In this document: positions 1-64,000 of the stretch, in pieces | Position numbering within the stretch: position 1 is the first letter of the stretch | How the letters are laid out: each line of letters opens with the position of its first letter | Source: Nocardia wallacei | GTDB taxonomy: Bacteria; Actinomycetota; Actinomycetes; Mycobacteriales; Mycobacteriaceae | Direction: 5' to 3' | Assembly: GCF_014466955.1 (NCBI RefSeq) | Contig: NZ_AP023396.1 | Location: 682,001-746,000 of the forward strand | Length of the DNA stretch: 64,000 nt | Program-made: the position numbers and the translations under genes | Notes under the pieces: model-generated | Database searches by the model: none | What the model was told of the DNA's origin: nothing | What the model saw: the letters and a program-made list of their open reading frames with translations, nothing else

Positions 1-1121
1 CCGAGTGGCACCTGCGCGACTACCAGGAAATGGCGGCCGACTCGTTCTGGGCCGGTGGGTCCGGCGTGGTGGTGCTGCCCTGCGGCGCGGGTAAGACCAT
101 GGTCGGGGCCGCCGCGATGGCCAAGGCCGGGGCCACCACGCTGATCCTGGTCACCAATACCGTCGCCGGTCGGCAGTGGCGGCGCGAGCTGCTGGCCCGC
201 ACCTCCCTGACCGAGGACGAGATCGGCGAGTACTCCGGCGAGCGCAAGGAGATCCGCCCCGTCACCATCGCCACCTACCAGGTCATCACGCGCAAGACCA
301 AGGGCGAGTACAAGCACCTGGAGCTGTTCGACAGCCGTGACTGGGGCCTGGTCATCTACGACGAGGTGCACCTGCTGCCCGCCCCGGTCTTCCGGATGAC
401 GGCCGACCTGCAGTCCCGCCGCCGCCTCGGCCTGACCGCGACGCTGGTGCGCGAGGACGGTCGCGAGGGCGACGTGTTCTCCCTGATCGGGCCGAAACGC
501 TACGACGCGCCGTGGAAGGACATCGAGGCGCAGGGCTGGATCGCCCCGGCCGACTGCGTCGAGGTGCGGGTCACGCTCACTGAGGCCGAGCGGATGAGCT
601 ATGCCACCGCCGAGCCCGACGAGCGCTACAAGCTGTGCTCGACCGCCCGCACCAAACTGCCCGTGGTCGAGTCGATTCTGGCCCGGCACCAAGGCGCACC
701 GGCTCTGGTGATCGGCGCCTATCTGGACCAGCTCGAGGAACTGGGCGAGCATCTGAACGCCCCGATCATCCAGGGCTCCACCCGGACCAAGGAGCGCGAG
801 TCGCTGTTCGAGGCGTTTCGCAACGGCGAGATCCCGGTGCTGGTGGTGAGCAAGGTGGCCAACTTCTCCATCGACCTGCCCGAAGCGTCGGTGGCCGTGC
901 AGGTTTCGGGCACGTTCGGCTCCCGCCAGGAGGAGGCGCAACGGCTCGGCCGCCTGCTGCGCCCCAAACAGGATGGGGGACAGGCGCATTTCTACTCCGT
1001 GGTGGCGCGTGACACGCTGGACGCCGAATACGCCGCCCACCGGCAGCGTTTCCTCGCCGAACAGGGGTATGCCTATCGCATTACCGACGCGGACGACCTG
1101 CTCGGCCCGGCGCTCGGATAA
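1..1121 (+). CDS. ercC3: XPB/ERCC3-type DNA repair helicase, 5' truncated by the window edge
   Basis: Superfamily 2 ATP-dependent 3'-5' DNA helicase of the bacterial XPB family, acting in the cytoplasm in DNA unwinding and repair. The reading frame is already open at base 3, where an LRDYQ entry motif is read, so the N-terminal part lies upstream. Visible in order: Walker A (PCGAGKT), the DEVH box (IYDEVHLLPA), the TATLVRED stretch holding the R-E-D motif typical of XPB, and motif VI (QEEAQRLGRLLRPK). About 370 residues are present; I recall about 550 for mycobacterial XPB, so about a third is missing. It ends 52 bp before the next gene. An Rv0862c-like protein, usually its direct neighbour, lies at 5629-7977 on the other strand. 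Confidence 0.93.
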   Translation, partial: EWHLRDYQEMAADSFWAGGSGVVVLPCGAGKTMVGAAAMAKAGATTLILVTNTVAGRQWRRELLARTSLTEDEIGEYSGERKEIRPVTIATYQVITRKTKGEYKHLELFDSRDWGLVIYDEVHLLPAPVFRMTADLQSRRRLGLTATLVREDGREGDVFSLIGPKRYDAPWKDIEAQGWIAPADCVEVRVTLTEAERMSYATAEPDERYKLCSTARTKLPVVESILARHQGAPALVIGAYLDQLEELGEHLNAPIIQGSTRTKERESLFEAFRNGEIPVLVVSKVANFSIDLPEASVAVQVSGTFGSRQEEAQRLGRLLRPKQDGGQAHFYSVVARDTLDAEYAAHRQRFLAEQGYAYRITDADDLLGPALG

Positions 1122-1173
1122 CCGAGGCGGTTCATCGGAGAAAATGCCTCCGCATACGTGTTAGGAATAGGAC

Positions 1174-1839
1174 GTGCGACGCTTCGAATTCGCGGTGGAC
1201 CGCGAACACGCCCGAGCGGTGAACGAAGTGCTCGCGGCCATCCGGCGATTGCGGATCCTGGCGTTCGCCGCCGCGATCGTGCTGGGCCTCGGCACCGCCG
1301 GCCTGATCCGGTTGCAGCACCCGTACTCGTTCCTGCTGGCGGTCGCGTTCGCTCTGGGCACCATCACCGCGCTGTTCGTGGCGGTATGGACGCCGTACCG
1401 CTCGCGCATCGAGAAGCTCTACGCCGAGGGCGAACTGGTGCCCGCGGTGGTGTCGGGCAAGCACGCCCGCGGGGTGACGCTGCTGGCGCTGGTCAATATC
1501 GCCAAACCCGGCTGCGACCCGAGCTACGCGCTGATCACGCGGGTGGTGCGGGCACTGCCCGGACACCGCCAGTGGCCCGGCGAGCAGGTACCGGCGGTGA
1601 CGGTGCGCGCCGACCGGGCGCCGAGTTCGGTCGGCGACCTGCGGCAGGCGGTCACGGCCATGCCGATCGCCTGGGGCACCCGCGATCCCGGCGTCATCGA
1701 GCGTGCCCGCGCGGCAATCAGCGACGTGGAGTGGAAACTGCTGGCCGACAATCTCGATCTCGCCGAGAAGGTCCGGCGCGCGGATGCCAAACGACTGCTG
1801 CTGGATCCGCAACAGCTGCCGGGCGAGCTGCACGGCTGA
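1174..1839 (+). CDS. DUF3239-like membrane protein
   Basis: A 221-residue protein of unknown function that resembles the DUF3239 family of actinobacteria. Two adjacent hydrophobic segments at about residues 28-47 and 53-72 form a membrane hairpin. They are followed by a soluble alpha/beta-looking domain of about 140 residues with no catalytic motif I recognise. The GTG start at 1174 is preceded by a purine-rich AGGAATAGGA stretch that can serve as ribosome binding site. It lies in the same direction as the helicase gene before it and the LysE gene after it, so co-transcription is possible. The family name is from memory of similar sequences; the membrane topology is read directly. Confidence 0.75.
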   Translation: MRRFEFAVDREHARAVNEVLAAIRRLRILAFAAAIVLGLGTAGLIRLQHPYSFLLAVAFALGTITALFVAVWTPYRSRIEKLYAEGELVPAVVSGKHARGVTLLALVNIAKPGCDPSYALITRVVRALPGHRQWPGEQVPAVTVRADRAPSSVGDLRQAVTAMPIAWGTRDPGVIERARAAISDVEWKLLADNLDLAEKVRRADAKRLLLDPQQLPGELHG

Positions 1840-1880
1840 AATCCGTGGAAGCCGGGGGCGGTGTTCTCTAGAATTGGCCG

Positions 1881-2522
1881 GTGATTCCCGCTGGAAATAT
1901 CGCGGCGTTCCTGGTCGCGGCGACCGTCCTCATCGTGGTTCCCGGCCCGGGTGTGCTGTTCACCATCGGCCGCGCGCTGACCGACGGCAAGCGGGCCGCC
2001 CTGGTGTCGGTGGTCGCCCACTCCCTGGGTGTACTGCTGGTGCTGATAATGGTCGCGGCGGGCCTCGGCGCGGTCGTCGCGGCATCCTCGATCGCGCTGA
2101 CCGTCGTGAAGTTCACCGGCGCGCTCTATCTGATCTACATTGGCGTGCAAGCGATTCGGGAGCGCCACTCGCTGCGCGAGGCGCTCGAGACCCGGGCGCG
2201 GCAGCCGGAGCGCACGCGCCGGGTGGTTCGGCAGGGCTTCGTGGTGGGCGCCACCAACCCCAAGGCGATCATCTTCTTCTCGGCCGTCCTGCCGCAGTTC
2301 GTGGACCCGGCCGGCGGCCCCATTCCGGTGCAGATGCTGATGCTGGGCGGCATGTTCCTGGTGATCGCGCTGGTGTCGGACAGCGTGTGGGCGATGCTGG
2401 CGGGTACCGCCCGCAACTGGTTCGCGCGCTCCCCGCGGCGGCTGGAAGCGGTCGGTGGCGCGGGCGGCGTCATGATCATCGGGCTGGGCGCGAGCGTGGC
2501 GGTGACGGGCAGTAGCAACTGA
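1881..2522 (+). CDS. LysE/RhtB family amino-acid exporter
   Basis: A 213-residue inner-membrane protein of the LysE/RhtB superfamily, which exports amino acids or related small molecules. Six hydrophobic segments are readable. The family N-terminal signature is present (a VPGPG stretch at about residues 20-24, followed by a TIGRALTDGKRAA-like loop), as is the central GATNPKAIIFF stretch (V-G-A-T-N-P-K). Length is normal for the family. The start is GTG at 1881, 41 bp after the DUF3239 gene. The substrate cannot be predicted. No dedicated regulator lies beside it. Confidence 0.9.
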   Translation: MIPAGNIAAFLVAATVLIVVPGPGVLFTIGRALTDGKRAALVSVVAHSLGVLLVLIMVAAGLGAVVAASSIALTVVKFTGALYLIYIGVQAIRERHSLREALETRARQPERTRRVVRQGFVVGATNPKAIIFFSAVLPQFVDPAGGPIPVQMLMLGGMFLVIALVSDSVWAMLAGTARNWFARSPRRLEAVGGAGGVMIIGLGASVAVTGSSN

Positions 2523-2576
2523 GCGCACTAGCATCGAGCGTCGGTCGGCACGCCGTGCCGGAAAGGGGCTCGCTGC

Positions 2577-4001
2577 ATGGGTGCGTACAACTGGACGCGT
2601 TGTCTCACGGTCACGGCCCTGATCGCGGGCGCGCTGGCCCTGCCCGGACACGACCGGGCCGCGCACGCCCAGACTCCGGCCGACCCGTTCGTGGGTGCGC
2701 CGGGCCTCGGTGATCCCTACTATCCCGACGACGGCAACGGCGGCTATCAGGCGGAGCACTACGACGTCGCGATCGACTACGACCCGCCCAGCCGACGGCT
2801 CACCGGCACCGCCCGCATCGACGCCGTCGCGACCCAGGCGTTGCGCATGTTCGACCTGGACTTCGCGGGCCCCGCGGTGTCCAGGGTGACCGTCAACAAT
2901 CTGCCCGCCGGCTTCGCCCGCAGCGGTGAGCACGAGTTGGTCGTCACCCCGGCGGTGCCGGTGCTGCCGGGCCTGCCGTTCACCGTCACCGTCGAATACT
3001 CCGGCATCCAGGACGACCACCGGGAAGCCGGCTGGACCATCTCACCCGGCGGCGGCGCTTTCGTTGCGGGCCAGCCGCATTCGGCCACCACCTGGTACCC
3101 GCTCAACGACACGCCGCTGGACAAGGCGACCTTCGACCTGACCGTGACGGTCCCGCGGGAATGGGACGTGATCTCCAACGGCCTGCGGGTGCGCGACACG
3201 GTCGACGGGGCCACCCGCACCGCGCGCTGGTCGACACAGCACCCGACGGTCGGTTACCTCACCACGGTCGCCATCGACCGTTTCGAGTTCCTGGAGCAGC
3301 GCCGCGCCGACGGCACGCCGCTGGTCAGCGCCTTCGCCCCGGACGCCGTCCGGCACCGGAAATTGGAGCAGCGGCTGCCCGAGGTGCTCGACTTCCTCGA
3401 ATCCCTCTACGGCCCTTACCCGTTCGAGAGCGCGGGCGGCATCTACATCGACACCGACCTGCGCATCTCGCTGGAGACCCAGACCCGCCCGACCTACGCG
3501 CCGTGGACGGACCTGAACACCCTCGTCCACGAGAACGCGCATCAGTGGTGGGGCGACTCGATGTCGGTGCGGCAGTGGTCCGATATCTGCCTGAACGAAT
3601 GCTTCGCCAGCTATACGGCCGACTATCTGTGGCCGGAGCGGAAGGAGGGCGAGGACGTCGACGCCCGGTATCGAGAGACGGTCGAGAAGTTCCGCGATGA
3701 ACCCCAGCGCTGGGAGACCCGCTTGCAGGACCCCGGCGTCGGAAAGGAATTCACCGCCGTCTACTACCGCGGACCGCTGTTCCTGCACGCGCTGCGCCAC
3801 ACGATAGGCGACGACGTCTTCTTCCCGGCGATCGCGCAGTTCGTGCGGTCACACGCGTACGGCAACGCCACCATGCCGGAGTTCCGGCAGTTCATGCAGT
3901 CGAAGACCGCGGTGGATCTCTCGGGTTTGTTCACCGCGTGGCTGGACCAGGCGGCCGTGCCCGCGGACGAATACCTGTACCCGGGGTCCTTGCGCGGCTG
4001 A
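2577..4001 (+). CDS. secreted M1-family zinc metallopeptidase
   Basis: A 474-residue gluzincin aminopeptidase-like enzyme. An N-terminal signal peptide ends near residue 31 (AHAQ), so it is exported. The zinc site HENAH is at residues 318-322, with the third ligand Glu in NECF at about residue 341, giving the HExxH-x18-E spacing of family M1. The usual GAMEN substrate-binding motif is replaced by LETQT, seen upstream of the zinc site in several actinobacterial M1 enzymes. The protein is shorter than full-length aminopeptidase N and lacks its C-terminal helical domain. ATG 2577 follows a GGAAAGGGG ribosome binding site. Likely role: trimming extracellular or cell-envelope peptides. Confidence 0.92.
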   Translation: MGAYNWTRCLTVTALIAGALALPGHDRAAHAQTPADPFVGAPGLGDPYYPDDGNGGYQAEHYDVAIDYDPPSRRLTGTARIDAVATQALRMFDLDFAGPAVSRVTVNNLPAGFARSGEHELVVTPAVPVLPGLPFTVTVEYSGIQDDHREAGWTISPGGGAFVAGQPHSATTWYPLNDTPLDKATFDLTVTVPREWDVISNGLRVRDTVDGATRTARWSTQHPTVGYLTTVAIDRFEFLEQRRADGTPLVSAFAPDAVRHRKLEQRLPEVLDFLESLYGPYPFESAGGIYIDTDLRISLETQTRPTYAPWTDLNTLVHENAHQWWGDSMSVRQWSDICLNECFASYTADYLWPERKEGEDVDARYRETVEKFRDEPQRWETRLQDPGVGKEFTAVYYRGPLFLHALRHTIGDDVFFPAIAQFVRSHAYGNATMPEFRQFMQSKTAVDLSGLFTAWLDQAAVPADEYLYPGSLRG

Positions 4002-4007
4002 TCCGGC

Positions 4008-4859
4008 TCACTGCCCGGGTGCCCGCGAGCGGGCCTTCTCCACCCAGCGCCGCACCCGGTCCAGTTGCCGCTCGGCCTTGTGCGCCGCCTCCTGGGCCGA
4101 GCGCTGTGCCGCCGCGGCGAAGCGGCGCTGTTCCTCGGCGCGCTCCAATTCCGCGCGCAGGGCAGCGATCCGGTCATCCGCCTCGGTCACCCGCGCGGCG
4201 GCGCGGTCGAGGTCGGCCTGCGCCGAATCGATTGCCTCGCGGGCGGATTCGAGGGCCGCGAGCGCATCGTCGAGTTCCTGCCGGGCGGCCGCGTCGCGGT
4301 CCTCGGCGGATTTCGCCCGACCCGGCTTCGGCCGCTCGGATGCGGGCGCGGCGGCGCGATCCGGTACCGCGGCCAGCTCCGGTCCGGCCGGACCGAAGCC
4401 CTCGTAGTTGGCCGCGGCAGTCAGCGTCCCCGCGCGCACGTGGTCAGCCACGGCGGGATCGGCCAGCGCGGCGTGCAGGGTCTGGCCCACCTCGCGCAGG
4501 ACCGACTCGCTGAGCGTGCGGTCGTGCCCGGCGGCGAGCTGACCGGCCTTGCGGGCCAGCGCGTTCACCACCTGCTGCCGCTGAGCGGTCAAGTCGCGCA
4601 ACTGTTCTCCGGACAGTCGGCGCTGGGCGTCGCGTAGCGCGTCGCCGAGTTCGAGCAGTGCGGTGACCTCCTCGGGCGCCTCGTGGGCCAGTAGGTTCAC
4701 CGCCCAGGCCGCCACGGTGGGTCTGCGCAGTTTGCCGATCGCGGCCGCGAGCTTCCGATCCCCGTCGGCGCGCGCGGCTTTCGCCTGCTCATCGCGCGCT
4801 GCGGTGAACTGTGCGGGGTCGAGCGCGTAGAGCCGGCGGGTCGCCTCCTCGAGCGTCAT
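4008..4859 (-). CDS. conserved alanine-rich coiled-coil protein
   Basis: A 283-residue protein of unknown function found in many actinobacteria. The N-terminal half is a compact helical region (about residues 1-150, with RRPTVAAWAVNLLA). The C-terminal half, about residues 180-275, is a long charged coiled coil rich in Ala, Glu and Arg with heptad spacing. There is no signal peptide or membrane segment. It ends 6 bp from the end of the convergent M1 peptidase gene. The coiled coil suggests self-association or a scaffolding role; that is inference from composition only. Confidence 0.8.
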   Translation of the reverse strand: MTLEEATRRLYALDPAQFTAARDEQAKAARADGDRKLAAAIGKLRRPTVAAWAVNLLAHEAPEEVTALLELGDALRDAQRRLSGEQLRDLTAQRQQVVNALARKAGQLAAGHDRTLSESVLREVGQTLHAALADPAVADHVRAGTLTAAANYEGFGPAGPELAAVPDRAAAPASERPKPGRAKSAEDRDAAARQELDDALAALESAREAIDSAQADLDRAAARVTEADDRIAALRAELERAEEQRRFAAAAQRSAQEAAHKAERQLDRVRRWVEKARSRAPGQ

Positions 4860-4950
4860 GGTGCCGAGCGTAACGATTTCGTAGCCGATTCCGACCTAAG
4901 ATCACGATCCGCGCGGCTATGGTGCGGGCAGAGCGTGAAAGGTATCGAGC

Positions 4951-5046
4951 GTGAACCTCTTCGAACTGCAACTGCTGACCGGCTTCCTGCCGCGGATGCT
5001 CAATTTCAATCTGCTGGCCCTGTACGGCCTCGGCATGTTCCGCTGA
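4951..5046 (+). CDS. possible 31-residue hydrophobic micropeptide
   Basis: A very short reading frame starting with GTG at 4951 and ending with TGA at 5044-5046, encoding 31 residues rich in Leu, Phe and Asn with a likely amphipathic or membrane-associated helix. A GAAAGG purine stretch lies about 8 bases before the start. Of 31 sense codons, 27 or 28 end in G or C, which matches the coding bias of neighbouring genes. It sits between the divergent coiled-coil gene and a lipoprotein gene. No homologue is recalled. It could be a micropeptide, a leader peptide for the lipoprotein gene, or chance. Confidence 0.4.
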   Translation: MNLFELQLLTGFLPRMLNFNLLALYGLGMFR

Positions 5047-5103
5047 CCCTGCGGCATTTCCGGCGTCCGATGTTCCCGTCCTCCCCGCGATCGGCGTAAA
5101 GCA

Positions 5104-5619
5104 TTGGGCGCGAAAGGTTTTCGGGGGAAACGCGCCGTTGTTCCCGTACTGCTGGCAACGGCCGCCCTGGCGGCGGGTTGTGCGGCCGTGCAGAGCGCGA
5201 GCCGGACCGACACCGCCAGGGCACAGGTCGGCGACTGCATCCACGTCATCGAGGGCTCGACCACCGACTCGCGGACCGAACCGGTCGACTGCGCGTCGGA
5301 GCGGGCCGTCTACACGGTGATGTCCACCTCGCCCACCCGCGCCGACTGCGGCCGCGAATATTCCTCCTACGAGGAGACCTTCCACGGCGGCACCACGGCG
5401 TTTCTGTGCCTGGCACCGAATCTCAAACCCGGCAGCTGCTATCACCAGGACCGCGACACCGGCTTCGCCTACGCGGACTGCGCGTCCGCGGCGGCGACGG
5501 TCCGGGTGGTCGCGCGGATCGACGGGCGCCACGACTCGTCGCTGTGCGACCCGAGCGCGACCTACCTGTTGCTGTCCGAGCCGAAAACCACGTTCTGCAT
5601 GGTCAATCCGAAGGCCTGA
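5104..5619 (+). CDS. small secreted lipoprotein, LppU-like
   Basis: A 171-residue predicted lipoprotein. The N-terminus has basic residues, a short hydrophobic stretch and the lipobox LAAGC at about residues 22-26, so the mature protein should be lipidated at Cys26. The mature part has six Cys residues (GDC, VDC, ADC, FLC and others) that may form disulfides, resembling the LppU/septum-associated small lipoproteins of mycobacteria and nocardiae. A TTG start at 5104 is the only plausible start close to the signal sequence; no ATG or GTG lies upstream in frame. Function unknown. Confidence 0.75.
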   Translation: MGAKGFRGKRAVVPVLLATAALAAGCAAVQSASRTDTARAQVGDCIHVIEGSTTDSRTEPVDCASERAVYTVMSTSPTRADCGREYSSYEETFHGGTTAFLCLAPNLKPGSCYHQDRDTGFAYADCASAAATVRVVARIDGRHDSSLCDPSATYLLLSEPKTTFCMVNPKA

Positions 5620-5628
5620 GCGGGCCGC

Positions 5629-7977
5629 CTACTGGTCCACCAGCGCCACCGAGGCGATGCGGTGCAGCACGAAATGGCGGACCGATCCGGTCACCGGATC
5701 CAGCGCGTCCAGCTGCCCGCCCGCCACTTGCAACGGCTCCACCACCCGCTGACTGGCGACACCCTGGGCATCGACGTAACCGATGTGCACCGGCCGCCGC
5801 ACCCGCGCCGCCAATTGCAGCAGGGCCATGGTGGCGGCCGTGCTGTTGCGGCTGCCGTCCGACCGGACCGCCTGCCCCGATCGAGCCTGTGCCGCCTTCT
5901 CCCCGGCACGCAGCTCACCCACCAGCAGCCGCAGTTGCGCACTGCTGGGCGGGGTGGGCCGCCACGCCTGCCGGGCATTGGTCCGGGCCGGGATGCGCGC
6001 GCCGCGCGGACGCAGGTCGACGATCGTGCCCGACGAATCCTCGCCCGCCGGAGCGAAACCCGCGGCGCGCAACTGGTCGAGCACCTCGCCGAGCGAGGCC
6101 TGCGAGATTGCCACGGTCGGGGCGACCGCGCGCAGCGCCAGCCGCTCGGCGACCGGGGTGGCCAGCACCTCGGCGAGCAGCGCCGGGTCCTCGCTGCGCA
6201 CGAACGACTGCGCCATCCCGGCGCGCAATCGGCCGTGGCGGCGCGCGACATCATCGATCAGATAGGTCAGCGACTGCGGCACCGGGGTGCGCGAGTGCGC
6301 CGCGAACAGCTGATGCAGTTCGGCCGCCGTCATCCCGGCGTCGAGCGCCCGCCGCACCGACGACTCGCCGATCCGGTAGACCGTCGCGGCGCCCGCGGAT
6401 TCGACATCGGCCACCAGTGCGATGCGGCTCTGCAGATCCGCCACCAGCGGCCCCGGTGCGACGATCGTCAGATCCGCCTGCACCAGTACATGATCCACCG
6501 GGTCGGGCAGAGCGGACTCCATCTCGGCCTCGGCGTCGGAGGTGCTGCCGTGCAGCAGGGCGCGTCCCGCCGAGGTGAGGGCGCCGCGCCCGATCAGCCC
6601 GAGGGCGCTCGCTTCCGCCAGGGTGCGCTCGACCGCCTCGGTGCGGAAATGCCTGCGCCAGCGCGGTTGCCGCCACGCCAGCACCCGGGCGATATCCGGC
6701 GGTGATACGGCGGCCCCGGGCGGCTGCTCGGCCAGCAGCGCCAGCACGGCCCGCCGATCCCGGATCGCGTGCACATTGCGCAGCTCGAGCGAGAGCGCGG
6801 CCAGCGGTTTGTCGTTCGCGTCGCGGCCGCCGATCATCCACGGGAACCGATCCAGCTCCAGCCACGCCTGGGCGAGGACGGTCCAGCGCCGGGCCGCCGG
6901 GCCGTCCAGCCAGCCGTCCGCGGCCGCGGTGGGAGCCCAGTAGTCGTCGACGGGGTCGCCCGGCGGCGGTGGTTCGGGAGTGCCCTTGTCCAGCAGGCGC
7001 GCCGCCGCCAGCACCTCCACCAGCAGGCCCACCCGGCTCTCCTCGATTCCGGTGGCCTTGGTGATGCGCCGCAGCTCGCGCACGCCCAGACCGCCCGAGC
7101 GCAGCGCCGGCGCGGGCGCCTGCGCCAGCACCTCGATGATGTCGGCGCAGTGCCGCAGCAGTTCGCCGGTCTCGGTCGCGGCGGCCGCGTTGGTGTCGGC
7201 CGCGGTGTGCTTGTCGAGTTCGGGCCGCGGTGGCTTCAGGGCGTGCGGGTCGGTGACCGGTTCGCGGCGTAGCACCTGGCCCACCGCGGGCGGTAGTTCG
7301 ACGGTCTCCTTGTCGACCCAGTCGAGCAGCCGCGCCGCCAGCAGACGCTGGATCGGCCGGTCCGGCGGCGTGCCCGGCGCGGCGTCGCGAGTGCGTCCCC
7401 GCGGCCCGGTGGTCGCCAGTTTGTCCAGCAGTGCCCGTTCGGGGGAGCCGATTCCGGACAGGGCCGCAACGATTTCCGGTTCGGTGAGCGCGTCGGGGAT
7501 CTCGGTGGTGCTGCCGAGTGGCCACGGCAGCGCGTCCTTGGCGGCGGCCACCAGGTACAGCTCGGCGGTGCCCCACGCGAGGGCGCGGGCGGTCAGCCGA
7601 TCGACGGCGGCGTCGACGGCGGCCCGCGCCACCCGGTCACCCAGCAACTCGTGCAGGCGGGCGCGGGGGAGCGGGGTGGTGTGCCGATCCGGGACCGCCG
7701 CGTGGTGCACGGCCAGGGTCTCGATCACCGCGAAATCGAGGGTGTCGAGTTCGTCGGTGGCGCGCAGCACCGAGGCGCGCTGCTCGGCGCGGGCGGCCAG
7801 CACCGACATCGAGGACGGCAGCGGCACCGCCAGATCGGGCCGCAGCTCGAGCAGCGTCACCAACTCGTCGTCCGAGCGGGCGGCCAGCCAATCGGCCAGC
7901 GACGCGACGTCGACGGAACCGGTGGCTGTCGTGGAGTGCTCGTCCCCGGCCCGGGGTGCGTCGTCGGTCGTGGTCAT
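5629..7977 (-). CDS. Rv0862c-like helicase-associated protein with WYL-like C-terminus
   Basis: A 782-residue protein matching the Rv0862c family (XPB/Ssl2 helicase-associated, Helicase_C_3). The N-terminal region resembles winged-helix repeats of a helicase accessory protein, with WLAARSDDELVTLLELRPD near the start. The last 60 or so residues have a WYL-like fold signature (IGYVDAQG, then VVEPLQV and LDPVTG). The family is usually coded beside the XPB helicase; here six other gene calls separate them. The ATG at 7977 is chosen over the ATG at 8064, because the extra 29 residues are Arg/Pro-rich and unlike a normal N-terminus. It probably works with XPB in DNA repair; the exact role is unknown. 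Confidence 0.85.
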   Translation of the reverse strand: MTTTDDAPRAGDEHSTTATGSVDVASLADWLAARSDDELVTLLELRPDLAVPLPSSMSVLAARAEQRASVLRATDELDTLDFAVIETLAVHHAAVPDRHTTPLPRARLHELLGDRVARAAVDAAVDRLTARALAWGTAELYLVAAAKDALPWPLGSTTEIPDALTEPEIVAALSGIGSPERALLDKLATTGPRGRTRDAAPGTPPDRPIQRLLAARLLDWVDKETVELPPAVGQVLRREPVTDPHALKPPRPELDKHTAADTNAAAATETGELLRHCADIIEVLAQAPAPALRSGGLGVRELRRITKATGIEESRVGLLVEVLAAARLLDKGTPEPPPPGDPVDDYWAPTAAADGWLDGPAARRWTVLAQAWLELDRFPWMIGGRDANDKPLAALSLELRNVHAIRDRRAVLALLAEQPPGAAVSPPDIARVLAWRQPRWRRHFRTEAVERTLAEASALGLIGRGALTSAGRALLHGSTSDAEAEMESALPDPVDHVLVQADLTIVAPGPLVADLQSRIALVADVESAGAATVYRIGESSVRRALDAGMTAAELHQLFAAHSRTPVPQSLTYLIDDVARRHGRLRAGMAQSFVRSEDPALLAEVLATPVAERLALRAVAPTVAISQASLGEVLDQLRAAGFAPAGEDSSGTIVDLRPRGARIPARTNARQAWRPTPPSSAQLRLLVGELRAGEKAAQARSGQAVRSDGSRNSTAATMALLQLAARVRRPVHIGYVDAQGVASQRVVEPLQVAGGQLDALDPVTGSVRHFVLHRIASVALVDQ

Positions 7978-8078
7978 CCCATCCAGCGTACGGCCGGGCG
8001 CGGTGCGCCGCTGGGCCGCCGTCACACAGCGCCGCGGCGGCCGGACACGACCGCTCGGTTCCATGCCAGAATTGGGCC

Positions 8079-8267
8079 GTGGTGAACAAATCGAAGAAAC
8101 CTTATGTCGACAACGGCTGGCCGCAGGTCGCCAATGGCGACCACGCGGTGACCGAACTCTCGTCGACCCGTTCCGGTGGGCTCTCGCCCTACGGGGAGGA
8201 CACCGAATTTCCGGTGCCTGCCGAAGAGGTGCCCTACGTGCACCCGCACACGGTCATCAACCGCTGA
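8079..8267 (+). CDS. Rv0863-like small conserved protein
   Basis: A 62-residue protein (61 if the second GTG, at 8082, is used). It is acidic towards the C-terminus and has no membrane segment. Its location, divergent from the Rv0862c-like gene and convergent with rpfA, matches the position of Rv0863 in mycobacteria. No motif gives a function. A strong hairpin terminator lies 11 bp downstream. Confidence 0.7.
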   Translation: MVNKSKKPYVDNGWPQVANGDHAVTELSSTRSGGLSPYGEDTEFPVPAEEVPYVHPHTVINR

Positions 8268-8277
8268 CCGATCGACG

Positions 8278-8315
8278 ACAAGGCCCCCGTACCGTGCCGG
8301 TGCGGGGGCCTTGTT
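8278..8315. terminator. bidirectional hairpin terminator between Rv0863-like gene and rpfA
   Basis: A perfect inverted repeat: ACAAGGCCCCCG (8278-8290 region) pairs with CGGGGGCCTTGT (8304-8315) around a 13-base loop. It is followed by TTG on the plus side and preceded by GTCG on the minus side, so the U-tract is weak, as is common in high-GC actinobacteria. It lies between two convergent genes and can end both transcripts. Confidence 0.8.
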
Positions 8316-8350
8316 GTAAGGATTCGGGCCGTAAAGGGTTCGGGGAACGC

Positions 8351-9175
<825 letters not shown>

Positions 9176-9384
9176 CTTCCGTCGGGGTCCGTACCCGCGG
9201 GGCGAGGCTCGGTGCGGCGGGCCGGTGGTTCCGGGACTGCTCCCGGCTGCGTTAGACCGTACGACGATTGCCGCGAAAAATCACCATTTGGTAACCGGCG
9301 TGTATGGCCGGGTCTCGGTCCGCCGCAACGCCTTCCGTATCGCGTCTGCGCTGGTGAGTGCGGCGTGTCACGGTGATGCATCGG

Positions 9385-9413
9385 CCGTGACCGTCCCGTG
9401 ACCCTTCCGTGAT
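9385..9413 (-). promoter_or_regulatory. three CCGTGA(C/T) direct repeats at 11-bp spacing upstream of rpfA
   Basis: On the plus strand CCGTGAC starts at 9385 and 9396, and CCGTGAT at 9407: three copies exactly 11 bp apart, that is, on one face of the helix. This layout is typical of direct-repeat sites of OmpR-type response regulators such as MtrA, whose remembered motif contains GTCAC. The last base of the third copy is the first base of the CRP-type palindrome. The identity of the binding protein is inference. Confidence 0.5.
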
Positions 9414-9428
9414 GTGATGAGAATCACA
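9413..9428. promoter_or_regulatory. CRP-type operator upstream of rpfA
   Basis: TGTGATGAGAATCACA is an exact match to the TGTGA-N6-TCACA consensus of CRP proteins; the flanking bases extend the symmetry to ATGTGAT-N4-ATCACAT. The mycobacterial CRP (Rv3676) is known to regulate rpfA through such a site, so the same link is likely here. The site is about 415 bp before the rpfA start codon and also about 430 bp before cspB on the other side. No clear -10 box could be fixed. Confidence 0.75.
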
Positions 9429-9466
9429 TGTGTAGCGCGATAACGAACTGGGCAAATACCGGACGG

Positions 9467-9688
9467 CTACCGTGACCGGCGGCCGGACCAGAGCGCGAAG
9501 ACCACCGCGAGCAGCAGTCCCAGCGGCGTTCCGATCATCGCGACCAGGTACAGCCACAGTCCGGGCTCGCCGTCGGACACGATCGGTGTGAGGAAAATGG
9601 CGACGACGGCCAGCACGCCGATCGCGAACAGACCCAGGGCCGCGTACAGGAGCGGATCGCCGGAACGGCGCGGGGAGGACTCGGGCAT
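9467..9688 (-). CDS. small two-helix membrane protein
   Basis: A 73-residue protein with two hydrophobic segments (about residues 13-35 and 44-67) joined by a short SDGEPG loop, and a basic C-terminus. The ATG at 9688 is the first start after which the hydrophobic pattern appears; longer frames upstream run through the promoter region of the cold-shock gene. No family is recognised. It transcribes towards the rpfA regulatory region and ends about 39 bp before the CRP-type site. Confidence 0.65.
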
Positions 9689-9868
9689 TACTGCACCGTA
9701 AAACTGGTGTGCTCGGCGGATCGGCACCGGGGTAGACTCGATGCCAATCGCGTCCTGCATAGCTGTGTAGGGCGCGTTCTTTTCGCACGCAGACGAGTCC
9801 CGGAATCGATTCCGGGACAAAGGTTGTGCCCGGGAGGTCCGGGCATCGATGACGAACGGGTGAGCGCA

Positions 9869-10282
9869 GTGCCGACCGGCAGGGTGAAGTGGTACGACGT
9901 CGAAAAGGGCTTCGGCTTCCTTTCCCAGGACGAGGGTGAGGACGTCTATGTTCGGTCGTCTGCGTTGCCCAAAGGTGTCGAGGCGTTGAAGCCCGGGCAA
10001 CGAGTCGAGTTCGGGATGGCGGCCGGGCGGCGCGGTCCGCAGGCGCTGAGCCTGAAGCTCCTGGAGCCGCCGCCCTCCGTGCGCGGCGGTCAGGCGCGCA
10101 AGGAGCCCGCCGCGCATCCCCGCCAGGCGCCCGACGACCTGCACGGCATGATCGAGGACATGATCACGCTGCTGGAGGCGAAGGTGCAGCCGGATCTGCG
10201 CAGGGGCAAGTACCCCGATCGCAAGACGGCCCAGCGCATCGCCGAGGTGGTGCGGGGCGTCGCCCGCGAGCTGGATCAGTAA
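9869..10282 (+). CDS. cspB: CspB-like cold-shock domain protein with C-terminal extension
   Basis: A 137-residue RNA-binding protein. The cold-shock domain covers about residues 1-66, with the RNP motifs KGFGFL and DVYVRSS. It is followed by a helical C-terminal extension ([15 protein letters not shown]..., ending VARELDQ). Both parts match the mycobacterial Rv0871 type, which is about twice as long as classical CspA. The GTG at 9869 is chosen because the domain then begins [10 protein letters not shown], as in that family; the GTG at 9860 would add three residues. It probably acts as an RNA chaperone. Confidence 0.9.
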
Positions 10283-10367
10283 TCCCGGCGCCGCGTGTTC
10301 GCGGGCCTGCGGCTCGCGTCGGAGCGGCCGCGAGGTCGTGCCGAGAGGTTGTGGGGGCAGGCGCTTT

Positions 10368-10901
10368 TCAGGCGGTTCGGATGGACCAGGCCTGGTACGG
10401 GGCGAAGGATTCGGCGCCGGTCTCGTCCCGGGTGGGGACGACCAGTTGGACTTCCACGCCTGCCAGGCGCAGGTCCGGTTCGGGGTGGGAGGGGACGGTG
10501 ATCGCGAGCGTGCCCTCGGGGTAGTCGCGGTAGGAGGCGAGGCGTTGCACCGCGGTGCCGTCGGGCAGGTCGTACTCGAGCACCATCACCCAGGGGGCAT
10601 CGGCGATGTGGCGGGGCAGCGAAAGTTGCAGGGGCGCACCGGCTGGGGTGGGCAGGGTGACCGTGGTGGCGCCCTCGCGGCAGTTCAGGCCGAGCTGGCC
10701 GCTCGCGTCGGACTGCGTCACCTCGCAGAAGCGGTACGGCGGCACGGTGGCGGCGGTGCCGTGCGCGTAGGCGGTGATCTCCGGGTCCGGCTCGTCGGCA
10801 TTGCGGACCGCCACGGCCACCACGGCGGCGACGGCGACCACCACCACGAGTACCGCAGCCGCCGCCAGCGCGAGGATCGTGCGGGTACCGAGCTTGGGCA
10901 T
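10368..10901 (-). CDS. DUF2771-like exported protein
   Basis: A 177-residue protein with a single N-terminal membrane anchor (about residues 9-32, very Val/Ala-rich) and an extracytoplasmic beta-rich domain. That domain holds two Cys (FCEVT and LNCREG), likely a disulfide. It resembles the DUF2771 family and Rv0875c, and, as there, lies directly downstream of an MFS-like permease gene (26-bp gap). Starting at ATG 10901 puts the anchor at the N-terminus. Function unknown; the pairing suggests it serves the permease or is made with it. Confidence 0.75.
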   Translation of the reverse strand: MPKLGTRTILALAAAAVLVVVVAVAAVVAVAVRNADEPDPEITAYAHGTAATVPPYRFCEVTQSDASGQLGLNCREGATTVTLPTPAGAPLQLSLPRHIADAPWVMVLEYDLPDGTAVQRLASYRDYPEGTLAITVPSHPEPDLRLAGVEVQLVVPTRDETGAESFAPYQAWSIRTA

Positions 10902-10927
10902 GGCGTATTTCCTGTCGGCTCGTCGGG

Positions 10928-12667
10928 TCAGTTCGAGGTGGCGGGGCGGGCCGAATCGCCGGACAGGCCGGGAACTTCCTGTTTCGCGTGTTGCGGCCGG
11001 TTGCCGCCCCAGCCGGGCAGCAGCGAGTGACCACGGTAGCTCACGTAGGTCTGGATCAATCCGATCGCGAGTACCGCGGTGACGACGGCGAAACCCTTCC
11101 AGTACACGGTCGGCAGCAGCACGCCGCCCGCGCCGCCGATCACCCACGCCAATTGCAGCACCGTCTCCGAACGGCCGAAACCGGAGGCGATCGACTCCGG
11201 CGGCAGGTCGTCCTGGATCGACGCGTCCAGCGACACCTTCGCCAGCGCGCTCGCGCCGGACGCCACCAGCGCCGCGGCCGCCGCGCCCAGCAGATTGTCG
11301 AGCAGCGTCGCGAACAGGGCGACGATCGTGCACGCGGCCGTGCAGGTCACGACGATCAGGGCCGGGCGGCCCAGCTTCATCCGAGCGCCCGAGGCATTGC
11401 CGACGAAGTTGCCGACCGCGGCCGCCGCGCCGACCACACCCAGCATCGCCGCCTGCTGCACCGGGCGGTGCTCGGTCGATTTGGCGACGAAGGCCACGTA
11501 GAAGGTGAGGAAGCCGGTCAGCACCCGGACCGTGCCGTTGCCCCACAGCCCGGTCACCACCGCCCGGCCCAGCGGCTGACGGCGGCGGCTCGGTTTCACC
11601 GGCTGCCCGTCGCGCGACACCGCGGTGCGGGCGTCCTTCTTGTGGTAGCCCAGCGTCGCGGGCACCTCGCCCTCGGTGACCTCCACCCAGGACGGGATCC
11701 GCAGGCTCAGATACGCGCCGGCGGCGGCGATCAGCGCCGCGAACACCAGCGCGCCCGGCGATCCGGCCACCGCCGCGACCACACCGGCCACCGCGCCGGC
11801 GCCGAGCGTGCCGCCCACCAGACCGAACACCGTGAGCCGGGAATTGGTGCGCACCAAGTCGATATCCGGTGGCAGCACCCGCGGCGTGACGGCGCTCTTC
11901 AGCACCGCGAACGATTTGCTCAGGATCATCATGCACAGCGCGAGCGGATACAGCGCCCAGCCGTCGACGTTGAAGATCAGCAGGAACGCGATCACTATTC
12001 GCACGGCGAACGAGGCGGCCAGCGCCACTCGGCGGCCGTGCTGCAACCGGTCCAGCAGCGGCCCGATCAGCGGCGCGATCACCGCGAACGGGGCGATCGT
12101 GATCAACAGGTACAGCGCCACCTTGGATTTGGACTCGGCGGTGGCGCTGGCGAAGAACAGCGTGTTGGCCAGCGCGACGGCGATGGCGGCGTCGAGGGCG
12201 AAATTGGCCATCGTCGCGTACACCAGTGCGGTGAGCCCGGACCGGTCGGCGCCGTCGGCTTTCGCGGCGCGCTGGAAGGAGTGGAAACCCTTCTCGGTCA
12301 GTTCGAGGCTGCGCATCGCGACGACCCGGGTCACCGTCAGCTTGCGCGGGACCCGTTGGCGGCCTTTGATTTTCGTGGTGTCCGCGGGTGGTGGCGGTTC
12401 CGGCGCGGGCTGTTGCGGCGGTGGCTCCGGTTGCGGAGCCCGCGGCGGGAGGTCGCGGGGCGGTTGCCCGGCGGCCAAGCGGCGCGTGACGAATTCGGGT
12501 ACGTCGGGGTCGCCGCCGTGCTCGGGCAGCGGCGGCAGCGGACGGCGGGGCGGGGCACTCGGGGGCGGCGGATACCGGTCGTAACCGGGATGCCGCCGAT
12601 TGAGCGGGTACTCCTCGCCGTCCCACGGACCTGGTTCGGTTCCGGAGGAATCGCGGGAGGCAGCCAC
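10928..12667 (-). CDS. MFS-type permease, Rv0876c-like
   Basis: A 579-residue membrane protein. About 110 N-terminal residues are cytosolic, proline- and charge-rich (PPPSAPPRRPLPPLPE, then a P/E-rich stretch). They are followed by about 12 hydrophobic segments of a major facilitator transporter. The start is GTG at 12667. Position and length match Rv0876c, and its DUF2771 partner follows. The proline-rich leader is unusual for an MFS protein and may bind a partner. The substrate is unknown. Confidence 0.8.
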   Translation of the reverse strand: MAASRDSSGTEPGPWDGEEYPLNRRHPGYDRYPPPPSAPPRRPLPPLPEHGGDPDVPEFVTRRLAAGQPPRDLPPRAPQPEPPPQQPAPEPPPPADTTKIKGRQRVPRKLTVTRVVAMRSLELTEKGFHSFQRAAKADGADRSGLTALVYATMANFALDAAIAVALANTLFFASATAESKSKVALYLLITIAPFAVIAPLIGPLLDRLQHGRRVALAASFAVRIVIAFLLIFNVDGWALYPLALCMMILSKSFAVLKSAVTPRVLPPDIDLVRTNSRLTVFGLVGGTLGAGAVAGVVAAVAGSPGALVFAALIAAAGAYLSLRIPSWVEVTEGEVPATLGYHKKDARTAVSRDGQPVKPSRRRQPLGRAVVTGLWGNGTVRVLTGFLTFYVAFVAKSTEHRPVQQAAMLGVVGAAAAVGNFVGNASGARMKLGRPALIVVTCTAACTIVALFATLLDNLLGAAAAALVASGASALAKVSLDASIQDDLPPESIASGFGRSETVLQLAWVIGGAGGVLLPTVYWKGFAVVTAVLAIGLIQTYVSYRGHSLLPGWGGNRPQHAKQEVPGLSGDSARPATSN

Positions 12668-12700
12668 ACAACGAGTCTATGGGTCGCCCCGCCGGGCCGT

Positions 12701-13483
12701 TCACGCCGGGACGAAGCGAACCTCGAACAGGACCGGCCAGTACTTGCCGGTGATCAGGAACCGGTCGGTGCCGGGGATCTGGGCGATTCCGTTGAGCACG
12801 TCGACACCGGCGCGCTCGGTCGGCGAGAGCAGCCCGCCCGCGTCGATATCGCCCAGCACCGCGCCGCTCTCGGGATCGATGCGCAGGATGTGGTCGGTGT
12901 GCCAGACATTGGCGTAGACCGAACCGTCTGCGGCGCAATCCAGTTCGTTGAGCCTGGCGTTGTGGTGGCTGGTGAGCCGGATCGAGCCGACCGCGTCGAA
13001 GGTGACCGGGTCGCGGAAGGTGAGGGTGTCGCTGCCGTCGCTCATCACCAGGCGGTCGCCGCGGGTGCACAGGCCCCAGCCCTCGCCGTCGTAGTGGACG
13101 CGGCCGCGCTCGGCCAGGGTGATCGGGTCGCGGGCGAAGGCGGTTTCGTTCTTCCAGGTGAGTTGCCACACAGTGGAGCTCGCGCGGGTGATGCCCTCGC
13201 CGAAGTATTCGGCGGGCAGTTCGGCGCGCGCGGTGCGGCCCGCGTCGGTCAGGTCGGTGACGCGCACCTCGGAGCGGCCCGCGAGACCGGTGCTCTCGTA
13301 GAGCAGGCCGTCGTGGATTTCCAGGCCCTCGGTGAACGCGCCGCGGTCGTGCGGGCGGGTCGCCACCACCTCGACACGCAGCGGCGGAGCGCTGTCCGGG
13401 CGGTCACAGGCGACGGTTCCGGTGACCACCGCGGCCAGCAAGATCGGTCCGGTCGCGGCCCACGCACGGCGTTTGCGCTTCAT
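12701..13483 (-). CDS. glutaminyl-peptide cyclotransferase-like lipoprotein
   Basis: A 260-residue five-bladed beta-propeller protein of the plant/bacterial glutamine cyclotransferase family, which turns N-terminal Gln of peptides into pyroglutamate. The N-terminus is basic, then hydrophobic, and ends in a possible lipobox (TVAC, Cys at about 26), so it is likely surface-anchored. Family motifs visible: AFTEGLEIHDGLLYESTG near the N-terminus, YGEG-like YFGEGITR, and NELDCAADGSVYANVWHTD in the second half. It lies on the strand opposite the DUF3027 gene, with only 17 bp between the two starts, so they share a promoter region. Confidence 0.88.
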   Translation of the reverse strand: MKRKRRAWAATGPILLAAVVTGTVACDRPDSAPPLRVEVVATRPHDRGAFTEGLEIHDGLLYESTGLAGRSEVRVTDLTDAGRTARAELPAEYFGEGITRASSTVWQLTWKNETAFARDPITLAERGRVHYDGEGWGLCTRGDRLVMSDGSDTLTFRDPVTFDAVGSIRLTSHHNARLNELDCAADGSVYANVWHTDHILRIDPESGAVLGDIDAGGLLSPTERAGVDVLNGIAQIPGTDRFLITGKYWPVLFEVRFVPA

Positions 13484-13500
13484 ACGGCAAAATGTAGGAC

Positions 13501-15834
13501 GTGAGCGCAGTATCTGTTTCGGAGTCCGGTGTGCGACCGATCCTCGCGGAGGCGGTCGACCTGGCTCGGCGTGCGCTCTCGGAGCTGCAGCCGACGGGTG
13601 TCGGCGAGCATCTGGGCGTCACCGCGGAAGACGAGTGCGCGGCCACCCACCACTTCGCGGCCACCCTGCCCGGCTACGCCGGATGGCAGTGGGCCGTGGT
13701 GGTGGCGGCGCCGCCGGAGGCCGAGTACGCGACGGTCAGCGAGTCCGCCCTGCTGCCCGGGCCGGACGCGCTGGTCGCCCCGAAGTTCGTGCCCTGGGAC
13801 CAGCGCGTGCGCCCCGGCGATCTGGCGCCCGGCGACCTGCTGGCCCCGCAGCCCGACGACCCGCGCCTGGTCCCCGGATACCTGATCACCGGCGACCCGG
13901 TGGTCGACGAGGTGGCCGAGGAGATCGGCCTGGGCCGCAGCCGGGTACTCAGCCGTGAGGGCCGCGAAGAGGCCGCCGAACGCTGGTACGCCGAGTACGG
14001 CCCCGACACCGACATGGCCCGCGCCGCCCCCGCCACCTGCGGCGTCTGCGGCTTCTTCGTGCCCTTGGCCGGCGCTCTGCGCTCCGCGTTCGGCGTCTGC
14101 TCCAACGCCATGGGCGCCGACGGCCACGTCGTCCACACCGAATACGGTTGCGGCGCACACTCCGACACCGTTCTCCCCACCGGTGGCGGCTCTCCCCTCT
14201 ACGAGGCATACGACGACGCCGCCGTCGAAATAATCCCCACCGCCCAACTCCGCTCCGCCGCCGAGGAGAAGCCCGCAGAGCCCGGGCGTGTCGAGTCCGC
14301 CGCCGCGGGTGAGTCCGCTCCCGGCTCGGATACTTCCGCTGACACCGAAGCGGCTGCCGTTACCGAGTCGGCGGCCGCCGCCGGCGAATCCGGTAATCGA
14401 GCGAGTGCGGTTACCGGGGCGTCGCCTGTGGATGCCGCTGGGGAAGACACGGCCTCGACCGCGGTGGATCCGGCCGATGCCGCGGCGGACACCAGCGCCG
14501 CGGTGACCGGTGAGCGCCCGGAAACGGCCGGGGAGCACGGCTCATCCCTGCCCGCCGATGAGTCCCGCCCCACCGAACCGACCGATGACGCCACCCGCGC
14601 GGAGGCCACTGAGATCGGAGGGCCCCCGGCGTCCCAGGACGCCGGTGCGACCGCACCGGACAGCGCCGCGCATTCGGATGTCCCCGAACCCCAATCCATC
14701 TCGGACAGTGCCGCCGAGACGTCGACGGATACACAGACATCGACAGCTGCCGAGGCGTCGGCGGGTGTCGAGACCTCGGAAGGTGCCGAGGCGTCAACGG
14801 GTGTCGAACCGTTGGCAGGTGCTGAGGTGTCGGCGGGTGTCGCGACCTCGGAAGGTGCTGAGGCGTCAACGGGTGCTCAACTGTCGGTAGGTGCTGAGGC
14901 ATCGGCAGATGCGGGGGCGGGGTCCCGCGCGGGTTCCTCGGAATCCGATACGGCTGCGACGAATTCCGTCGACGCGGACGATTCGGCCGGCGAGGAAACC
15001 ACCGCGAGTCTCGATGCGGCTGCCCCGAATACCGACGCTGTGGACGATGCCGTACGCGCGGACAGCGCCGCGGGCGTCTCCCACTCTTCGCCGCATGTGC
15101 CGGAACCGAGCACATCACAGCCCACCGCGAACGAGGCTGCCCGCACAGCCCAGCCAGCCACCTCCGATACGGCCGAATCCGCGACAGCTGACGACAACGC
15201 CGACGAGCCCGCCCCGGCGGGTGACGATGCCGCCGAACCCGCGGCGGTCGATGATGGCGCCGTCGAGTCTGCAACGGATGCCGACGATCTCGCCGAGCCC
15301 GCGGCGGTCGATGATGGTGCCGTCGAGTCTGCAACGGTGGCCGACAGTCTTGCCGAGCCCGCGACGGTCGGAGACGGCGCTGCCGAGTCTGCGGCGGTGG
15401 ACGACAGTCTTGCCGAGCCCGCGACGGTCGGAGACGGCGCCGTCGAGCCTGCGGCGGTGGTCGACGATCTCGCCGAGCCCGCGACGGTCGGAGATGGCGC
15501 TGCCGAGTCTGCGGCGGTGGACGACAGTCTTGCCGAGCCTGCGAGGGCCGGAGACGGTGCTGTCGAGACTGCGGCTGTTGGTGAGGGTGCGGCCGATGGA
15601 GTTGCTCGGTCGGGTGCGGCGGCCGAGGTGGGGGAGAGTTCCGGTGGGCCGGGGTCCGGCTCGGGGACCGGGGAGGTCGCGGAGGCTGTGGCCGAGGTGG
15701 GGGCTGTGGTTTCCGAGGTTCGGGAGGGGGAGCAGTCGCATGGGTCGCGGGAGCCGGGGCAGTACAGCGACGGGTGGGATGTGTCGGCGGTGCGGGTGGA
15801 GCACGGCGAGTCCGGGTCGGCGGGGGAGCACTGA
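13501..15834 (+). CDS. DUF3027 protein with long repetitive acidic C-terminal tail
   Basis: A 777-residue protein. Residues 1 to about 250 form the DUF3027 domain (Rv0877-like), including four Cys (TCGVCG, GVCSN, YGCGAH) and nearby His that may bind zinc. The remaining 520 or so residues are low-complexity, made almost only of Ala, Glu, Asp, Ser, Thr, Val and Gly, strongly acidic and surely disordered. They contain a 36-bp tandem repeat (12 residues, 14749-14910) and a 60-bp tandem repeat (20 residues, 15247-15606). Mycobacterial homologues are about 260 residues, so the tail is an extra. The start is GTG 13501. It overlaps or abuts the Hsp90-type ATPase gene downstream. Function unknown. Confidence 0.85.
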   Translation: MSAVSVSESGVRPILAEAVDLARRALSELQPTGVGEHLGVTAEDECAATHHFAATLPGYAGWQWAVVVAAPPEAEYATVSESALLPGPDALVAPKFVPWDQRVRPGDLAPGDLLAPQPDDPRLVPGYLITGDPVVDEVAEEIGLGRSRVLSREGREEAAERWYAEYGPDTDMARAAPATCGVCGFFVPLAGALRSAFGVCSNAMGADGHVVHTEYGCGAHSDTVLPTGGGSPLYEAYDDAAVEIIPTAQLRSAAEEKPAEPGRVESAAAGESAPGSDTSADTEAAAVTESAAAAGESGNRASAVTGASPVDAAGEDTASTAVDPADAAADTSAAVTGERPETAGEHGSSLPADESRPTEPTDDATRAEATEIGGPPASQDAGATAPDSAAHSDVPEPQSISDSAAETSTDTQTSTAAEASAGVETSEGAEASTGVEPLAGAEVSAGVATSEGAEASTGAQLSVGAEASADAGAGSRAGSSESDTAATNSVDADDSAGEETTASLDAAAPNTDAVDDAVRADSAAGVSHSSPHVPEPSTSQPTANEAARTAQPATSDTAESATADDNADEPAPAGDDAAEPAAVDDGAVESATDADDLAEPAAVDDGAVESATVADSLAEPATVGDGAAESAAVDDSLAEPATVGDGAVEPAAVVDDLAEPATVGDGAAESAAVDDSLAEPARAGDGAVETAAVGEGAADGVARSGAAAEVGESSGGPGSGSGTGEVAEAVAEVGAVVSEVREGEQSHGSREPGQYSDGWDVSAVRVEHGESGSAGEH
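14749..14910 (+). repeat. 36-bp in-frame tandem repeat in the DUF3027 gene
   Basis: Copies start at 14749, 14785, 14821, 14857 and 14893 (last one partial). Each encodes 12 residues of the pattern A-E-(A/V)-S-(A/T)-G-x-x-x-(S/A)-x-G. The period is a multiple of three, so the reading frame is kept if copy number changes. Confidence 0.85.
15247..15606 (+). repeat. 60-bp in-frame tandem repeat in the DUF3027 gene
   Basis: Six copies start at 15247, 15307, 15367, 15427, 15487 and 15547. Each encodes 20 residues close to VGDGA(A/V)ESAAVDDSLAEPA. Copies 3 and 5 are almost identical, which suggests recent duplication within the array; the first and last copies have diverged. Confidence 0.9.
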
Positions 15835-18632
15835 GCGCCGAGGGAGCGGTCGCCGATCCGTTCGAGACGGCGGCGCTGCGCGCCGGGGTGCTGGCCGCCT
15901 GGCGGGATTCGCCGACGCGGCTGCGGGAGGACGCCGCTACCGAGGCCGACCTGGTCTGTGCCGGTTACCGTGATCGCCTGCTGACCGAGCTGGCGCAGAA
16001 CGCCGCCGACGCCGCGGCCAAGGCGGCCGTTCCCGGCCGGCTCGTGGTGCGGCTCGAGGGCGCCGACCTGCATATCGCCAATACGGGTGCCCCGCTGGAC
16101 ATCTCGGGTGTGCACGCGCTGACCGCCTTGCGCGTCTCGGCGAAACCGGGCGCCGCGTCGTCGGTGGGCAGGTTCGGGGTCGGCTTCACCGCCGTGCTGG
16201 CCGTCGGCGACGAGATCGAATTCCGGTCCACCACCGGATCGGTGCGCTTCTCCCGGATCGAGACCCGGAACGAGTTGCGCGCCAAAAACATTCACGTCCA
16301 AGACGATACGGGCTTCATCCCCCCGGCCCTGCGGCTGGCCTGGCCGAGCGCCGCGCCTCCCGCCCCCGGTTACGACAGCGAGATCGTGATCCGATTGCGC
16401 GCCGACGTCGATGCGCCGGAGTTGCTGGCCACCATGCGCGCGGAAGCGGCCGACCTGCTCCTGGAACTACCCGCGCTGCAGATCATCCGGATCGGCGACG
16501 ACGAAATCGCCAGCACCGTAACAGATCTCGACAACGACGTGCGGGAACTGCGGATCACCGGTCTCGGCCGGAATGAGACCTGGTGGCAGTACTCCACCGG
16601 CCGCGCACGCTGGCTGCTCCCCGTCCGAGACGGCCGCCCGCACCCCGTCGAACCGGACGTCCTGCGCGCCCCCACCCGCTCCGACGAGGAGCTCTCCGTC
16701 CCGGCCCTGCTCATCGCCGACATCCCGATGCAACCGGACCGCCGCCGCGTGCTGCCGGGCGCGCGGATAGCCGAATTGGCCGACGGCTACGCCGATTTCG
16801 CGCGCGCCCTGCCATCGCGCGACCGGTTGGTCCTGGTGCCGTCGCCCGGTTTCGCCCGCAGCGAGATCGACGGATCGCTGCGCGAGGCCCTGACCGCCGA
16901 ACTCCGCACCGCGTCCTGGCTGCCCGTACTGGACGAGCATGGCCGAGCGCGGCCGGAGATCACCGCCGCACCCCGGCGCGCGAGTGTGTTCACCGGCATC
17001 ACCACGGAATTGGCGGCACTCTTGGCGAATGTCGTAGGCCCGCTGGTGATTCCGGAGCTGTCCGGCCGGACGGTGTCGGAGGCATTGGCCGTGCTCGACG
17101 TGCACCGCATCGGCCTGGCGCGGATTGCGGAGCTGTCGATCGGCCTGGAACGCCCGCCGCAGTGGTGGTATTCGCTCTACGACGCCCTGGAACCGTTCGT
17201 CGGTGATCCGCTAGCCGTCGAGGAACTGGGCGCGCTGGCGGTCCCGCTGGCCGACGGACGTCTCGTCACCGGCCCGCGCACCGTCGTACTGGACGATCAA
17301 CTGGCCGTGCCGATTCCGGTGCGGTGGGCTCGCCTGGTCCATCCGGAGGCCACCCACGAGCTACTGGCCCGGCTGGGCGCCCGCCCGGTCACGGCCGGCG
17401 ACCTGCTCGACGATCCGGCGCTGCGAGCGGAACTCGAGCACGAGCCGGGCGACCCCGAAACCGTCGACGCCGTCCTGGGTCTGGCCGCGCAGCTGACCGA
17501 CGCCACCGGCCCGGACGCGGCCGGTCTGCCGTCCTGGCTGGGATTGCTCGAGCTGCCCGACGACACCGGCGCCGCCCTGCCCGCGGACGAACTGCTGCTG
17601 CCCGGCGCCCCGCTCGCCGAGGTGCTGATGGCCGATTCCCCGTTCGGCACAGTGGATTCCGCGTTGGTCGAGCGCCACGGCGCCGCGCCGCTGCGCGCCG
17701 TGGGTGTGGGCTGGGGCTTCACCGTCGTGTCCGAGAGCGACCCGACGGGCCCGGATCACCACCTGGACGACGAAGAGCACTGGTGGGCGAGCCTGCCGGA
17801 GGATCCGCCGGAGTTAGCCGCCGTGCGAGACCTGGATCTGGTGGACGACCCCGCGTGGCCGAAGGCGTTGCGGCTGTTGCTGTCCGAGCCCGCGACCCGC
17901 CGCCTGCTCGCCGACCCGGACGGCTACACCGCCTGGTGGCTGCGCCGCCACGCTCACATCGACGGCCGTCCGCTCGGCCTGTTCCGTGCCCCCGGCGACC
18001 CGGTATTCGCCGATCTGCTACCGGAATTGGCCGGATTCACCCCGGCCGAACTGGCGGCCCTGCGCGGCGTCCTGGCGGATCCGGCAACCATCACGCCCGA
18101 TCTGGCCGCCGCACTGCTGGATGCCCTCGCCGACCCGAGCCGGACGCCCTCGCCCGCCGCGATCGCCGAGGCCCACCGCCGCCTGGCCGCGGTCCTGGAC
18201 CACCTGGATCTGGACGAACTGGCCCTCCCCGAACGCGTCCGCGCGCTGTCGGGCGCGGTGATCGACCCCGCCGACGCCCTGGTGCTGGACCACCCCTGCT
18301 ACGGCCTGGCCATCCCCCCGGACCGCTTGGTAGCCGGGGACATCGGCACCGCCCCCGCCCTCGCCACCCTGCTCGATCTGCCGCTGGTGTCGGAGGCCGT
18401 CACCGCCGAAGTCCTCGGTGCGGGCACGCCGACCAGCTGGGCGTCCGAGCCCCTCGGTGTCCTGCTGCGCCTGCAATCCGGCCGCCCCACACCCGACGGG
18501 CCGCTGATCCTGCACGACCGACTCCAGGTCCGCCTGTCCGGCGCCTACGAGACCACCACCGACGTCCCGTGGTGGGTGGCGGGCGACACGACTCACCTGC
18601 GCCGCCACCCCGCCCGGGATCTGCCGCGGTGA
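15774..18632 (+). CDS. sacsin/Hsp90-type (GHKL) ATPase-domain protein
   Basis: A protein of about 950 residues. The N-terminal 200 residues hold a Bergerat-fold ATP-binding site: LLTELAQNAADAA (the Asn-box region), HIANTGAPLDISGVHAL and SVGRFGVGFTAVLAV, as in sacsin N-terminal and Hsp90-like domains. The rest is Leu/Asp/Pro-rich with no recognised domain. The start is uncertain. ATG 15774 gives a 61-bp overlap with the DUF3027 gene, while the conserved start of the domain (DPFETAALRAGVLAAW) begins near 15852, so a non-standard CTG at 15831 is also possible. Overlap suggests translational coupling with the DUF3027 protein. A chaperone-like role is inference. Confidence 0.8.
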   Translation: MGCVGGAGGARRVRVGGGALSAEGAVADPFETAALRAGVLAAWRDSPTRLREDAATEADLVCAGYRDRLLTELAQNAADAAAKAAVPGRLVVRLEGADLHIANTGAPLDISGVHALTALRVSAKPGAASSVGRFGVGFTAVLAVGDEIEFRSTTGSVRFSRIETRNELRAKNIHVQDDTGFIPPALRLAWPSAAPPAPGYDSEIVIRLRADVDAPELLATMRAEAADLLLELPALQIIRIGDDEIASTVTDLDNDVRELRITGLGRNETWWQYSTGRARWLLPVRDGRPHPVEPDVLRAPTRSDEELSVPALLIADIPMQPDRRRVLPGARIAELADGYADFARALPSRDRLVLVPSPGFARSEIDGSLREALTAELRTASWLPVLDEHGRARPEITAAPRRASVFTGITTELAALLANVVGPLVIPELSGRTVSEALAVLDVHRIGLARIAELSIGLERPPQWWYSLYDALEPFVGDPLAVEELGALAVPLADGRLVTGPRTVVLDDQLAVPIPVRWARLVHPEATHELLARLGARPVTAGDLLDDPALRAELEHEPGDPETVDAVLGLAAQLTDATGPDAAGLPSWLGLLELPDDTGAALPADELLLPGAPLAEVLMADSPFGTVDSALVERHGAAPLRAVGVGWGFTVVSESDPTGPDHHLDDEEHWWASLPEDPPELAAVRDLDLVDDPAWPKALRLLLSEPATRRLLADPDGYTAWWLRRHAHIDGRPLGLFRAPGDPVFADLLPELAGFTPAELAALRGVLADPATITPDLAAALLDALADPSRTPSPAAIAEAHRRLAAVLDHLDLDELALPERVRALSGAVIDPADALVLDHPCYGLAIPPDRLVAGDIGTAPALATLLDLPLVSEAVTAEVLGAGTPTSWASEPLGVLLRLQSGRPTPDGPLILHDRLQVRLSGAYETTTDVPWWVAGDTTHLRRHPARDLPR

Positions 18633-18687
18633 CCGAAAACCCTTACCCGGCTACGACTTCCAAGGGATGCCCAGCCGCGATGCCGAG

Positions 18688-19314
18688 TCACACGGCATAA
18701 GAGGTGATCATCTCCGCCAGGACGTCCAGCTGCCCGCGCACCGCCGCGCTGTCGTTGTCCACCAGCCACCGCAGCACGATCCCGTCGATCACCGACAGCG
18801 TGAACCGGCTCAGCGTCGGCACGGGTACGCGCCATTCGGTCCCGGTTGCGTCACGGGCGTGTTCGAGCACATCCCCGACGGTGGAATCGTTGAACGCGTA
18901 CTGCTCGCGGGCGATGGCGAGTTTGGCCGGTGTCTGTTCGCTCTCGCGTAGCGCGTAGGTCGTGGTTTCGTAGGTCAGCAACTGCCGTTCGGGCGTGGCT
19001 TCGATGTTCAACCACAGAAGTTCGAGGCTTGCTCGGACCAAACTTTGAAGCGATTCTTTTCCACTTCCGACGTCCTGCCAGACCGTTTCGTTGGTCTCTA
19101 CGGAATCGCGTAATTCCATCGACAGCGCCTTGACCAACTCGGTCATCAGCGCGTCCTTGTTTTCGAAACAGTAATGCACCACACCGAGCGAAACTCCGGC
19201 TGCCTGAGCCACATCGCGTGTGGTCACACCAGCTACACCCTTTTTTTCGGCGAGTCCGATGGCCGCCTCGATAAGGTGGGCTCGACGTTCTTCGACGCTC
19301 AATCGGGAGGACAC
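18688..19314 (-). CDS. TetR/AcrR family transcriptional regulator
   Basis: A 208-residue regulator. The N-terminal helix-turn-helix covers about residues 10-55 (RRAHLIEAAIGLAEKKG, then TTRDVAQAAGVSLGVVHYCF), the classical TetR DNA-binding part. A helical ligand-binding domain follows. The presence of HYCF at the recognition helix matches BetI/YcdC-like TetR proteins. Its coding bias is somewhat less GC-rich than its neighbours, especially in the middle. The target may be its own promoter in the 90-bp gap to the DUF2530 gene; no operator was identified. Confidence 0.9.
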   Translation of the reverse strand: MSSRLSVEERRAHLIEAAIGLAEKKGVAGVTTRDVAQAAGVSLGVVHYCFENKDALMTELVKALSMELRDSVETNETVWQDVGSGKESLQSLVRASLELLWLNIEATPERQLLTYETTTYALRESEQTPAKLAIAREQYAFNDSTVGDVLEHARDATGTEWRVPVPTLSRFTLSVIDGIVLRWLVDNDSAAVRGQLDVLAEMITSYAV

Positions 19315-19405
19315 TCAACGCAGTTAAGCGGGAATGAGCCGTGCAGTCAATTCGCGTGCCGCGGAAGTGTGTGATGGACGGACGACCAAGAGGTCTGAGA
19401 AACGC

Positions 19406-19654
19406 TTACAGGCCCGTCTGGGCGCCCTTGTCGCCGCGCCGCGCACCGCGACGCTGGATGACGAAGATGGCGTAACCGAGCAACCCGACAGCCAAGCCCA
19501 TCAGGCACACCGGCCGCGCGTCGGCCCAATCGCCGTCGGCCCACACCAGCACGGTCGCGACGGCCCACAGCGCCGACCCCACCGCCAGCACGGGGCGCGG
19601 GTCGGTGAGCCGCGGCGGAATCTCCGGCACTTTCTGGATCACGTTGTCCACCAT
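19406..19654 (-). CDS. DUF2530-like small membrane protein
   Basis: An 82-residue protein with two hydrophobic segments (about residues 22-39 and 49-66) and a basic C-terminus. It matches the DUF2530/Rv0879c position, with a divergent MarR gene (Rv0880-like) starting 51 bp away. ATG 19654 is the only start consistent with the membrane pattern. Function unknown. Confidence 0.75.
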   Translation of the reverse strand: MVDNVIQKVPEIPPRLTDPRPVLAVGSALWAVATVLVWADGDWADARPVCLMGLAVGLLGYAIFVIQRRGARRGDKGAQTGL

Positions 19655-19705
19655 ACGGCGTGAACACGCGTCCCCTGTCTGACCTGTCCCGTATCGTTTG
19701 GCTCT

Positions 19706-20143
19706 GTGACAACGCCTTCCGACATCCGTGCGCTGGCGGCCGAACTCTCGCTGACGGTCGTGCGTCTGACGCGCCATCTCCGCGGCCGCCGCGCCGATGC
19801 GCAGATTTCGCTGACCCAACTGTCGGCGCTGGCGACACTGAACCGCGAAGGCGCGATGACACCGGGAGCCCTGGCCGCGAAGGAAAGGGTGCAGCCGCCG
19901 TCGATGACGCGCGTGATCGCCTCGCTGGCGGAACTGCAACTGGTGAAGCGCGACCCGCACCCCACCGACGGCCGCCAGATCATCGTCTCGCTGTCGGAGG
20001 CCGGGCGGGCGCTGATCCAGGACGAGAACAACGCCCGCGAGGCGTGGATGACAGAGCAGTTGGCCGGGCTGAGCCACGATCAGCTGCGAGTGCTCGACGA
20101 TGCCGTCGACATCATGAAACAGATTGTGGCCGAATCGGAATAG
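19706..20143 (+). CDS. MarR family transcriptional regulator
   Basis: A 145-residue winged-helix regulator of the MarR family, similar to Rv0880. Visible features: helix-turn-helix in residues about 45-75 (MTPGALAAKERVQPPSMTRV) and the wing RDPHPTDGRQIIVSL with its conserved Asp-Gly-Arg. The start is GTG. It is divergent from the DUF2530 gene and probably controls it or itself from the 51-bp gap. Such proteins release DNA when they bind phenolic or lipid-like ligands; the ligand here is unknown. Confidence 0.92.
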   Translation: MTTPSDIRALAAELSLTVVRLTRHLRGRRADAQISLTQLSALATLNREGAMTPGALAAKERVQPPSMTRVIASLAELQLVKRDPHPTDGRQIIVSLSEAGRALIQDENNAREAWMTEQLAGLSHDQLRVLDDAVDIMKQIVAESE

Positions 20144-20148
20144 CCCCC

Positions 20149-20547
20149 TCAGCGGGCGAACGCCCCCTCGCTCGGCACGATCTCGCGCCCGAGCGGCATC
20201 AGCGACACGGGGATGAGCTTGAGATTGGCCCACCCGAACGGGATCCCGATGATCGAGACGAACAGCGGGATGCTGGTGAGCAGATGGCCCAGCGCCAGCC
20301 ACCACCCGGCGAAGATGACCCAGACGACATTCCCGATCAGTGACGGCGCCCCGGCGTCCGGCCGCACCACGACCTCGCGGCCGAACGGCCACAGCACGTA
20401 CGCCGCGATGCGGAACGACGCGATGCCGAACGGGATCGTGACGATCAGAATGCAGCAGACGATGCCTGCCAGCAGGTAGCCCACTGCCATCCAGAAACCC
20501 GCGAACACCAGCCACAGCACATTCAGGACGAACCGGATCAGGGTCAC
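20149..20547 (-). CDS. YccF domain membrane protein
   Basis: A 132-residue membrane protein made of two copies of the YccF unit. The motif N-V-(L/V)-W-(L/V)-(V/I)-F-A-G-(F/W)-W near residues 8-18 and again near 75-85 is each time followed by a hydrophobic stretch and IPFG. GTG 20547 is used as start because it places the first repeat near the N-terminus. It converges on the MarR gene with a 5-bp gap. Function unknown. Confidence 0.88.
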   Translation of the reverse strand: MTLIRFVLNVLWLVFAGFWMAVGYLLAGIVCCILIVTIPFGIASFRIAAYVLWPFGREVVVRPDAGAPSLIGNVVWVIFAGWWLALGHLLTSIPLFVSIIGIPFGWANLKLIPVSLMPLGREIVPSEGAFAR

Positions 20548-20635
20548 GCCTCCAGCATGCCAGGCTCGCGAGCACCCGGCCACCACCGGGAAACCGGCCG
20601 GCTGCTCCGGTGGCGGCGTGGCTGTGCGCCCGGGG

Positions 20636-21844
20636 TCAGAAGAACCAGCCCAGCTCTGCGGACCGGTCGGTGGCGAAGGCCGCGTCGAGGGCGTGCACGT
20701 GGCCGAAATCCTTGGCTCGCAAGCGGTTCGCTGCCGCGAACGCGCGGGCCGGGTGCGCGCCCAGGTACATGCTGCCGAGCACGTCTATGCCGAGTTCGAC
20801 ATCGGGCTCGGCGGTGGTGGGCTCGCAGTCGGCGACACCGTCGCGCACGCGCAGGGCGAAGGCGCCACCGGCGGAGCGGAACGGGTCGTGCACCTGCAGC
20901 ACGAGGCTCAGATCGCCGTTGTACCCCCGGGCCGACAACGCGGCCGGGACGTCCATCACCCGCAGCCACAGCCCGTCCCAGCGCCCGGTGGTGCGGACCA
21001 GCCGCGGGTCGGTGAGCAGGTACGGAAGCGGGTCGTCGATGCCGAGCGTGGCCGTCACGGTCTGGACCAGATCGAGCCCGAGCAGCACGCGCCAGAGCGC
21101 GGCGTGCGCCTCGGGGGTGACCGCCCGCAGCTCGAGCACCTCGACTCCCAGTCCGGCCTCGGACCGCTCGTGCCGATACAGCGCGTACCCGTCCGGGTGG
21201 ACGAGCGCGAACAGCCCCCGCGCGGCGCCGAAACGCGCGAGCTTCAGCCGCCACGCCGCATCCGGCTGTTCCTGCGCGCCGGGCGTCAGCCGCCGCCAGC
21301 GGTCGTAGCGGCGGGTGAGCGCCGCGGACACGTCGTCGTTCATCGGGGTCAGTTCGACGCCGCCGGGATCCGGTGTGGTGGAGCGGAATTCGGCGAAGCG
21401 GCGGTCGATGGTCACCCGGTTCTCGATGACGGCGGGCCCGTATCCGAAGCGGCCGTAGATGGTGCCCTCGCTGGCGGTGAAGATGGTCACCGGCAGCCCC
21501 GCCGCCTCGGCCCGCCGGTGCATCTCGGTATACATCGCGCGCAGGATGCCGCGGCGCCGGTGCGTGGGCGCCACCGCCACGCCCGCGACGCCGTTGGCCT
21601 GGACGGTGCGTTCTCCCGGCACCGTGAGCGTCATGGTGGTGTCCTGGGTATGGCCGACGATCCGGTCGTCCGCGACTGCCACGATCCTGCGCTCGAGCGG
21701 GAACAGTTTCGGGCTGTGGTCGATGAAGGCCCGCTCCATCTCGGGTTCCGGCGGTCCGCCGAACGCATTGGACAGCAGCGCCCCCGTCGCGGCCAGGTCG
21801 GCCTCGGTCGGCGTCCTCAGGGTGATGTCGGATGCGATCGCCAT
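20636..21844 (-). CDS. Eis-like GNAT N-acetyltransferase
   Basis: A 402-residue acetyltransferase of the Eis family. The N-terminal GNAT domain carries the acetyl-CoA loop (VAGVAVAPTHRRRGI, about residues 89-103). A second degenerate GNAT-like part and a C-terminal SCP2-like domain follow. The protein ends in WFF; in Eis enzymes the terminal carboxylate takes part in catalysis. Its length is close to the mycobacterial enzyme (about 400). Eis proteins multiply acetylate amines, including aminoglycosides in mycobacteria; the natural substrate here is unknown. Confidence 0.9.
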   Translation of the reverse strand: MAIASDITLRTPTEADLAATGALLSNAFGGPPEPEMERAFIDHSPKLFPLERRIVAVADDRIVGHTQDTTMTLTVPGERTVQANGVAGVAVAPTHRRRGILRAMYTEMHRRAEAAGLPVTIFTASEGTIYGRFGYGPAVIENRVTIDRRFAEFRSTTPDPGGVELTPMNDDVSAALTRRYDRWRRLTPGAQEQPDAAWRLKLARFGAARGLFALVHPDGYALYRHERSEAGLGVEVLELRAVTPEAHAALWRVLLGLDLVQTVTATLGIDDPLPYLLTDPRLVRTTGRWDGLWLRVMDVPAALSARGYNGDLSLVLQVHDPFRSAGGAFALRVRDGVADCEPTTAEPDVELGIDVLGSMYLGAHPARAFAAANRLRAKDFGHVHALDAAFATDRSAELGWFF

Positions 21845-22182
21845 GGGTCGACCATCGCACGCGCACCCGCGCCGACGCACCCGATTATCGCGCCGGCGCG
21901 CCTCGCTCCGGAGCGCGGAGCGGCCGGACTCCGATGTCGTACGGGCTTCGTTGCCCGCACTGGCCGCGCCGCGCGTCCGGAAAACCGGGCCCGGCCCGCA
22001 TCGGTGACCTGTCCGGTCCGCCGTCCCCTCCCAGCCGGCAGTCCGGCGCGATGCGGGCCGGGTGTGCGAGGTTTCGCCCTCGCGAAAACCACTGTGCGCG
22101 AGCGTGCTTCCGGTCCGCTTAACAACCGCTTGGCACTCGAGTCGCGCGCTGCTCGATCGCCAGCGCGGCAAGCCTGTCGGCG
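21845..22182. other. 338-bp non-coding gap, nothing recognised
   Basis: The region lies between the starts and ends of two minus-strand genes. It must hold the eis-like promoter, but no convincing -10/-35 pair, hairpin or conserved small protein was seen. Short open frames on both strands lack ribosome binding sites and a coding-like pattern. Confidence 0.5.
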
Positions 22183-23337
22183 TTACTCCTGCGAGCGGTC
22201 GCGTTCGGCGGCGGCTCTGCGCCGCCGCCTGCGTGCCGAGGTGGTGCGCTCGATGCGCGGATCCTCGGCCACCGCATAGCGTTTCACGTATTCGCCGAGG
22301 AACGCCTGCACGGTCGCGGTGGCCGGGATGGCCAGTAGCGCACCCACCGCGCCGAGCAGCGCGCCGCCGGCCAGCACCGCCAGCAGCGCGATGGCCGCGT
22401 GCACGTCGACGGTGCGCTGGGTGATGCGCGGTTGCAGCAGATAGTCCTGGAACCACTGGTAGACGATCGAGAACAGCACGATCCACACCGCGTCGAGCGG
22501 CCGGATGGTCAGCGCCACCAATACCGGCAGCACGCCCGCGATATAGGTCCCGACGGTCGGCACGAACGAGGCGATCACACCGAACCAGACGCCCAGCGCC
22601 ACCGCGTTCGGCAGCCCCAGTATCGCCAGGAACGCGCCGTGCGCGACCGCGGAGATCACCGCCAGCAGGGCCCGCGAGTACAGGTAGCCGCCGGTCTTCT
22701 CGATCGCCAGATCCCAGGCGTGCAGCACGGTGTCCTGTCGCTCCGGGGGCAGCAGCGAGCACAGCGCGCGGCGCAGCCTGGGGCCGTCCGCGGTCAGGTA
22801 GATGCTGAACAGGGCGATCGTCAGGAACTGGGCGAGCCCGCCGAGGATGGTGCTCGACACGCCCCACACGTTGTTCGCCGCTCGCGACGCGTAGCCGTTG
22901 ATGACGTCGGAGTCGCGCAGCAGCCGGTCGGACAGCTCGTGCAGCGTGAAATTCTGGTGGAAGGTGCGGTTGACCCAGTCGACGAGATCGTTGATCAGCT
23001 GCGGCGCCTCGTTCGCCAGCTTGCTCACCGTATCCACCAGCAGTGTCGCCAGCGCCGCGATAAACCCTGCGACGCAGGCGAATACGGCGACGAACACCAG
23101 ACCGGTCGCCAGGCCGCGCGGCACGCCCCGGCCGACGAGGACGCCGACCGCCGGTTCCATCGCCAGTGACACGAAGAACGCCACCAGCATGATGACGAGA
23201 ATCCCCAGCAGCCGGTGGAACGCCCAGTCCGCCAGTTCGAACAGGCCGAGGAACAGGAAACCCAGCACCATCGCACGCGGCAGCCAGGGCGGCATCCGGC
23301 GATGCGCCCCGGCGGCCGCGGGCGGTTGCGCGGCCAT
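22183..23337 (-). CDS. AI-2E family (PerM-like) membrane transporter
   Basis: A 384-residue integral membrane protein with about eight hydrophobic segments and the family signature near the C-terminus (FVPTVGTYIAGVLPVLVAL, then YQWFQDYLLQPRI). The C-terminal tail is very basic. Family members include quorum-signal exporters, Na+/H+ antiporters and the mycobacterial PerM. Substrate unknown. The gene transcribes towards eis, but a 338-bp gap makes a shared operon unlikely. Confidence 0.9.
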   Translation of the reverse strand: MAAQPPAAAGAHRRMPPWLPRAMVLGFLFLGLFELADWAFHRLLGILVIMLVAFFVSLAMEPAVGVLVGRGVPRGLATGLVFVAVFACVAGFIAALATLLVDTVSKLANEAPQLINDLVDWVNRTFHQNFTLHELSDRLLRDSDVINGYASRAANNVWGVSSTILGGLAQFLTIALFSIYLTADGPRLRRALCSLLPPERQDTVLHAWDLAIEKTGGYLYSRALLAVISAVAHGAFLAILGLPNAVALGVWFGVIASFVPTVGTYIAGVLPVLVALTIRPLDAVWIVLFSIVYQWFQDYLLQPRITQRTVDVHAAIALLAVLAGGALLGAVGALLAIPATATVQAFLGEYVKRYAVAEDPRIERTTSARRRRRRAAAERDRSQE

Positions 23338-23386
23338 GGCCTCAGTCTGGCCGATGCCCCGGCGATTTCCTGGTTACGACGCGGGG

Positions 23387-23647
23387 TCAGGGCTCCGCGC
23401 GCTGATCCAGCACCATGCGTCGCGCCTCGACCAGGGTTTGCCGGGCCCGGCGGCGCATCCGGCAGGTGTCGACGCCGCAGTCGAGATGGCGCTGCATGAT
23501 GTGGTGGGCCTGCTCGAGGGTGAGGCCACCGGGGTCGGTATGGCAGGTCAGCACGCCGGGGACGCGATGGTCGACCATCGGCAATTCCATTGTCGGAAAG
23601 GCGTAACGGTCGTCGGTGGCGTGGCCCGGCTCTCGGCGTTCGGTCAT
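23387..23647 (-). CDS. small Cys-containing protein downstream of a STAND NTPase
   Basis: An 86-residue soluble protein. The middle has LTCHTDPGGLTLEQAHHIMQ, and a C-terminal helix rich in Arg carries CGVDTCRMRRRARQ. Three Cys and several His could bind metal, but no known finger is recognised. ATG 23647 starts two bases after the stop codon of the STAND gene (TGATCATG), so the two are certainly co-translated from one transcript. Similar small proteins are common in nocardial regulatory clusters; no function is known. It might be a partner or regulator of the NTPase. Confidence 0.7.
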   Translation of the reverse strand: MTERREPGHATDDRYAFPTMELPMVDHRVPGVLTCHTDPGGLTLEQAHHIMQRHLDCGVDTCRMRRRARQTLVEARRMVLDQRAEP

Positions 23648-23649
23648 GA

Positions 23650-25371
23650 TCAGCTCCTGATGAACTCCGACGGTCCGCCCGCCTCGGCCGGTTCGTGGCT
23701 CAGCTCCGCGCGGACCTCCGGGGCGGCCAGCTCCGCCCGCGCGCAGGCGCGCAGGAACTCGGTGGCCACCGCGCTCAGCGCCGGACTGGCATGGCGGACC
23801 GCGGAGCTCAGCCGGATGCTGCGATACAGCAGGCCGGGATCGCGGTCGGCGGCATCCCATTCCGCGGCGTCGTCCTCGATGCGATGCCGCCACAGCAGCG
23901 CGGCGCGATGTTCGGAGATCCAGCCCGACAGGCGCTCCCAGCCGAGCAGGGTGTCGTGCACCAGCGTCGCGTGCCGGTAGTCGACCGTGATCAGGCGCTC
24001 GCGGACGAGCCTGTCGACCAGCCGCACCCCCGACACGGTCTGCCCGGCGATGCGGCGCAACTCCGCCCCCGGTAGCCGCCGGCGCGCCACACTGCCGTCG
24101 CGATGCACGGTGACCAGCGCGAGCAGCAGCTGGCGGGCGTCGGCCTGCTGGTCGGGAGTCAGGCGGGTCCACGCCTGCTCGGCGACGGTGCGGACGGTGC
24201 GCTCGGGTCCGCCGACGCGGCGGTAGCCGGTGACATCCAGCCGATTGTCGGTATGACAGGACCACATCGACCGCATGGTGGCGTGCAGCACGGGCAGCAC
24301 TCCGGGGTCGGCGTGCTGGCGGTCGGTCGGATAGCGAGGTGTCTCGAGAGCCGACAGCAGCAGCTCCACCACGCCCGGGTCCACCGTCACCCCGCGCGTC
24401 CGCGGTGGCCCGGTGATCGCCGAGGTGAGTTCCTGGCGGGTCATCGGGTTCAGGGTGAAGCTGTTGTGCTGGATCGCGTGGGCGAGCCAGGGATACTGCG
24501 CGCAGTCGGCCAGGTGGTCGGAGCGCACCGCGACCACGACCGAACCCACCGCGCACAGCCGCTTCAACGACAGCAGAAAGCGTTCGCGCGCAGCGGGTTC
24601 CACGCTCGGGTCGAACAGCTCCTCGAACTGGTCCACGATCAGCAGCGGGCGCCGGTCCGGCTGGAGGCGGGCGTCCTCGCCGACATTGTCCGCGAAATCG
24701 GCTATGGCGGCGAAGATTCCGGCCAGAGTGCGTTCGGGGTCGGTGCTGGGGCTGGTGATCGCCGTCGTCCACCGCTCCGTCTCGGCGGCCAGGACCGCGA
24801 GCAGACCCGCCCGCAGCAACGAGGACTTGCCGATGCCCGAAGCACCGGTCAGCACCACGAGGTCGGCCGAACGGTGCGGACTCGCCGACGCGCGCACCAG
24901 CTCCAGCAGTGCCGCCAAGGCCCGCTGCCTGCCGAAGAACGCCGACTCGTGCTCCTCGCGATAGACGCCCGTATCGGGGTACAGCTGTGCCGCGGGTACC
25001 GCGGGCTGCCCGATCGGCGCCGTGCGGGCCGCGGCCCACAGCGAGCGCCAGGCCCGCAGGTGCGCCGCCTCGCCGGGTATTCCGCCGCGCCGCCGGGCCC
25101 GGGCGTGCAGCACCTGCAGCACCGGAAGCAGCGATTCGAATTTGGCGGGAACGTTGCGACCGCTCATCCAGTCGCTGATGCGCTGCGCCGAGGCCAGCGC
25201 CGAACGGCTTTGACCGCTACCCTCCCCGGCCCGCTGCTGCGCCAGCATCGCGACATTGCGTAACGAGGGAGCCCCCGCGGCCCGGTGCAGCGCGCCCAGC
25301 CGCCGCGCGAACTCCTGCCGAGCGGATCTGCCGTGGCTCTCGTGGCGGACGCTGATGGTTGCCGACTTCAT
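23650..25371 (-). CDS. nSTAND1-type NTPase with N-terminal HTH-like region, no WD40 repeats
   Basis: A 573-residue STAND-class ATPase. Residues 1 to about 100 are helical and look like an HTH (FARRLGALHRAAGAPSLRNVA, then ISDWMSGRNVPAKFESLLP). The NTPase domain begins at FFGRQRALAALLEL. Walker A GASGIGKSS lies at about residues 170-178 and Walker B LLIVDQFEELF near 250. A helical STAND winged-helix part follows (LVDRLVRERLI, then VHDTLLGWERL). Most relatives continue with WD40 repeats that sense a signal; here the protein stops after the core. STAND proteins act as signal-triggered switches, often in defence or regulation. ATG 25371 is chosen over 25395. Confidence 0.85.
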   Translation of the reverse strand: MKSATISVRHESHGRSARQEFARRLGALHRAAGAPSLRNVAMLAQQRAGEGSGQSRSALASAQRISDWMSGRNVPAKFESLLPVLQVLHARARRRGGIPGEAAHLRAWRSLWAAARTAPIGQPAVPAAQLYPDTGVYREEHESAFFGRQRALAALLELVRASASPHRSADLVVLTGASGIGKSSLLRAGLLAVLAAETERWTTAITSPSTDPERTLAGIFAAIADFADNVGEDARLQPDRRPLLIVDQFEELFDPSVEPAARERFLLSLKRLCAVGSVVVAVRSDHLADCAQYPWLAHAIQHNSFTLNPMTRQELTSAITGPPRTRGVTVDPGVVELLLSALETPRYPTDRQHADPGVLPVLHATMRSMWSCHTDNRLDVTGYRRVGGPERTVRTVAEQAWTRLTPDQQADARQLLLALVTVHRDGSVARRRLPGAELRRIAGQTVSGVRLVDRLVRERLITVDYRHATLVHDTLLGWERLSGWISEHRAALLWRHRIEDDAAEWDAADRDPGLLYRSIRLSSAVRHASPALSAVATEFLRACARAELAAPEVRAELSHEPAEAGGPSEFIRS

Positions 25372-25495
25372 GTGTTCCCCCGAACGGTTCCACAAGATCG
25401 ATCAGCCAACCGCCGATCGATCGTTTGACCTCTACATCCGATTAGACGGAACCGGTCCGGCTTCAGTTCCCTGTCCGGACAGGATTTTTCACCGA

Positions 25496-26713
25496 TCATC
25501 CGGCGATCCGCACCCCGTCGGACCAGACCTCGATGCGACCGCCCGCGTTGCGCGCGGTGACCACACAGACGATCTCGTCGCCGGACACCTCCCCGGCGTC
25601 GGCGAGGGGCAGCGTCGCCCCGTTCGCGTTCGGAATGGGCGTCAGCACGGTGAAGGGGCCGGACGAGGACTTCCCGGACCAGCCGATCGTCACCTCGTCC
25701 GGCGCCTGGCCGCGTTCGAGATCCCATGCGGGCGCCGCGCAGTGCAGCGCCTGCTCGTGCGTGGTGATCGCCGGGCGCGCGGCGGGGTAGGGCCCGCGCT
25801 CGGGCAACGGGCCCAGTACCCAGTCCCGGAAGGCGGTGACATCCGCGAAGCTCTGCGGTGCGGGCAGCGCGCAGGGCTGACCGGCGGTTTCGCTGCCGAA
25901 GCTGAAAACGCCGACCAATGCGGCTGTTTCGCGCTGGAACGACACCGCGGGACTACCGCTGTCGCGCCAGCAGCCCATGGCCGGTGGCGTCGCGAAATCC
26001 CGCGCACACATGACGGAGGGTTCGTCGACGAGTGCGGGAGTGGCCGCGGCGCAGTCGGATTGGGAGATCACCGTCAGATCGCCGCGGTGCAGCACGTCGT
26101 TGCGATACTCGGGGTCGTCGAACGGCACCGGCTTACCGGTGTTTCCGTGCGCGAAGAAGGACACCGGCGTACCGGCCGCCGGGCGGTCGGCGGCGATCGG
26201 CAGTACCGGCACCTCGGTGACCGGCCGGTCCAGCACGACGACGGCGAGGTCGTTGCGCGCGGCGGCGGTGTCGTCGCTGCCCGCCGCGACGGGCGACCGC
26301 ACGATCTCGAACTCGGGAACCACCGCGACCGAACGGACTTCGCGCACCACACCGGGATCCCGCGAGAGCACCCGGGCGTCGAGGTGGACCCGCAACCGGC
26401 TCGGGTCGACCCCGTCCACGCAGTGTGCCGCCGTCACCACCCGGTCGGGTGTGATCAGCGCGCCGCCGCAGCCCGCGGTCTGGACCAGCGGGCCCGCGCC
26501 CACGGGCTCGAATGTGGCCACCCAGGGCGCTGTCCCCGCCTCCGGAACGGGGAGGCCGTTGACCATGGCCGGTGCGGGAGCGGCCGAGGCGAACACGGCG
26601 GCCGCCATCGTTGCGGCGCAAGCGATCCGGACGGCGCCGCGGCCCAGCGACAGCGCCGTGCCCGCGCGGGAAGCCCGCGCGGCATTGCCGTTTCCGTGCA
26701 ACTTGTCGATCAC
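25496..26713 (-). CDS. secreted trypsin-like serine protease
   Basis: A 405-residue chymotrypsin-fold protease. A long N-terminal signal region ends near residue 50 (APAPAM). The catalytic triad is readable: His in TAAHC (about residue 93), Asp in RNDLAVVVLD (about 155) and Ser in WRDSGSP (about 250). The last is a variant of the usual GDSGGP. About 130 residues follow the protease domain and form a beta-rich C-terminal domain with IGWSGKSSSGPF and two Cys, possibly for binding. It lies 124 bp upstream of the STAND gene on the same strand. It is most likely an exported protein-degrading enzyme. Confidence 0.9.
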   Translation of the reverse strand: MIDKLHGNGNAARASRAGTALSLGRGAVRIACAATMAAAVFASAAPAPAMVNGLPVPEAGTAPWVATFEPVGAGPLVQTAGCGGALITPDRVVTAAHCVDGVDPSRLRVHLDARVLSRDPGVVREVRSVAVVPEFEIVRSPVAAGSDDTAAARNDLAVVVLDRPVTEVPVLPIAADRPAAGTPVSFFAHGNTGKPVPFDDPEYRNDVLHRGDLTVISQSDCAAATPALVDEPSVMCARDFATPPAMGCWRDSGSPAVSFQRETAALVGVFSFGSETAGQPCALPAPQSFADVTAFRDWVLGPLPERGPYPAARPAITTHEQALHCAAPAWDLERGQAPDEVTIGWSGKSSSGPFTVLTPIPNANGATLPLADAGEVSGDEIVCVVTARNAGGRIEVWSDGVRIAG

Positions 26714-26804
26714 ACCGACAAGTCTGTGCGGTCGCGAGCCGGATCGCCTCCTACCACGGAATGATTCTGTGCGCGTTGCTCATTCGAGGGAGTCCCGGAA
26801 CGCA

Positions 26805-26986
26805 CGAAGTCCCGTCTCCGCGACCGCGCCGAGGCCTGTCTCCGCGACCGCACCAAGTCCCGTCTCCGCGACCGCATCAAGTCCCGTCTCCGCGACCGCG
26901 CCGAGGCCCGTCTCTCCGATCGCGCCGAGGTCCGCCTCTCCGGACGCACGAGGCCCGCCTCTCCGAATGCACGAGGCCCGCTTCCT
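26805..26986. repeat. 24-bp intergenic tandem repeat, eight units
   Basis: The core GTCTCCGCGACCGC or its variants begins at 26814, 26838, 26862, 26886, 26910, 26934, 26957 and 26980: five intervals of 24 bp, then two of 23. The consensus is close to CGAGGCCCGTCTCCGCGACCGC plus two bases. The three or four central copies are the most alike. The last copy is also the left arm of the terminator hairpin, which suggests the array grew by duplicating that arm. Confidence 0.9.
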
Positions 26987-27004
26987 GACAGGAAGCGGGC
27001 CTCG
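26972..27004 (-). terminator. hairpin terminator of the citrate synthase gene
   Basis: CGAGGCCCGCTTCCT (26972-26986) and AGGAAGCGGGCCTCG (26990-27004) form a perfect 15-bp stem with a 3-base loop, 24 bp after the gltA2 stop. No U-tract follows on the minus strand, as is common for GC-rich actinobacterial terminators. Confidence 0.75.
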
Positions 27005-27027
27005 GCCGGACCGGAAGCGAAACAGGC

Positions 27028-28341
<1,314 letters not shown>

Positions 28342-28576
28342 GGAAGGATCCCTCTCAGGCTAGAACCGTAGGCACCGACGCGGTCGGCGTGCGATGCGCC
28401 TACCTCAACGCTAGTCGCTGGGTGGTGCAGGTGATCAGCGAGGGTCTGCGTTAACTACCTCACGGTCACTTGTCTGCGAGGTGAGCTCGACCGTGTGGGC
28501 ATGGTATTGGCGCGGTGCCCGCGGGACGACCGTACGGTCTGCGTCGTCCGGAGCATTATCGCAGGCCGAGGTGTCG

Positions 28577-29860
28577 CTACGGTGCCGGGACCTCGGCGTG
28601 CGCGCGCGGGACCCGATACCGCACGAACGCCGGGAGCGCCGCGGCGGCGATCGCCACCCCGACCACCACGAGCACTCCGCCCCCGGCCGCGGCGACGGCG
28701 GTTCCCAGCGCGGCGGCCGCGAAACCGTGGGCAACATCACCGATTCGCGGCCCGCCCGCGACCACCACGATGAACACGCCCTGCAGCCGACCGCGCATCT
28801 CGTCGGTCGCCACCTGCTGCAGCATGGTCGTCCGCAGCGCGGCCGAGAACATGTCCACCGCGCCGCCGAAGGCCAAGCAGCCCAGCGCGATCCAGAGTCC
28901 GGTCCGGACGGGCAGACTGTGGCCCGTGGCACCGACCGCCACCCCGAACCCGACCATCGCCAGTCCCCACAGCGCGATACACACCACCACGGCCAGCCCC
29001 TGCCGCCGGACGTGGCTCAGCCAGCCGGAGAACACCCCGCCCGCGACCGCGCCCGCGGAGATCGCCGCGAACAACAGGCCCAGCGCGACGCCGCCCTCGG
29101 CCGGGTCGCCGAAGCTGTCGCGGGCGATCTGCGGGAACAGCGCCCGGGGCATGCCGAAAACCATCGCGACGATGTCGACGGCGAACGAGGCCAGCAGGAT
29201 GCGCTGGGTCGCCAGATAGGCGAACCCCTCGAAGACCGTCCGCACTCCGGCCCGCCGCTGCGAGCCCGTGGGTGGCACCGGGGGCAGCCGCCACACCGCC
29301 CACAGCGTGGCCAGCAGCGCCACCGCGTCCAGCAGATACAGCGTCCGCAATCCGGCCACCGGGATCAGCGCACCGGCGAGCACCGGCCCGGCGATCGCGC
29401 CGAACTGCATGACCGTCATGTTGAGCGAATTGGCCGCCGGCAGTAGATCGGCCGACAGCAACCGGGGGAAGATCGCCGCCCGGGTGGGCTGGTTGACCGC
29501 GAAGAACGCCTGCTGCACCGCGAACAGGCCCAGCACCAGCCACACATTGTTCAGCCCGGCCGCGGCCTGCGCCCAGAACGCCAGCGCCGTCAGGCCGGTG
29601 CCGGTGCTCGTGACGAGCAGCAGTTTGCGTCGGTCCATCACGTCGGCCAGCGCACCGCCCCACAGGCCGAAGGCGATCAGCGGCACCAGGCCGAACAGCC
29701 CGGCCATGCCGACATAGCCTGAGCTGCCGGTGATTTCGAAGATCTGCTGCGGCACCGCCACCACGGACAGTTGCGCGCCGATCACCGTGACGATGCCCGT
29801 GACCCACAGGCGGCGGTAGTCCCGATCGCGTAGCGGAGCGACGTCCGCGAGGAGCTTCAC
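28577..29860 (-). CDS. MFS exporter, EntS-like
   Basis: A 427-residue major facilitator protein with 12 hydrophobic segments. The N-terminal LRDRDYRRLWVTGIVTVIGAQ and the loop GALADVMDRRKLLLVTS resemble the EntS/MFS_3 group that exports siderophores or drugs. The gene follows pdxH on the same strand with a 78-bp gap containing a small hairpin. There is no siderophore gene nearby, so the substrate is open. Confidence 0.87.
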   Translation of the reverse strand: MKLLADVAPLRDRDYRRLWVTGIVTVIGAQLSVVAVPQQIFEITGSSGYVGMAGLFGLVPLIAFGLWGGALADVMDRRKLLLVTSTGTGLTALAFWAQAAAGLNNVWLVLGLFAVQQAFFAVNQPTRAAIFPRLLSADLLPAANSLNMTVMQFGAIAGPVLAGALIPVAGLRTLYLLDAVALLATLWAVWRLPPVPPTGSQRRAGVRTVFEGFAYLATQRILLASFAVDIVAMVFGMPRALFPQIARDSFGDPAEGGVALGLLFAAISAGAVAGGVFSGWLSHVRRQGLAVVVCIALWGLAMVGFGVAVGATGHSLPVRTGLWIALGCLAFGGAVDMFSAALRTTMLQQVATDEMRGRLQGVFIVVVAGGPRIGDVAHGFAAAALGTAVAAAGGGVLVVVGVAIAAAALPAFVRYRVPRAHAEVPAP

Positions 29861-29894
29861 CGAGGGAACAGTAACCGTGCGAACAGTGCCACGG

Positions 29895-29911
29895 TCACCG
29901 ATTTTCGGTGA
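29895..29911 (-). terminator. weak hairpin between pdxH and the MFS gene
   Basis: TCACCGA and TCGGTGA form a 7-bp stem with a TTT loop in the 78-bp gap. It is short and may only weaken read-through from pdxH. Confidence 0.3.
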
Positions 29912-29938
29912 GTCATCCCATGATTACAAGGCTTGCGG

Positions 29939-30682
29939 TCAGGGCTGCAGGCGCTCGATCTTCATCGCGGAGGGATCGGTATTGCCCGCCTCCAGCAGGA
30001 CCCGGATCCGGTTGTGCAGCCGGCTGCGCCGGCCCTGCCAGAACTCGACCTGCTCCGGGCGCAGCAGATAGCCGCCCCAGTTCGCGGGCACCGGCAGTTG
30101 CTCCACGCCCTCGAACCGGGCGGTGACATCGGTCAGCGTCCGGTCCAGATCCGTCCGGGACGCGATCGGCCGCGACTGCTGCGACGCCCACGCGCCCAGT
30201 TGCGAATTGCGCGGGCGCGAGCGCCAGTACACGGAGGTGACCTCCGGGGGCACGGTCGCGACGGGGCCGCGGAGATTCACCTGACGGCCGAGCGCGGGCC
30301 AGGCGAAGGTGATCGAGGCGTGCGGTACCGCTGCGAGCTGGTTGCCCTTGGCGGAGTCGTAATTGGTGTAGAAGGTCACACCCTCGCTCGACAGCCCCTT
30401 GCACAGCACGGTGCGCGAGGCGGGGCGCGGACCGGCGTCGGTGAGTTCCACGGTCGCCAGCACCATCGCGTTGGGCTCTGCGATACCGGCGCGCGTGGCC
30501 TGCTCGATCCAGCTGCGCAGCAGTGGTTCCCAGCCCTCGGTCAGCCACGACTCGTCCAGATCCGGATCGCCGCCGTACTCGGCCCGCATGGCCGCGATGT
30601 CCAGCTGCGCCCGCAGCGCCAGGTCGATTCCGGCCGCCTCGGGCCGCTCCGCCGCCCCAGGTGAATTCTGCTCCTCGCGCAT
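29939..30682 (-). CDS. pdxH: pyridoxamine/pyridoxine 5'-phosphate oxidase
   Basis: A 247-residue FMN enzyme that makes pyridoxal 5'-phosphate, the cofactor of SerC and other transaminases. Motifs: [34 protein letters not shown] (the substrate and FMN region), [12 protein letters not shown], and the C-terminal [15 protein letters not shown] ending in ERLQP. All are diagnostic of PdxH. The ATG at 30682 gives a short acidic leader before the fold. It is divergent from citA, with a shared 229-bp promoter region. Confidence 0.96.
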
Positions 30683-30911
30683 GGGCCAGACGTTACTCCG
30701 GGGTAGTGGAAGGACTAAGGTTCTTAGTGATCGACGCGCGCGTCCGATTTGTGCGAACAGGCCGCGACCAGCGACGTCGCATCGGATTCGGCGGGAGTGG
30801 GGCGCCCCTCGGGGGAGAGCGTGTGAGGGCACGCGAGACCGCACGAACGCCGGATCGCCTACCGCGTGGCCGCCCGGATCGTGCGGCTCGAATTGCAAGG
30901 AGCGTCACAAC

Positions 30912-32057
30912 ATGACTGCCAGTGCTGCGGCTTCTACCGGCCCCGCCGTACCCCCCGATTTCGTCAGCGGTTTGGAAGGCGTGGTGGCTTTCACCACCGA
31001 CATCGCCGAACCCGACAAGGACGGTGGCGCGCTGCGCTACCGGGGCGTCGACATCGAGGACCTGGTCGCGAACAAGGTGACCTTCGGCGATGTGTGGGCG
31101 CTGCTGGTCGACGGTGAATTCGGCCGCGGCTTGCCGCCGGCCGAGCCGTTCCCGCTGCCGGTGCACACCGGTGATGTCCGCGTCGACGTGCAGGCCGGGC
31201 TGGCCATGCTCGCGCCGATCTGGGGCTACCGGCCGCTGCTCGACATCGACGACGACACCGCGCGCGACAACCTGGCGCGCGCTTCGGTGATGGCGCTGTC
31301 GTACGTGGCGCAGTCCGCGCGCGGCATCTATCAGCCCGCGGTGCCGCAGCGCAAGATCGACGAGTGCGAGACCATTACCGAGCGGTTCATGGTCCGCTGG
31401 CAGGGCGATCCGGATCCGCGCCACATCGAGGCCATCGACGCCTACTGGGTGTCGGCCGCCGAGCACGGCATGAACGCCTCCACCTTCACCGCCCGCGTCA
31501 TCGCGTCCACCGGCGCGGACGTCGCGGCCTGCCTGTCCGGCGCGATCGGCGCCATGTCGGGTCCGCTGCACGGCGGCGCCCCGGCGCGCGTGCTCCCCAT
31601 GCTCGAACAGGTCGAGAAGACCGGGGACGCAAGGGCTCTGGTCAAGGGCATCCTGGACCGCAAGGAGAAGCTGATGGGCTTCGGGCATCGGGTGTACCGG
31701 GCCGAGGACCCGCGCGCCCGGGTGCTGCGCGCCACCGCCGAGCGGCTGGGTGCCCCGCGCTTCGAGGTGGCCGCGGCGCTGGAGCAGGCGGCGCTGGCCG
31801 AACTGCGGGAGCGGCGGCCCGACCGCGCCATCGAGACCAATGTCGAATTCTGGGCCGCGGTGATCCTCGACTTCGCCGAGGTGCCGGCGCACATGATGCC
31901 CGCGATGTTCACCTGTGGCCGCACGGCCGGTTGGTGCGCGCACGTGCTGGAGCAGAAGAAGCTGGGCAAGCTGGTTCGCCCGGCCGCCGTCTACACCGGT
32001 CCCGAGCCGCGCCCGGCGAATTCGGTCACGGGCTGGGAGAGCGTGGCGCGCAAGTAG
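30912..32057 (+). CDS. citA: second citrate synthase, CitA-like
   Basis: A 381-residue citrate synthase-family enzyme similar to Rv0889c. It keeps SGPLHGGAPARV and MGFGHRVYRAEDPRARV with the two catalytic His. The third site reads NVEFWAAV, with Glu in place of the usual Asp of type I enzymes, as seen in shorter citrate/2-methylcitrate-type synthases. It may handle acetyl-CoA or propionyl-CoA; the sequence does not decide. ATG 30912 is used. It ends 12 bp from the end of the convergent gene at 32070. Confidence 0.93.
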   Translation: MTASAAASTGPAVPPDFVSGLEGVVAFTTDIAEPDKDGGALRYRGVDIEDLVANKVTFGDVWALLVDGEFGRGLPPAEPFPLPVHTGDVRVDVQAGLAMLAPIWGYRPLLDIDDDTARDNLARASVMALSYVAQSARGIYQPAVPQRKIDECETITERFMVRWQGDPDPRHIEAIDAYWVSAAEHGMNASTFTARVIASTGADVAACLSGAIGAMSGPLHGGAPARVLPMLEQVEKTGDARALVKGILDRKEKLMGFGHRVYRAEDPRARVLRATAERLGAPRFEVAAALEQAALAELRERRPDRAIETNVEFWAAVILDFAEVPAHMMPAMFTCGRTAGWCAHVLEQKKLGKLVRPAAVYTGPEPRPANSVTGWESVARK

Positions 32058-32069
32058 TTCGGCGCGCCG

Positions 32070-32840
32070 TCACGCCTCCGCCGAGGCCTCCCAGTCCACC
32101 GCGACGGACTCACCACGGTCCACGGTGAAGAATGCGACCTCCAGATGTCTGCCCAGGTCGACCAGTTCGATCGAGGGCAGCGGGACCGGTTGCACGATGC
32201 GCACCCGCCACGGTTGCGGTTCGTCCCACGCCCGCAGCTCCAGATCCAGCCGCAGCACCGGATCGTCGCGGCCGCCGTAGTCGGCCGCGACGGGGGCGGC
32301 GGCGAGCACCGTGGCATCGGCGCGGCGGCCGTCGGCGAGGATCTTCGCGATGCTGACCCGGGTGGCCTCGGCCGGGCTCGGCACGTACAGCAGCACGCGG
32401 TCGCGGTCGCCCGGGTCGACCCGGCAGCCGACGACGTCACCGGGCCGCATCAGTTCCAGGTCCGCCTCGGACACGCGCTGGCGCACCCGGGTCTCGTACG
32501 GCTGCTGCCCCTCCGCCTGTACCCGCACCCAGAAGCGGTGGCCCGGTTCGGTGCGCCGGGGCCGCACGCCGAGCACCGTCGCGGTCCCCGGGATGCCGCG
32601 CACCGACAACTCCCGCCGAGCCGCGGGGGACAACGCGCCGTTGCCGACGAACCCGTGCGACTCCAGCCGAATCACCAACCACCGCAACAACACATCGAGC
32701 CGTCGCCGCACCCCGCCGATCCTCCGCCCCCGGACACGATGCTCGTCGTCGGCGGGCCGATACACCTCGCCCGCCCGCTCGGCCCCACCCGGCAGCGGTG
32801 GCCCAGCCGCCCCCGGCTGATCATGCGCCGCCGTACTCAT
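32070..32840 (-). CDS. conserved hypothetical protein, no family recognised
   Basis: A 256-residue protein. The first 45 residues are Pro/Gly- and Arg-rich. A weakly hydrophobic helix (LDVLLRWLVIRLES, about residues 47-60) follows, then two similar beta-rich stretches, each starting with a small TATVLG or DATVLAA motif, which may be an internal duplication. No catalytic motif or signal peptide is seen. It is convergent with citA and divergent from serC. Confidence 0.6.
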   Translation of the reverse strand: MSTAAHDQPGAAGPPLPGGAERAGEVYRPADDEHRVRGRRIGGVRRRLDVLLRWLVIRLESHGFVGNGALSPAARRELSVRGIPGTATVLGVRPRRTEPGHRFWVRVQAEGQQPYETRVRQRVSEADLELMRPGDVVGCRVDPGDRDRVLLYVPSPAEATRVSIAKILADGRRADATVLAAAPVAADYGGRDDPVLRLDLELRAWDEPQPWRVRIVQPVPLPSIELVDLGRHLEVAFFTVDRGESVAVDWEASAEA

Positions 32841-32984
32841 CCGCGCCCTTCACTACCGACTCGAATCAAGTCCGCCATCGCTGCGTGCCCCGGATGGTGT
32901 GCGCGCGTGCCGGTGCGGTCGGGGGCGGGCAGTGGCGCGGTGCCCGGGGTTTGCCTGCCGCGCTCGGTCATGGGCATACCGTAG

Positions 32985-34229
<1,245 letters not shown>

Positions 34230-34266
34230 ACTCTGCGACGCCGCTACACCGAATAGTGCAGATTAG

Positions 34267-34302
34267 CGCGCGTGGAAGGTCTGTCGCCGACTTCCGCGCG
34301 CG
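34267..34302 (+). terminator. hairpin terminator downstream of serC
   Basis: CGCGCGTGGAAG (34267-34278) pairs with CTTCCGCGCGCG (34291-34302), a 12-bp stem with one G-T pair and a 12-base loop, followed by TGTCTT. It lies 38 bp after serC and 98 bp before sepH, so the two genes are probably separate units. Confidence 0.6.
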
Positions 34303-34399
34303 TGTCTTGCCACATGAATCTCAGAAGTGCACTACTGTTCCAGAACGTGGGCGGTGTCGCGAGCCTGGCTGTGATCGACGCAGCGATAAGGAGGTAACG

Positions 34400-35539
34400 G
34401 TGCGTGAACTTCGAGTGATCGGATTGACGCCCGATTCCGCGCACATCGTGTGTGTCGACACCGAGACCGGCGTGAAGTACCGGCTGCCCGCCGACGAGAA
34501 GCTGCGTGCCGCGGCGCGCGGAGACCTTGCCCGATTCGGCCAGATCGAGATCGAAACGGAAGCAACTATGCGTCCTCGCGATATCCAGGCCCGTATTCGT
34601 GCCGGTGCCTCCGTGGAACAGGTCACCGAGGAGTCGGGCATGCCGACGTCTCGGGTGGAGCGCTTCGCGTATCCGGTGCTGCTGGAGCGTGCGCGTGCCG
34701 CGGAACTGGCGCAGAAGGCGCATCCGGTGCGCAAGGACGGCCCCGCCGTGGAGACCCTCATCGATGTCGTCTCCGCCGCGTTCGCCGAGCGCGGGCACAA
34801 CATCGACATCGCCGAGTGGGACGCCTGGAAGGACGAGAAGGGCTACTGGGTGGCCCAATTGCAGTGGCAGGCGGGCCGTTCGGTGATCGCCGCGCACTGG
34901 CGTTTCCAGCCCGACGCGCACGGCGGCTCGGTGACGCCGCTGGACGACCCGGCCACCGACCTGATCGATCCGGACTTCGGCCGGGCGCTGCGCGGCCTGG
35001 CGACCATTCTGCCGGAGTCCGCCGCCGAGGCCGCGCCGGTGGAACCCGCGGCGCCGGAGTCCGCGGCACGGAACTCCCACGAGCCCGCCCGCGTCGCCGT
35101 GGAGGAGCCCGCGCCCGCGCCGCGCACCTCTCCGGAACCCGCCCAGATCACCGCCGGGGAGAGCGAGCCCGAGTACTTCGAGCAGCGTGCCGCGGTCGGC
35201 GGCAGCGCGGTCCCCGTGTCGGCGAAGGGCACGGCCGCCCCGGCCCAGCCCGCGCACAAGAGCGCCCCGGCCACGCCGCCGCCCGCCTCCCCGGGCAGCG
35301 TCGCCGCCGCCCCCGCCGCGAACGCCCCGGCCACACCGGCGCCCGCGCCGCCTCCCGCGCCCCCGTCCGCCGAACCCGCGGCCGCCGCCACCCCGCCCGA
35401 ACGCGCGCCCGAGTCCACCCAGTCGACCAAGCAGGGCAACGCCAAGGGCCAGAAGCCGTCCCGCTCCAAGCGCGGCGGCAAGGCACCCATGCCTTCTTGG
35501 GAAGACGTGCTGCTGGGCGTCCGCAGCTCGGGTCACTGA
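34400..35539 (+). CDS. sepH: SepH-like septation protein
   Basis: A 379-residue protein with the N-terminal DUF3071 domain (about residues 1-180): VRELRVIGLTPDSAHIVC, then an HTH-like stretch (RDIQARIRAGASVEQVTEESGM) and an AWKDEKGYWVAQLQW beta part. SepH in Streptomyces binds FtsZ and stimulates its assembly during septation. The C-terminal 190 residues are an Ala/Pro/Glu-rich disordered linker ending in a basic patch (RSKRGGKAPMPSWEDVLLG), a conserved tail in relatives. GTG 34400 has an excellent AAGGAGG site 5 bases upstream. It acts in the cytoplasm at the division site. Confidence 0.92.
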   Translation: MRELRVIGLTPDSAHIVCVDTETGVKYRLPADEKLRAAARGDLARFGQIEIETEATMRPRDIQARIRAGASVEQVTEESGMPTSRVERFAYPVLLERARAAELAQKAHPVRKDGPAVETLIDVVSAAFAERGHNIDIAEWDAWKDEKGYWVAQLQWQAGRSVIAAHWRFQPDAHGGSVTPLDDPATDLIDPDFGRALRGLATILPESAAEAAPVEPAAPESAARNSHEPARVAVEEPAPAPRTSPEPAQITAGESEPEYFEQRAAVGGSAVPVSAKGTAAPAQPAHKSAPATPPPASPGSVAAAPAANAPATPAPAPPPAPPSAEPAAAATPPERAPESTQSTKQGNAKGQKPSRSKRGGKAPMPSWEDVLLGVRSSGH

Positions 35540-36195
35540 GCCTTCGGCGTCTGCGCCGCGCCCATTCGCCACGGTGTGGTTCGGCTGTTCGTGCGGACGC
35601 GTCCACGTGAGCCCTCGTGGCGCTCCGGCGTCTTCACCGATCTTTCGCCTGGTTGATCGCCCAGGTGCTCGGGTCGCGACCGCCCGGGTGCCGAGTACGA
35701 CTTACCTTGCGCGACTCGGCTTTCCGGGCGCGGCGCGGTCGGTGTCGTGGGCGGCTTCTACGGGGCGTCTGCCGGAATCGGAGCCTGATCGAGCCGAACG
35801 AGCCAGGCCCCGTCGGCTGTGCCGGGCGAGAGCCGGCTCGGGGACGCATGCGTCGGCGGGGCTGGGGACGATTGTGTATGTGGGTGACTAGGTGGCGGGA
35901 GAGTGGGTATGCCGCTGGTGGATTTGAAGGTTGGGCGGGTTGTCCGGTGGTTGCCGGATGTGGGTGACCGGTGCCGTGCGGGTGGTTCGGAGCCGGTGGG
36001 TGATCAGGGCTCTTGACACGCGGAGCGGAATGCGAAGCGCGAGGTTTTCGGGTGTTGGGGGAGTAGATTTTTCGTAGGGCCGCGCGATGGGTCGGGCGGT
36101 TTCGGGTGCGTCGCAGTGGTGGGGCGGCGCCGGATATCCGAGGTTTGCTCGCGGGTAGCTAATGCTATTCGTCCGAGAATCGGGAGGTGTCGGAA
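35540..36195. other. 656-bp gap without a supported gene
   Basis: The first half is GC-rich with no recognisable product. The second half (about 35880-36170) is markedly G+T-rich on the plus strand. Short frames exist but none has a ribosome binding site plus normal codon bias. No tRNA or other structured RNA was seen. The promoter of the DUF6928-like gene should be near 36130-36170. Confidence 0.5.
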
Positions 36196-36930
36196 GTGCC
36201 GTCTACAGCTTCGTCCCTCTGGTACGTCGACGACCCCGACCCGGTGTCGGTGCTCCGCGCTCACCCCGATCCGGATCCGGAGGCCGCTCTGGCTCTGGCC
36301 AAGCAGCTCAACCCGGATCGCGATGTGGTGCCCGCCGCGTCGGGCACGCTGAAGGTGTGGGCGGGCCCGGATCCGGGGGCGGTCTACATCGGGTGCTATC
36401 CGGGGGTGACGGTGGTGTGCACGGGACAGGCCGCGCTCGCCCGCCCGACCACACTGCCCGAATTGCTGGTGCGGCCACTGGCCTCCGAGCACACCTATCT
36501 CGTTTCCTACGACATTCCGCACGGCTGGGGCGCGTTCGCGCATTGGGAGCGTGGCGAATTCCGCCGCGCGTTCAGCGCCACCCGGGTCGACATCCTCGAG
36601 GACGAGGGCTTGCCGCTGGTGTGGGAGCGCCCGTTCTGGGCCGGTGAGCATCCCGTGCATCTGCAGGCCGGTGAGTTCCCCGACCCGCAGACCCTCCCGT
36701 TCGACCCGCCCGCCTTCGCCGACGAGGCCAACCTGGAATGGCTCGGATTCCGTTACCGCGGAGCGACTTCCGACGACGCGCTGCGCCCCACCGACATCGC
36801 CGTCTGCGGTTTCAGCCTGTATCCCAAGGGTGAGGCGCCGCGGCCGATCCTGCCCGAGGAGCTGAAGATCCCGGAGCCCAACGGAAAACGCTGGTTCGGC
36901 TGGCTGCGCAACCGCGATCGGGTGTCGTAG
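36196..36930 (+). CDS. DUF6928-like conserved protein
   Basis: A 244-residue soluble protein of unknown function. It contains an SLWYVDDPDPVSVL opening, a central GAVYIGCYPGVTVVC strand region, and SYDIPHGWGAFAHWERGEFRRAFSA. These match my memory of the DUF6928 group of actinobacteria. The GTG at 36196 is preferred because GGGAGG lies 8 bases before it; the GTG at 36187 would overlap that site. It converges on the DUF2537 gene with an 8-bp gap. Confidence 0.7.
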   Translation: MPSTASSLWYVDDPDPVSVLRAHPDPDPEAALALAKQLNPDRDVVPAASGTLKVWAGPDPGAVYIGCYPGVTVVCTGQAALARPTTLPELLVRPLASEHTYLVSYDIPHGWGAFAHWERGEFRRAFSATRVDILEDEGLPLVWERPFWAGEHPVHLQAGEFPDPQTLPFDPPAFADEANLEWLGFRYRGATSDDALRPTDIAVCGFSLYPKGEAPRPILPEELKIPEPNGKRWFGWLRNRDRVS

Positions 36931-36938
36931 GCCGGGAT

Positions 36939-37235
36939 TCAGGCGGCGGCCGCGGCGATCAGCAGGGCGATCCAGCCGAGCAGCACGCCCGCGCCCACCC
37001 CGCCGAGCACCCAGCGCGTCACCGGCGTGTTGCGCCAGCGCCAGGCGGTCGGGGCCGCGCCGCCGACCGCGACGAGGTTCACCGCCACCGCCAGCAGCCA
37101 GTGCACCTGGGCGAGTGCGTTGCCGAAGGAGTAGACCCCGGCGGCGGTGAGCAGTGCGACCAGGGTCGCCACCGCCAGCCCCGGCGCCCACGGGGTCGGT
37201 TCCGGGTCGGGCCGGGTGCCGTTCGGCTGATTCAC
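36939..37235 (-). CDS. DUF2537-like membrane protein
   Basis: A 98-residue protein with about three hydrophobic segments (residues about 18-37, 44-60 and 75-95), similar to Rv0882. It starts with GTG at 37235; this overlaps the TGA stop of the TrmH gene (GTGA), so it is translationally coupled to the methyltransferase. Function unknown. Confidence 0.82.
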   Translation of the reverse strand: MNQPNGTRPDPEPTPWAPGLAVATLVALLTAAGVYSFGNALAQVHWLLAVAVNLVAVGGAAPTAWRWRNTPVTRWVLGGVGAGVLLGWIALLIAAAAA

Positions 37236-38041
37236 GAGATGCGCACCCTTTCGTAGAAGGCCATGGCCGCGGCGGTGGCCACGTTCAGGGAGTCGGTGCC
37301 GGGCGCCATCGGTATGCGCGCACGGATGTCGGCGGCGTCCATCGCCGCGGCCGTCAGGCCCGGCCCCTCGGCGCCGAGCAGCAGCGCCACCCGCTCACCG
37401 GTCATCGCGTCGGCCAGGTTCGCCGCGGCCGCGTCGGGAGTCAGTGCGATCAGGCGAAAACCTTTGTCCCGCAAGGACTCCAGGCTGCCAGGCCAGTCCG
37501 GCAAATAGGCGAACGGCACCCGCAGCACGTGCCCCATCGACACCCGCACGGCGCGCCGGTACAGCGGATCGGCGCAGCGATCGCCGAACAGTATCGCGTC
37601 GGCGCCCAACCCGGCCGCGTTGCGGAAGATGGAGCCGATATTCTCGTGATCGTTGACGCCCTCCAGCACCGCTACCGTGCGCGCATCGCGCAGCACCCCG
37701 TCCACCGCGAGGTCGGCGGGGCGGCGCGCGGCGGCCAGCACGCCACGATTCAGATGGAAGCCGACGACTTCGGCCATCACCTCGGCGCTCGCCCGGTAGT
37801 ACGGGACCGCGACGTCCGCCAATTCCGCTGCCAGCGCGTCGTACCGGCGGGCCACGCCGAACAGCGCGAACGGCGCGAACCGCGAGGCCAGCATGCGCTG
37901 CACCACCACGACGCCCTCCGCGATCACCAGGCCCTTGCCGCCGGGCAGGTCGGGCCGCCGGTCCGCGGAGTTGAGGTCGCGGAATTCGGCGACCCGGGGA
38001 TCGGCGGGGTCGTCGATGTCGATCACTACGGCCACGGGCAA
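37232..38041 (-). CDS. TrmH/SpoU family RNA 2'-O-methyltransferase
   Basis: A 269-residue SPOUT-class methyltransferase similar to Rv0881. The three knot motifs are clear: NIGSIFRNAAGLGAD (motif 1), LLLGAEGPGLT (motif 2) and IPMAPGTDSLNVATAAA (motif 3). An N-terminal substrate-binding domain holds LPGGKGLVIAEG. It should methylate ribose in rRNA or tRNA using S-adenosylmethionine; the target is unknown. The start is TTG at 38041 or GTG at 38035. Confidence 0.92.
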   Translation of the reverse strand: MPVAVVIDIDDPADPRVAEFRDLNSADRRPDLPGGKGLVIAEGVVVVQRMLASRFAPFALFGVARRYDALAAELADVAVPYYRASAEVMAEVVGFHLNRGVLAAARRPADLAVDGVLRDARTVAVLEGVNDHENIGSIFRNAAGLGADAILFGDRCADPLYRRAVRVSMGHVLRVPFAYLPDWPGSLESLRDKGFRLIALTPDAAAANLADAMTGERVALLLGAEGPGLTAAAMDAADIRARIPMAPGTDSLNVATAAAMAFYERVRIS

Positions 38042-38180
38042 CCATCTTGCCCGCCACGGCCCGGCCCCGCGTCTCCGGTCCGCCCGGGAGTGTGACGCGG
38101 CTCGTCCTCCCGGGAGGTTTCGACCCGACCACTATGGTTAACACTGTCTGTCGGCCTATCCATCGAACAGAAGAGGACGC

Positions 38181-38540
38181 ATGACCAAGCCGCAAGTCGA
38201 GTTTCAGGAAGGCCCCGCGCCCACGGAGCTGGTGATCAAGGACATCGTCGAAGGCGATGGCCCCGAGGCGGTGGCGGGCGGCACGGTCGAAGTGCACTAC
38301 GTCGGTGTGGAATACGACACGGGCGAGGAATTCGACTCCTCCTGGAGCCGCGGCGAATCCATCACATTTCCGCTGCGTGGCCTGATTCAGGGCTGGCAGG
38401 ACGGTATTCCGGGCATGAAGGTCGGTGGCCGCCGCCAGCTCACCATCCCGCCGGAACTCGCCTACGGCGCGGAGGGCGCGGGGCACCCACTGTCGGGTAA
38501 GACGCTGGTCTTCATCATCGACCTGCTGAACGCGAGCTGA
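38181..38540 (+). CDS. FKBP-type peptidyl-prolyl isomerase
   Basis: A 119-residue single FKBP domain that speeds cis-trans isomerisation of proline peptide bonds. Motifs: VEVHYVGV, EEFDSSWSRGE, FPLRGLIQGWQDGIPGMKVG and YG-containing IPPELAYGAEG. There is no signal peptide, so it is cytoplasmic. It stands alone on the plus strand, with an AGAAGAGG ribosome binding site. It ends 7 bp from the convergent YhgE/Pip-like gene. Confidence 0.95.
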   Translation: MTKPQVEFQEGPAPTELVIKDIVEGDGPEAVAGGTVEVHYVGVEYDTGEEFDSSWSRGESITFPLRGLIQGWQDGIPGMKVGGRRQLTIPPELAYGAEGAGHPLSGKTLVFIIDLLNAS

Positions 38541-38547
38541 GCCCGCG

Positions 38548-39717
38548 CTAGTTCCGCACGATCTCGACGGGGTCGCTGATATTCGTCGCGATCGCCGACT
38601 GCTGATTGCTGCTGCGGGCGGGCAGCGCGTTGAGGGCGTTGCCGCTCTGCGTGTTCAGGTTCGCGACGATCTGCTGCAGTTGCTGGACGCCGCCGGTGAG
38701 CGCCTGCATCGCGCCGGTGAGTTGAGTCGCGCCCTGATCGGCCAGTTGCGGAACCTGTTTCGCCAGTTCGGCGCCCTGGTTGAGCTGGGCGCCCGCACCG
38801 GACAGCCGCTTCGCCGCGTCCCGCAGCAGCGTGCCGACGGGTGTGTCCGGGTCCGTGCTGGAGCCGGTGAGCTGGGCGAATCCGGACAGCTGGGCACCGG
38901 CCTGGGCGGAAACGCCGCGCAGCGCCTCGAGTTTGCCGATGACATCGGCCAGCTGCGGGTCGCCGGCGAAAGGCAGGGCGCGCAGCAGCGGCAACACCTG
39001 GTCGAGACCGGTACTGAGCGTATCGGCGGTGCCGGAGATCTGGCCGATGGTCACCCCGGTCGCGTCGAGTGCGCTCGCCAGGCTCTCGGCCTGCGTGGTG
39101 GCGGCTCCCAGAGTGTCGTTGAGCTGGGCGATGCCCGCGGTCAGCTGTCCCGCGCCGTCCTTGGCGGTGTTCAGGAAGCCGAGCATCTGGTCGGCGCCGC
39201 CGGTGAATTGACCCGAGGCGTCGGCGGCCTGCTGCACACCGGCGCCGAGCAACTGGGACGTGAAGGCCACCTGCTGCACCGAGCCGCGGGCGGTGCCGAC
39301 CGCGGCCAGGGTCTGATCCACACCGGCCGCGCTGATCCGCCGGGTCACCTCGTTCACCGCGTCGTTGACCACGTTCGGGTCGGCGTGCGCGTTGGTGTCC
39401 ACGGTGACCTGTGCGCGATGCGGCTGCGCGGAGACCAAGGTGGCCAGCGACGAGGACAGATCACCGGGCAGCGTGATCACCGCGGCGTAGTCGGCGGTGC
39501 TCGCCGCACCGGGCGCCGCGACCGTCCACTCGTGAATTCCGCCCTCCTGCAAGCCTTTCACGATCTTCGCGCCGGTCTGTCCGGTGTCGGAGTTGACGAT
39601 CGCCACCGCCGTGGGCGCGGTGGCCGACTGGCGCAGCCAGAGCACGCCGCCGGTGGCCGCACCGGCAACCAGCAGCACGGCGACGACCAGGATCCAGCGG
39701 GTACGTTGTGCGATCAC
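38548..39717 (-). CDS. YhgE/Pip N-terminal domain membrane protein without the C-terminal permease part
   Basis: A 389-residue protein. One N-terminal membrane anchor (about residues 7-26) is followed by a YhgE/Pip-like domain (AVAIVNSDTGQTG, ITLPGDLSSSLATLV). A long helical region of Ala/Gln/Leu heptads with repeated Q-x-x-Q-L elements forms an extended extracytoplasmic stalk. Full YhgE/Pip proteins end in several ABC-2-type membrane segments, which are absent here. GTG 39717 is used, since it places the anchor at the N-terminus. It may support the ESX or wall machinery in the manner of related proteins; that is speculation. Confidence 0.75.
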   Translation of the reverse strand: MIAQRTRWILVVAVLLVAGAATGGVLWLRQSATAPTAVAIVNSDTGQTGAKIVKGLQEGGIHEWTVAAPGAASTADYAAVITLPGDLSSSLATLVSAQPHRAQVTVDTNAHADPNVVNDAVNEVTRRISAAGVDQTLAAVGTARGSVQQVAFTSQLLGAGVQQAADASGQFTGGADQMLGFLNTAKDGAGQLTAGIAQLNDTLGAATTQAESLASALDATGVTIGQISGTADTLSTGLDQVLPLLRALPFAGDPQLADVIGKLEALRGVSAQAGAQLSGFAQLTGSSTDPDTPVGTLLRDAAKRLSGAGAQLNQGAELAKQVPQLADQGATQLTGAMQALTGGVQQLQQIVANLNTQSGNALNALPARSSNQQSAIATNISDPVEIVRN

Positions 39718-39796
39718 AGCACCACCGTAGAGGTCCGGAATGGGCCGGGCGTGGCGCTTCTCTGAGGATTCGGTAAGGGATCGGGTTGCTCGCGAA

Positions 39797-41149
39797 TTAC
39801 TCTGGCGGCCAATCTGTTTCACGATCCGGCAGCATCAGCACCAGCCGCACTCCGGACATGGTGCCGTCGTCGAAGAACGCCCGGCCGCCGTGCAGCTGCG
39901 CCTGCTGGGCGACCAGCGCCAGGCCCAGCCCCGACCCGCCCTTGGCGGCCCGGCTGCCCCGGTAGAACCGCTCGAACACCGCGGCGCGTTCGTCCGGCGC
40001 GATGCCGCGGCCGTTGTCGTCGACGGAGATCACGATGTAGCCGTCGGCCGTGCGGTGCGCCGACACCAGTGCCTCGGTGGCGCCGCCGTGCCGGACCGAG
40101 TTCGCCAGCGCGTTGTCCACCGCCAGCCGCAGACCGGTGGGCAGGCCGCGGGTCACCAGCTCCGGGTCGGTCTCGATGCGAACGGTCAGCTGCGGGAAAT
40201 GGCGCATGGCGTCGTGGGCGGCCTGATCGACCAGATCGCCCACATCGGTTTCCACGTGGTCGCGGTCGTCGGTGAGTTCGCCGGCGGCCAGCCGTTCCAG
40301 CGCGGCCAGCGTCGCCTCCACCCGGCCCTGACCGCGTTGCAGGTCGGCGAGGATCTCCGCGCGCTGGTCCGCGTCCAGGTCCAGAGTGCGCAGCACCTCC
40401 AGGTCGGTGCGCATGGCGGTGAGCGGGGTGCGCAGCTCGTGCGCGGAGACGGCGGCGAAGTCGCGGGCGGTCTCCAGCGCCGCGGCCGTCTCCGCCTGCG
40501 CCCGCTGCACCCGGCCGAGCAGCGAATTCACCGCCTCCGCAAGCTTTTCCGCCTCGCGCACGCCGGAACCGCCGACCGGCGCCTCGCTCTGCACCGTGCC
40601 ACTGCGCGCGCCCACCTGCCGGGTGAGGTCCACGATCGGCCGGACCGCGCGCCCGCCGAACACCCAGCCCAGCCCCGCCGCGGCGGTGACCGCCAGCCCC
40701 GCCGCGACCAGCACCCAGCGCCGCTGTTCGGAGGTGGCGTGATAGGCGTCGGTGAGCGGGATGGCGATCGAGACCGTGCGGCCCTCCGGCTGGTTCTCGG
40801 TGGTGGTCAGCACCCGGAACGGGGTGCCGTCGATATTCAGCGTCTGCGAGCCGGGCTTCAAGGTGGGCAGCCGGACGCTGGTGGAGGCCACCACGTCCCG
40901 GTCCTGGCGAACCGTGACCGCCATGTCCTTGTTCGGGGTGACCAGCGACAGCACCCCGACCGCGATCACCGGTTGCATCAGCACGATTCGCGCGGCGATC
41001 GTCAGCTCCTGATCGGCCTGCGCCAGATTGTTGCGTTCCAGCGCGCGCACCGACACCCAGCTCAGTACCGCGGCGATGATGATCGCGCCCAGCGCCGCCG
41101 CCCCCGCCACACGGGTGCGCAGTGAGTACGAGTGGCGCGGGCGTCTCAT
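39797..41149 (-). CDS. prrB: PrrB-like sensor histidine kinase
   Basis: A 450-residue membrane kinase with two membrane segments (about residues 12-31 and 155-176) enclosing an extracellular sensor. A HAMP part, the H-box ([18 protein letters not shown], His about 250), the N-box ([14 protein letters not shown]) and G-boxes ([16 protein letters not shown]) follow. H-box and C-terminus closely match mycobacterial PrrB, including [15 protein letters not shown]. It overlaps prrA by 4 bp and is its partner. Confidence 0.94.
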
Positions 41150-41865
41150 TTCGGTGCCCGCAGCACGAAGCCCACGCCGCGGATGGTGTGCAGCAGCCGC
41201 GGCGTGCCGCCGGTCTCCAGTTTGCGCCGCAGGTAGCCGACGAACACGTCCACCACATTGGTGTCGGCGGCGAAGTCGTAACCCCACACCAATTCCAGCA
41301 GCCGCTCCCGGCTCAGCACCACGCCCGCATTGCGGGCCAGCGTCGACAAGAGTTCGAATTCCCGCTTGGTCAACTCGATTTCGTCGCCGTGCAGCAGGGC
41401 GCGATAACCGGCGACATCGATCTCCAGTGGACCTACCGTGATGATGTCCGGATTGGTCGGCGTGGCCGCGCTATCGGTGCGGCGGCGCAGCAATGCCCGG
41501 ATGCGGGCTACCAATTCGGCCAGGACGAACGGTTTCACCAGATAGTCGTCGGCGCCGGACTCGAGGCCTGCGATTCGGTCGCCCACTGAATTGCGCGCCG
41601 ACAGGACGCAGATCGGTACCTCGTTACCCATCGCCCGCAGGGCCGTGACAACCCCGGCCCCGTCGAGTACCGGCATATTCATATCGAGCACGATCGCGTC
41701 GGGAGCGCCGTCGCTCACACAGCGCAGCGCTTCCGCGCCGTCGCGCGCGATCAGCACGTCGAACCCGGACAGGCGCAGCCCGCGTTCGACGGAGGCCAGC
41801 AGATCCTCGTCGTCGTCGACCAGCAGGACCCGGGGAGTGTCACGCTCGCTCGTCACGGTTTCCAT
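41146..41865 (-). CDS. prrA: PrrA-like OmpR-family response regulator
   Basis: A 239-residue regulator. The receiver domain begins at [23 protein letters not shown], with phosphorylated Asp in [12 protein letters not shown] and the conserved KPF lysine. The C-terminal winged helix has [10 protein letters not shown] and [15 protein letters not shown]. The match to mycobacterial PrrA is close over the whole length; PrrAB is essential in M. tuberculosis. ATG 41865 is chosen; longer frames upstream run through non-conserved sequence. It is transcribed before prrB. Confidence 0.95.
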
Positions 41866-42198
41866 TCTGGTGGCTTGGTTGGGGGACTGGGGGCAGCCGC
41901 GCGGTGGTTGCGTGGGGGCGAGGTGTTGCGGTTTGTGTGGTGTGGGTGCTGGTTGGCGTGCTGTGGGGAGGAACGGCTGTGTTTTTGGCCTCCGCTTCGC
42001 TCCGGCGGGTTTTCGGCGCCCTGTGGCTCGGTTTTCGAGCACCGCTGCTGGCTCCTTCGTCGCTTCGCAGCGGTGCTCGAAAACCGAGCCGCGCCGAAAA
42101 CCTTTGGGGTTGGCGAGCTATGGGGAGGTTTTTGGCGGAGGGGGGTGGGCGGGGTGGTTATCTTGCGAGGGGGTTGGCCTGCCTCGATCGGGTCTTGC
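41866..42198. other. 333-bp gap holding a large imperfect palindrome
   Basis: The gap lies upstream of prrA and downstream of the hemophore-like gene, so it should contain the prrA promoter. Its plus strand is G- and T-rich, unlike the genes, and it holds a long inverted repeat at 42008-42102. Short open frames here have no ribosome binding sites. Confidence 0.6.
42008..42102. repeat. large inverted repeat with one bulge
   Basis: The left arm (42008-42048) and right arm (42067-42102) pair over 36 bases: GGTTTTCGGCGC, then, after a 5-base bulge (CCTGT, 42020-42024), GGCTCGGTTTTCGAGCACCG and four more bases. The loop is 18 bases. Each arm also contains the self-complementary-looking CTCGGTTTTCGAG. 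It may end transcription of the upstream gene, or be a mobile palindromic repeat unit. Confidence 0.85.
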
Positions 42199-42585
42199 TC
42201 AGTAGTTGTGGCAGGAGTCGGCTACCGCCTGGATCGTCTGGCGTACCGCGTTGGCTCGCGGGTCGTTTTCCGCCTGCTGGACCTGGTCCGGGTGTTGCTG
42301 CGCGTACTGCTGCAATTCGGCTCGGCGCTGCTCTACCGGCTGGTCGAACTTCTGCTGCAGCATCGACTTCTGCTCGGGGTTGGCGTCGAGCATGGCTGCC
42401 AGCTGGGGGTTCTTGTCGTGCAATGCCGCGTCTACCTGAGCGAAGCTGCAGTCGGAGTCGAGTAGCGGGGCTACCAGTTCGGTCGGGTCGGCGGAGGCTG
42501 TGCCGGGGATCAGGAGGGCGGCGGCGGTGGCCACGCCGCCGATGGTCAGGGCGGCACCGGTGAATCGCGGACGCAACGAGAACAT
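42199..42585 (-). CDS. secreted hemophore-like protein
   Basis: A 128-residue exported helical protein. The signal peptide ends near residue 33 (TASA-DPTE). The mature part has just two Cys, one near the start (SDCSFAQVDAAL) and one near the end (ADSCHNY), the layout of haemophore-related proteins like Rv0203. Four helices are rich in Gln and Ala. A possible role is haem or iron capture outside the cell; direct haem ligands cannot be named. ATG 42585 is preceded by AAAGGTAGC. Confidence 0.75.
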   Translation of the reverse strand: MFSLRPRFTGAALTIGGVATAAALLIPGTASADPTELVAPLLDSDCSFAQVDAALHDKNPQLAAMLDANPEQKSMLQQKFDQPVEQRRAELQQYAQQHPDQVQQAENDPRANAVRQTIQAVADSCHNY

Positions 42586-42747
42586 GAAGCTACCTTTCGG
42601 GTCGAGGACACCACCGGGGCCGGGCGGAGACCGCGGCCCTGGCGCTCGTTCGGTGACCGGTATACCCGGCCCCCGCCGAGACAACCCGACGTTAGGGCAG
42701 CGATGTAGGAGCCTGTTGAACCGAGACTGAGAAAACTGTGAGGGCAC

Positions 42748-44856
42748 TCACCGGACGGCCGGGTGACCGTCGGCGGGAGTATCCGAATCGTCGGGTACGC
42801 CGGGGTCGGCGGTCTCGCCGCCGGGCCGCTCGTCGGCGCGGCTGGCCAGGATCTGGTCCTCCAGCGCGACCAGCACGGCCGGATCCTCGATGGTGGCGGG
42901 CATGTCGGGGCGCTCGCCGGAGGCGATCTGGCGGATGCTGCGGCGCAGGATCTTTCCGGACCGGGTCTTGGGCAGCGCGTTCACCACGATCACGTCGTGC
43001 AGGGTGGCGATGGCGCCGATCTGGTCGCGTACCCGCTCGATCACCTCGGCGCGCAGCCGCGCCGGGTCGACCCGCACGGCACTTTCGCCGACCTCACCGG
43101 CCTTGAGTACGACGTAGGCGATCGGGCGCTGGCCCTTCAGTTCGTCGGGGATGCCGATCACGGCGCATTCGGCGACGAGTTCGTGGCCGGCGACCGCGGC
43201 CTCGATCCCGCCCGCCGACAGCCGGTGCCCGGCCATGTTGATCACGTCGTCGCTGCGGCCGAGTACGAACAGGTAGCCGTCCTCGTCGAAGTAGCCGGAG
43301 TCGCCGGTCAGGTAGTGGCCCGGATACGCGGACAGATACGAGCGGACGAATCGCTCGTCGTCGCCCCAGAGGGTGGTCAAGGTGCCGGGCGGCAGCGGCA
43401 GGCCGATGACGATATTGCCTTCGGTGCCGGCGGCCACCGCGTCGCCCTCGTAGTCCAGGACGCGGATGCGGTAGCCCGGCACCGGCAGCGACGCCGAGCC
43501 CGGCTTCACCGGAAGTTCTTGCAGGCCAAGCGGATCCGCGCAGATGGGCCACCCGGTCTCGGTCTGCCACCAGTGGTCCACCACGGGGCAGTCGGGGCGG
43601 TCGGCGAGCAGCGTGTCGCGGGTCCAGGCGAAAGTCGCCGGGTCCAGCCGCTCGCCGGCGCAGAACAGCGCGCGCAGCGACGAGAGATCGTGGCGCCCGG
43701 CCGCGGTGGCGTCGGGGTCGGCGCGGCGGATGGCCCGCAGCGCGGTCGGCGCGGTGAACATCACGTGCACGTTGTGCTGGTCCACCAGCCGCCAGTAGGC
43801 GCCGGGGTCGGGGGTGCCGGTCGGCTTGCCCTCGTAGAGCACGGTGGTGGCCCCGACCAGCAGCGGGGCGTAGACGATGTAGGAATGCCCGACCACCCAG
43901 CCGATATCGGAGGTCGTCAGCATCACCTGACCGGGGCCGACGTCGTAGATGTTGCGCATGGACCAGGTCAGCGCGACCGCGTGCCCGCCGTTGTCGCGGA
44001 CCACGCCCTTAGGCTTCCCCGTGGTGCCGGAGGTGTAGAGGATGTAGAGCGGGTCGGTGGCCGCCATCGAGACCGGTTCGGCCGGTTCGGCGTCGCGGAT
44101 CATGTCGGCCCAGTCCAGCCATTGCGCGGCAATGGATTCGGTGGGTCCGGGTAGCTGATCGGCGGAGGGCGTCGCGAACCGTATGGTCGGAAATCCGTTG
44201 CGCTGCTTGACCACGACGTGCCGGGGCGCGGTCGTGGCGACCTGGTCCAGCGCCTGCAGCACGATCGGCGGGTACTCGATGCGCTTGCCCGGTTCCAGGC
44301 CGCCCGAGGCGGTCACGATCAGCACCGGTTCCGCGTCATCGATGCGGGCAGCCAGTTCGTGGGAAGCGAACCCGCCGAACACCACCGAGTGCACCGCGCC
44401 GATCCGGGCGCAGGCCAGCATGGCCACCACCGCCTCGGGGATCATCGGCATATAGATGACCACCCGGTCCCCGGTCCGGACGCCGAGCCGCAGCATCGCG
44501 CCGGCGAACTGGGCGACCTCGGCCAATAATTCGGCATAGGTGTAGACAAGCGTGGCGCCCGTCATAGCCGAGTCGTATATTAGGGCGGGCTGGTCCGCGC
44601 GGCCGCCGGTCGGTACGGGTTCGTCGGTTGTCGAGCCCACTTCCGGTGTGAGATCGCGCACATGCCGGTCCAGCGCGTTGTAGGAGGTGTTCAGTCGACC
44701 ATCGGGAAACCAGCGGGCGGTCGGGCGGGCCGTGCTGTCGACGATCTGAGAAGGTGCAACGTCCCAGCTGATGGCCTTGGCGGCAGCGCCCCAGAAGTCG
44801 GCGGGATCGACCAGGCTGGTCTGGTAGGTAGGCCGGTACTCCTGCTTCGCGTTCAA
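42748..44856 (-). CDS. acetyl/propionyl-CoA synthetase (AMP-forming), PrpE-like
   Basis: A 702-residue adenylate-forming enzyme activating a short-chain acid with ATP and CoA. Motifs: YTSGTTGKPKGVVRDNGGH (P-loop), WWQTETGWP (ATP site), YLTGDSGYFDEDGY and the C-terminal acylation-site lysine in TRSGKILRR, which is often regulated by acetylation. The N-terminus with DFWGAAAKAISW resembles PrpE. The last 40 residues are a charged extension. It probably feeds acetate or propionate into central metabolism, where two citrate synthases operate. Confidence 0.9.
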   Translation of the reverse strand: MNAKQEYRPTYQTSLVDPADFWGAAAKAISWDVAPSQIVDSTARPTARWFPDGRLNTSYNALDRHVRDLTPEVGSTTDEPVPTGGRADQPALIYDSAMTGATLVYTYAELLAEVAQFAGAMLRLGVRTGDRVVIYMPMIPEAVVAMLACARIGAVHSVVFGGFASHELAARIDDAEPVLIVTASGGLEPGKRIEYPPIVLQALDQVATTAPRHVVVKQRNGFPTIRFATPSADQLPGPTESIAAQWLDWADMIRDAEPAEPVSMAATDPLYILYTSGTTGKPKGVVRDNGGHAVALTWSMRNIYDVGPGQVMLTTSDIGWVVGHSYIVYAPLLVGATTVLYEGKPTGTPDPGAYWRLVDQHNVHVMFTAPTALRAIRRADPDATAAGRHDLSSLRALFCAGERLDPATFAWTRDTLLADRPDCPVVDHWWQTETGWPICADPLGLQELPVKPGSASLPVPGYRIRVLDYEGDAVAAGTEGNIVIGLPLPPGTLTTLWGDDERFVRSYLSAYPGHYLTGDSGYFDEDGYLFVLGRSDDVINMAGHRLSAGGIEAAVAGHELVAECAVIGIPDELKGQRPIAYVVLKAGEVGESAVRVDPARLRAEVIERVRDQIGAIATLHDVIVVNALPKTRSGKILRRSIRQIASGERPDMPATIEDPAVLVALEDQILASRADERPGGETADPGVPDDSDTPADGHPAVR

Positions 44857-45168
44857 CCGTGTGACTCCCTGCCTCGCCTCGATGCCCGCCTCGATAGATC
44901 AGCCTGATTGTGGCAGACTTCACGCGACGTCCGGACGGGCGCCGCGACCTTTGATTTTGTCTGGAACCGCCAGGTCAACGGCTGGACGTTGCCAACAGGT
45001 CACACAAGAAGTTATTGATCCGTTAGAATCGCATGCCACATATGTCGGCCGTCATGGACGCAAATTCTCGGCCAGCCGCAGTTCTCGGTCAGACCTGCCT
45101 GCCGAGCCACGCCCACGCTCGTGGGAGGCTCGCTGATGGCGCATGGCTGGGGCCAGTTTGGAAAGTGA
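44857..45168. other. 312-bp divergent promoter region
   Basis: It separates the acyl-CoA ligase and conservon genes. A TAGAAT box at 45024-45029 fits a -10 element for the conservon, but no matching -35 lies at the right distance. No structured RNA or convincing small gene was seen. Confidence 0.4.
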
Positions 45169-48100
45169 GTGGAGATGCGTGACGCCGCTAGGTCCGGCAG
45201 GAAGCGTTGGGCGCTTAGCAACTGGGACCTGCGTTGGAAGGTTACGGCGGTACTTGCCGTCCCCCTCCTCGTCGCGGTGGTGCTCGGCGCCTCCAGGATC
45301 GCGGCTCAGTTCAGCGACTCCAGTGAGCTGGACGCCGCCCTCAAGCACGTGCAGACGATCCCGGCCGTCACCGGCCTGAGCGCCGCGGCCGCCACGGTCG
45401 CCGGTGAGCAGATGGTTCAGCTCGGCCCGAACCAGTCGCTGGTGCAGGAGGCCGATCTCACCCAGCTCGACAACGCCATCATCGCGGCGGAGAAGGCCGC
45501 GCCCAGACTGGACGGTGTGCCGGGCGGCCGGGCCGCGATCGAGGGAATGATCAACGGCGCGAAGGCCGTTCGCGCCCAGGGCACCGCACCGGCGAAGACC
45601 ATCGACGACGCTCTCAACCAGGAAGAGTCGATCCGGCAGAACAGCGTCCGTACCGCCGAGGCGATCACCTCGACCATTTCCGATCCCCGGGTCGAGGCGG
45701 CGAAGCTGCGACTGGTCGACTCCCTCAACACCCGAGCCGTGCTGATCTCCGAGACCGCGGGTATGGCCGAGGCGATTCGCGGCAACGCCAAGGACGGTCT
45801 GCGCGACTCGCAGATCGCCGCGAACACCGAGCGTCAGATGCTGGGGATTCTCGCGCACCGCTTCCCGGACGGCGATCCGGTCATCGCGGATCTGACCCAG
45901 CTGGTCAACAACCGTATCGCGCTGGTGAACGGGCCGCAGGCGGCGTCGGGTCAGATCCCGCTGCAGGATCTGCGGCAGTCGGTCCTCGACAGCCTCGCCG
46001 GCTACCAGAAGGTGGTCAGCCAGTCCAGCGCCGATATCGACGCACAGGTGAAGAGCCTGGCCGACAACGCCCGCACCGGTGCCGTCCGCTACGCCGTGAT
46101 CGTCATCGCCACCATCATGGCGGCCCTCGTGCTCGCGGTGCTGATCGCGCGCTCGATGATCGTCCCGCTGCGCAAGCTGCGCCTGGCCGCGCTGCGCGTC
46201 GCCGAGCACGACCTCGGTCACGAGGTGTCCCGGCTGCGCGACGGCGCCAGCCCCGAGGACGTGCCGCTGGAACCGATGCCGGTGCACACCGAGGAGGAGG
46301 TCGGCCAGCTCGCCCGCGCGGTCGACGACATCCACGGGCAGGCGCTGCGCCTGGCCGCCGACCAGGCCGCCATGCGTACTCAGGTCAACGACATGTTCGA
46401 GACCCTGGCCCGGCGCTCGAAGTCCCTTGTCGACCATCAGCTCTCGCTCATCGAGGCGATGGAGTACGACGAGAAGGACCCGCGCCTGCTGGAGAATCTC
46501 TTCCGGCTGGACCACCTCGCCGCCCGCATGCGCCGCAACGGTGACAACCTGCTCATTCTGGCGGGTACGCCGAAGCAGCGCCGCGGCAAGACGGCTCCGG
46601 TCGAGATCGCCGACGTGCTGCGCGCGGCCATCTCCGAGGTCGAGGACTACGAGCGGGTGAAGCTGGGCGCCACCCCGCGCGGCGCCATCACCGAACCGGC
46701 CGCCTCCGACCTGGCGCACCTGTTCGCCGAGCTGCTCGACAACGCCCTGCGCGCCTCCCCGCCGGAGACCGACGTCAAGTTCACCTTCGCCCAGGCTCAC
46801 GATCAGGGCCTGCTCATCGAGGTCGCCGACCGCGGCATCGGTATGCCGCCCGCGGAGATGGCGGAGATCAACCGCCGCCTGGAAAGCACCGCGGAGGTCG
46901 GTCCCGACACCGCGCGGCACATGGGCCTGTTCGTGGTCAGCCGCCTGGCCGAGCGGCACGGGCTCACCGTGCGGCTGCGGCCCACTTTCGACACCGCCCG
47001 CGATCCCGGCGTGACGGTGACCGTGCACGTGCCCAAGGCGATCATCGTGACGCCGGGCGGCGCCGGGGTGCAGATCCCGTCGCAGCAGTCCGGCCCGCAG
47101 CAGCAGGCGGTGCAGCCGCAGCGGCCCAGCCCGGCGTCGATGCAGATGCGCGCGGTCACCCGCACACCCAGCGGCAACATGATGGTCACCGTGGACCCGA
47201 CCGCGAGCGGGCCCATCGGGGCCGACGGCGAGCGGAACGGAACGGAACGCCCGGGCGGCGAGCGTCCGGCGGCCGCCAACGGGGCCGCGCCCGCGAATGG
47301 CGCGCTGCCGCAACGCCAGCCCGGCACCGCGGTGCCCGGCGGCCTGCCCAAGCGCGAGCCCGGAGCGAACGGCCCGACGGTCCGCCACGGTGTGGCCGGT
47401 GCCGAGCGGCGTCCCGGTGACGCTCCCCAGCCCGGTGGGCTGCCGCAGCGGGAACCGGGGGCGCACGGTCCGCAGGCGCCGGCGGCCCAGCCGGCCGCGA
47501 ATCTGCCGCAGCGCGGTGGCCCCGCGCCCGCGGCTCCGCAGGCCGGACTGGCGGCGAACATGCTCAAGCGGGCGCCGGGCGCCGGTGGTCCGCAGCCCGC
47601 CCGGCCCGCCGGATTGACGGGTCTGCCGCAGCGTCCGGGTGGTCTGCCCCAGCGTGAAGGCGGTCTGCCGCAGCGTGAGCCGGGTGCCGGTGGGATCCCA
47701 CCGCGGGAGCCCGGTGGCAGCCTGCCGCAACGTGGTTCGGAGCTGCCGCAGCGCGGTGGTTCGCTGCCGCAGCGCAATGCCGGTGGCACCGGTCTGCCGC
47801 AGCGTTCGCCCACCCCGCCGCCCGGCGAGGACGCCCCTGAGCGCCCCGCGGCCAAATTGCCGCAGCGCGAGGCCGGGCCGTCCGGTCTGCCGCAGCGGGA
47901 GCCGGGTGCGGGCGGCATTCCGCCCCGCGATCCGAAGGCCGGTGGTCTGCCGCAGCGGGAGTCCGCCGCGAACGGCCTGCCGCAGCGGGAGGGTGGCCGC
48001 AATGGTCTGCCGTCCCGGCGGCCCGGTGGCGGTCTGCCGCAGCGGGAGCCGGGTGCCGGTGGCATCCCGCCCCGCGAGTCCGGCCCGGCCGGTCTGCCGC

Positions 48101-49410
48101 AGCGCGGTTCCGGGGGTCTCCCACAGCGTGAGGCGGCCGGAACCGATCTGCCGCAGCGGGATTCCGGAACCGGCCTGCCGCAGCGTGAGTCCACCGGCGG
48201 TCTGCCGCAACGGGATTCGGGCCTGGGCCTGCCGTCCCGGGAGTCGAGCGGTGGCCTGCCGAAGCGTGACGCGGGCAGCGGCCTGCCGTCGCGCGAGCCC
48301 GGCGGTGGCCTGCCGCAGCGGGAGTCTGCTGCGAACGGTTTGCCGCAGCGGGAGTCGGGTCTCGGCTTGCCGTCGCGGGAGTCCAGTGGTGGTCTGCCCC
48401 AGCGCGAGCCCGGCAGTGGCCTGCCGCAGCGGGAGTCTGCCGCGAACGGCTTGCCGCAGCGTGAGTCGGGTCTCGGCTTGCCGTCGCGGGAGTCGAATGG
48501 TGGTTTGCCGCAGCGGGAGTCGGGTCTCGGCTTGCCGTCCCGGGAGTCCGGTGGAGGTCTGCCGCAGCGCGAGCCGGGAAGTGGCTTGCCGCAGCGGGAT
48601 TCGGGCTTGGGTCTGCCCTCGCGGGAGTCGAGCGGTGGTCTGCCGAAGCGGGACGCCGGTACCGGGCTGCCGCAGCGGGAGTCGACCGGTGGTCTGCCGC
48701 AACGGGATGCGGGTCGTGGCTTGCCGCAGCGGGAGTCGGGCCTCGGCCTGCCGACGCGGGAATCGAGTGGCTTGCCGCAGCGCGAGTCCGGCGGCAGTCT
48801 GACCCAGGATTCGGGCGGCGGTCTGCCGCAGCGGGCGGCGGGCTCGACGGGGCTGCCGCAGCGGCAGCCGGGCGCCGGTCTGCCACCGCGTCCCGCGCCG
48901 ACACCGGGCCTGAGCCTGCCCCAGCAGGAGCGCTCCGCGTCCGAGAGCGACGAGTCGGCCGGCGGCGAGGGCCGCGAGCGCGGCCGGCACAGTTTCAAGT
49001 CCAACCCGCAGAAGACCGCGTCGTTCTTCCAGACCCGGCTGCAACCTGCGGACGACTCCGGTGCGTCGATGGGCACGCCGATCTTCGCCGAGATGATGTC
49101 GGCGTGGCTCGCGGATCCCAACGCGGACCGGTCCCAGGTGGCCGCTTCCTTCGAATCACCAGGTGACGAAGGTTGGCAGGCTGCCCGGCGGGCCGTGGAG
49201 GCCCAACCCGAGAAGCGGACGGCGGCCGGATTGCCTCAGCGCGATCCCGGCAACCGCCTGGTTCCCGGTGGCGTCATCGGAAAGGCCGATAGCACGCCGA
49301 AGCGTGATGCAGAGTCCATCAGGTCAAGTCTGAGTCGTCACCAGCAGGGCGTCCGGGATGGCCGCGCAATGAGAGCAATGAACCTAACCGGAGATAAAGG
49401 AGACCGATGA
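45169..49410 (+). CDS. conservon sensor kinase (CvnA type) with LPQR-repeat tail
   Basis: A 1,413-residue protein. Residues 1 to about 630 form the usual CvnA/nitrate-sensor-like kinase: two membrane segments (about 24-42 and 306-328), an extracytoplasmic helical sensor, a HAMP part, [13 protein letters not shown] (dimer/His region) and the ATP part with [16 protein letters not shown] and [10 protein letters not shown]. From about residue 700 to 1,250 comes a low-complexity tail with about 45 copies of LP(Q/S/K/T)R separated by Gly, Ser, Glu and Asp. A conserved end follows ([21 protein letters not shown]). M. tuberculosis Rv3365c is about 876 residues, so most of the tail is extra. Start: GTG 45169 or ATG 45175. 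Overlaps the next gene by 4 bp. Confidence 0.88.
47306..48920 (+). repeat. LPQR-motif repeat region in the conservon kinase
   Basis: DNA units of 24-30 bp, each coding LP(Q/S/K/T)R(E/D) plus 3-6 linker residues, occur about 45 times. Longer super-repeats are visible around 48295-48620, where a block coding [19 protein letters not shown] and LGLPSRES recurs. The frame is kept throughout. Confidence 0.9.
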
Positions 49411-49820
49411 ACCCCGATCTAGGTGGTACGAACCGTCAGCTGGATTGGCTGGTTTCGAACTTCGCCAACGAGGTTCCGGGCGTCGCTCATGCCGTGCTGG
49501 TGTCGGCTGACGGTCTGTTGATGGCCGCGAGCGCGCAGCTGCCCGTGGACCGTGCGGAACAGCTGTCGGCGGTGACCGCGGGGCTAGCGAGCCTCTCGGT
49601 CGGTGTATCGAATCTGTTCGAAGGCGGCACCGTGCTGCAGTCGGTAGTCGAAATGGAACACGGCTACCTGCTACTGATGGCGGTCGGCGACGGCTCCTAT
49701 CTCGCGGTGCTGACCAACACGTCCTGCGACATCGGGCAAGTCGGCTACGAGATGGCGCTGCTTGTCGAGCGAGTCGGCCAGACAGTTCAGGCCACACCTC
49801 GCGTCACGATGGGTTCCTGA
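49407..49820 (+). CDS. roadblock/LC7 domain protein (CvnB type)
   Basis: A 137-residue single-domain protein of the roadblock/LC7 family, a regulator of small GTPases. Motifs: [29 protein letters not shown] and the strand [20 protein letters not shown]. Its ATG overlaps the kinase stop (ATGA), showing tight coupling. In conservons it links the kinase to the GTPase at the membrane. Confidence 0.95.
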
Positions 49821-49827
49821 TGGTGGG

Positions 49828-50202
49828 ATGGACATAGACAACCAGCGCATGGGGAGCGCCGAGCCGAGCCTCGTTCGTCCATACTCGTTGACCGCCGGCC
49901 GTACGCGGCCGACGGTCGAGTTGGCGTTGGAGGCACTCGTCGCATCGCATCCGGTCGCCCTGGAGCGGCAGTTCGAGCTCACCAACATCGAGACGTCAAT
50001 CGTGGAGTTGTGCAGAGAATCGCCGTCTGTCGCAGAATTGGCCGCCCGTCTGGGTATTCCGATCGGGGTGGCTCGAGTTCTCGTCGCCGACCTCATCGAG
50101 GCCGGTCATGTGCGGGTGTCGGCGACTTTGAAAGACGATTCGAGCGACGATGAACGTCGCGAGCTGATCGAAAGGGTTCTCAGTGGACTCCGGCGTATTT
50201 GA
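49828..50202 (+). CDS. DUF742 protein (CvnC type)
   Basis: A 124-residue protein with SLVRPYSLTAGRTRP near the start and a winged-helix-like region (SVAELAARLGIPIGVARVLV). Both are typical of DUF742, third gene of conservons, probably a DNA-binding or adaptor part. It starts 7 bp after the roadblock gene and overlaps the GTPase gene by 20 bp. Confidence 0.92.
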   Translation: MDIDNQRMGSAEPSLVRPYSLTAGRTRPTVELALEALVASHPVALERQFELTNIETSIVELCRESPSVAELAARLGIPIGVARVLVADLIEAGHVRVSATLKDDSSDDERRELIERVLSGLRRI

Positions 50203-50785
50203 TTCGACGGCCCAGGTCGATACGCGCACCAGTAAGCCCACCTCGGCGAAGATCGTGGTCGCCGGTGGATTCGGTGTGGGTAAGACGACCCTGGTCGGTG
50301 CGGTATCGGAGATCGTTCCGCTGCGCACCGAGGCATTGGTGACCAATGCCAGCGTCGGTGTCGACAGCCTGGCCGCCGTGCCGACGAAGGCCACCACCAC
50401 GGTGGCCATGGACTTCGGCAGGATCAGCCTTGCCGACGACCTGGTGCTGTACCTGTTCGGCACCCCCGGCCAGTACCGCTTCTGGTTCATGTGGGACGAC
50501 CTGATCCGCGGCGCCATCGGCGCCGTGGTGCTGGTCGACACCCGCAGGCTGGAGGACAGTTTCGCCGCGGTCGACTACTTCGAGGCGCGCAGTCTGCCAT
50601 TCCTGGTGGCCATCAACGAGTTCGACGATGCCCCCAAGTACCCGCTCGAGGACATCCGCCAGGCGCTGGCGGTGCCCGCGGACGTGCCGATCATGTCGAT
50701 CGACGCCCGCAGGCGCGAGCCGGTGAAGCAGGCGCTGGTCTCGGTGACCGAGTACGCGCTGCGCAAGGTCGTCCAGGGCTACTGA
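50183..50785 (+). CDS. Ras-like small GTPase (CvnD type)
   Basis: A 200-residue GTPase. Walker A is VAGGFGVGKTTLVG (about residues 27-40), the switch region carries TTTVAMDFG, G3 is LFGTPGQYRFWFMW, and the base-recognition site reads INEFD instead of the common NKxD, as in this family. The start is GTG 50183, inside the DUF742 gene. It completes the four-gene conservon; such GTPases control development and wall processes through the kinase and roadblock partner. Confidence 0.95.
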   Translation: MDSGVFDSTAQVDTRTSKPTSAKIVVAGGFGVGKTTLVGAVSEIVPLRTEALVTNASVGVDSLAAVPTKATTTVAMDFGRISLADDLVLYLFGTPGQYRFWFMWDDLIRGAIGAVVLVDTRRLEDSFAAVDYFEARSLPFLVAINEFDDAPKYPLEDIRQALAVPADVPIMSIDARRREPVKQALVSVTEYALRKVVQGY

Positions 50786-51127
50786 ATCATGGTCCGCCGC
50801 AGCGAGTTCCGGCGCTGTGGCGGGTCGTGACGCTGCCCGCGCGCGCCCGGCGATGATGCCTAGGGTGACACGCGGGTGTCAGGCGTGCCGGTGATGCGGT
50901 GCTGTCGCGCGGTGCCACGGCACGGTCGATGAGTGTCGGATGTGCCGGACATCCGGTGGCGTCGGACCTGCCCGGTGGCAGCGCGAGATCGGCATGCACG
51001 TTGCCGGGTGCTGCGCGGAGCGCGTTATCGGTCATGCCATTCGGTTATGGCTACAGGTATTGGACGGGCCGCGCCGCTGCGGGCGAGGGTTGGGGTGTTC
51101 CCCGATGCTCGGCCGAAAGGTACTTCG
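50786..51127. other. 342-bp gap, nothing recognised
   Basis: Between the conservon end and the DoxX-like gene. No clear hairpin directly after the GTPase, no RNA gene and no supported small protein. The promoter of the next gene should be in its second half. Confidence 0.45.
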
Positions 51128-51478
51128 ATGTTCGCCGTCTACGCCACCGTCGTGGTGGTCGCCGCCCTCGCCAACGTCGCCGCGGCGTGGGTCGACTTCC
51201 GCCGCAATCAGTGGGTGCTCGACAACATGACCAGCTACGGCGTGCCGCACTCCTGGATCGTTCCGCTCGGCCTCGCCAAGGCCGTGGGCGCGGCCGGTCT
51301 GCTGGTGGGCTTGGCCGTGCCGCTGGTCGGCGTGGTCGCGGCCGCCTACCTGGTGTGCTATTTCGTCGGCGCCGTCGCCACCGTCCTGCGAGCGCGCTGC
51401 TACTCCGACGTGATCTACCCGAGCGGCTTCCTGCTGTTCGCGGCGGCCGCCCTCGGCCTCGGCGTCACCGTCGTCTGA
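51128..51478 (+). CDS. DoxX-like small membrane protein
   Basis: A 116-residue protein with four hydrophobic segments and the loop SYGVPHSWIVPLGLAKAVGAAGLL, as in DoxX-like/DUF4267-type proteins. ATG 51128 has GAAAGG about 12 bases upstream. Family members are linked to redox or quinone-related membrane functions; no specific role can be given. Confidence 0.75.
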   Translation: MFAVYATVVVVAALANVAAAWVDFRRNQWVLDNMTSYGVPHSWIVPLGLAKAVGAAGLLVGLAVPLVGVVAAAYLVCYFVGAVATVLRARCYSDVIYPSGFLLFAAAALGLGVTVV

Positions 51479-51567
51479 CCGTTGCGCCGGTGGCGAAATT
51501 CCGGCGGCGGGCGCTCGGCCCGCCGGTAGGGTGAGTCGAAACCGTTTGCGGCAGAAGGAGAAGCGCG

Positions 51568-52212
51568 GTGCGCCACGGTAACGGGCTGGAGATTCCGGAG
51601 GACCTCGGCGAGCTGTGCTCGCCGCGGCGGATGGCAGTGATCGTCTACGACATGCAGGTCGGCGTGCTGGCGCAGCTCGATGACGGCGCGGAGATCGTGA
51701 CCCGGGTGGAGCGGGTCGTGCGGGCCGCCCGCCGCGGCGGCTACCCGGTGATCTTCCTGCGGCACATGTTCCTGCCCAAGCGGCTCAGCGGTCTGTTCGC
51801 GTTGCGGATGGCGATGTCGTGGCAGGGCGTGGACTCGGTCGAGGAGGTCACCCCGATCCTGCAGCGCGACACCCCCGGCTTCCAGCTGGTACCCGAGTTG
51901 CAACCGGGCCCGGACGAGGTGGTGTTCGACAAGACCTCGATGTCGGCCTTCGAGGGCACGCCGCTGGCCGCGACGCTGCGCGACCTGGGCATCGTGTCGT
52001 ACGCGATCACCGGGGTGGCGCTGGAGATCGGCATCGCGCCCACGGTCGCCCATTCCACCGACCTCGGATTCGTTCCGGTGGTGGTCCGCGATGCCTGCGG
52101 TGGACGCGACCAGGAGGCGATCGCGCGGGCCTACGACGACTTCGCCTTCCAGGGCAACGCCGTGGTCACGGACATCGATACGCTCGTCCCGCTGCTGGAG
52201 CAGGGCGAGTGA
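51568..52212 (+). CDS. isochorismatase-fold protein lacking the catalytic cysteine
   Basis: A 214-residue cysteine-hydrolase-like protein. The Asp of the triad is in VIVYDMQ and the Lys in VFDKTSMSAF, but the segment that normally carries the nucleophilic Cys (GVxTxxCV) reads TGVALEIGIAPT, with Gly in its place. Hence hydrolase activity of the usual type is unlikely, unless another residue substitutes. GTG 51568 follows an AGAAGGAGAAG site. It converges on ligD with a 6-bp gap. A binding or regulatory role is inference. Confidence 0.85.
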   Translation: MRHGNGLEIPEDLGELCSPRRMAVIVYDMQVGVLAQLDDGAEIVTRVERVVRAARRGGYPVIFLRHMFLPKRLSGLFALRMAMSWQGVDSVEEVTPILQRDTPGFQLVPELQPGPDEVVFDKTSMSAFEGTPLAATLRDLGIVSYAITGVALEIGIAPTVAHSTDLGFVPVVVRDACGGRDQEAIARAYDDFAFQGNAVVTDIDTLVPLLEQGE

Positions 52213-52218
52213 TACTCG

Positions 52219-54477
52219 TCAGTCGGTGGCGGGAATCCACGCCGGGTGCCACATGCGCCCCGCCTCGGTCCAGTTCATGTAGCGGACGGTGCCGGTGAGG
52301 TTCGGGGTGGCCCAGACCGCGTCCTTGCGTTCCTCGGGGGTGAGGTCGTTGTCGAACGGGCTGGTCTTGCGTTGCAGACGGCGCAATTGTGTTGCCAGCT
52401 CGGACATCTCCTGCTCGCTGAAGCCGGTGCCGACGCGGCCCACGTAAAACAGTCTGCCCTCGTGGTGGACGCCGACCAGCAGCGAGGCGAACTGCCGCGC
52501 CTCGCTGCGCCGCCAGCCGCCGATCACCACCTGCTGGGTGCGCCAGTTGCGGGACTTGACCCAGGACTGCCCGCGCTTGCCCGGCAGGTACACCGAATCC
52601 TTGCGCTTGGCGATCACGCCCTCCAGCCCGTGCTCCTGGCTGTAGCGCAGCGCCGCCGCGCCGGGGCCGTCCAGTTGCGGGGGCACCACCAGCGACGGGG
52701 CGCGACCGGCCAGCGCCTCCAGGACCCGCCGCCGGTCGGAGTAGCGCTTGCGCAGCAGCGAGGTGCCGTCCAGGTACAGCACGTCGAAGGCCACGAACAC
52801 CGCGCGGGCGGCATCCGCTTGCAGCAGGCCGAGATTCGCGACGCCGTGATCGTCGAAGACCACCGCCTCGCCGTCCAGTACGGCGCGATGACCGTCGAGT
52901 TCGCGGCCCAGGGCGGCCAGGCGCGGATAGCGGCCGGTGACCGTATTGCCCGCGCGGCTGCGCAGGGTGACCTTGCCGTCCTCGATCTCGGCGATCAGCC
53001 GGAAGCCGTCCCATTTCGTCTCGAACGACCACTCGTCGGTGTCGAGGACGGAGACGTCGCCGGTGGTGGCCAGCATCGGGGTCAGGCCGTGCGGGAACTG
53101 CGTGGGCGGTTTCGGTTTGCCATTCGGAAGTGGTTGCTGCGCAGGAGCTTCCGACTTCATCAGGTGCATGAGCCACTGGTTGCCGTTGGTCTGGATGAAG
53201 GCGTAGCGACCGTCGAGGCGGGAGCCGTGCAGGTGCACGATCACCTCGTCCTCGCGCCACTTCTCGGTCTCGTAGGTGCCCGTGTCCCAGATCGTCATCT
53301 CGCCGCCGCCGTACTCGCCTTTCGGGATGGTGCCGTGGAAATCGAGGTACTCCAGCGGGTGATCCTCGGTGTGTACGGCCAGGCGGTTCTCCTTCGGCGT
53401 GGTGGGCGGGCCCTTCGGCACCGCCCACGACACCAGCACGCCGCCGCGCTCCAGCCGCACATCCCAGTGCAGGCGGCGGGCGTGATGCTCCTGAATCACG
53501 AACCGGTTGTCCGCGCCCGAGCCGGGCGGCCCGGCGGGTACGGGCTCGGGTGTGCGGGCCGGGTCGCGCATGGATCGGTAGGTGGAGAGCGGGTCGGTGG
53601 CCTGCTCCGCCAGCGGGGGATCCAGGCCGGACAGCACATCGCCGTTGTCCCGCCAGCGAGCCAGGACCTCGTCGAAGGTCAAGTGCCGCAGGCGTTTACG
53701 GTCCTCGATCTCCGCCCAGGTGCGCGGTGCGGCGACCGTCGGATGGGTGCGGCCGCGCAGCGAATACGGGGCGATGGTGGTCTTGGACGGATTGTTCTGG
53801 CTCCAGTCCAGGAAGATCTTGCCCGGCCGCGCGGCCTTGGCCATGGTGGCCGTGACCAGCTCGGGATGGAGTTTCTCCAGGCCCGTGGCGAGTTGCTTGG
53901 CCACCGTCGACGCGCCGCTCGGGGTGAGTTCCCGGTCCAGCGGGACGTAGATGTGGATGCCCTTGCTGCCGCTGGTGACCGGGTAGGCGTCCAGCCCGGC
54001 GTCGCGTACCGTCTCGCGGATCCACAGCGCGACGCGGGCGCATTCGTCGAGCCCGACGCCGGGGCCCGGATCGAGATCGAACACCAGGCGGGTGGCCGGA
54101 CCGCGCTCGCCCCGCACGAAACGCCATTGCGGCACATGGATTTCCAGCGCGGCCTGCTGTCCGAGCCACGCCAGCCCGGCCACCGAGTCCAGCACCGGGT
54201 AGGTGACGTGGCGATCGGAATGCTCGACCGTCTGCCGCTGGAGCCAGCCGGGTGCGTGCGAGGCCAGATTCTTCTCGAAGAACGAGGGCTCGGCGACCCC
54301 GTTGGGCCAGCGTTTGCGGGTGACCGGCCGCCCGGCGATGTGCGGCAGCAACGCGGGGGCGATGGCGGTGTAGTAGTCGATGACCTCGCCCTTGGTGGTG
54401 CCGGTGGCGGGGTACAGCACCTTGTCGAGGTTGGACAGCTCAACCTCGATACTCCCGAACCGGCGGCGGGACACCAT
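52219..54477 (-). CDS. ligD: multifunctional non-homologous end-joining DNA ligase LigD
   Basis: A 752-residue enzyme in the mycobacterial order. The polymerase/primase domain (about residues 1-290; LVFDLDPGPGVG with metal Asp, SGSKGIHIYVPL) comes first. The 3'-phosphoesterase domain (about 325-460; IQEHHARRLHWDVRLE, FHGTIPKGEYGGG) follows, then the ATP-dependent ligase domain (about 470-752) with the adenylated Lys in ETKWDGFR and the downstream GEAVVFD. It repairs double-strand breaks with Ku. No ku gene lies in this window. Its length is normal (Rv0938 is about 760). Confidence 0.96.
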   Translation of the reverse strand: MVSRRRFGSIEVELSNLDKVLYPATGTTKGEVIDYYTAIAPALLPHIAGRPVTRKRWPNGVAEPSFFEKNLASHAPGWLQRQTVEHSDRHVTYPVLDSVAGLAWLGQQAALEIHVPQWRFVRGERGPATRLVFDLDPGPGVGLDECARVALWIRETVRDAGLDAYPVTSGSKGIHIYVPLDRELTPSGASTVAKQLATGLEKLHPELVTATMAKAARPGKIFLDWSQNNPSKTTIAPYSLRGRTHPTVAAPRTWAEIEDRKRLRHLTFDEVLARWRDNGDVLSGLDPPLAEQATDPLSTYRSMRDPARTPEPVPAGPPGSGADNRFVIQEHHARRLHWDVRLERGGVLVSWAVPKGPPTTPKENRLAVHTEDHPLEYLDFHGTIPKGEYGGGEMTIWDTGTYETEKWREDEVIVHLHGSRLDGRYAFIQTNGNQWLMHLMKSEAPAQQPLPNGKPKPPTQFPHGLTPMLATTGDVSVLDTDEWSFETKWDGFRLIAEIEDGKVTLRSRAGNTVTGRYPRLAALGRELDGHRAVLDGEAVVFDDHGVANLGLLQADAARAVFVAFDVLYLDGTSLLRKRYSDRRRVLEALAGRAPSLVVPPQLDGPGAAALRYSQEHGLEGVIAKRKDSVYLPGKRGQSWVKSRNWRTQQVVIGGWRRSEARQFASLLVGVHHEGRLFYVGRVGTGFSEQEMSELATQLRRLQRKTSPFDNDLTPEERKDAVWATPNLTGTVRYMNWTEAGRMWHPAWIPATD

Positions 54478-54529
54478 ATTCGAATTCTAGTGGCCGCCAC
54501 CGACAAGCAGCGGCCGTGCGCACCGTGAA

Positions 54530-54568
54530 GGGCCGTCGCCGTCTCGTATTCGAGACGGCGAGCGGCCC
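54530..54568 (-). terminator. hairpin terminator of the antitoxin-like gene
   Basis: GGGCCG and CGCCGTCTCG (54530-54546) pair with CGAGACGGCG and CGGCCC (54551-54568) around a TATT loop; a one/two-base bulge splits the stem. It is 14 bp after the minus-strand gene and 53 bp before ligD. Confidence 0.7.
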
Positions 54569-54581
54569 GTCACGGCGACGA

Positions 54582-54854
54582 TCAGGGGGTGGGGCGGCCC
54601 GGGTCGGCCGGGGGTTCGGGCGCCGGGGGCGGCGGTGTCGCCGGACCCTGACCCGGTTTCGCCTGCCCCTGCTCGGGGATGGCGTTCTTCACTGCCTCGG
54701 TGCCCTTGCCGATCTTGTCGGTGTACTTGCCGCCGGTCTTCTCGTCGATGAAGCTCCCGGCCTTGTCCACCACACCGTGGATCTTCTCGGCATTCTCGGA
54801 GGCCGCGTCCCTGCCCTTGCCGACCAATCCCTTGAGTGTGTCCAACAGACTCAT
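54582..54854 (-). CDS. MT0933-type antitoxin-like small protein
   Basis: A 90-residue protein. The first 60 residues are an amphipathic helix pair with SLLDTLKGLVGKGRDAA and DKAGSFIDEKTGGKYTDKI, the signature of the MT0933/Rv0909 antitoxin family. The last 30 are Pro/Gly-rich. In mycobacteria a polyketide-cyclase-like toxin gene (Rv0910) follows; none does here. It may be an orphan antitoxin or a protein with another role. Confidence 0.85.
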   Translation of the reverse strand: MSLLDTLKGLVGKGRDAASENAEKIHGVVDKAGSFIDEKTGGKYTDKIGKGTEAVKNAIPEQGQAKPGQGPATPPPPAPEPPADPGRPTP

Positions 54855-54889
54855 AGGTCCTGCTCCTTACTCATCGGTCTTCGGCTGGA

Positions 54890-56050
54890 TCACTTGCGCA
54901 CATCTTCCCACCACGAGACCTGCGGTGATACCGCATTCGCCGCGATCCGCTGGCCGGGCAGCGGCACCGCGATCGGGGTGCCGGCGGCCCGGGCGGCCGC
55001 GACCACCCGCTGGACCGGCTCCGACCAGCCGTGGAAGGCCAGGTTGAACGTCGCCCAGTGAATCGGGATCAGCAGTCCGCGGCCCGCGTCGCCGACACAG
55101 ACGTCGGCGTGGGCGCGCACCGCCTCCTCCGGGTTCATGTGGACATCCGGCCAGTGCACGTCGTACGCGCCGATCGGCAGCAGGGTCATATCGAACGGGC
55201 CCAGAGTCGCGCCGATCTCCGCGAACGCCTTGGTGTACCCGGTGTCGCCGCCGAAGTAAACCCGGCGCGCCGGGCCCGCGATCACCCACGAGGCCCACAG
55301 CGTGGTGTTGCGGACCAGCCCGCGGCCGGAGAAGTGCCGGGCCTCGGTGCAGGTGAGCACCAGGTCGCCGTCGCGCGCGCGGCCCAGTTCGGACAGGGAA
55401 ACCGAAGCGCCCCAATCCAATTCGATGATCCGCTGCTCGGGTACCCGCCACTTGCGCAGGTGCGCGCCGATGCCGATCGGCACGATGAACGGGGCGTCCT
55501 GACCGGCGGCCAGGGCGCGCACGGTGTCGCGGTCGAGGTGGTCGTAGTGGTCGTGCGAGATGACGATCGCGTCCAGCGGCGGCAGCTGGTCGAGTGGGAC
55601 GGGCGTGGGGTGCAGACGGGCCGGGCCGATGGTGGGCGACGGCGAAACCCGTTCGCTCCACACCGGATCGGTGAGGACCCGGTACCCGTCGATCTCGATC
55701 AGCGCCGAGGCGTGCCCGTACCAGGTGACCGCGAGATCGGCCGCCTGCTCCGGGACCTCCGGGGTGGCGAGCGGGATGACGCCGGGGGGACGGCCGACGC
55801 CGGTGCGGGTCAGCGCGGAGAACAGCAGCGACAGCGACGAACCCGGCGCGAACTGATTGCTCGGCTCGGTGTTGTGGAACTGGCGGTTGCGGTAACTCGC
55901 CGAGCGCGACGCGGTCAGCGCGATGGCCGCCGCGGAGGCACCCATCGACTCCGGCAGGCCGCGCGCGGCCCGCAACGCCCAGGTCAATCCGACCGCGCCG
56001 GCGATACCGACGGCCGCGCGGCGTACGGCGGAACCCGATGCCGAATTCAT
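54890..56050 (-). CDS. metallo-beta-lactamase fold hydrolase, NAPE-PLD-like (Rv0906-type)
   Basis: A 386-residue enzyme with an N-terminal membrane anchor or signal (about residues 9-30). The metal site is SHDHYDHLD (about residues 165-173), with additional His in EARHFSGRG and PIHWATF and an Asp in GGDTGYTKAF. It resembles N-acyl-phosphatidylethanolamine phospholipase D and Rv0906. Its ATG shares one base with the echA6 stop (TGATG), so the two are coupled. Substrate unknown, perhaps a lipid phosphodiester. Confidence 0.9.
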   Translation of the reverse strand: MNSASGSAVRRAAVGIAGAVGLTWALRAARGLPESMGASAAAIALTASRSASYRNRQFHNTEPSNQFAPGSSLSLLFSALTRTGVGRPPGVIPLATPEVPEQAADLAVTWYGHASALIEIDGYRVLTDPVWSERVSPSPTIGPARLHPTPVPLDQLPPLDAIVISHDHYDHLDRDTVRALAAGQDAPFIVPIGIGAHLRKWRVPEQRIIELDWGASVSLSELGRARDGDLVLTCTEARHFSGRGLVRNTTLWASWVIAGPARRVYFGGDTGYTKAFAEIGATLGPFDMTLLPIGAYDVHWPDVHMNPEEAVRAHADVCVGDAGRGLLIPIHWATFNLAFHGWSEPVQRVVAAARAAGTPIAVPLPGQRIAANAVSPQVSWWEDVRK

Positions 56051-56775
56051 CAGCGCCCCGCGAACTTCGCCGAGCGCTTCTGCTCGCGGGCCAGCTTGGC
56101 CTCCTTGGCGTCGTCGCTGCGCCAGGCGGCCTCCAGTGCGGCCCGCTGCTCCGGACTGTCCTCGCCGCGGGTGCCGTCGTCGTTGAACACCAGCTTGAGA
56201 TGACGTAACGACAGCGGCGCCAGTTCGGCGATCGACTTCGCCCACGCCTGCGCGTCGGCGAGCGTGCCGATGCGGTTGGCGAAACCGAAAGCGTAAGCGT
56301 CACTTGCGGTTACGGGCTCGGCGCCCAGCAGGACCGTGCGCGCCGGGCCGCCGCCGATCAGCGCCACCAGGCGGCGGATCGTCCAGCGGTCCACGGAGAT
56401 GCCGAGTTTCGCGGCCGGGATGGCGATGTAGGACTCGGGGCTCATCACCCGCAGGTCCGAGGCCAGCGACAGCTGGACGCCGGCGCCGAGCGCGCCGCCG
56501 TTGATCGCCGAGATCACCGGCACCGGAATCGTCTCGAGCGTGCGCAGCATCTCCATCAGGGCGTCGAGGAACTCCTGGGAGTACACGCCGGACAGGTCCG
56601 CCCCCGCGCTGAAGATCGGGCCCTGGCCGGTCAGCACGATGACGCGGGCGTCCGCCGCAGCGGTCGTGACGGCTTCCCGCAGCAGCCCGACCAACTCCAG
56701 GTTGAGGGCGTTGCGGCGCTCCGGGCGCTGCAGTTCGATGGTGACCACGTCACCATCGCGGCTGACTCCGAGCAA
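56050..56775 (-). CDS. echA6: EchA6-like crotonase-family protein without catalytic glutamates
   Basis: A 241-residue crotonase fold. The acyl-CoA-binding oxyanion parts are present (FSAGADLSG and AINGGALGAG). The two Glu of active enoyl-CoA hydratases are missing: the first position reads GAGVQL (Gln) and the second PAAKLG (Ala). Mycobacterial EchA6, which it resembles to the end (ANRIGTLADAQAWA), likewise is described as a non-catalytic acyl-CoA carrier for mycolic-acid synthesis. TTG 56775 start. Confidence 0.92.
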   Translation of the reverse strand: MLGVSRDGDVVTIELQRPERRNALNLELVGLLREAVTTAAADARVIVLTGQGPIFSAGADLSGVYSQEFLDALMEMLRTLETIPVPVISAINGGALGAGVQLSLASDLRVMSPESYIAIPAAKLGISVDRWTIRRLVALIGGGPARTVLLGAEPVTASDAYAFGFANRIGTLADAQAWAKSIAELAPLSLRHLKLVFNDDGTRGEDSPEQRAALEAAWRSDDAKEAKLAREQKRSAKFAGR

Positions 56776-56862
56776 TCTGACCTCCCCGTCCGTGCGGTTT
56801 CGAATACTTTCACTCTATGCGGCGAAAGGTTGCTCGAGCACTCTCGACGCACCCCGCGTACC

Positions 56863-58005
56863 GTGACGCCGGTGACCGCACCCGATTTCGAGATCCTGGT
56901 GATCGGCGCCGGGCAGGCGGGGTTGTCCGCCGGATATCACCTGCGGCGGCTGGGATTGCGACCCGAACGGGACTTTCTCATCGTCGATCACGCACCGGGA
57001 CCGGGTGGGGCCTGGCAGTTCCGCTGGCCGTCGCTGACGCTGAGCACCGTGAACCGGGTGCACGACCTGCCCGGCATGTCGTTCGCCGAGACGTTGCCGG
57101 AGGGTTCGGCGACCACGCGGGCGGCGACCGCGGTGCCGCACTACTTCGCGGTGTACGAGCAGCGCTACGACCTGCGGGTGCACCGCCCGGTCTCGGTGCG
57201 CGTGGTCTGCGATCGCGCCACTCCGGCCACCTGCCCCGACCGACAGGTCGACGGCCTGCTGCACGCCGAGACGGAGGAACCCGCCGGAAGACCGGCCGGG
57301 GAACTGCGGGTGCGCGGGCTGATCAACGCGACGGGGACATGGGAGAAGCCGTTCATTCCCTACTACCCCGGCGCGGAGACGTTCGCGGGGCGGCAGTTAC
57401 ACGCGCACGACTACCGCACGGCCGAGGAGTTCGCGGGCAAGCATGTCGTGGTGGTCGGGGCGGGCGTGACGGCGGTGCAACTGCTGGACGAGATCTCGCG
57501 GGTGACGACCACGACGTGGGTGTCACGCACCGAACCACGCTGGCGGGAGGGGCCGTTCACGCCCGATGCGGGCCGCGCGGCCGTGGCGCTGGTCGAGGAG
57601 CGGGTGCGGCGCGGGCTCCCGCCGCGGTCGGTGGTGTCGGTGACCGGATTGCCGGTGGACGAGCGCGTCCGCGCGGCGCGGGCGCGCGGGGCGTTGGACT
57701 GGCATCCGATGTTCCGGAACATCGAGAGCGACGGGGTGCGCTGGGCCGACGGCACCCTCCAGCGCGCCCAGGTGATCCTGTGGGCCACGGGTTTCCGCAG
57801 CGCGCTCGACCACCTCGCGCCGCTGCGCTTGCGCGGCCCGGGCGGCGGCATCACCATGACGGGCCGGCTGGCCACCCAGGTGGCCGCGGATCCGCGGATC
57901 CACCTGCTCGGCTACGGTCCCTCGGCGAGCACGATCGGGGCCAATCGAGCGGGCCGGGCCGCCGCGGTGGAACTCGCCGGTCACCTCGGACTTCGGAACC
58001 GGTAG
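56863..58005 (+). CDS. FAD/NAD(P)-dependent flavoprotein monooxygenase-like
   Basis: A 380-residue flavoprotein. The FAD fingerprint is LVIGAGQAGLSAGYHL (about residues 11-26), and a second nucleotide-binding motif is HVVVVGAGVTAVQLL (about 200). LWATGFRS near residue 310 is the usual ATG motif. It resembles single-component monooxygenases such as the FMO/ArsO group. The start may be GTG 56863 or GTG 56872; TTG 56830 is possible but lacks a spaced ribosome site. It is divergent from echA6. Confidence 0.88.
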   Translation: MTPVTAPDFEILVIGAGQAGLSAGYHLRRLGLRPERDFLIVDHAPGPGGAWQFRWPSLTLSTVNRVHDLPGMSFAETLPEGSATTRAATAVPHYFAVYEQRYDLRVHRPVSVRVVCDRATPATCPDRQVDGLLHAETEEPAGRPAGELRVRGLINATGTWEKPFIPYYPGAETFAGRQLHAHDYRTAEEFAGKHVVVVGAGVTAVQLLDEISRVTTTTWVSRTEPRWREGPFTPDAGRAAVALVEERVRRGLPPRSVVSVTGLPVDERVRAARARGALDWHPMFRNIESDGVRWADGTLQRAQVILWATGFRSALDHLAPLRLRGPGGGITMTGRLATQVAADPRIHLLGYGPSASTIGANRAGRAAAVELAGHLGLRNR

Positions 58006-58021
58006 CGATCGTAGGTACCGG

Positions 58022-58879
58022 TCAGTCTTCCAAGCCGACCGCGAACGTAGCCGGGTCGGGACCGACGCGGGTGCCCGCGTCGAGGGCGGTGATCCGGGCC
58101 ATCTGTTCGGTCGTCAGCTCGAAGGAGAACACGTCGAAGTTCTCCCGGATCCGGGCGGGCGTCACCGACTTCGGGATGACGACATTGCCCAGTTGCAGAT
58201 GCCAGCGAATGATCACCTGCGCGGGGGTGCGGCCGATCTCCCGCGCGATCTCGGTGACCGTCGGGTTCTTCAGTTCGGCGCCCTGCCCGAGCGGGCTCCA
58301 CGCCTCGGTCGCGATGCCGTGCTCGGCGTGGAACGCGCGCAGCTCCGCCTGGGCCAGGCTGGGGTGCAGTTCGATCTGGTTCACCGCCGGGGTCTCGCCG
58401 GTCTCCCCGATCACCCGCTCCAGATGGTCGCGGTTGAAGTTGGACACCCCGATGGAGCCGATCCGGCCCTGCGACTTCAGCGCCTGGAACGCCCGGAAGG
58501 TGTCGATGTAGCGGTCGGCCCCCGCGACCGGCCAGTGGATCAGATACAGGTCCAGGTAATCCAGACCCAGTCGCCGCATGCTCGTCTCGAAGGCATTCAG
58601 CGTCGAGTCGTAGCCCTGATCGGAATTCCACAGTTTTGTGGTGACGAAGACCTCGTCACGCGGCAGTCCGGAGTCCCGGATCGCCTGCCCCACCTCGGCC
58701 TCGTTGCCGTACGCGGCGGCCGTATCGATGCTGCGGTAACCGGTCTCGAGGGCCGCGGTCACCGTGCGGAAGGCCTCGGTTTCGGGTACCTGGAACACAC
58801 CGAAACCGAGCTTCGGGATCACATTGCCGTCGTTGAGGATTATCGACGGGACTGCGCTGGTCTCGCTGCGAAAGGTCAC
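58022..58879 (-). CDS. aldo/keto reductase (AKR5-like)
   Basis: A 285-residue TIM-barrel NADPH reductase. The tetrad is readable: Asp and Tyr in SIDTAAAYGNE, Lys in TTKLWN, and His in LIHWP. The NADP-binding SIGVSNF and PKSVTPARI are also present. Substrates of this group are varied aldehydes or diketo acids. It converges on the flavoprotein gene with a 16-bp gap. Confidence 0.94.
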   Translation of the reverse strand: MTFRSETSAVPSIILNDGNVIPKLGFGVFQVPETEAFRTVTAALETGYRSIDTAAAYGNEAEVGQAIRDSGLPRDEVFVTTKLWNSDQGYDSTLNAFETSMRRLGLDYLDLYLIHWPVAGADRYIDTFRAFQALKSQGRIGSIGVSNFNRDHLERVIGETGETPAVNQIELHPSLAQAELRAFHAEHGIATEAWSPLGQGAELKNPTVTEIAREIGRTPAQVIIRWHLQLGNVVIPKSVTPARIRENFDVFSFELTTEQMARITALDAGTRVGPDPATFAVGLED

Positions 58880-58947
58880 CTTTCCGACCGTAGAAGCGGT
58901 TTACCGGCCCGTCAACGAACGCCCGGAGCGTGTTCTGTGCGGGAGTG

Positions 58948-60669
58948 TCAGGGCCGGGGCAAGCCGAGTCGCCGGTAGCGCAGGTGGCGGGCGGCGGCCA
59001 GTTCGTGTGACGGCCGTGCGCGCAGCCGCGACAGTTCCTCGGCGAGGGCGGCGACCATGCGGCGGGCGAAGTCGACGGGTTCGTCGGCGGCGTCGGAGTG
59101 CTCGGGGACGATGCGGTCGACGATGCCGTCCGCCAGCAGGTCGGCGGCCCGGATGCGTTGGGCGGCAGCCAGTTCCGCGGCGTGCTCGGTGTCGCGGTGC
59201 ACGATGGCGCTGGCGCCCTCCGGGGGCAGCGGCGCCAGCCAGGAGTGCCGGGCGGCGAGCACGCGGTCGGCCGGGAGCAGCGCCAGCGCGCCACCGCCGC
59301 TGCCCTGCCCGAGCAGCACCGAGATCGTCGGCGTCGCCAGCGTGACGAGGTCGGCCAGGCAGCGCGCGATCTCGGGTGCCAGGCCGCGCTCCTCGGCCTC
59401 GCGGGACAGCGCCGCCCCGGCCGTATCGATCACCAGGACCAGCGGCAATCGCAGCTCCGCCGCCAGATGCATGCTGCGCCGGGCCTCCCGCAGCGCGGCC
59501 GGGCCCATGGTGTTCTCCCCGGTCTGCCCGGCCCGGTCGTGCCCGAAGACCACACACGGCTGGCCGCGCAGCCGTGCGAGCGCGTGCACCACGGTGCGAT
59601 CCGATTCACCCTGTCCCGTCCCGCTGAGCGGTACCCGATCCGTCGTGTGGCGCAACAACTCCCGAATCCCGGGCCGATCCGGCCGCCGGGAGCGCGCCAC
59701 CGACCGCCATGTCGCCTCGACCTCCGAAACGTGTTGGTGTGAAGCGGGTTCCGCCGATCCGACCGCCTTCGAGTCCACCGGCGTAGGGAGGGTGTCCCGC
59801 GTCGAGCGCTCCGAGAAAGATTCAGGAACAGCGGTTTCAGCGCGGTCGGTGGCGTCCGCTTCCGCTGGTGTCGCGGGGGTGGGCGACTGGGAGTGTTCGG
59901 ATGTGGCTGCCGCCCCGCCGTACATAACTGCCACTGCCTTTGTTCCGTTGTCGCGCAACGCCTTCGGATCCGGAGGCGCGGGCGCCGGTCCGGGGACGGC
60001 GGTAGCGCTGGTCACGTTCAGTACGCGGTGCGCGATCCGGCGGAAGACGCGGACCGGGACCACGCCGTCGATCACTCCGTTGCGGTAGAGGTTCTCGGCG
60101 GTCTGGACGCCCGGCGGGAACGGCCGGCCGTAAAGGGCCTCGTAGACCCGGGGGCCGAGGAACCCGATCAGGGCGCCCGGCTCGGCGAAGGTCATGTGCC
60201 CCAGTGAACCCCACGAGGCGAACACCCCGCCCATCGTCGGGTGGCGCAGATACACCAGGTACGGGTGCCCGGCCGCCTTGTGCGCCGCCACCGCGCCCGC
60301 GATCTTCACCATCTGCACGAAGGCCACGGTGCCCTCCTGCATTCGGGTGCCGCCGGAGGTGGGCGAGGCCACCAGCGGCAGCCCGAGTTCGGTGGCCCGT
60401 TCGATCGCGGTCACGATCCGTTCGGCCGCCGCCACCCCGATCGACCCGGCGAGAAAGCCGAATTCGCAGGCGATCACGGCGACCGGCCGTCCCCGCAATC
60501 GCCCGGCACCGGTGAGCACCGATTCGTCGGCGCCGGACCGCTCGGCCGCCGCACGCCGCTCGGCGCGGTAGCGTGCATCGGCGTCGACCTCGATCGGCGG
60601 CCGGTCCCACCCGACGAACGAATCCGGGTCCAGCAGTTCGCCGAGTAGTTCGCGCGCCGAGATCGTCAC
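58948..60669 (-). CDS. accD3: AccD3-like acyl-CoA carboxylase carboxyltransferase with long linker
   Basis: A 573-residue fused beta-alpha carboxyltransferase. The N-terminal half (about residues 1-225) has CEFGFLAGSIGVAAAERI and SPTSGGTRMQEG. The C-terminal half (about 340-573) has VVFGHDRAGQTGENTMGP, LLGQGSGGGALAL and WLAPLPPEGASAIVH, typical of the biotin-carboxyl transfer site. Between them lies an Ala/Pro/Ser-rich segment of about 110 residues, missing or shorter in Rv0904c (about 495 residues). It needs an alpha biotin subunit, which is not encoded nearby. Confidence 0.9.
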   Translation of the reverse strand: MTISARELLGELLDPDSFVGWDRPPIEVDADARYRAERRAAAERSGADESVLTGAGRLRGRPVAVIACEFGFLAGSIGVAAAERIVTAIERATELGLPLVASPTSGGTRMQEGTVAFVQMVKIAGAVAAHKAAGHPYLVYLRHPTMGGVFASWGSLGHMTFAEPGALIGFLGPRVYEALYGRPFPPGVQTAENLYRNGVIDGVVPVRVFRRIAHRVLNVTSATAVPGPAPAPPDPKALRDNGTKAVAVMYGGAAATSEHSQSPTPATPAEADATDRAETAVPESFSERSTRDTLPTPVDSKAVGSAEPASHQHVSEVEATWRSVARSRRPDRPGIRELLRHTTDRVPLSGTGQGESDRTVVHALARLRGQPCVVFGHDRAGQTGENTMGPAALREARRSMHLAAELRLPLVLVIDTAGAALSREAEERGLAPEIARCLADLVTLATPTISVLLGQGSGGGALALLPADRVLAARHSWLAPLPPEGASAIVHRDTEHAAELAAAQRIRAADLLADGIVDRIVPEHSDAADEPVDFARRMVAALAEELSRLRARPSHELAAARHLRYRRLGLPRP

Positions 60670-60857
60670 CGGCCGAGCCTAACCACGTCCCGGTCGCGGC
60701 GCCCTTCGTGGGTCACCGTTCTCCTTCGTCTTGGCAACGGCCGTTGACCTGCGGGTTTCCGCCGGGTTACGGTAGGTGCCCCGATGATGTGGAGCGTTCG
60801 GTACGGACCCGTGACCGGGGTGCCCGCGTGTCGGTGGGAGGCGACGCGGGAGGTGCG

Positions 60858-62087
60858 ATGGGTTCGGGGCACAAGGGGTCGGCGTACCGGGCAGGCTCCG
60901 CTCTGGCTGTCTTCGCGGTGACGGTGGTGCTGGCCGTGCTGCCGGTTCCCGTCGCGCGAGCGGATATTCCGTTCCCGGACGACGACCCGTTCTACGCGGC
61001 GCCGGGCGATCTCGCGCAGCAGCCCAACGGCGCGGTGCTGGGGTCGCGGCCGATCTCGCTGCTCGATCTGCCGATTCCGGTGTCCGCCTGGCAGATTCGC
61101 TATCGGACCACCGACTCGGCGGATCGCCCGCTGCTCGATGTGGCGACGGTGATCGTCTCGCCGATGCCGTATCCGGGCCCGCGGCCGCTGCTGTCCTACC
61201 AGGTGGCCGAGGACAGCTTGGGCACCCGGTGCGCGCCGTCGTTCGCCCTGCGCGGCGGCCGCGACCCGGGCGTGGTGAACACCATGCTGGATCTGCCGTT
61301 CCTGACCGAGACGCTGCGGCGGGGCTGGGCGGTGGTGGTCGGCGACTACGAGGGGCCGCGCTCGCGCTTCTTCGACGGTCCGACCGCCGGACGCGCCGTG
61401 CTGGACGGGATTCGGGCGGCGCGCTCGTTCCCGCCTGCCGCGGTCGGCGGCGGCCCGGTCGGCGCTTGGGGTTACTCGGGCGGCGCGTTCGCGACCCTGT
61501 GGGCGGCGGAGCTGCGCTCGCGGTACGCGCCGGACGTGCGGTTCGCGGGCATCAGCGCGGGCGGCGTTCCGACCGATATCCCGGCGATCGCGCAGCGGGT
61601 CGACGGGGGAGTGCAGGCGGGTCTGGCGCTGCTGATCCTGATGGCGCTGGCGCGCAACGATCCCGATTCCGGCCTGCTCGGGTTGCTGAACGACCGAGGC
61701 CGCGCTCTGCTGGCGGAGAACGCGACCGCGTGCGGGTCCGATCTGGTCCCCAAGTACGCCGGGGCGCGCGTGGACGATTTCGCCGCTGTCCCGAATGTGC
61801 TGGCACATCCCGTCTTCCGGGCCGTGGCGGCGGCGCACGAACTCGGTGCGACACCCCCCGATACCCCGATGTACCTGTATCACGGCATCACCGACGATCT
61901 GATTCCCGTGGCCGGATTCACCCGGCTCGTCGAGAACTATTGCGCCGGGGGCGCGAATCTCACCGCCGTGCACTCACCGTTCCCGACCCACAACGGCGCC
62001 GCTATCGGCGAGGCGTTGGGTGGCATGAACTATCTTTCCGACCGTTTCGCGGGAGTGCCGCAGCCGGCGGGCTGTGTCGTTCGCTGA
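60858..62087 (+). CDS. secreted lipase of the LIP (secretory lipase) family
   Basis: A 409-residue exported alpha/beta hydrolase. The signal peptide ends near residue 34 (VARAD). The nucleophile elbow is GYSGG (about residue 200), the acid is in GITDDLIP and the His in FPTHNG, near the C-terminus; two or more Cys are present. The family includes fungal-type lipases and nocardial triacylglycerol lipases. ATG 60858 with GGGAGGTG upstream is preferred over upstream frames. It lies divergent from accD3. Confidence 0.92.
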   Translation: MGSGHKGSAYRAGSALAVFAVTVVLAVLPVPVARADIPFPDDDPFYAAPGDLAQQPNGAVLGSRPISLLDLPIPVSAWQIRYRTTDSADRPLLDVATVIVSPMPYPGPRPLLSYQVAEDSLGTRCAPSFALRGGRDPGVVNTMLDLPFLTETLRRGWAVVVGDYEGPRSRFFDGPTAGRAVLDGIRAARSFPPAAVGGGPVGAWGYSGGAFATLWAAELRSRYAPDVRFAGISAGGVPTDIPAIAQRVDGGVQAGLALLILMALARNDPDSGLLGLLNDRGRALLAENATACGSDLVPKYAGARVDDFAAVPNVLAHPVFRAVAAAHELGATPPDTPMYLYHGITDDLIPVAGFTRLVENYCAGGANLTAVHSPFPTHNGAAIGEALGGMNYLSDRFAGVPQPAGCVVR

Positions 62088-62111
62088 CACCGGAGTTCCG
62101 GTGCCGCGTGG

Positions 62112-62143
62112 GCCGCCCCGCGGGCACGGGCGCGCGGGGCGGC
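62112..62143. terminator. bidirectional hairpin terminator
   Basis: GCCGCCCCGCG (62112-62122) pairs with CGCGGGGCGGC (62133-62143), a perfect 11-bp stem with a 10-base loop, between the convergent lipase and DUF8020-like genes. Confidence 0.75.
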
Positions 62144-62155
62144 TGCGGCGCTGGG

Positions 62156-62803
62156 TCAGCGGCCGGTAGCGTCCATCCACTTGGTCGTGCCCGGCGGAGC
62201 GGACAGGGTGCTCAGGAGATCTATGCCCGCGATGATCAAGGTCGGGCCGCCCGCGACCACGGTGCCGATGATGCCCCCGATGGCCGCACCGGTGAGGATT
62301 GTAGCCGGTTCCAAGGGCAGCACCGCCAAGCCGAAGACCAAACCGGCCAATGCTCCCAGCGCCGTGCCGATGAATCCGCCGACCGCCGTGGCGATGCCGA
62401 ACTGCGATCCGAACGACTGCATGGCGAGCTGGTTCTCCATCAGCGAGGCCACCGGCGTCGCCGGAGCGGGCCGGGCCGCGGCCGCGTTCTTGACGGCGGT
62501 GAGCTCCAGTACCCGCCCCTCCGAGCGCACCGCGTGCGGCAGCGGGTATTCCAAGCCGTCCTGGCGGATCGAGAGCGGCAGTGTGACCAGCGTATTGCCG
62601 TCGGCCGACTTGACGTCGACGGTCCGCTCGTCACTCGACACTTCGAAGAACCCGCCGTGCAGGGTGGTCTGGACCGTATTGCCGACCAGGGTCGTCTCAT
62701 AGCGCACATCGGGCGTGGCCGGGGATGCGTGGACGGTGCCGGCCCCCACGGCAACACCCACGACCACCGGCAGCGCCGCAGCGGTGAATTTGCGCAGTTT
62801 CAT
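62156..62803 (-). CDS. secreted DUF8020-like protein with glycine-zipper C-terminus
   Basis: A 215-residue exported protein. The signal peptide ends near residue 27 (VHASP). A beta-rich domain (about residues 30-105: RYETTLVGNTVQTTL, then LPLSIRQDGLEYPLPHAV) resembles the DUF8020 domain common in Nocardia and Rhodococcus. The second half has two hydrophobic stretches with G-x-x-x-G spacing (GGFIGTALGALAGL and AIGGIIGTVVAGG), which may insert in the envelope. Function unknown. Confidence 0.75.
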   Translation of the reverse strand: MKLRKFTAAALPVVVGVAVGAGTVHASPATPDVRYETTLVGNTVQTTLHGGFFEVSSDERTVDVKSADGNTLVTLPLSIRQDGLEYPLPHAVRSEGRVLELTAVKNAAAARPAPATPVASLMENQLAMQSFGSQFGIATAVGGFIGTALGALAGLVFGLAVLPLEPATILTGAAIGGIIGTVVAGGPTLIIAGIDLLSTLSAPPGTTKWMDATGR

Positions 62804-63009
62804 TTTTCAGTTTTCCCATCTTCATCAGGAATCGTGGTTGTCGGAAGCCCCCCGGACCCGCGCTCAACGACCCCTGACACAAGTCACCCCTGGTGCGCGG
62901 GCCCGTCGACCCGGCTACACGACGTGTGTAACTGTACCGTCACCAGACAGCTCCGGGTACCGGAAATCGCTCCAGAGAGAATATCTTTCGATGGACCGGC
63001 GAGTTTGCT

Positions 63010-63747
63010 CTAGGTGAGAACGTCCACCAGGACCGCGCCCGCGCAGACCACGACCACCACGGCCAGCGCGATCGCGTCGCGCCGACCGGGCCCGGTGGGA
63101 TGCGCGGTGAGCTGGCCGGTGCCGCCGCGGGCGGTGATCGCCTCACCCAATTCCCCGGCCCGGCGGGTGGCGACCGCCATCGCGGCGGTCAGGATGTCCA
63201 GCAGCGGATTCACCGCCGCGCGCTGCAGCGCCGAATCCTTGGGCCGCAATCTGCGTGCGGCCCGCAGCACCCGCATCTCGTCCAGCAGCAGCGGCAGCCC
63301 GCGCAGGGTGAGCGCCACGACGACGGCCCACTCGTCGACCGGGATGCGCAGTTTTCGCAGGGGCGCGCCCAGGGTCGCGAGCGCCGGGGCGATCTCGCCC
63401 ATCGGCGTGGTCCAGGCGATCAGGAACGAGGTGGTCACCAGGACCAGGCCGAACACCACCACCTGCGCGTACCGCAGCACGGCCGCGCCGCCGACCGGAA
63501 CATTGACCAGCGCACCGACCACCAACATGGCCCAGAACCACCACGGCAGTCGCGGCAGCGTCCCCAGCGGCAGCCGTGCCACCAGCCCGATGACCACCAG
63601 GAAGAGCACCGTCATGCCGATCACCGGCCACGACGGCAGCACCATCAGCAGCACGCTGATCAGGAACGCCGCGATCATCTTCGTCCCGGCCCACATCCGG
63701 TGCACGGGGCTGTCGACCGGAACCTGGCGCAGCAGCACGGTACTCAT
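63010..63747 (-). CDS. ECF transporter transmembrane component EcfT
   Basis: A 245-residue membrane protein of the CbiQ/EcfT family with about five segments and the coupling motifs. One is a variant of the A-R-G type (RAARRLRPKDS, about residue 165) and the other is EAITARGGTG near 210. It forms the energy-coupling module with the ATPase encoded just upstream, whose stop overlaps its start (ATGA). ECF transporters import vitamins or metals; the substrate-binding S protein is not in view. It ends near the window edge side of a 206-bp gap. Confidence 0.9.
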   Translation of the reverse strand: MSTVLLRQVPVDSPVHRMWAGTKMIAAFLISVLLMVLPSWPVIGMTVLFLVVIGLVARLPLGTLPRLPWWFWAMLVVGALVNVPVGGAAVLRYAQVVVFGLVLVTTSFLIAWTTPMGEIAPALATLGAPLRKLRIPVDEWAVVVALTLRGLPLLLDEMRVLRAARRLRPKDSALQRAAVNPLLDILTAAMAVATRRAGELGEAITARGGTGQLTAHPTGPGRRDAIALAVVVVVCAGAVLVDVLT

Positions 63748-64000
63748 GAGGGATCTCCGGGTGCTCGGGGGCGCTGGATGCGCAGGCGCGCGAAGGTGGC
63801 GGTCGGCTCGGTGACCGACTCGGGACGGCGCTCGCCGGTCGCGGCGACGGTGTGCTGCGCGGTCTCCAGGATGAGCCCGGACCGCAAGTGCACCGTCCGG
63901 TCGCACACGGCCGCCATATCGGCGACATCGTGCGAGATGACGATCAGGGTCAACCCCGAATCACGCAGTCGGGCGAGCAGTTCCACCACCTCGGCGCGGC
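63744..64000 (-). CDS. ECF transporter ATPase, 3' end only
   Basis: The C-terminal 85 or so residues of an ABC-type ATPase, cut by the window end. The H-loop is in LIVISHDVADMAAVCDRTV, followed by a C-terminal extension of about 50 residues. Walker A and the signature lie beyond base 64000. Its stop overlaps the EcfT start, so both belong to one operon. It powers uptake by the ECF module. Confidence 0.85.
   Translation of the reverse strand, partial: RAEVVELLARLRDSGLTLIVISHDVADMAAVCDRTVHLRSGLILETAQHTVAATGERRPESVTEPTATFARLRIQRPRAPGDPS

Follow-up and report, generated by a model that had tools for sequence, protein, structure and literature searches.

The locus analysed here raises the question of why a sensor kinase encoded in a conservon should carry dozens of copies of one short motif, LPxR, in its tail, and which molecule these copies might engage. 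To answer it, the kinase is characterized at the level of its domains, its tail is compared with those of its relatives, and the presence of the motif is related to the neighboring partner genes.

Kinase, partner genes and tail

The cvnA-type gene has a GTG start and is read as one uninterrupted frame of 1413 amino acids at 45169..49410 on the forward strand of the window (the whole stretch of 64,000 nucleotides that was analysed). According to the Pfam domains and the hydropathy, the kinase core comprises residues 1-629 (45169..47055, +), matching the normal CvnA-type core of about 630 residues described in the earlier note. It contains two hydrophobic segments, at about residues 20-49 and 303-337, a HAMP domain at residues 325-386 (E 0.00027, 21.6 bits, under the curated 25-bit cut-off) and a HATPase_c domain at residues 513-624 (E 1e-15), as is characteristic of the transmembrane kinases of the CvnA type. 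A PDB sequence search with CvnA returned remote kinase ATPase domains only.

The three partner genes expected downstream of such a kinase are all present on the same strand. The gene cvnB (49407..49820, +) encodes a roadblock/LC7 protein (PF03259, 3e-23) and shares its first 4 bp with the end of cvnA. It is followed by cvnC (49762..50202, +), encoding a DUF742 protein (PF05331, 2.4e-34), where the listed TTG start is a mechanical assignment and an in-frame ATG is found at codon 23, and by cvnD (50183..50785, +), encoding a small GTPase with PF03029 as the best Pfam match (3.4e-31) and a weak match to Ras (0.007). The PDB sequence search with CvnC gave no match.

The tail that follows the core is long and rich in repeats, as the earlier note had recognized, but its length is 783 rather than about 600 residues. 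It contains 46 copies of LP[QSKT]R, close to the estimate of about 45, 47 of LPxR and 50 of [LI]PxR, while LP[QSKT]R averages 0.21 copies in 2000 shuffled tails, none of which has more than 3. Conservon kinases usually have few LPxR copies, although this is not a published criterion, and the 50 copies of [LI]PxR found here depart from that. On the basis of the motif count, the tandem repeats and the composition, the array is delimited to residues 713-1241 (47305..48891, +), in close agreement with the previously proposed 47306-48920. It consists of 45 LP[QSKT]R, one LPPR and three IPPR, spaced mostly by 7-10 residues (the first units more widely) and separated by spacers rich in Gly, Pro, Ser and Ala. 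Tandem Repeats Finder detects periods of 27, 111 and 138 bp, in line with the long super-repeats noted before, and the open frame keeps the repeat in frame throughout. The acidic part of the proposed basic-acidic motif is not a general feature: Asp or Glu follows the motif in about 60% of the Nocardia units, and in other genera this position is often Val, Arg or Thr. Over its 529 residues the array has 64 basic and 45 acidic residues.

In an AlphaFold2 model of residues 380-1413, built with 26 Nocardia sequences, the array has a pLDDT of about 35-47 and no regular secondary structure. The mean pLDDT of the model is 43.9, and it carries no information on docking or on contacts of the motif with the kinase.

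Three further elements follow the array, all of them overlooked in the first reading of the sequence. The alignments reveal a conserved region at about residues 1272-1354 (48982..49230, +) that has an array-free counterpart in other genera. Next to it is a terminal LPQR box at residues 1355-1367 (49231..49269, +), whose motif at 49231 is the one of the 46 LP[QSKT]R that stands apart from the array. Such a box is found in 61 of 61 Nocardia genes and has a family-wide equivalent, and it is this box, together with the array, that provides the C-terminal LPxR motif of a CvnA-type kinase. Finally, the alignment shows a conserved C-terminal segment at residues 1379-1399 (49303..49365, +), which is presumed to be a helix from its residue pattern, the AlphaFold2 model showing no helix there.

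The array in Nocardia and in a second genus

The array is present in all 60 Nocardia orthologues fetched, with 15-46 copies of LP[QSKT]R; these orthologues were fetched for their long open frames. The genome of the window consists of 2 contigs with a completeness of 100%. The array is thus no assembly artefact, and the relatives do not have random, unrelated tails of similar length, the two outcomes that the earlier note had named as arguing against a conserved role.

The differences between the window tail and that of the N. wallacei gene support growth by recombination, as had been suggested, or by slippage: the indels are 7, 10, 18 and 9 residues long, corresponding to one or two units, in addition to small ones of 2 and 1. 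The substitutions show that the motif itself is under purifying selection while the spacers drift. Specifically, the motif codons of these two genes differ by 36 synonymous and 2 non-synonymous changes, compared to 83 and 44, respectively, in the other codons of the array (p = 1.7e-4). Across the 1878 units of 61 genes, Arg follows GLPQ in 1324 of 1343 cases, Leu occupies the open position of G?PQR in 1324 of 1398, and Pro that of GL?QR in 1324 of 1358. Comparison of unit pairs gives synonymous differences at Leu, Pro and Arg in 32-63% and non-synonymous differences at spacer codons in 65-80%, but in this count the search pattern itself largely fixes the three motif residues.

These data bear on the possibility that only one box is useful and that the additional copies are products of neutral slippage or unequal crossing-over with no role of their own. 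The tandem units, the unit-sized indels and the variable copy number are indeed what slippage would produce. Selection on Leu, Pro and Arg inside the array argues against this, as does the finding that none of the 61 complete Nocardia genes (60 of which had been selected by their long open frames) has fewer than 15 copies of LP[QSKT]R. The same box has, moreover, been expanded in a second genus, and we consider neutral drift an unlikely explanation for the array.

In this second genus (g113), 7 of 8 genomes have a match, with 7, 4, 4, 3, 1, 1 and 1 boxes. The boxes share one position in the tail and the spacers differ, which suggests a separate expansion on a smaller scale. Three LPxR codon groups in a row, searched as a DNA pattern, gave matches in 70 of 296 genomes, but the result is noisy, as the reversed control pattern also matched. 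Among 30 scanned loci (L273-L302), L290 and L292 have tails of the conservon-kinase type with small LPxR arrays in frame. L290 matches the kinase profile (6e-21), as none of the other 28 loci does, and the same tail as in L292 is found at L334 of the same genome.

The LPxR box and the partner genes

The box is not restricted to expanded tails. In a first survey of 58 conservon kinase tails it is found in 57, compared to 18.4 expected from shuffling, with 0-6 LPxR-like boxes per kinase and 137 in total (24.1 expected). In 48 of these tails a box lies 45-105 residues from the C-terminus, where 5.0 would be expected; this count is independent of where the kinase domain is taken to end. A second, out-of-sample survey gives a box in 38 of 39 tails (10.0 expected) and near the end in 31 (3.1 expected). 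The kinase alignment used for the genome searches contained some misplaced rows, and a version with five rows omitted was used for the tail counts of the first survey, for the second survey and for the kinases without CvnC. Taken together, 95 of 97 CvnC-linked kinases have the box, including 17 of the 18 whose tails are at most 170 residues long. A profile of the terminal module yields 95 matches, of which 89 lie directly before a DUF742 gene and one more is in a conservon kinase; the remaining five are elsewhere and weak (E 3e-4 to 7e-3), so that no strong match of this profile falls outside conservon kinases. The motif is conserved in conservon kinases throughout the class, where the usual number of LPxR in a kinase is one to a few, with one box close to the C-terminus.

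A different picture is obtained for related kinases without CvnC, where the box is found in 1 of 11 and absent in 10. Eight of the 11 form one orthologue group in one genus, all four kinases with CvnB only being among them, and the number of loss events is therefore small. The box-free kinases of this set have short tails of 8-66 residues. At the four CvnB-only loci the C-terminal segment is retained and the box is absent (4/4), while the kinases that stand alone (L355-L358) have tails of 11-12 residues with neither element. At loci with CvnC only, the box is present in 4 of 6; of the other two, L157 has the C-terminal segment without the box and L388 has neither. The comparison of CvnC-only with CvnB-only loci (4/6 vs 0/4, p = 0.076) is not significant alone, and the first-set CvnC-only loci were inspected over about 1.2 kb downstream of the kinase, such that CvnD could come from elsewhere.

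It is worth mentioning here that a mirror-tree analysis of 43 conservons does not single out CvnB, CvnC or CvnD against the tail module. For all partners the correlation with the kinase core (0.75-0.85) exceeds that with the module (0.63-0.70). An apparent better tracking of the partners by the module than by the core proved to be an artefact of misplaced kinase ends.

Possible roles of the motif

On the basis of these patterns, our tentative and preferred reading is that LPxR is a docking motif for one of the cytosolic partners from the conservon, most likely CvnC, which would make the Nocardia tail an array for multivalent docking. Each LPxR would be a docking site for the DUF742 protein in a disordered cytoplasmic tail, while the C-terminal segment would make a separate contact, perhaps with CvnB. 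In line with this, CvnA9 is reported to contact both CvnB9 and CvnC9 (PMC8510531). The array would then keep many CvnC molecules per kinase dimer near the membrane. Because CvnC homologues are reported to be exchange factors and CvnB homologues GTPase activators, such an arrangement would shift the local balance towards GTP-loaded CvnD, the copy number setting the gain. The more elaborate proposal, in which LPxR holds CvnC, the Nocardia array is a many-valent scaffold whose copy number tunes the G-protein gain, and the other genus amplified the motif independently, is possible but rather doubtful.

The platform for conservon partners envisaged in the earlier note has accordingly gained support and is still the best reading, while the wall target mentioned along with it is implausible: the tail comes after an ATPase domain that is cytoplasmic, and none of the 61 proteins contains LPxTG. 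A sortase substrate can be dismissed on the same count, the window protein also having no hydrophobic segment after residue 337.

Alternatively, the boxes could dock on the dimerization or ATPase domains of their own kinase and hold it inactive, with the array favoring the closed state. Motif and kinase do share one chain, and the strong matches of the terminal module are limited to conservon kinases. The kinases that keep the core and lack the partners, however, also lack the boxes in 10 of 11 cases (eight being one orthologue group). An external partner fits this better, and such cis-regulation is quite improbable.

A role as arginine finger has also been considered, where the Arg of LPxR completes the GTPase active site of CvnD and the array constitutes a dense GTPase-activating surface. 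The Arg is as invariant as Leu and Pro, and it was pointed out, cautiously, by Wuichet and Sogaard-Andersen (PMC4316618), because the group 2 MglA/MglB proteins have no conserved arginine finger. Leu and Pro are, however, kept nearly as strictly as Arg, as in a docking motif, and the box is kept at 4 of 6 CvnC loci without a nearby CvnB or CvnD, although CvnD could be supplied from elsewhere. In addition, MfpD, a CvnB homologue, is itself reported to be a GTPase activator (PMC9769811, PMC13015309), and we regard the arginine finger as improbable.

Finally, a flexible or phase-separating tether for lipids, nucleic acid or a non-conservon protein would suit the low complexity, the lack of predicted structure and the basic excess of the array, but is very improbable given that the boxes are missing where the partners are missing and that the terminal-module profile has no strong match beyond conservon kinases.

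Conservon kinases signal to their G protein with no response regulator in between, and LPxR has been known since 2014 with no function assigned to it. With its dozens of copies, the Nocardia array is a natural bait and offers a handle on this function. Loci with CvnB only or with the kinase alone serve as natural deletions, and the small arrays of the second genus, separate from that of Nocardia, as a natural replicate; together they bring the question of what binds LPxR within reach of a simple test, with CvnC as the first candidate.

The motif itself is not new, contrary to the initial impression that no description existed. LPxR is a conserved C-terminal motif of conservon histidine kinases, with no function assigned in the accessible text of the 2014 paper (Wuichet and Sogaard-Andersen, PMC4316618). 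The kinase family, the motif and its location in a C-terminal extension are the same there, whereas that text does not mention an array, Nocardia or a link to CvnC. In the openly accessible literature searched, we found no report of an LPxR array. What is new here is the amplification across Nocardia, the smaller separate expansion in another genus and the gene context of the box. CvnA9 and CvnA8 of Streptomyces coelicolor are likewise membrane kinases whose genes accompany those for a roadblock protein, a DUF742 protein and a GTPase; for CvnA8, the available part of a 2026 paper mentions only unstructured terminal regions and does not use the words repeat, tail or LPR. The actinobacterial C-terminus of MfpE, the mycobacterial CvnA homologue of the mfp conservon, has been described as lacking notable conservation (PMC13015309, in the portion available). 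The homologues in the other genera of the family, presumably including the MfpE type, share a tail plan of box A, an FFxAR segment, a GW segment, box B and the C-terminal segment; two or three boxes are found at 21 of 26 of these loci and an array at none. Multivalent scaffolds based on short linear motifs present many copies of one motif in a disordered tail. The Nocardia tail has a similar layout, with a receptor that we infer to be most likely CvnC.

The window kinase and its tail

The gene at 45169-49410 (+) codes for a membrane kinase of 1413 residues that has a HAMP and a HATPase_c domain; together with the roadblock (CvnB), DUF742 (CvnC) and small GTPase (CvnD) genes behind it, it forms a complete conservon. 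The earlier note had described about 600 residues dominated by some 45 LP(Q/S/K/T)R motifs behind the kinase core. Such a tail is indeed present, with 46 motifs (mean 0.21 and maximum 3 in 2000 shuffled tails), while its length, 783 residues, and its plan, which is more ordered than claimed, had to be revised. The array of LPxR units spans residues 713-1241 and is followed by a conserved region, a separate LPxR box (13 residues), and a conserved C-terminal segment, presumed from its residue pattern to be helical. The genome containing the window consists of two contigs.

Very long open frames lie antisense to the kinase gene, at 45052-49044 (-) (1330 aa) and 46803-49121 (-) (772 aa); they are expected from the high G+C content combined with the in-frame repeat and carry no gene evidence. 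Another long low-complexity frame, of 777 aa, is found at 13501-15834 (+), where an Ala-rich acidic stretch follows a more complex N-terminal part. Its tandem repeats have periods of 30, 60, and 180 bp at 15232-15575, whereas those at 14740-14906 have periods of 36 and 72 bp.

Distribution, probable origin, and turnover of the array

A homologue of the kinase core is found at E <= 1e-120 in all 148 genomes of the genus search. The array is present in each of the 60 Nocardia genes fetched from these, which were picked for long open frames and contigs reaching beyond the gene, such that an array-less gene could be missed; with the window gene included, the motif number ranges from 15 to 46 LP[QSKT]R (median 26). 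A second, named scan, not selected by frame length, covered the best 80 of 133 relatives. All of these carry a Nocardia label, many come from genomes overlapping the 60-gene set, and N. wallacei is the nearest with a core identity of 98%. The gene is complete in 47 of these 80 loci (17-46 LP[QSKT]R); of the remaining 33, 31 have a frame that is cut off within the tail by the end of the contig. In the draft Nocardia genes L235 and L239 the frame shifts inside the array, and both more LPxR and the terminal segment are read in a different frame, which is either a draft or sequencing error or real. Between 1 and 23 LPxR occur in 27 of the 33 partial tails. The six without any have lengths of 0-85 residues, no more than roughly that of the stretch preceding the first box, so that no named locus contradicts the array.

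Another 26 homologues (L107-L132, core identity mostly about 40%) come from further genera within the family and order. Most have the same tail plan without the array: first an upstream box, LPxRxPGxSGI, then the FFxAR and GW segments, and finally a terminal box, GLPxRxPGARLVPG, ahead of the C-terminal segment. The box count is two or three in 21 of them, and the remaining five have 4, 1, 1, 0, and 0, one of the zero-box homologues (L115) sitting at a contig start. Within the genome that contains the window, each of the 6 kinases of this type has at least one box as well, the window gene itself (L009) being cut short in that comparison. LPxRxPG is kept in 137 of 183 first units (three per Nocardia gene) vs 362 of 1634 middle units, from which we infer that the array probably grew from the upstream box. 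A non-Nocardia genus, g113, has 7, 4, 4, 3, 1, 1, and 1 boxes at the same tail position in the seven genomes, of eight, that gave a match; the spacers are acidic-proline, unlike those of Nocardia, and this expansion is that of a single lineage, separate from Nocardia. At L178, a 1450-aa kinase frame ends in a 679-residue tail with six LPxR boxes, several of which follow the LPxRxxGAxG pattern. It resembles a transitional form between single boxes and arrays, and the frame contains a second, partial match to the kinase profile further upstream.

The 61 Nocardia genes contain 1878 LPxR units, most commonly spaced by 9 or 10 residues and with Q in the third place in 79%. With the tested letter left free, R follows GLPQ in 1324/1343 cases, L fills G?PQR in 1324/1398, and P fills GL?QR in 1324/1358. 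It is possible that the array represents plain repeat drift. Between the window gene and that of N. wallacei, synonymous differences outnumber non-synonymous ones by 36 to 2 in the L/P/R codons of the array and by 83 to 44 in the other array codons (Fisher p = 1.7e-4, the codons of one gene not being fully independent). The indels are of 7, 10, 18, 9, 2, and 1 residues, mostly unit-sized, which together with the conserved L/P/R codons indicates unit-wise turnover of the array with the motif preserved.

The box in conservon kinases and its possible partner

The LPxR box is conserved in sequence and position, is under selection, and is associated with gene content. A DUF742 gene search in 59 genomes of the class gave a match in 29, above the cut-off in 27. 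The kinase was identified in 58 of the 60 loci of the first survey set, the other two lying at contig ends. At least one [LIMV]PxR is present in 57/58 tails (18.4 expected from shuffling), and it lies 45-105 residues from the end in 48/58 (5.0 expected; 0-12 for permuted or substituted control motifs). A second set of 40 loci from 6 further genomes, none used in any tail model, has the kinase directly upstream in 39, with a box in 38/39 (10.0 expected) and near the end in 31/39 (3.1 expected).

A terminal-module profile of 33 rows (32 first-set kinases, of 50 with a suitable box, and the window) gave 95 matches at E <= 0.01 in the 59 genomes; 89 immediately precede DUF742, a further one falls within a DUF742-linked kinase, and five weak ones lie elsewhere. 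By this profile the module is found in 86/120 kinases with DUF742, a figure partly circular for the genomes contributing to the profile, vs 0/7 without, three of the seven being contig-end cases by coordinates; two partial second matches were removed before the count. In 12 genomes outside the profile the module is present in 44/64 kinases with DUF742.

With CvnC nearby, the box is found in 95/97 kinases, both exceptions being at loci with CvnC that lack CvnB and CvnD. Where CvnC is absent it occurs in 1/11 (LPRR at the extreme C-terminus of L341), 8 of these 11 forming a single orthologue group of one genus. Four of this group, the CvnB-only loci L342 and L352-L354, retain the C-terminal segment in tails of 37-41 residues without a box, and its other four, the kinase-alone loci L355-L358, have 11-12-residue tails with neither. 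The box is present in 4/6 CvnC-only loci (L155, L156, L166, and L372, not L157 and L388); the comparison with the CvnB-only loci gives p = 0.076. These patterns point to CvnC as the partner of the box, judged from few, related loci whose box-free tails are short. The C-terminal segment is not strictly tied to CvnB, since L155, L156, and L157 have it without CvnB. A co-evolution test on 43 conservons singled out no partner for the tail module.

As to the loci themselves, L342 and L352-L354 are reduced conservons of a kinase and a roadblock gene, with no CvnC or CvnD in the stretch read. In the six CvnC-only loci a DUF742 gene comes directly after the kinase, and the sequence read shows neither a roadblock nor a GTPase match (for L155, L156, L157, and L166 it extends about 1.2 kb beyond the kinase); they are apparent CvnA-CvnC pairs.

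A proposed docking model and the known Cvn systems

A signal would alter the kinase, whose disordered tail would carry the docking sites; these would keep CvnC at the membrane, where CvnD would be loaded. CvnC is described as an exchange factor in mycobacteria in a portion of PMC13015309. The many sites in Nocardia would raise the local CvnC concentration with the C-terminal segment remaining single, tilting the balance. We infer every binding step of this chain, and a structure model of the window kinase gave nothing bearing on docking. Alternatively, LPxR may possibly regulate the kinase in cis, or may act as an arginine finger.

The CvnC pattern agrees with the summary of PMC8510531, in which CvnA9 interacts with CvnB9 and CvnC9; the wording of its introduction is that all four Cvn9 proteins interact with one another, and according to PMC4316618 the Cvn9 contacts are dependent on kinase and GTPase catalytic activity. 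The 2026 preprint PMC13015309 reports no notable conservation in the same C-terminal extension, and the 2026 CvnA8 paper PMC13343842 mentions unstructured terminal regions. The LPxR motif is already known from Wuichet and Sogaard-Andersen (PMC4316618); our own survey recovered it independently of that paper.
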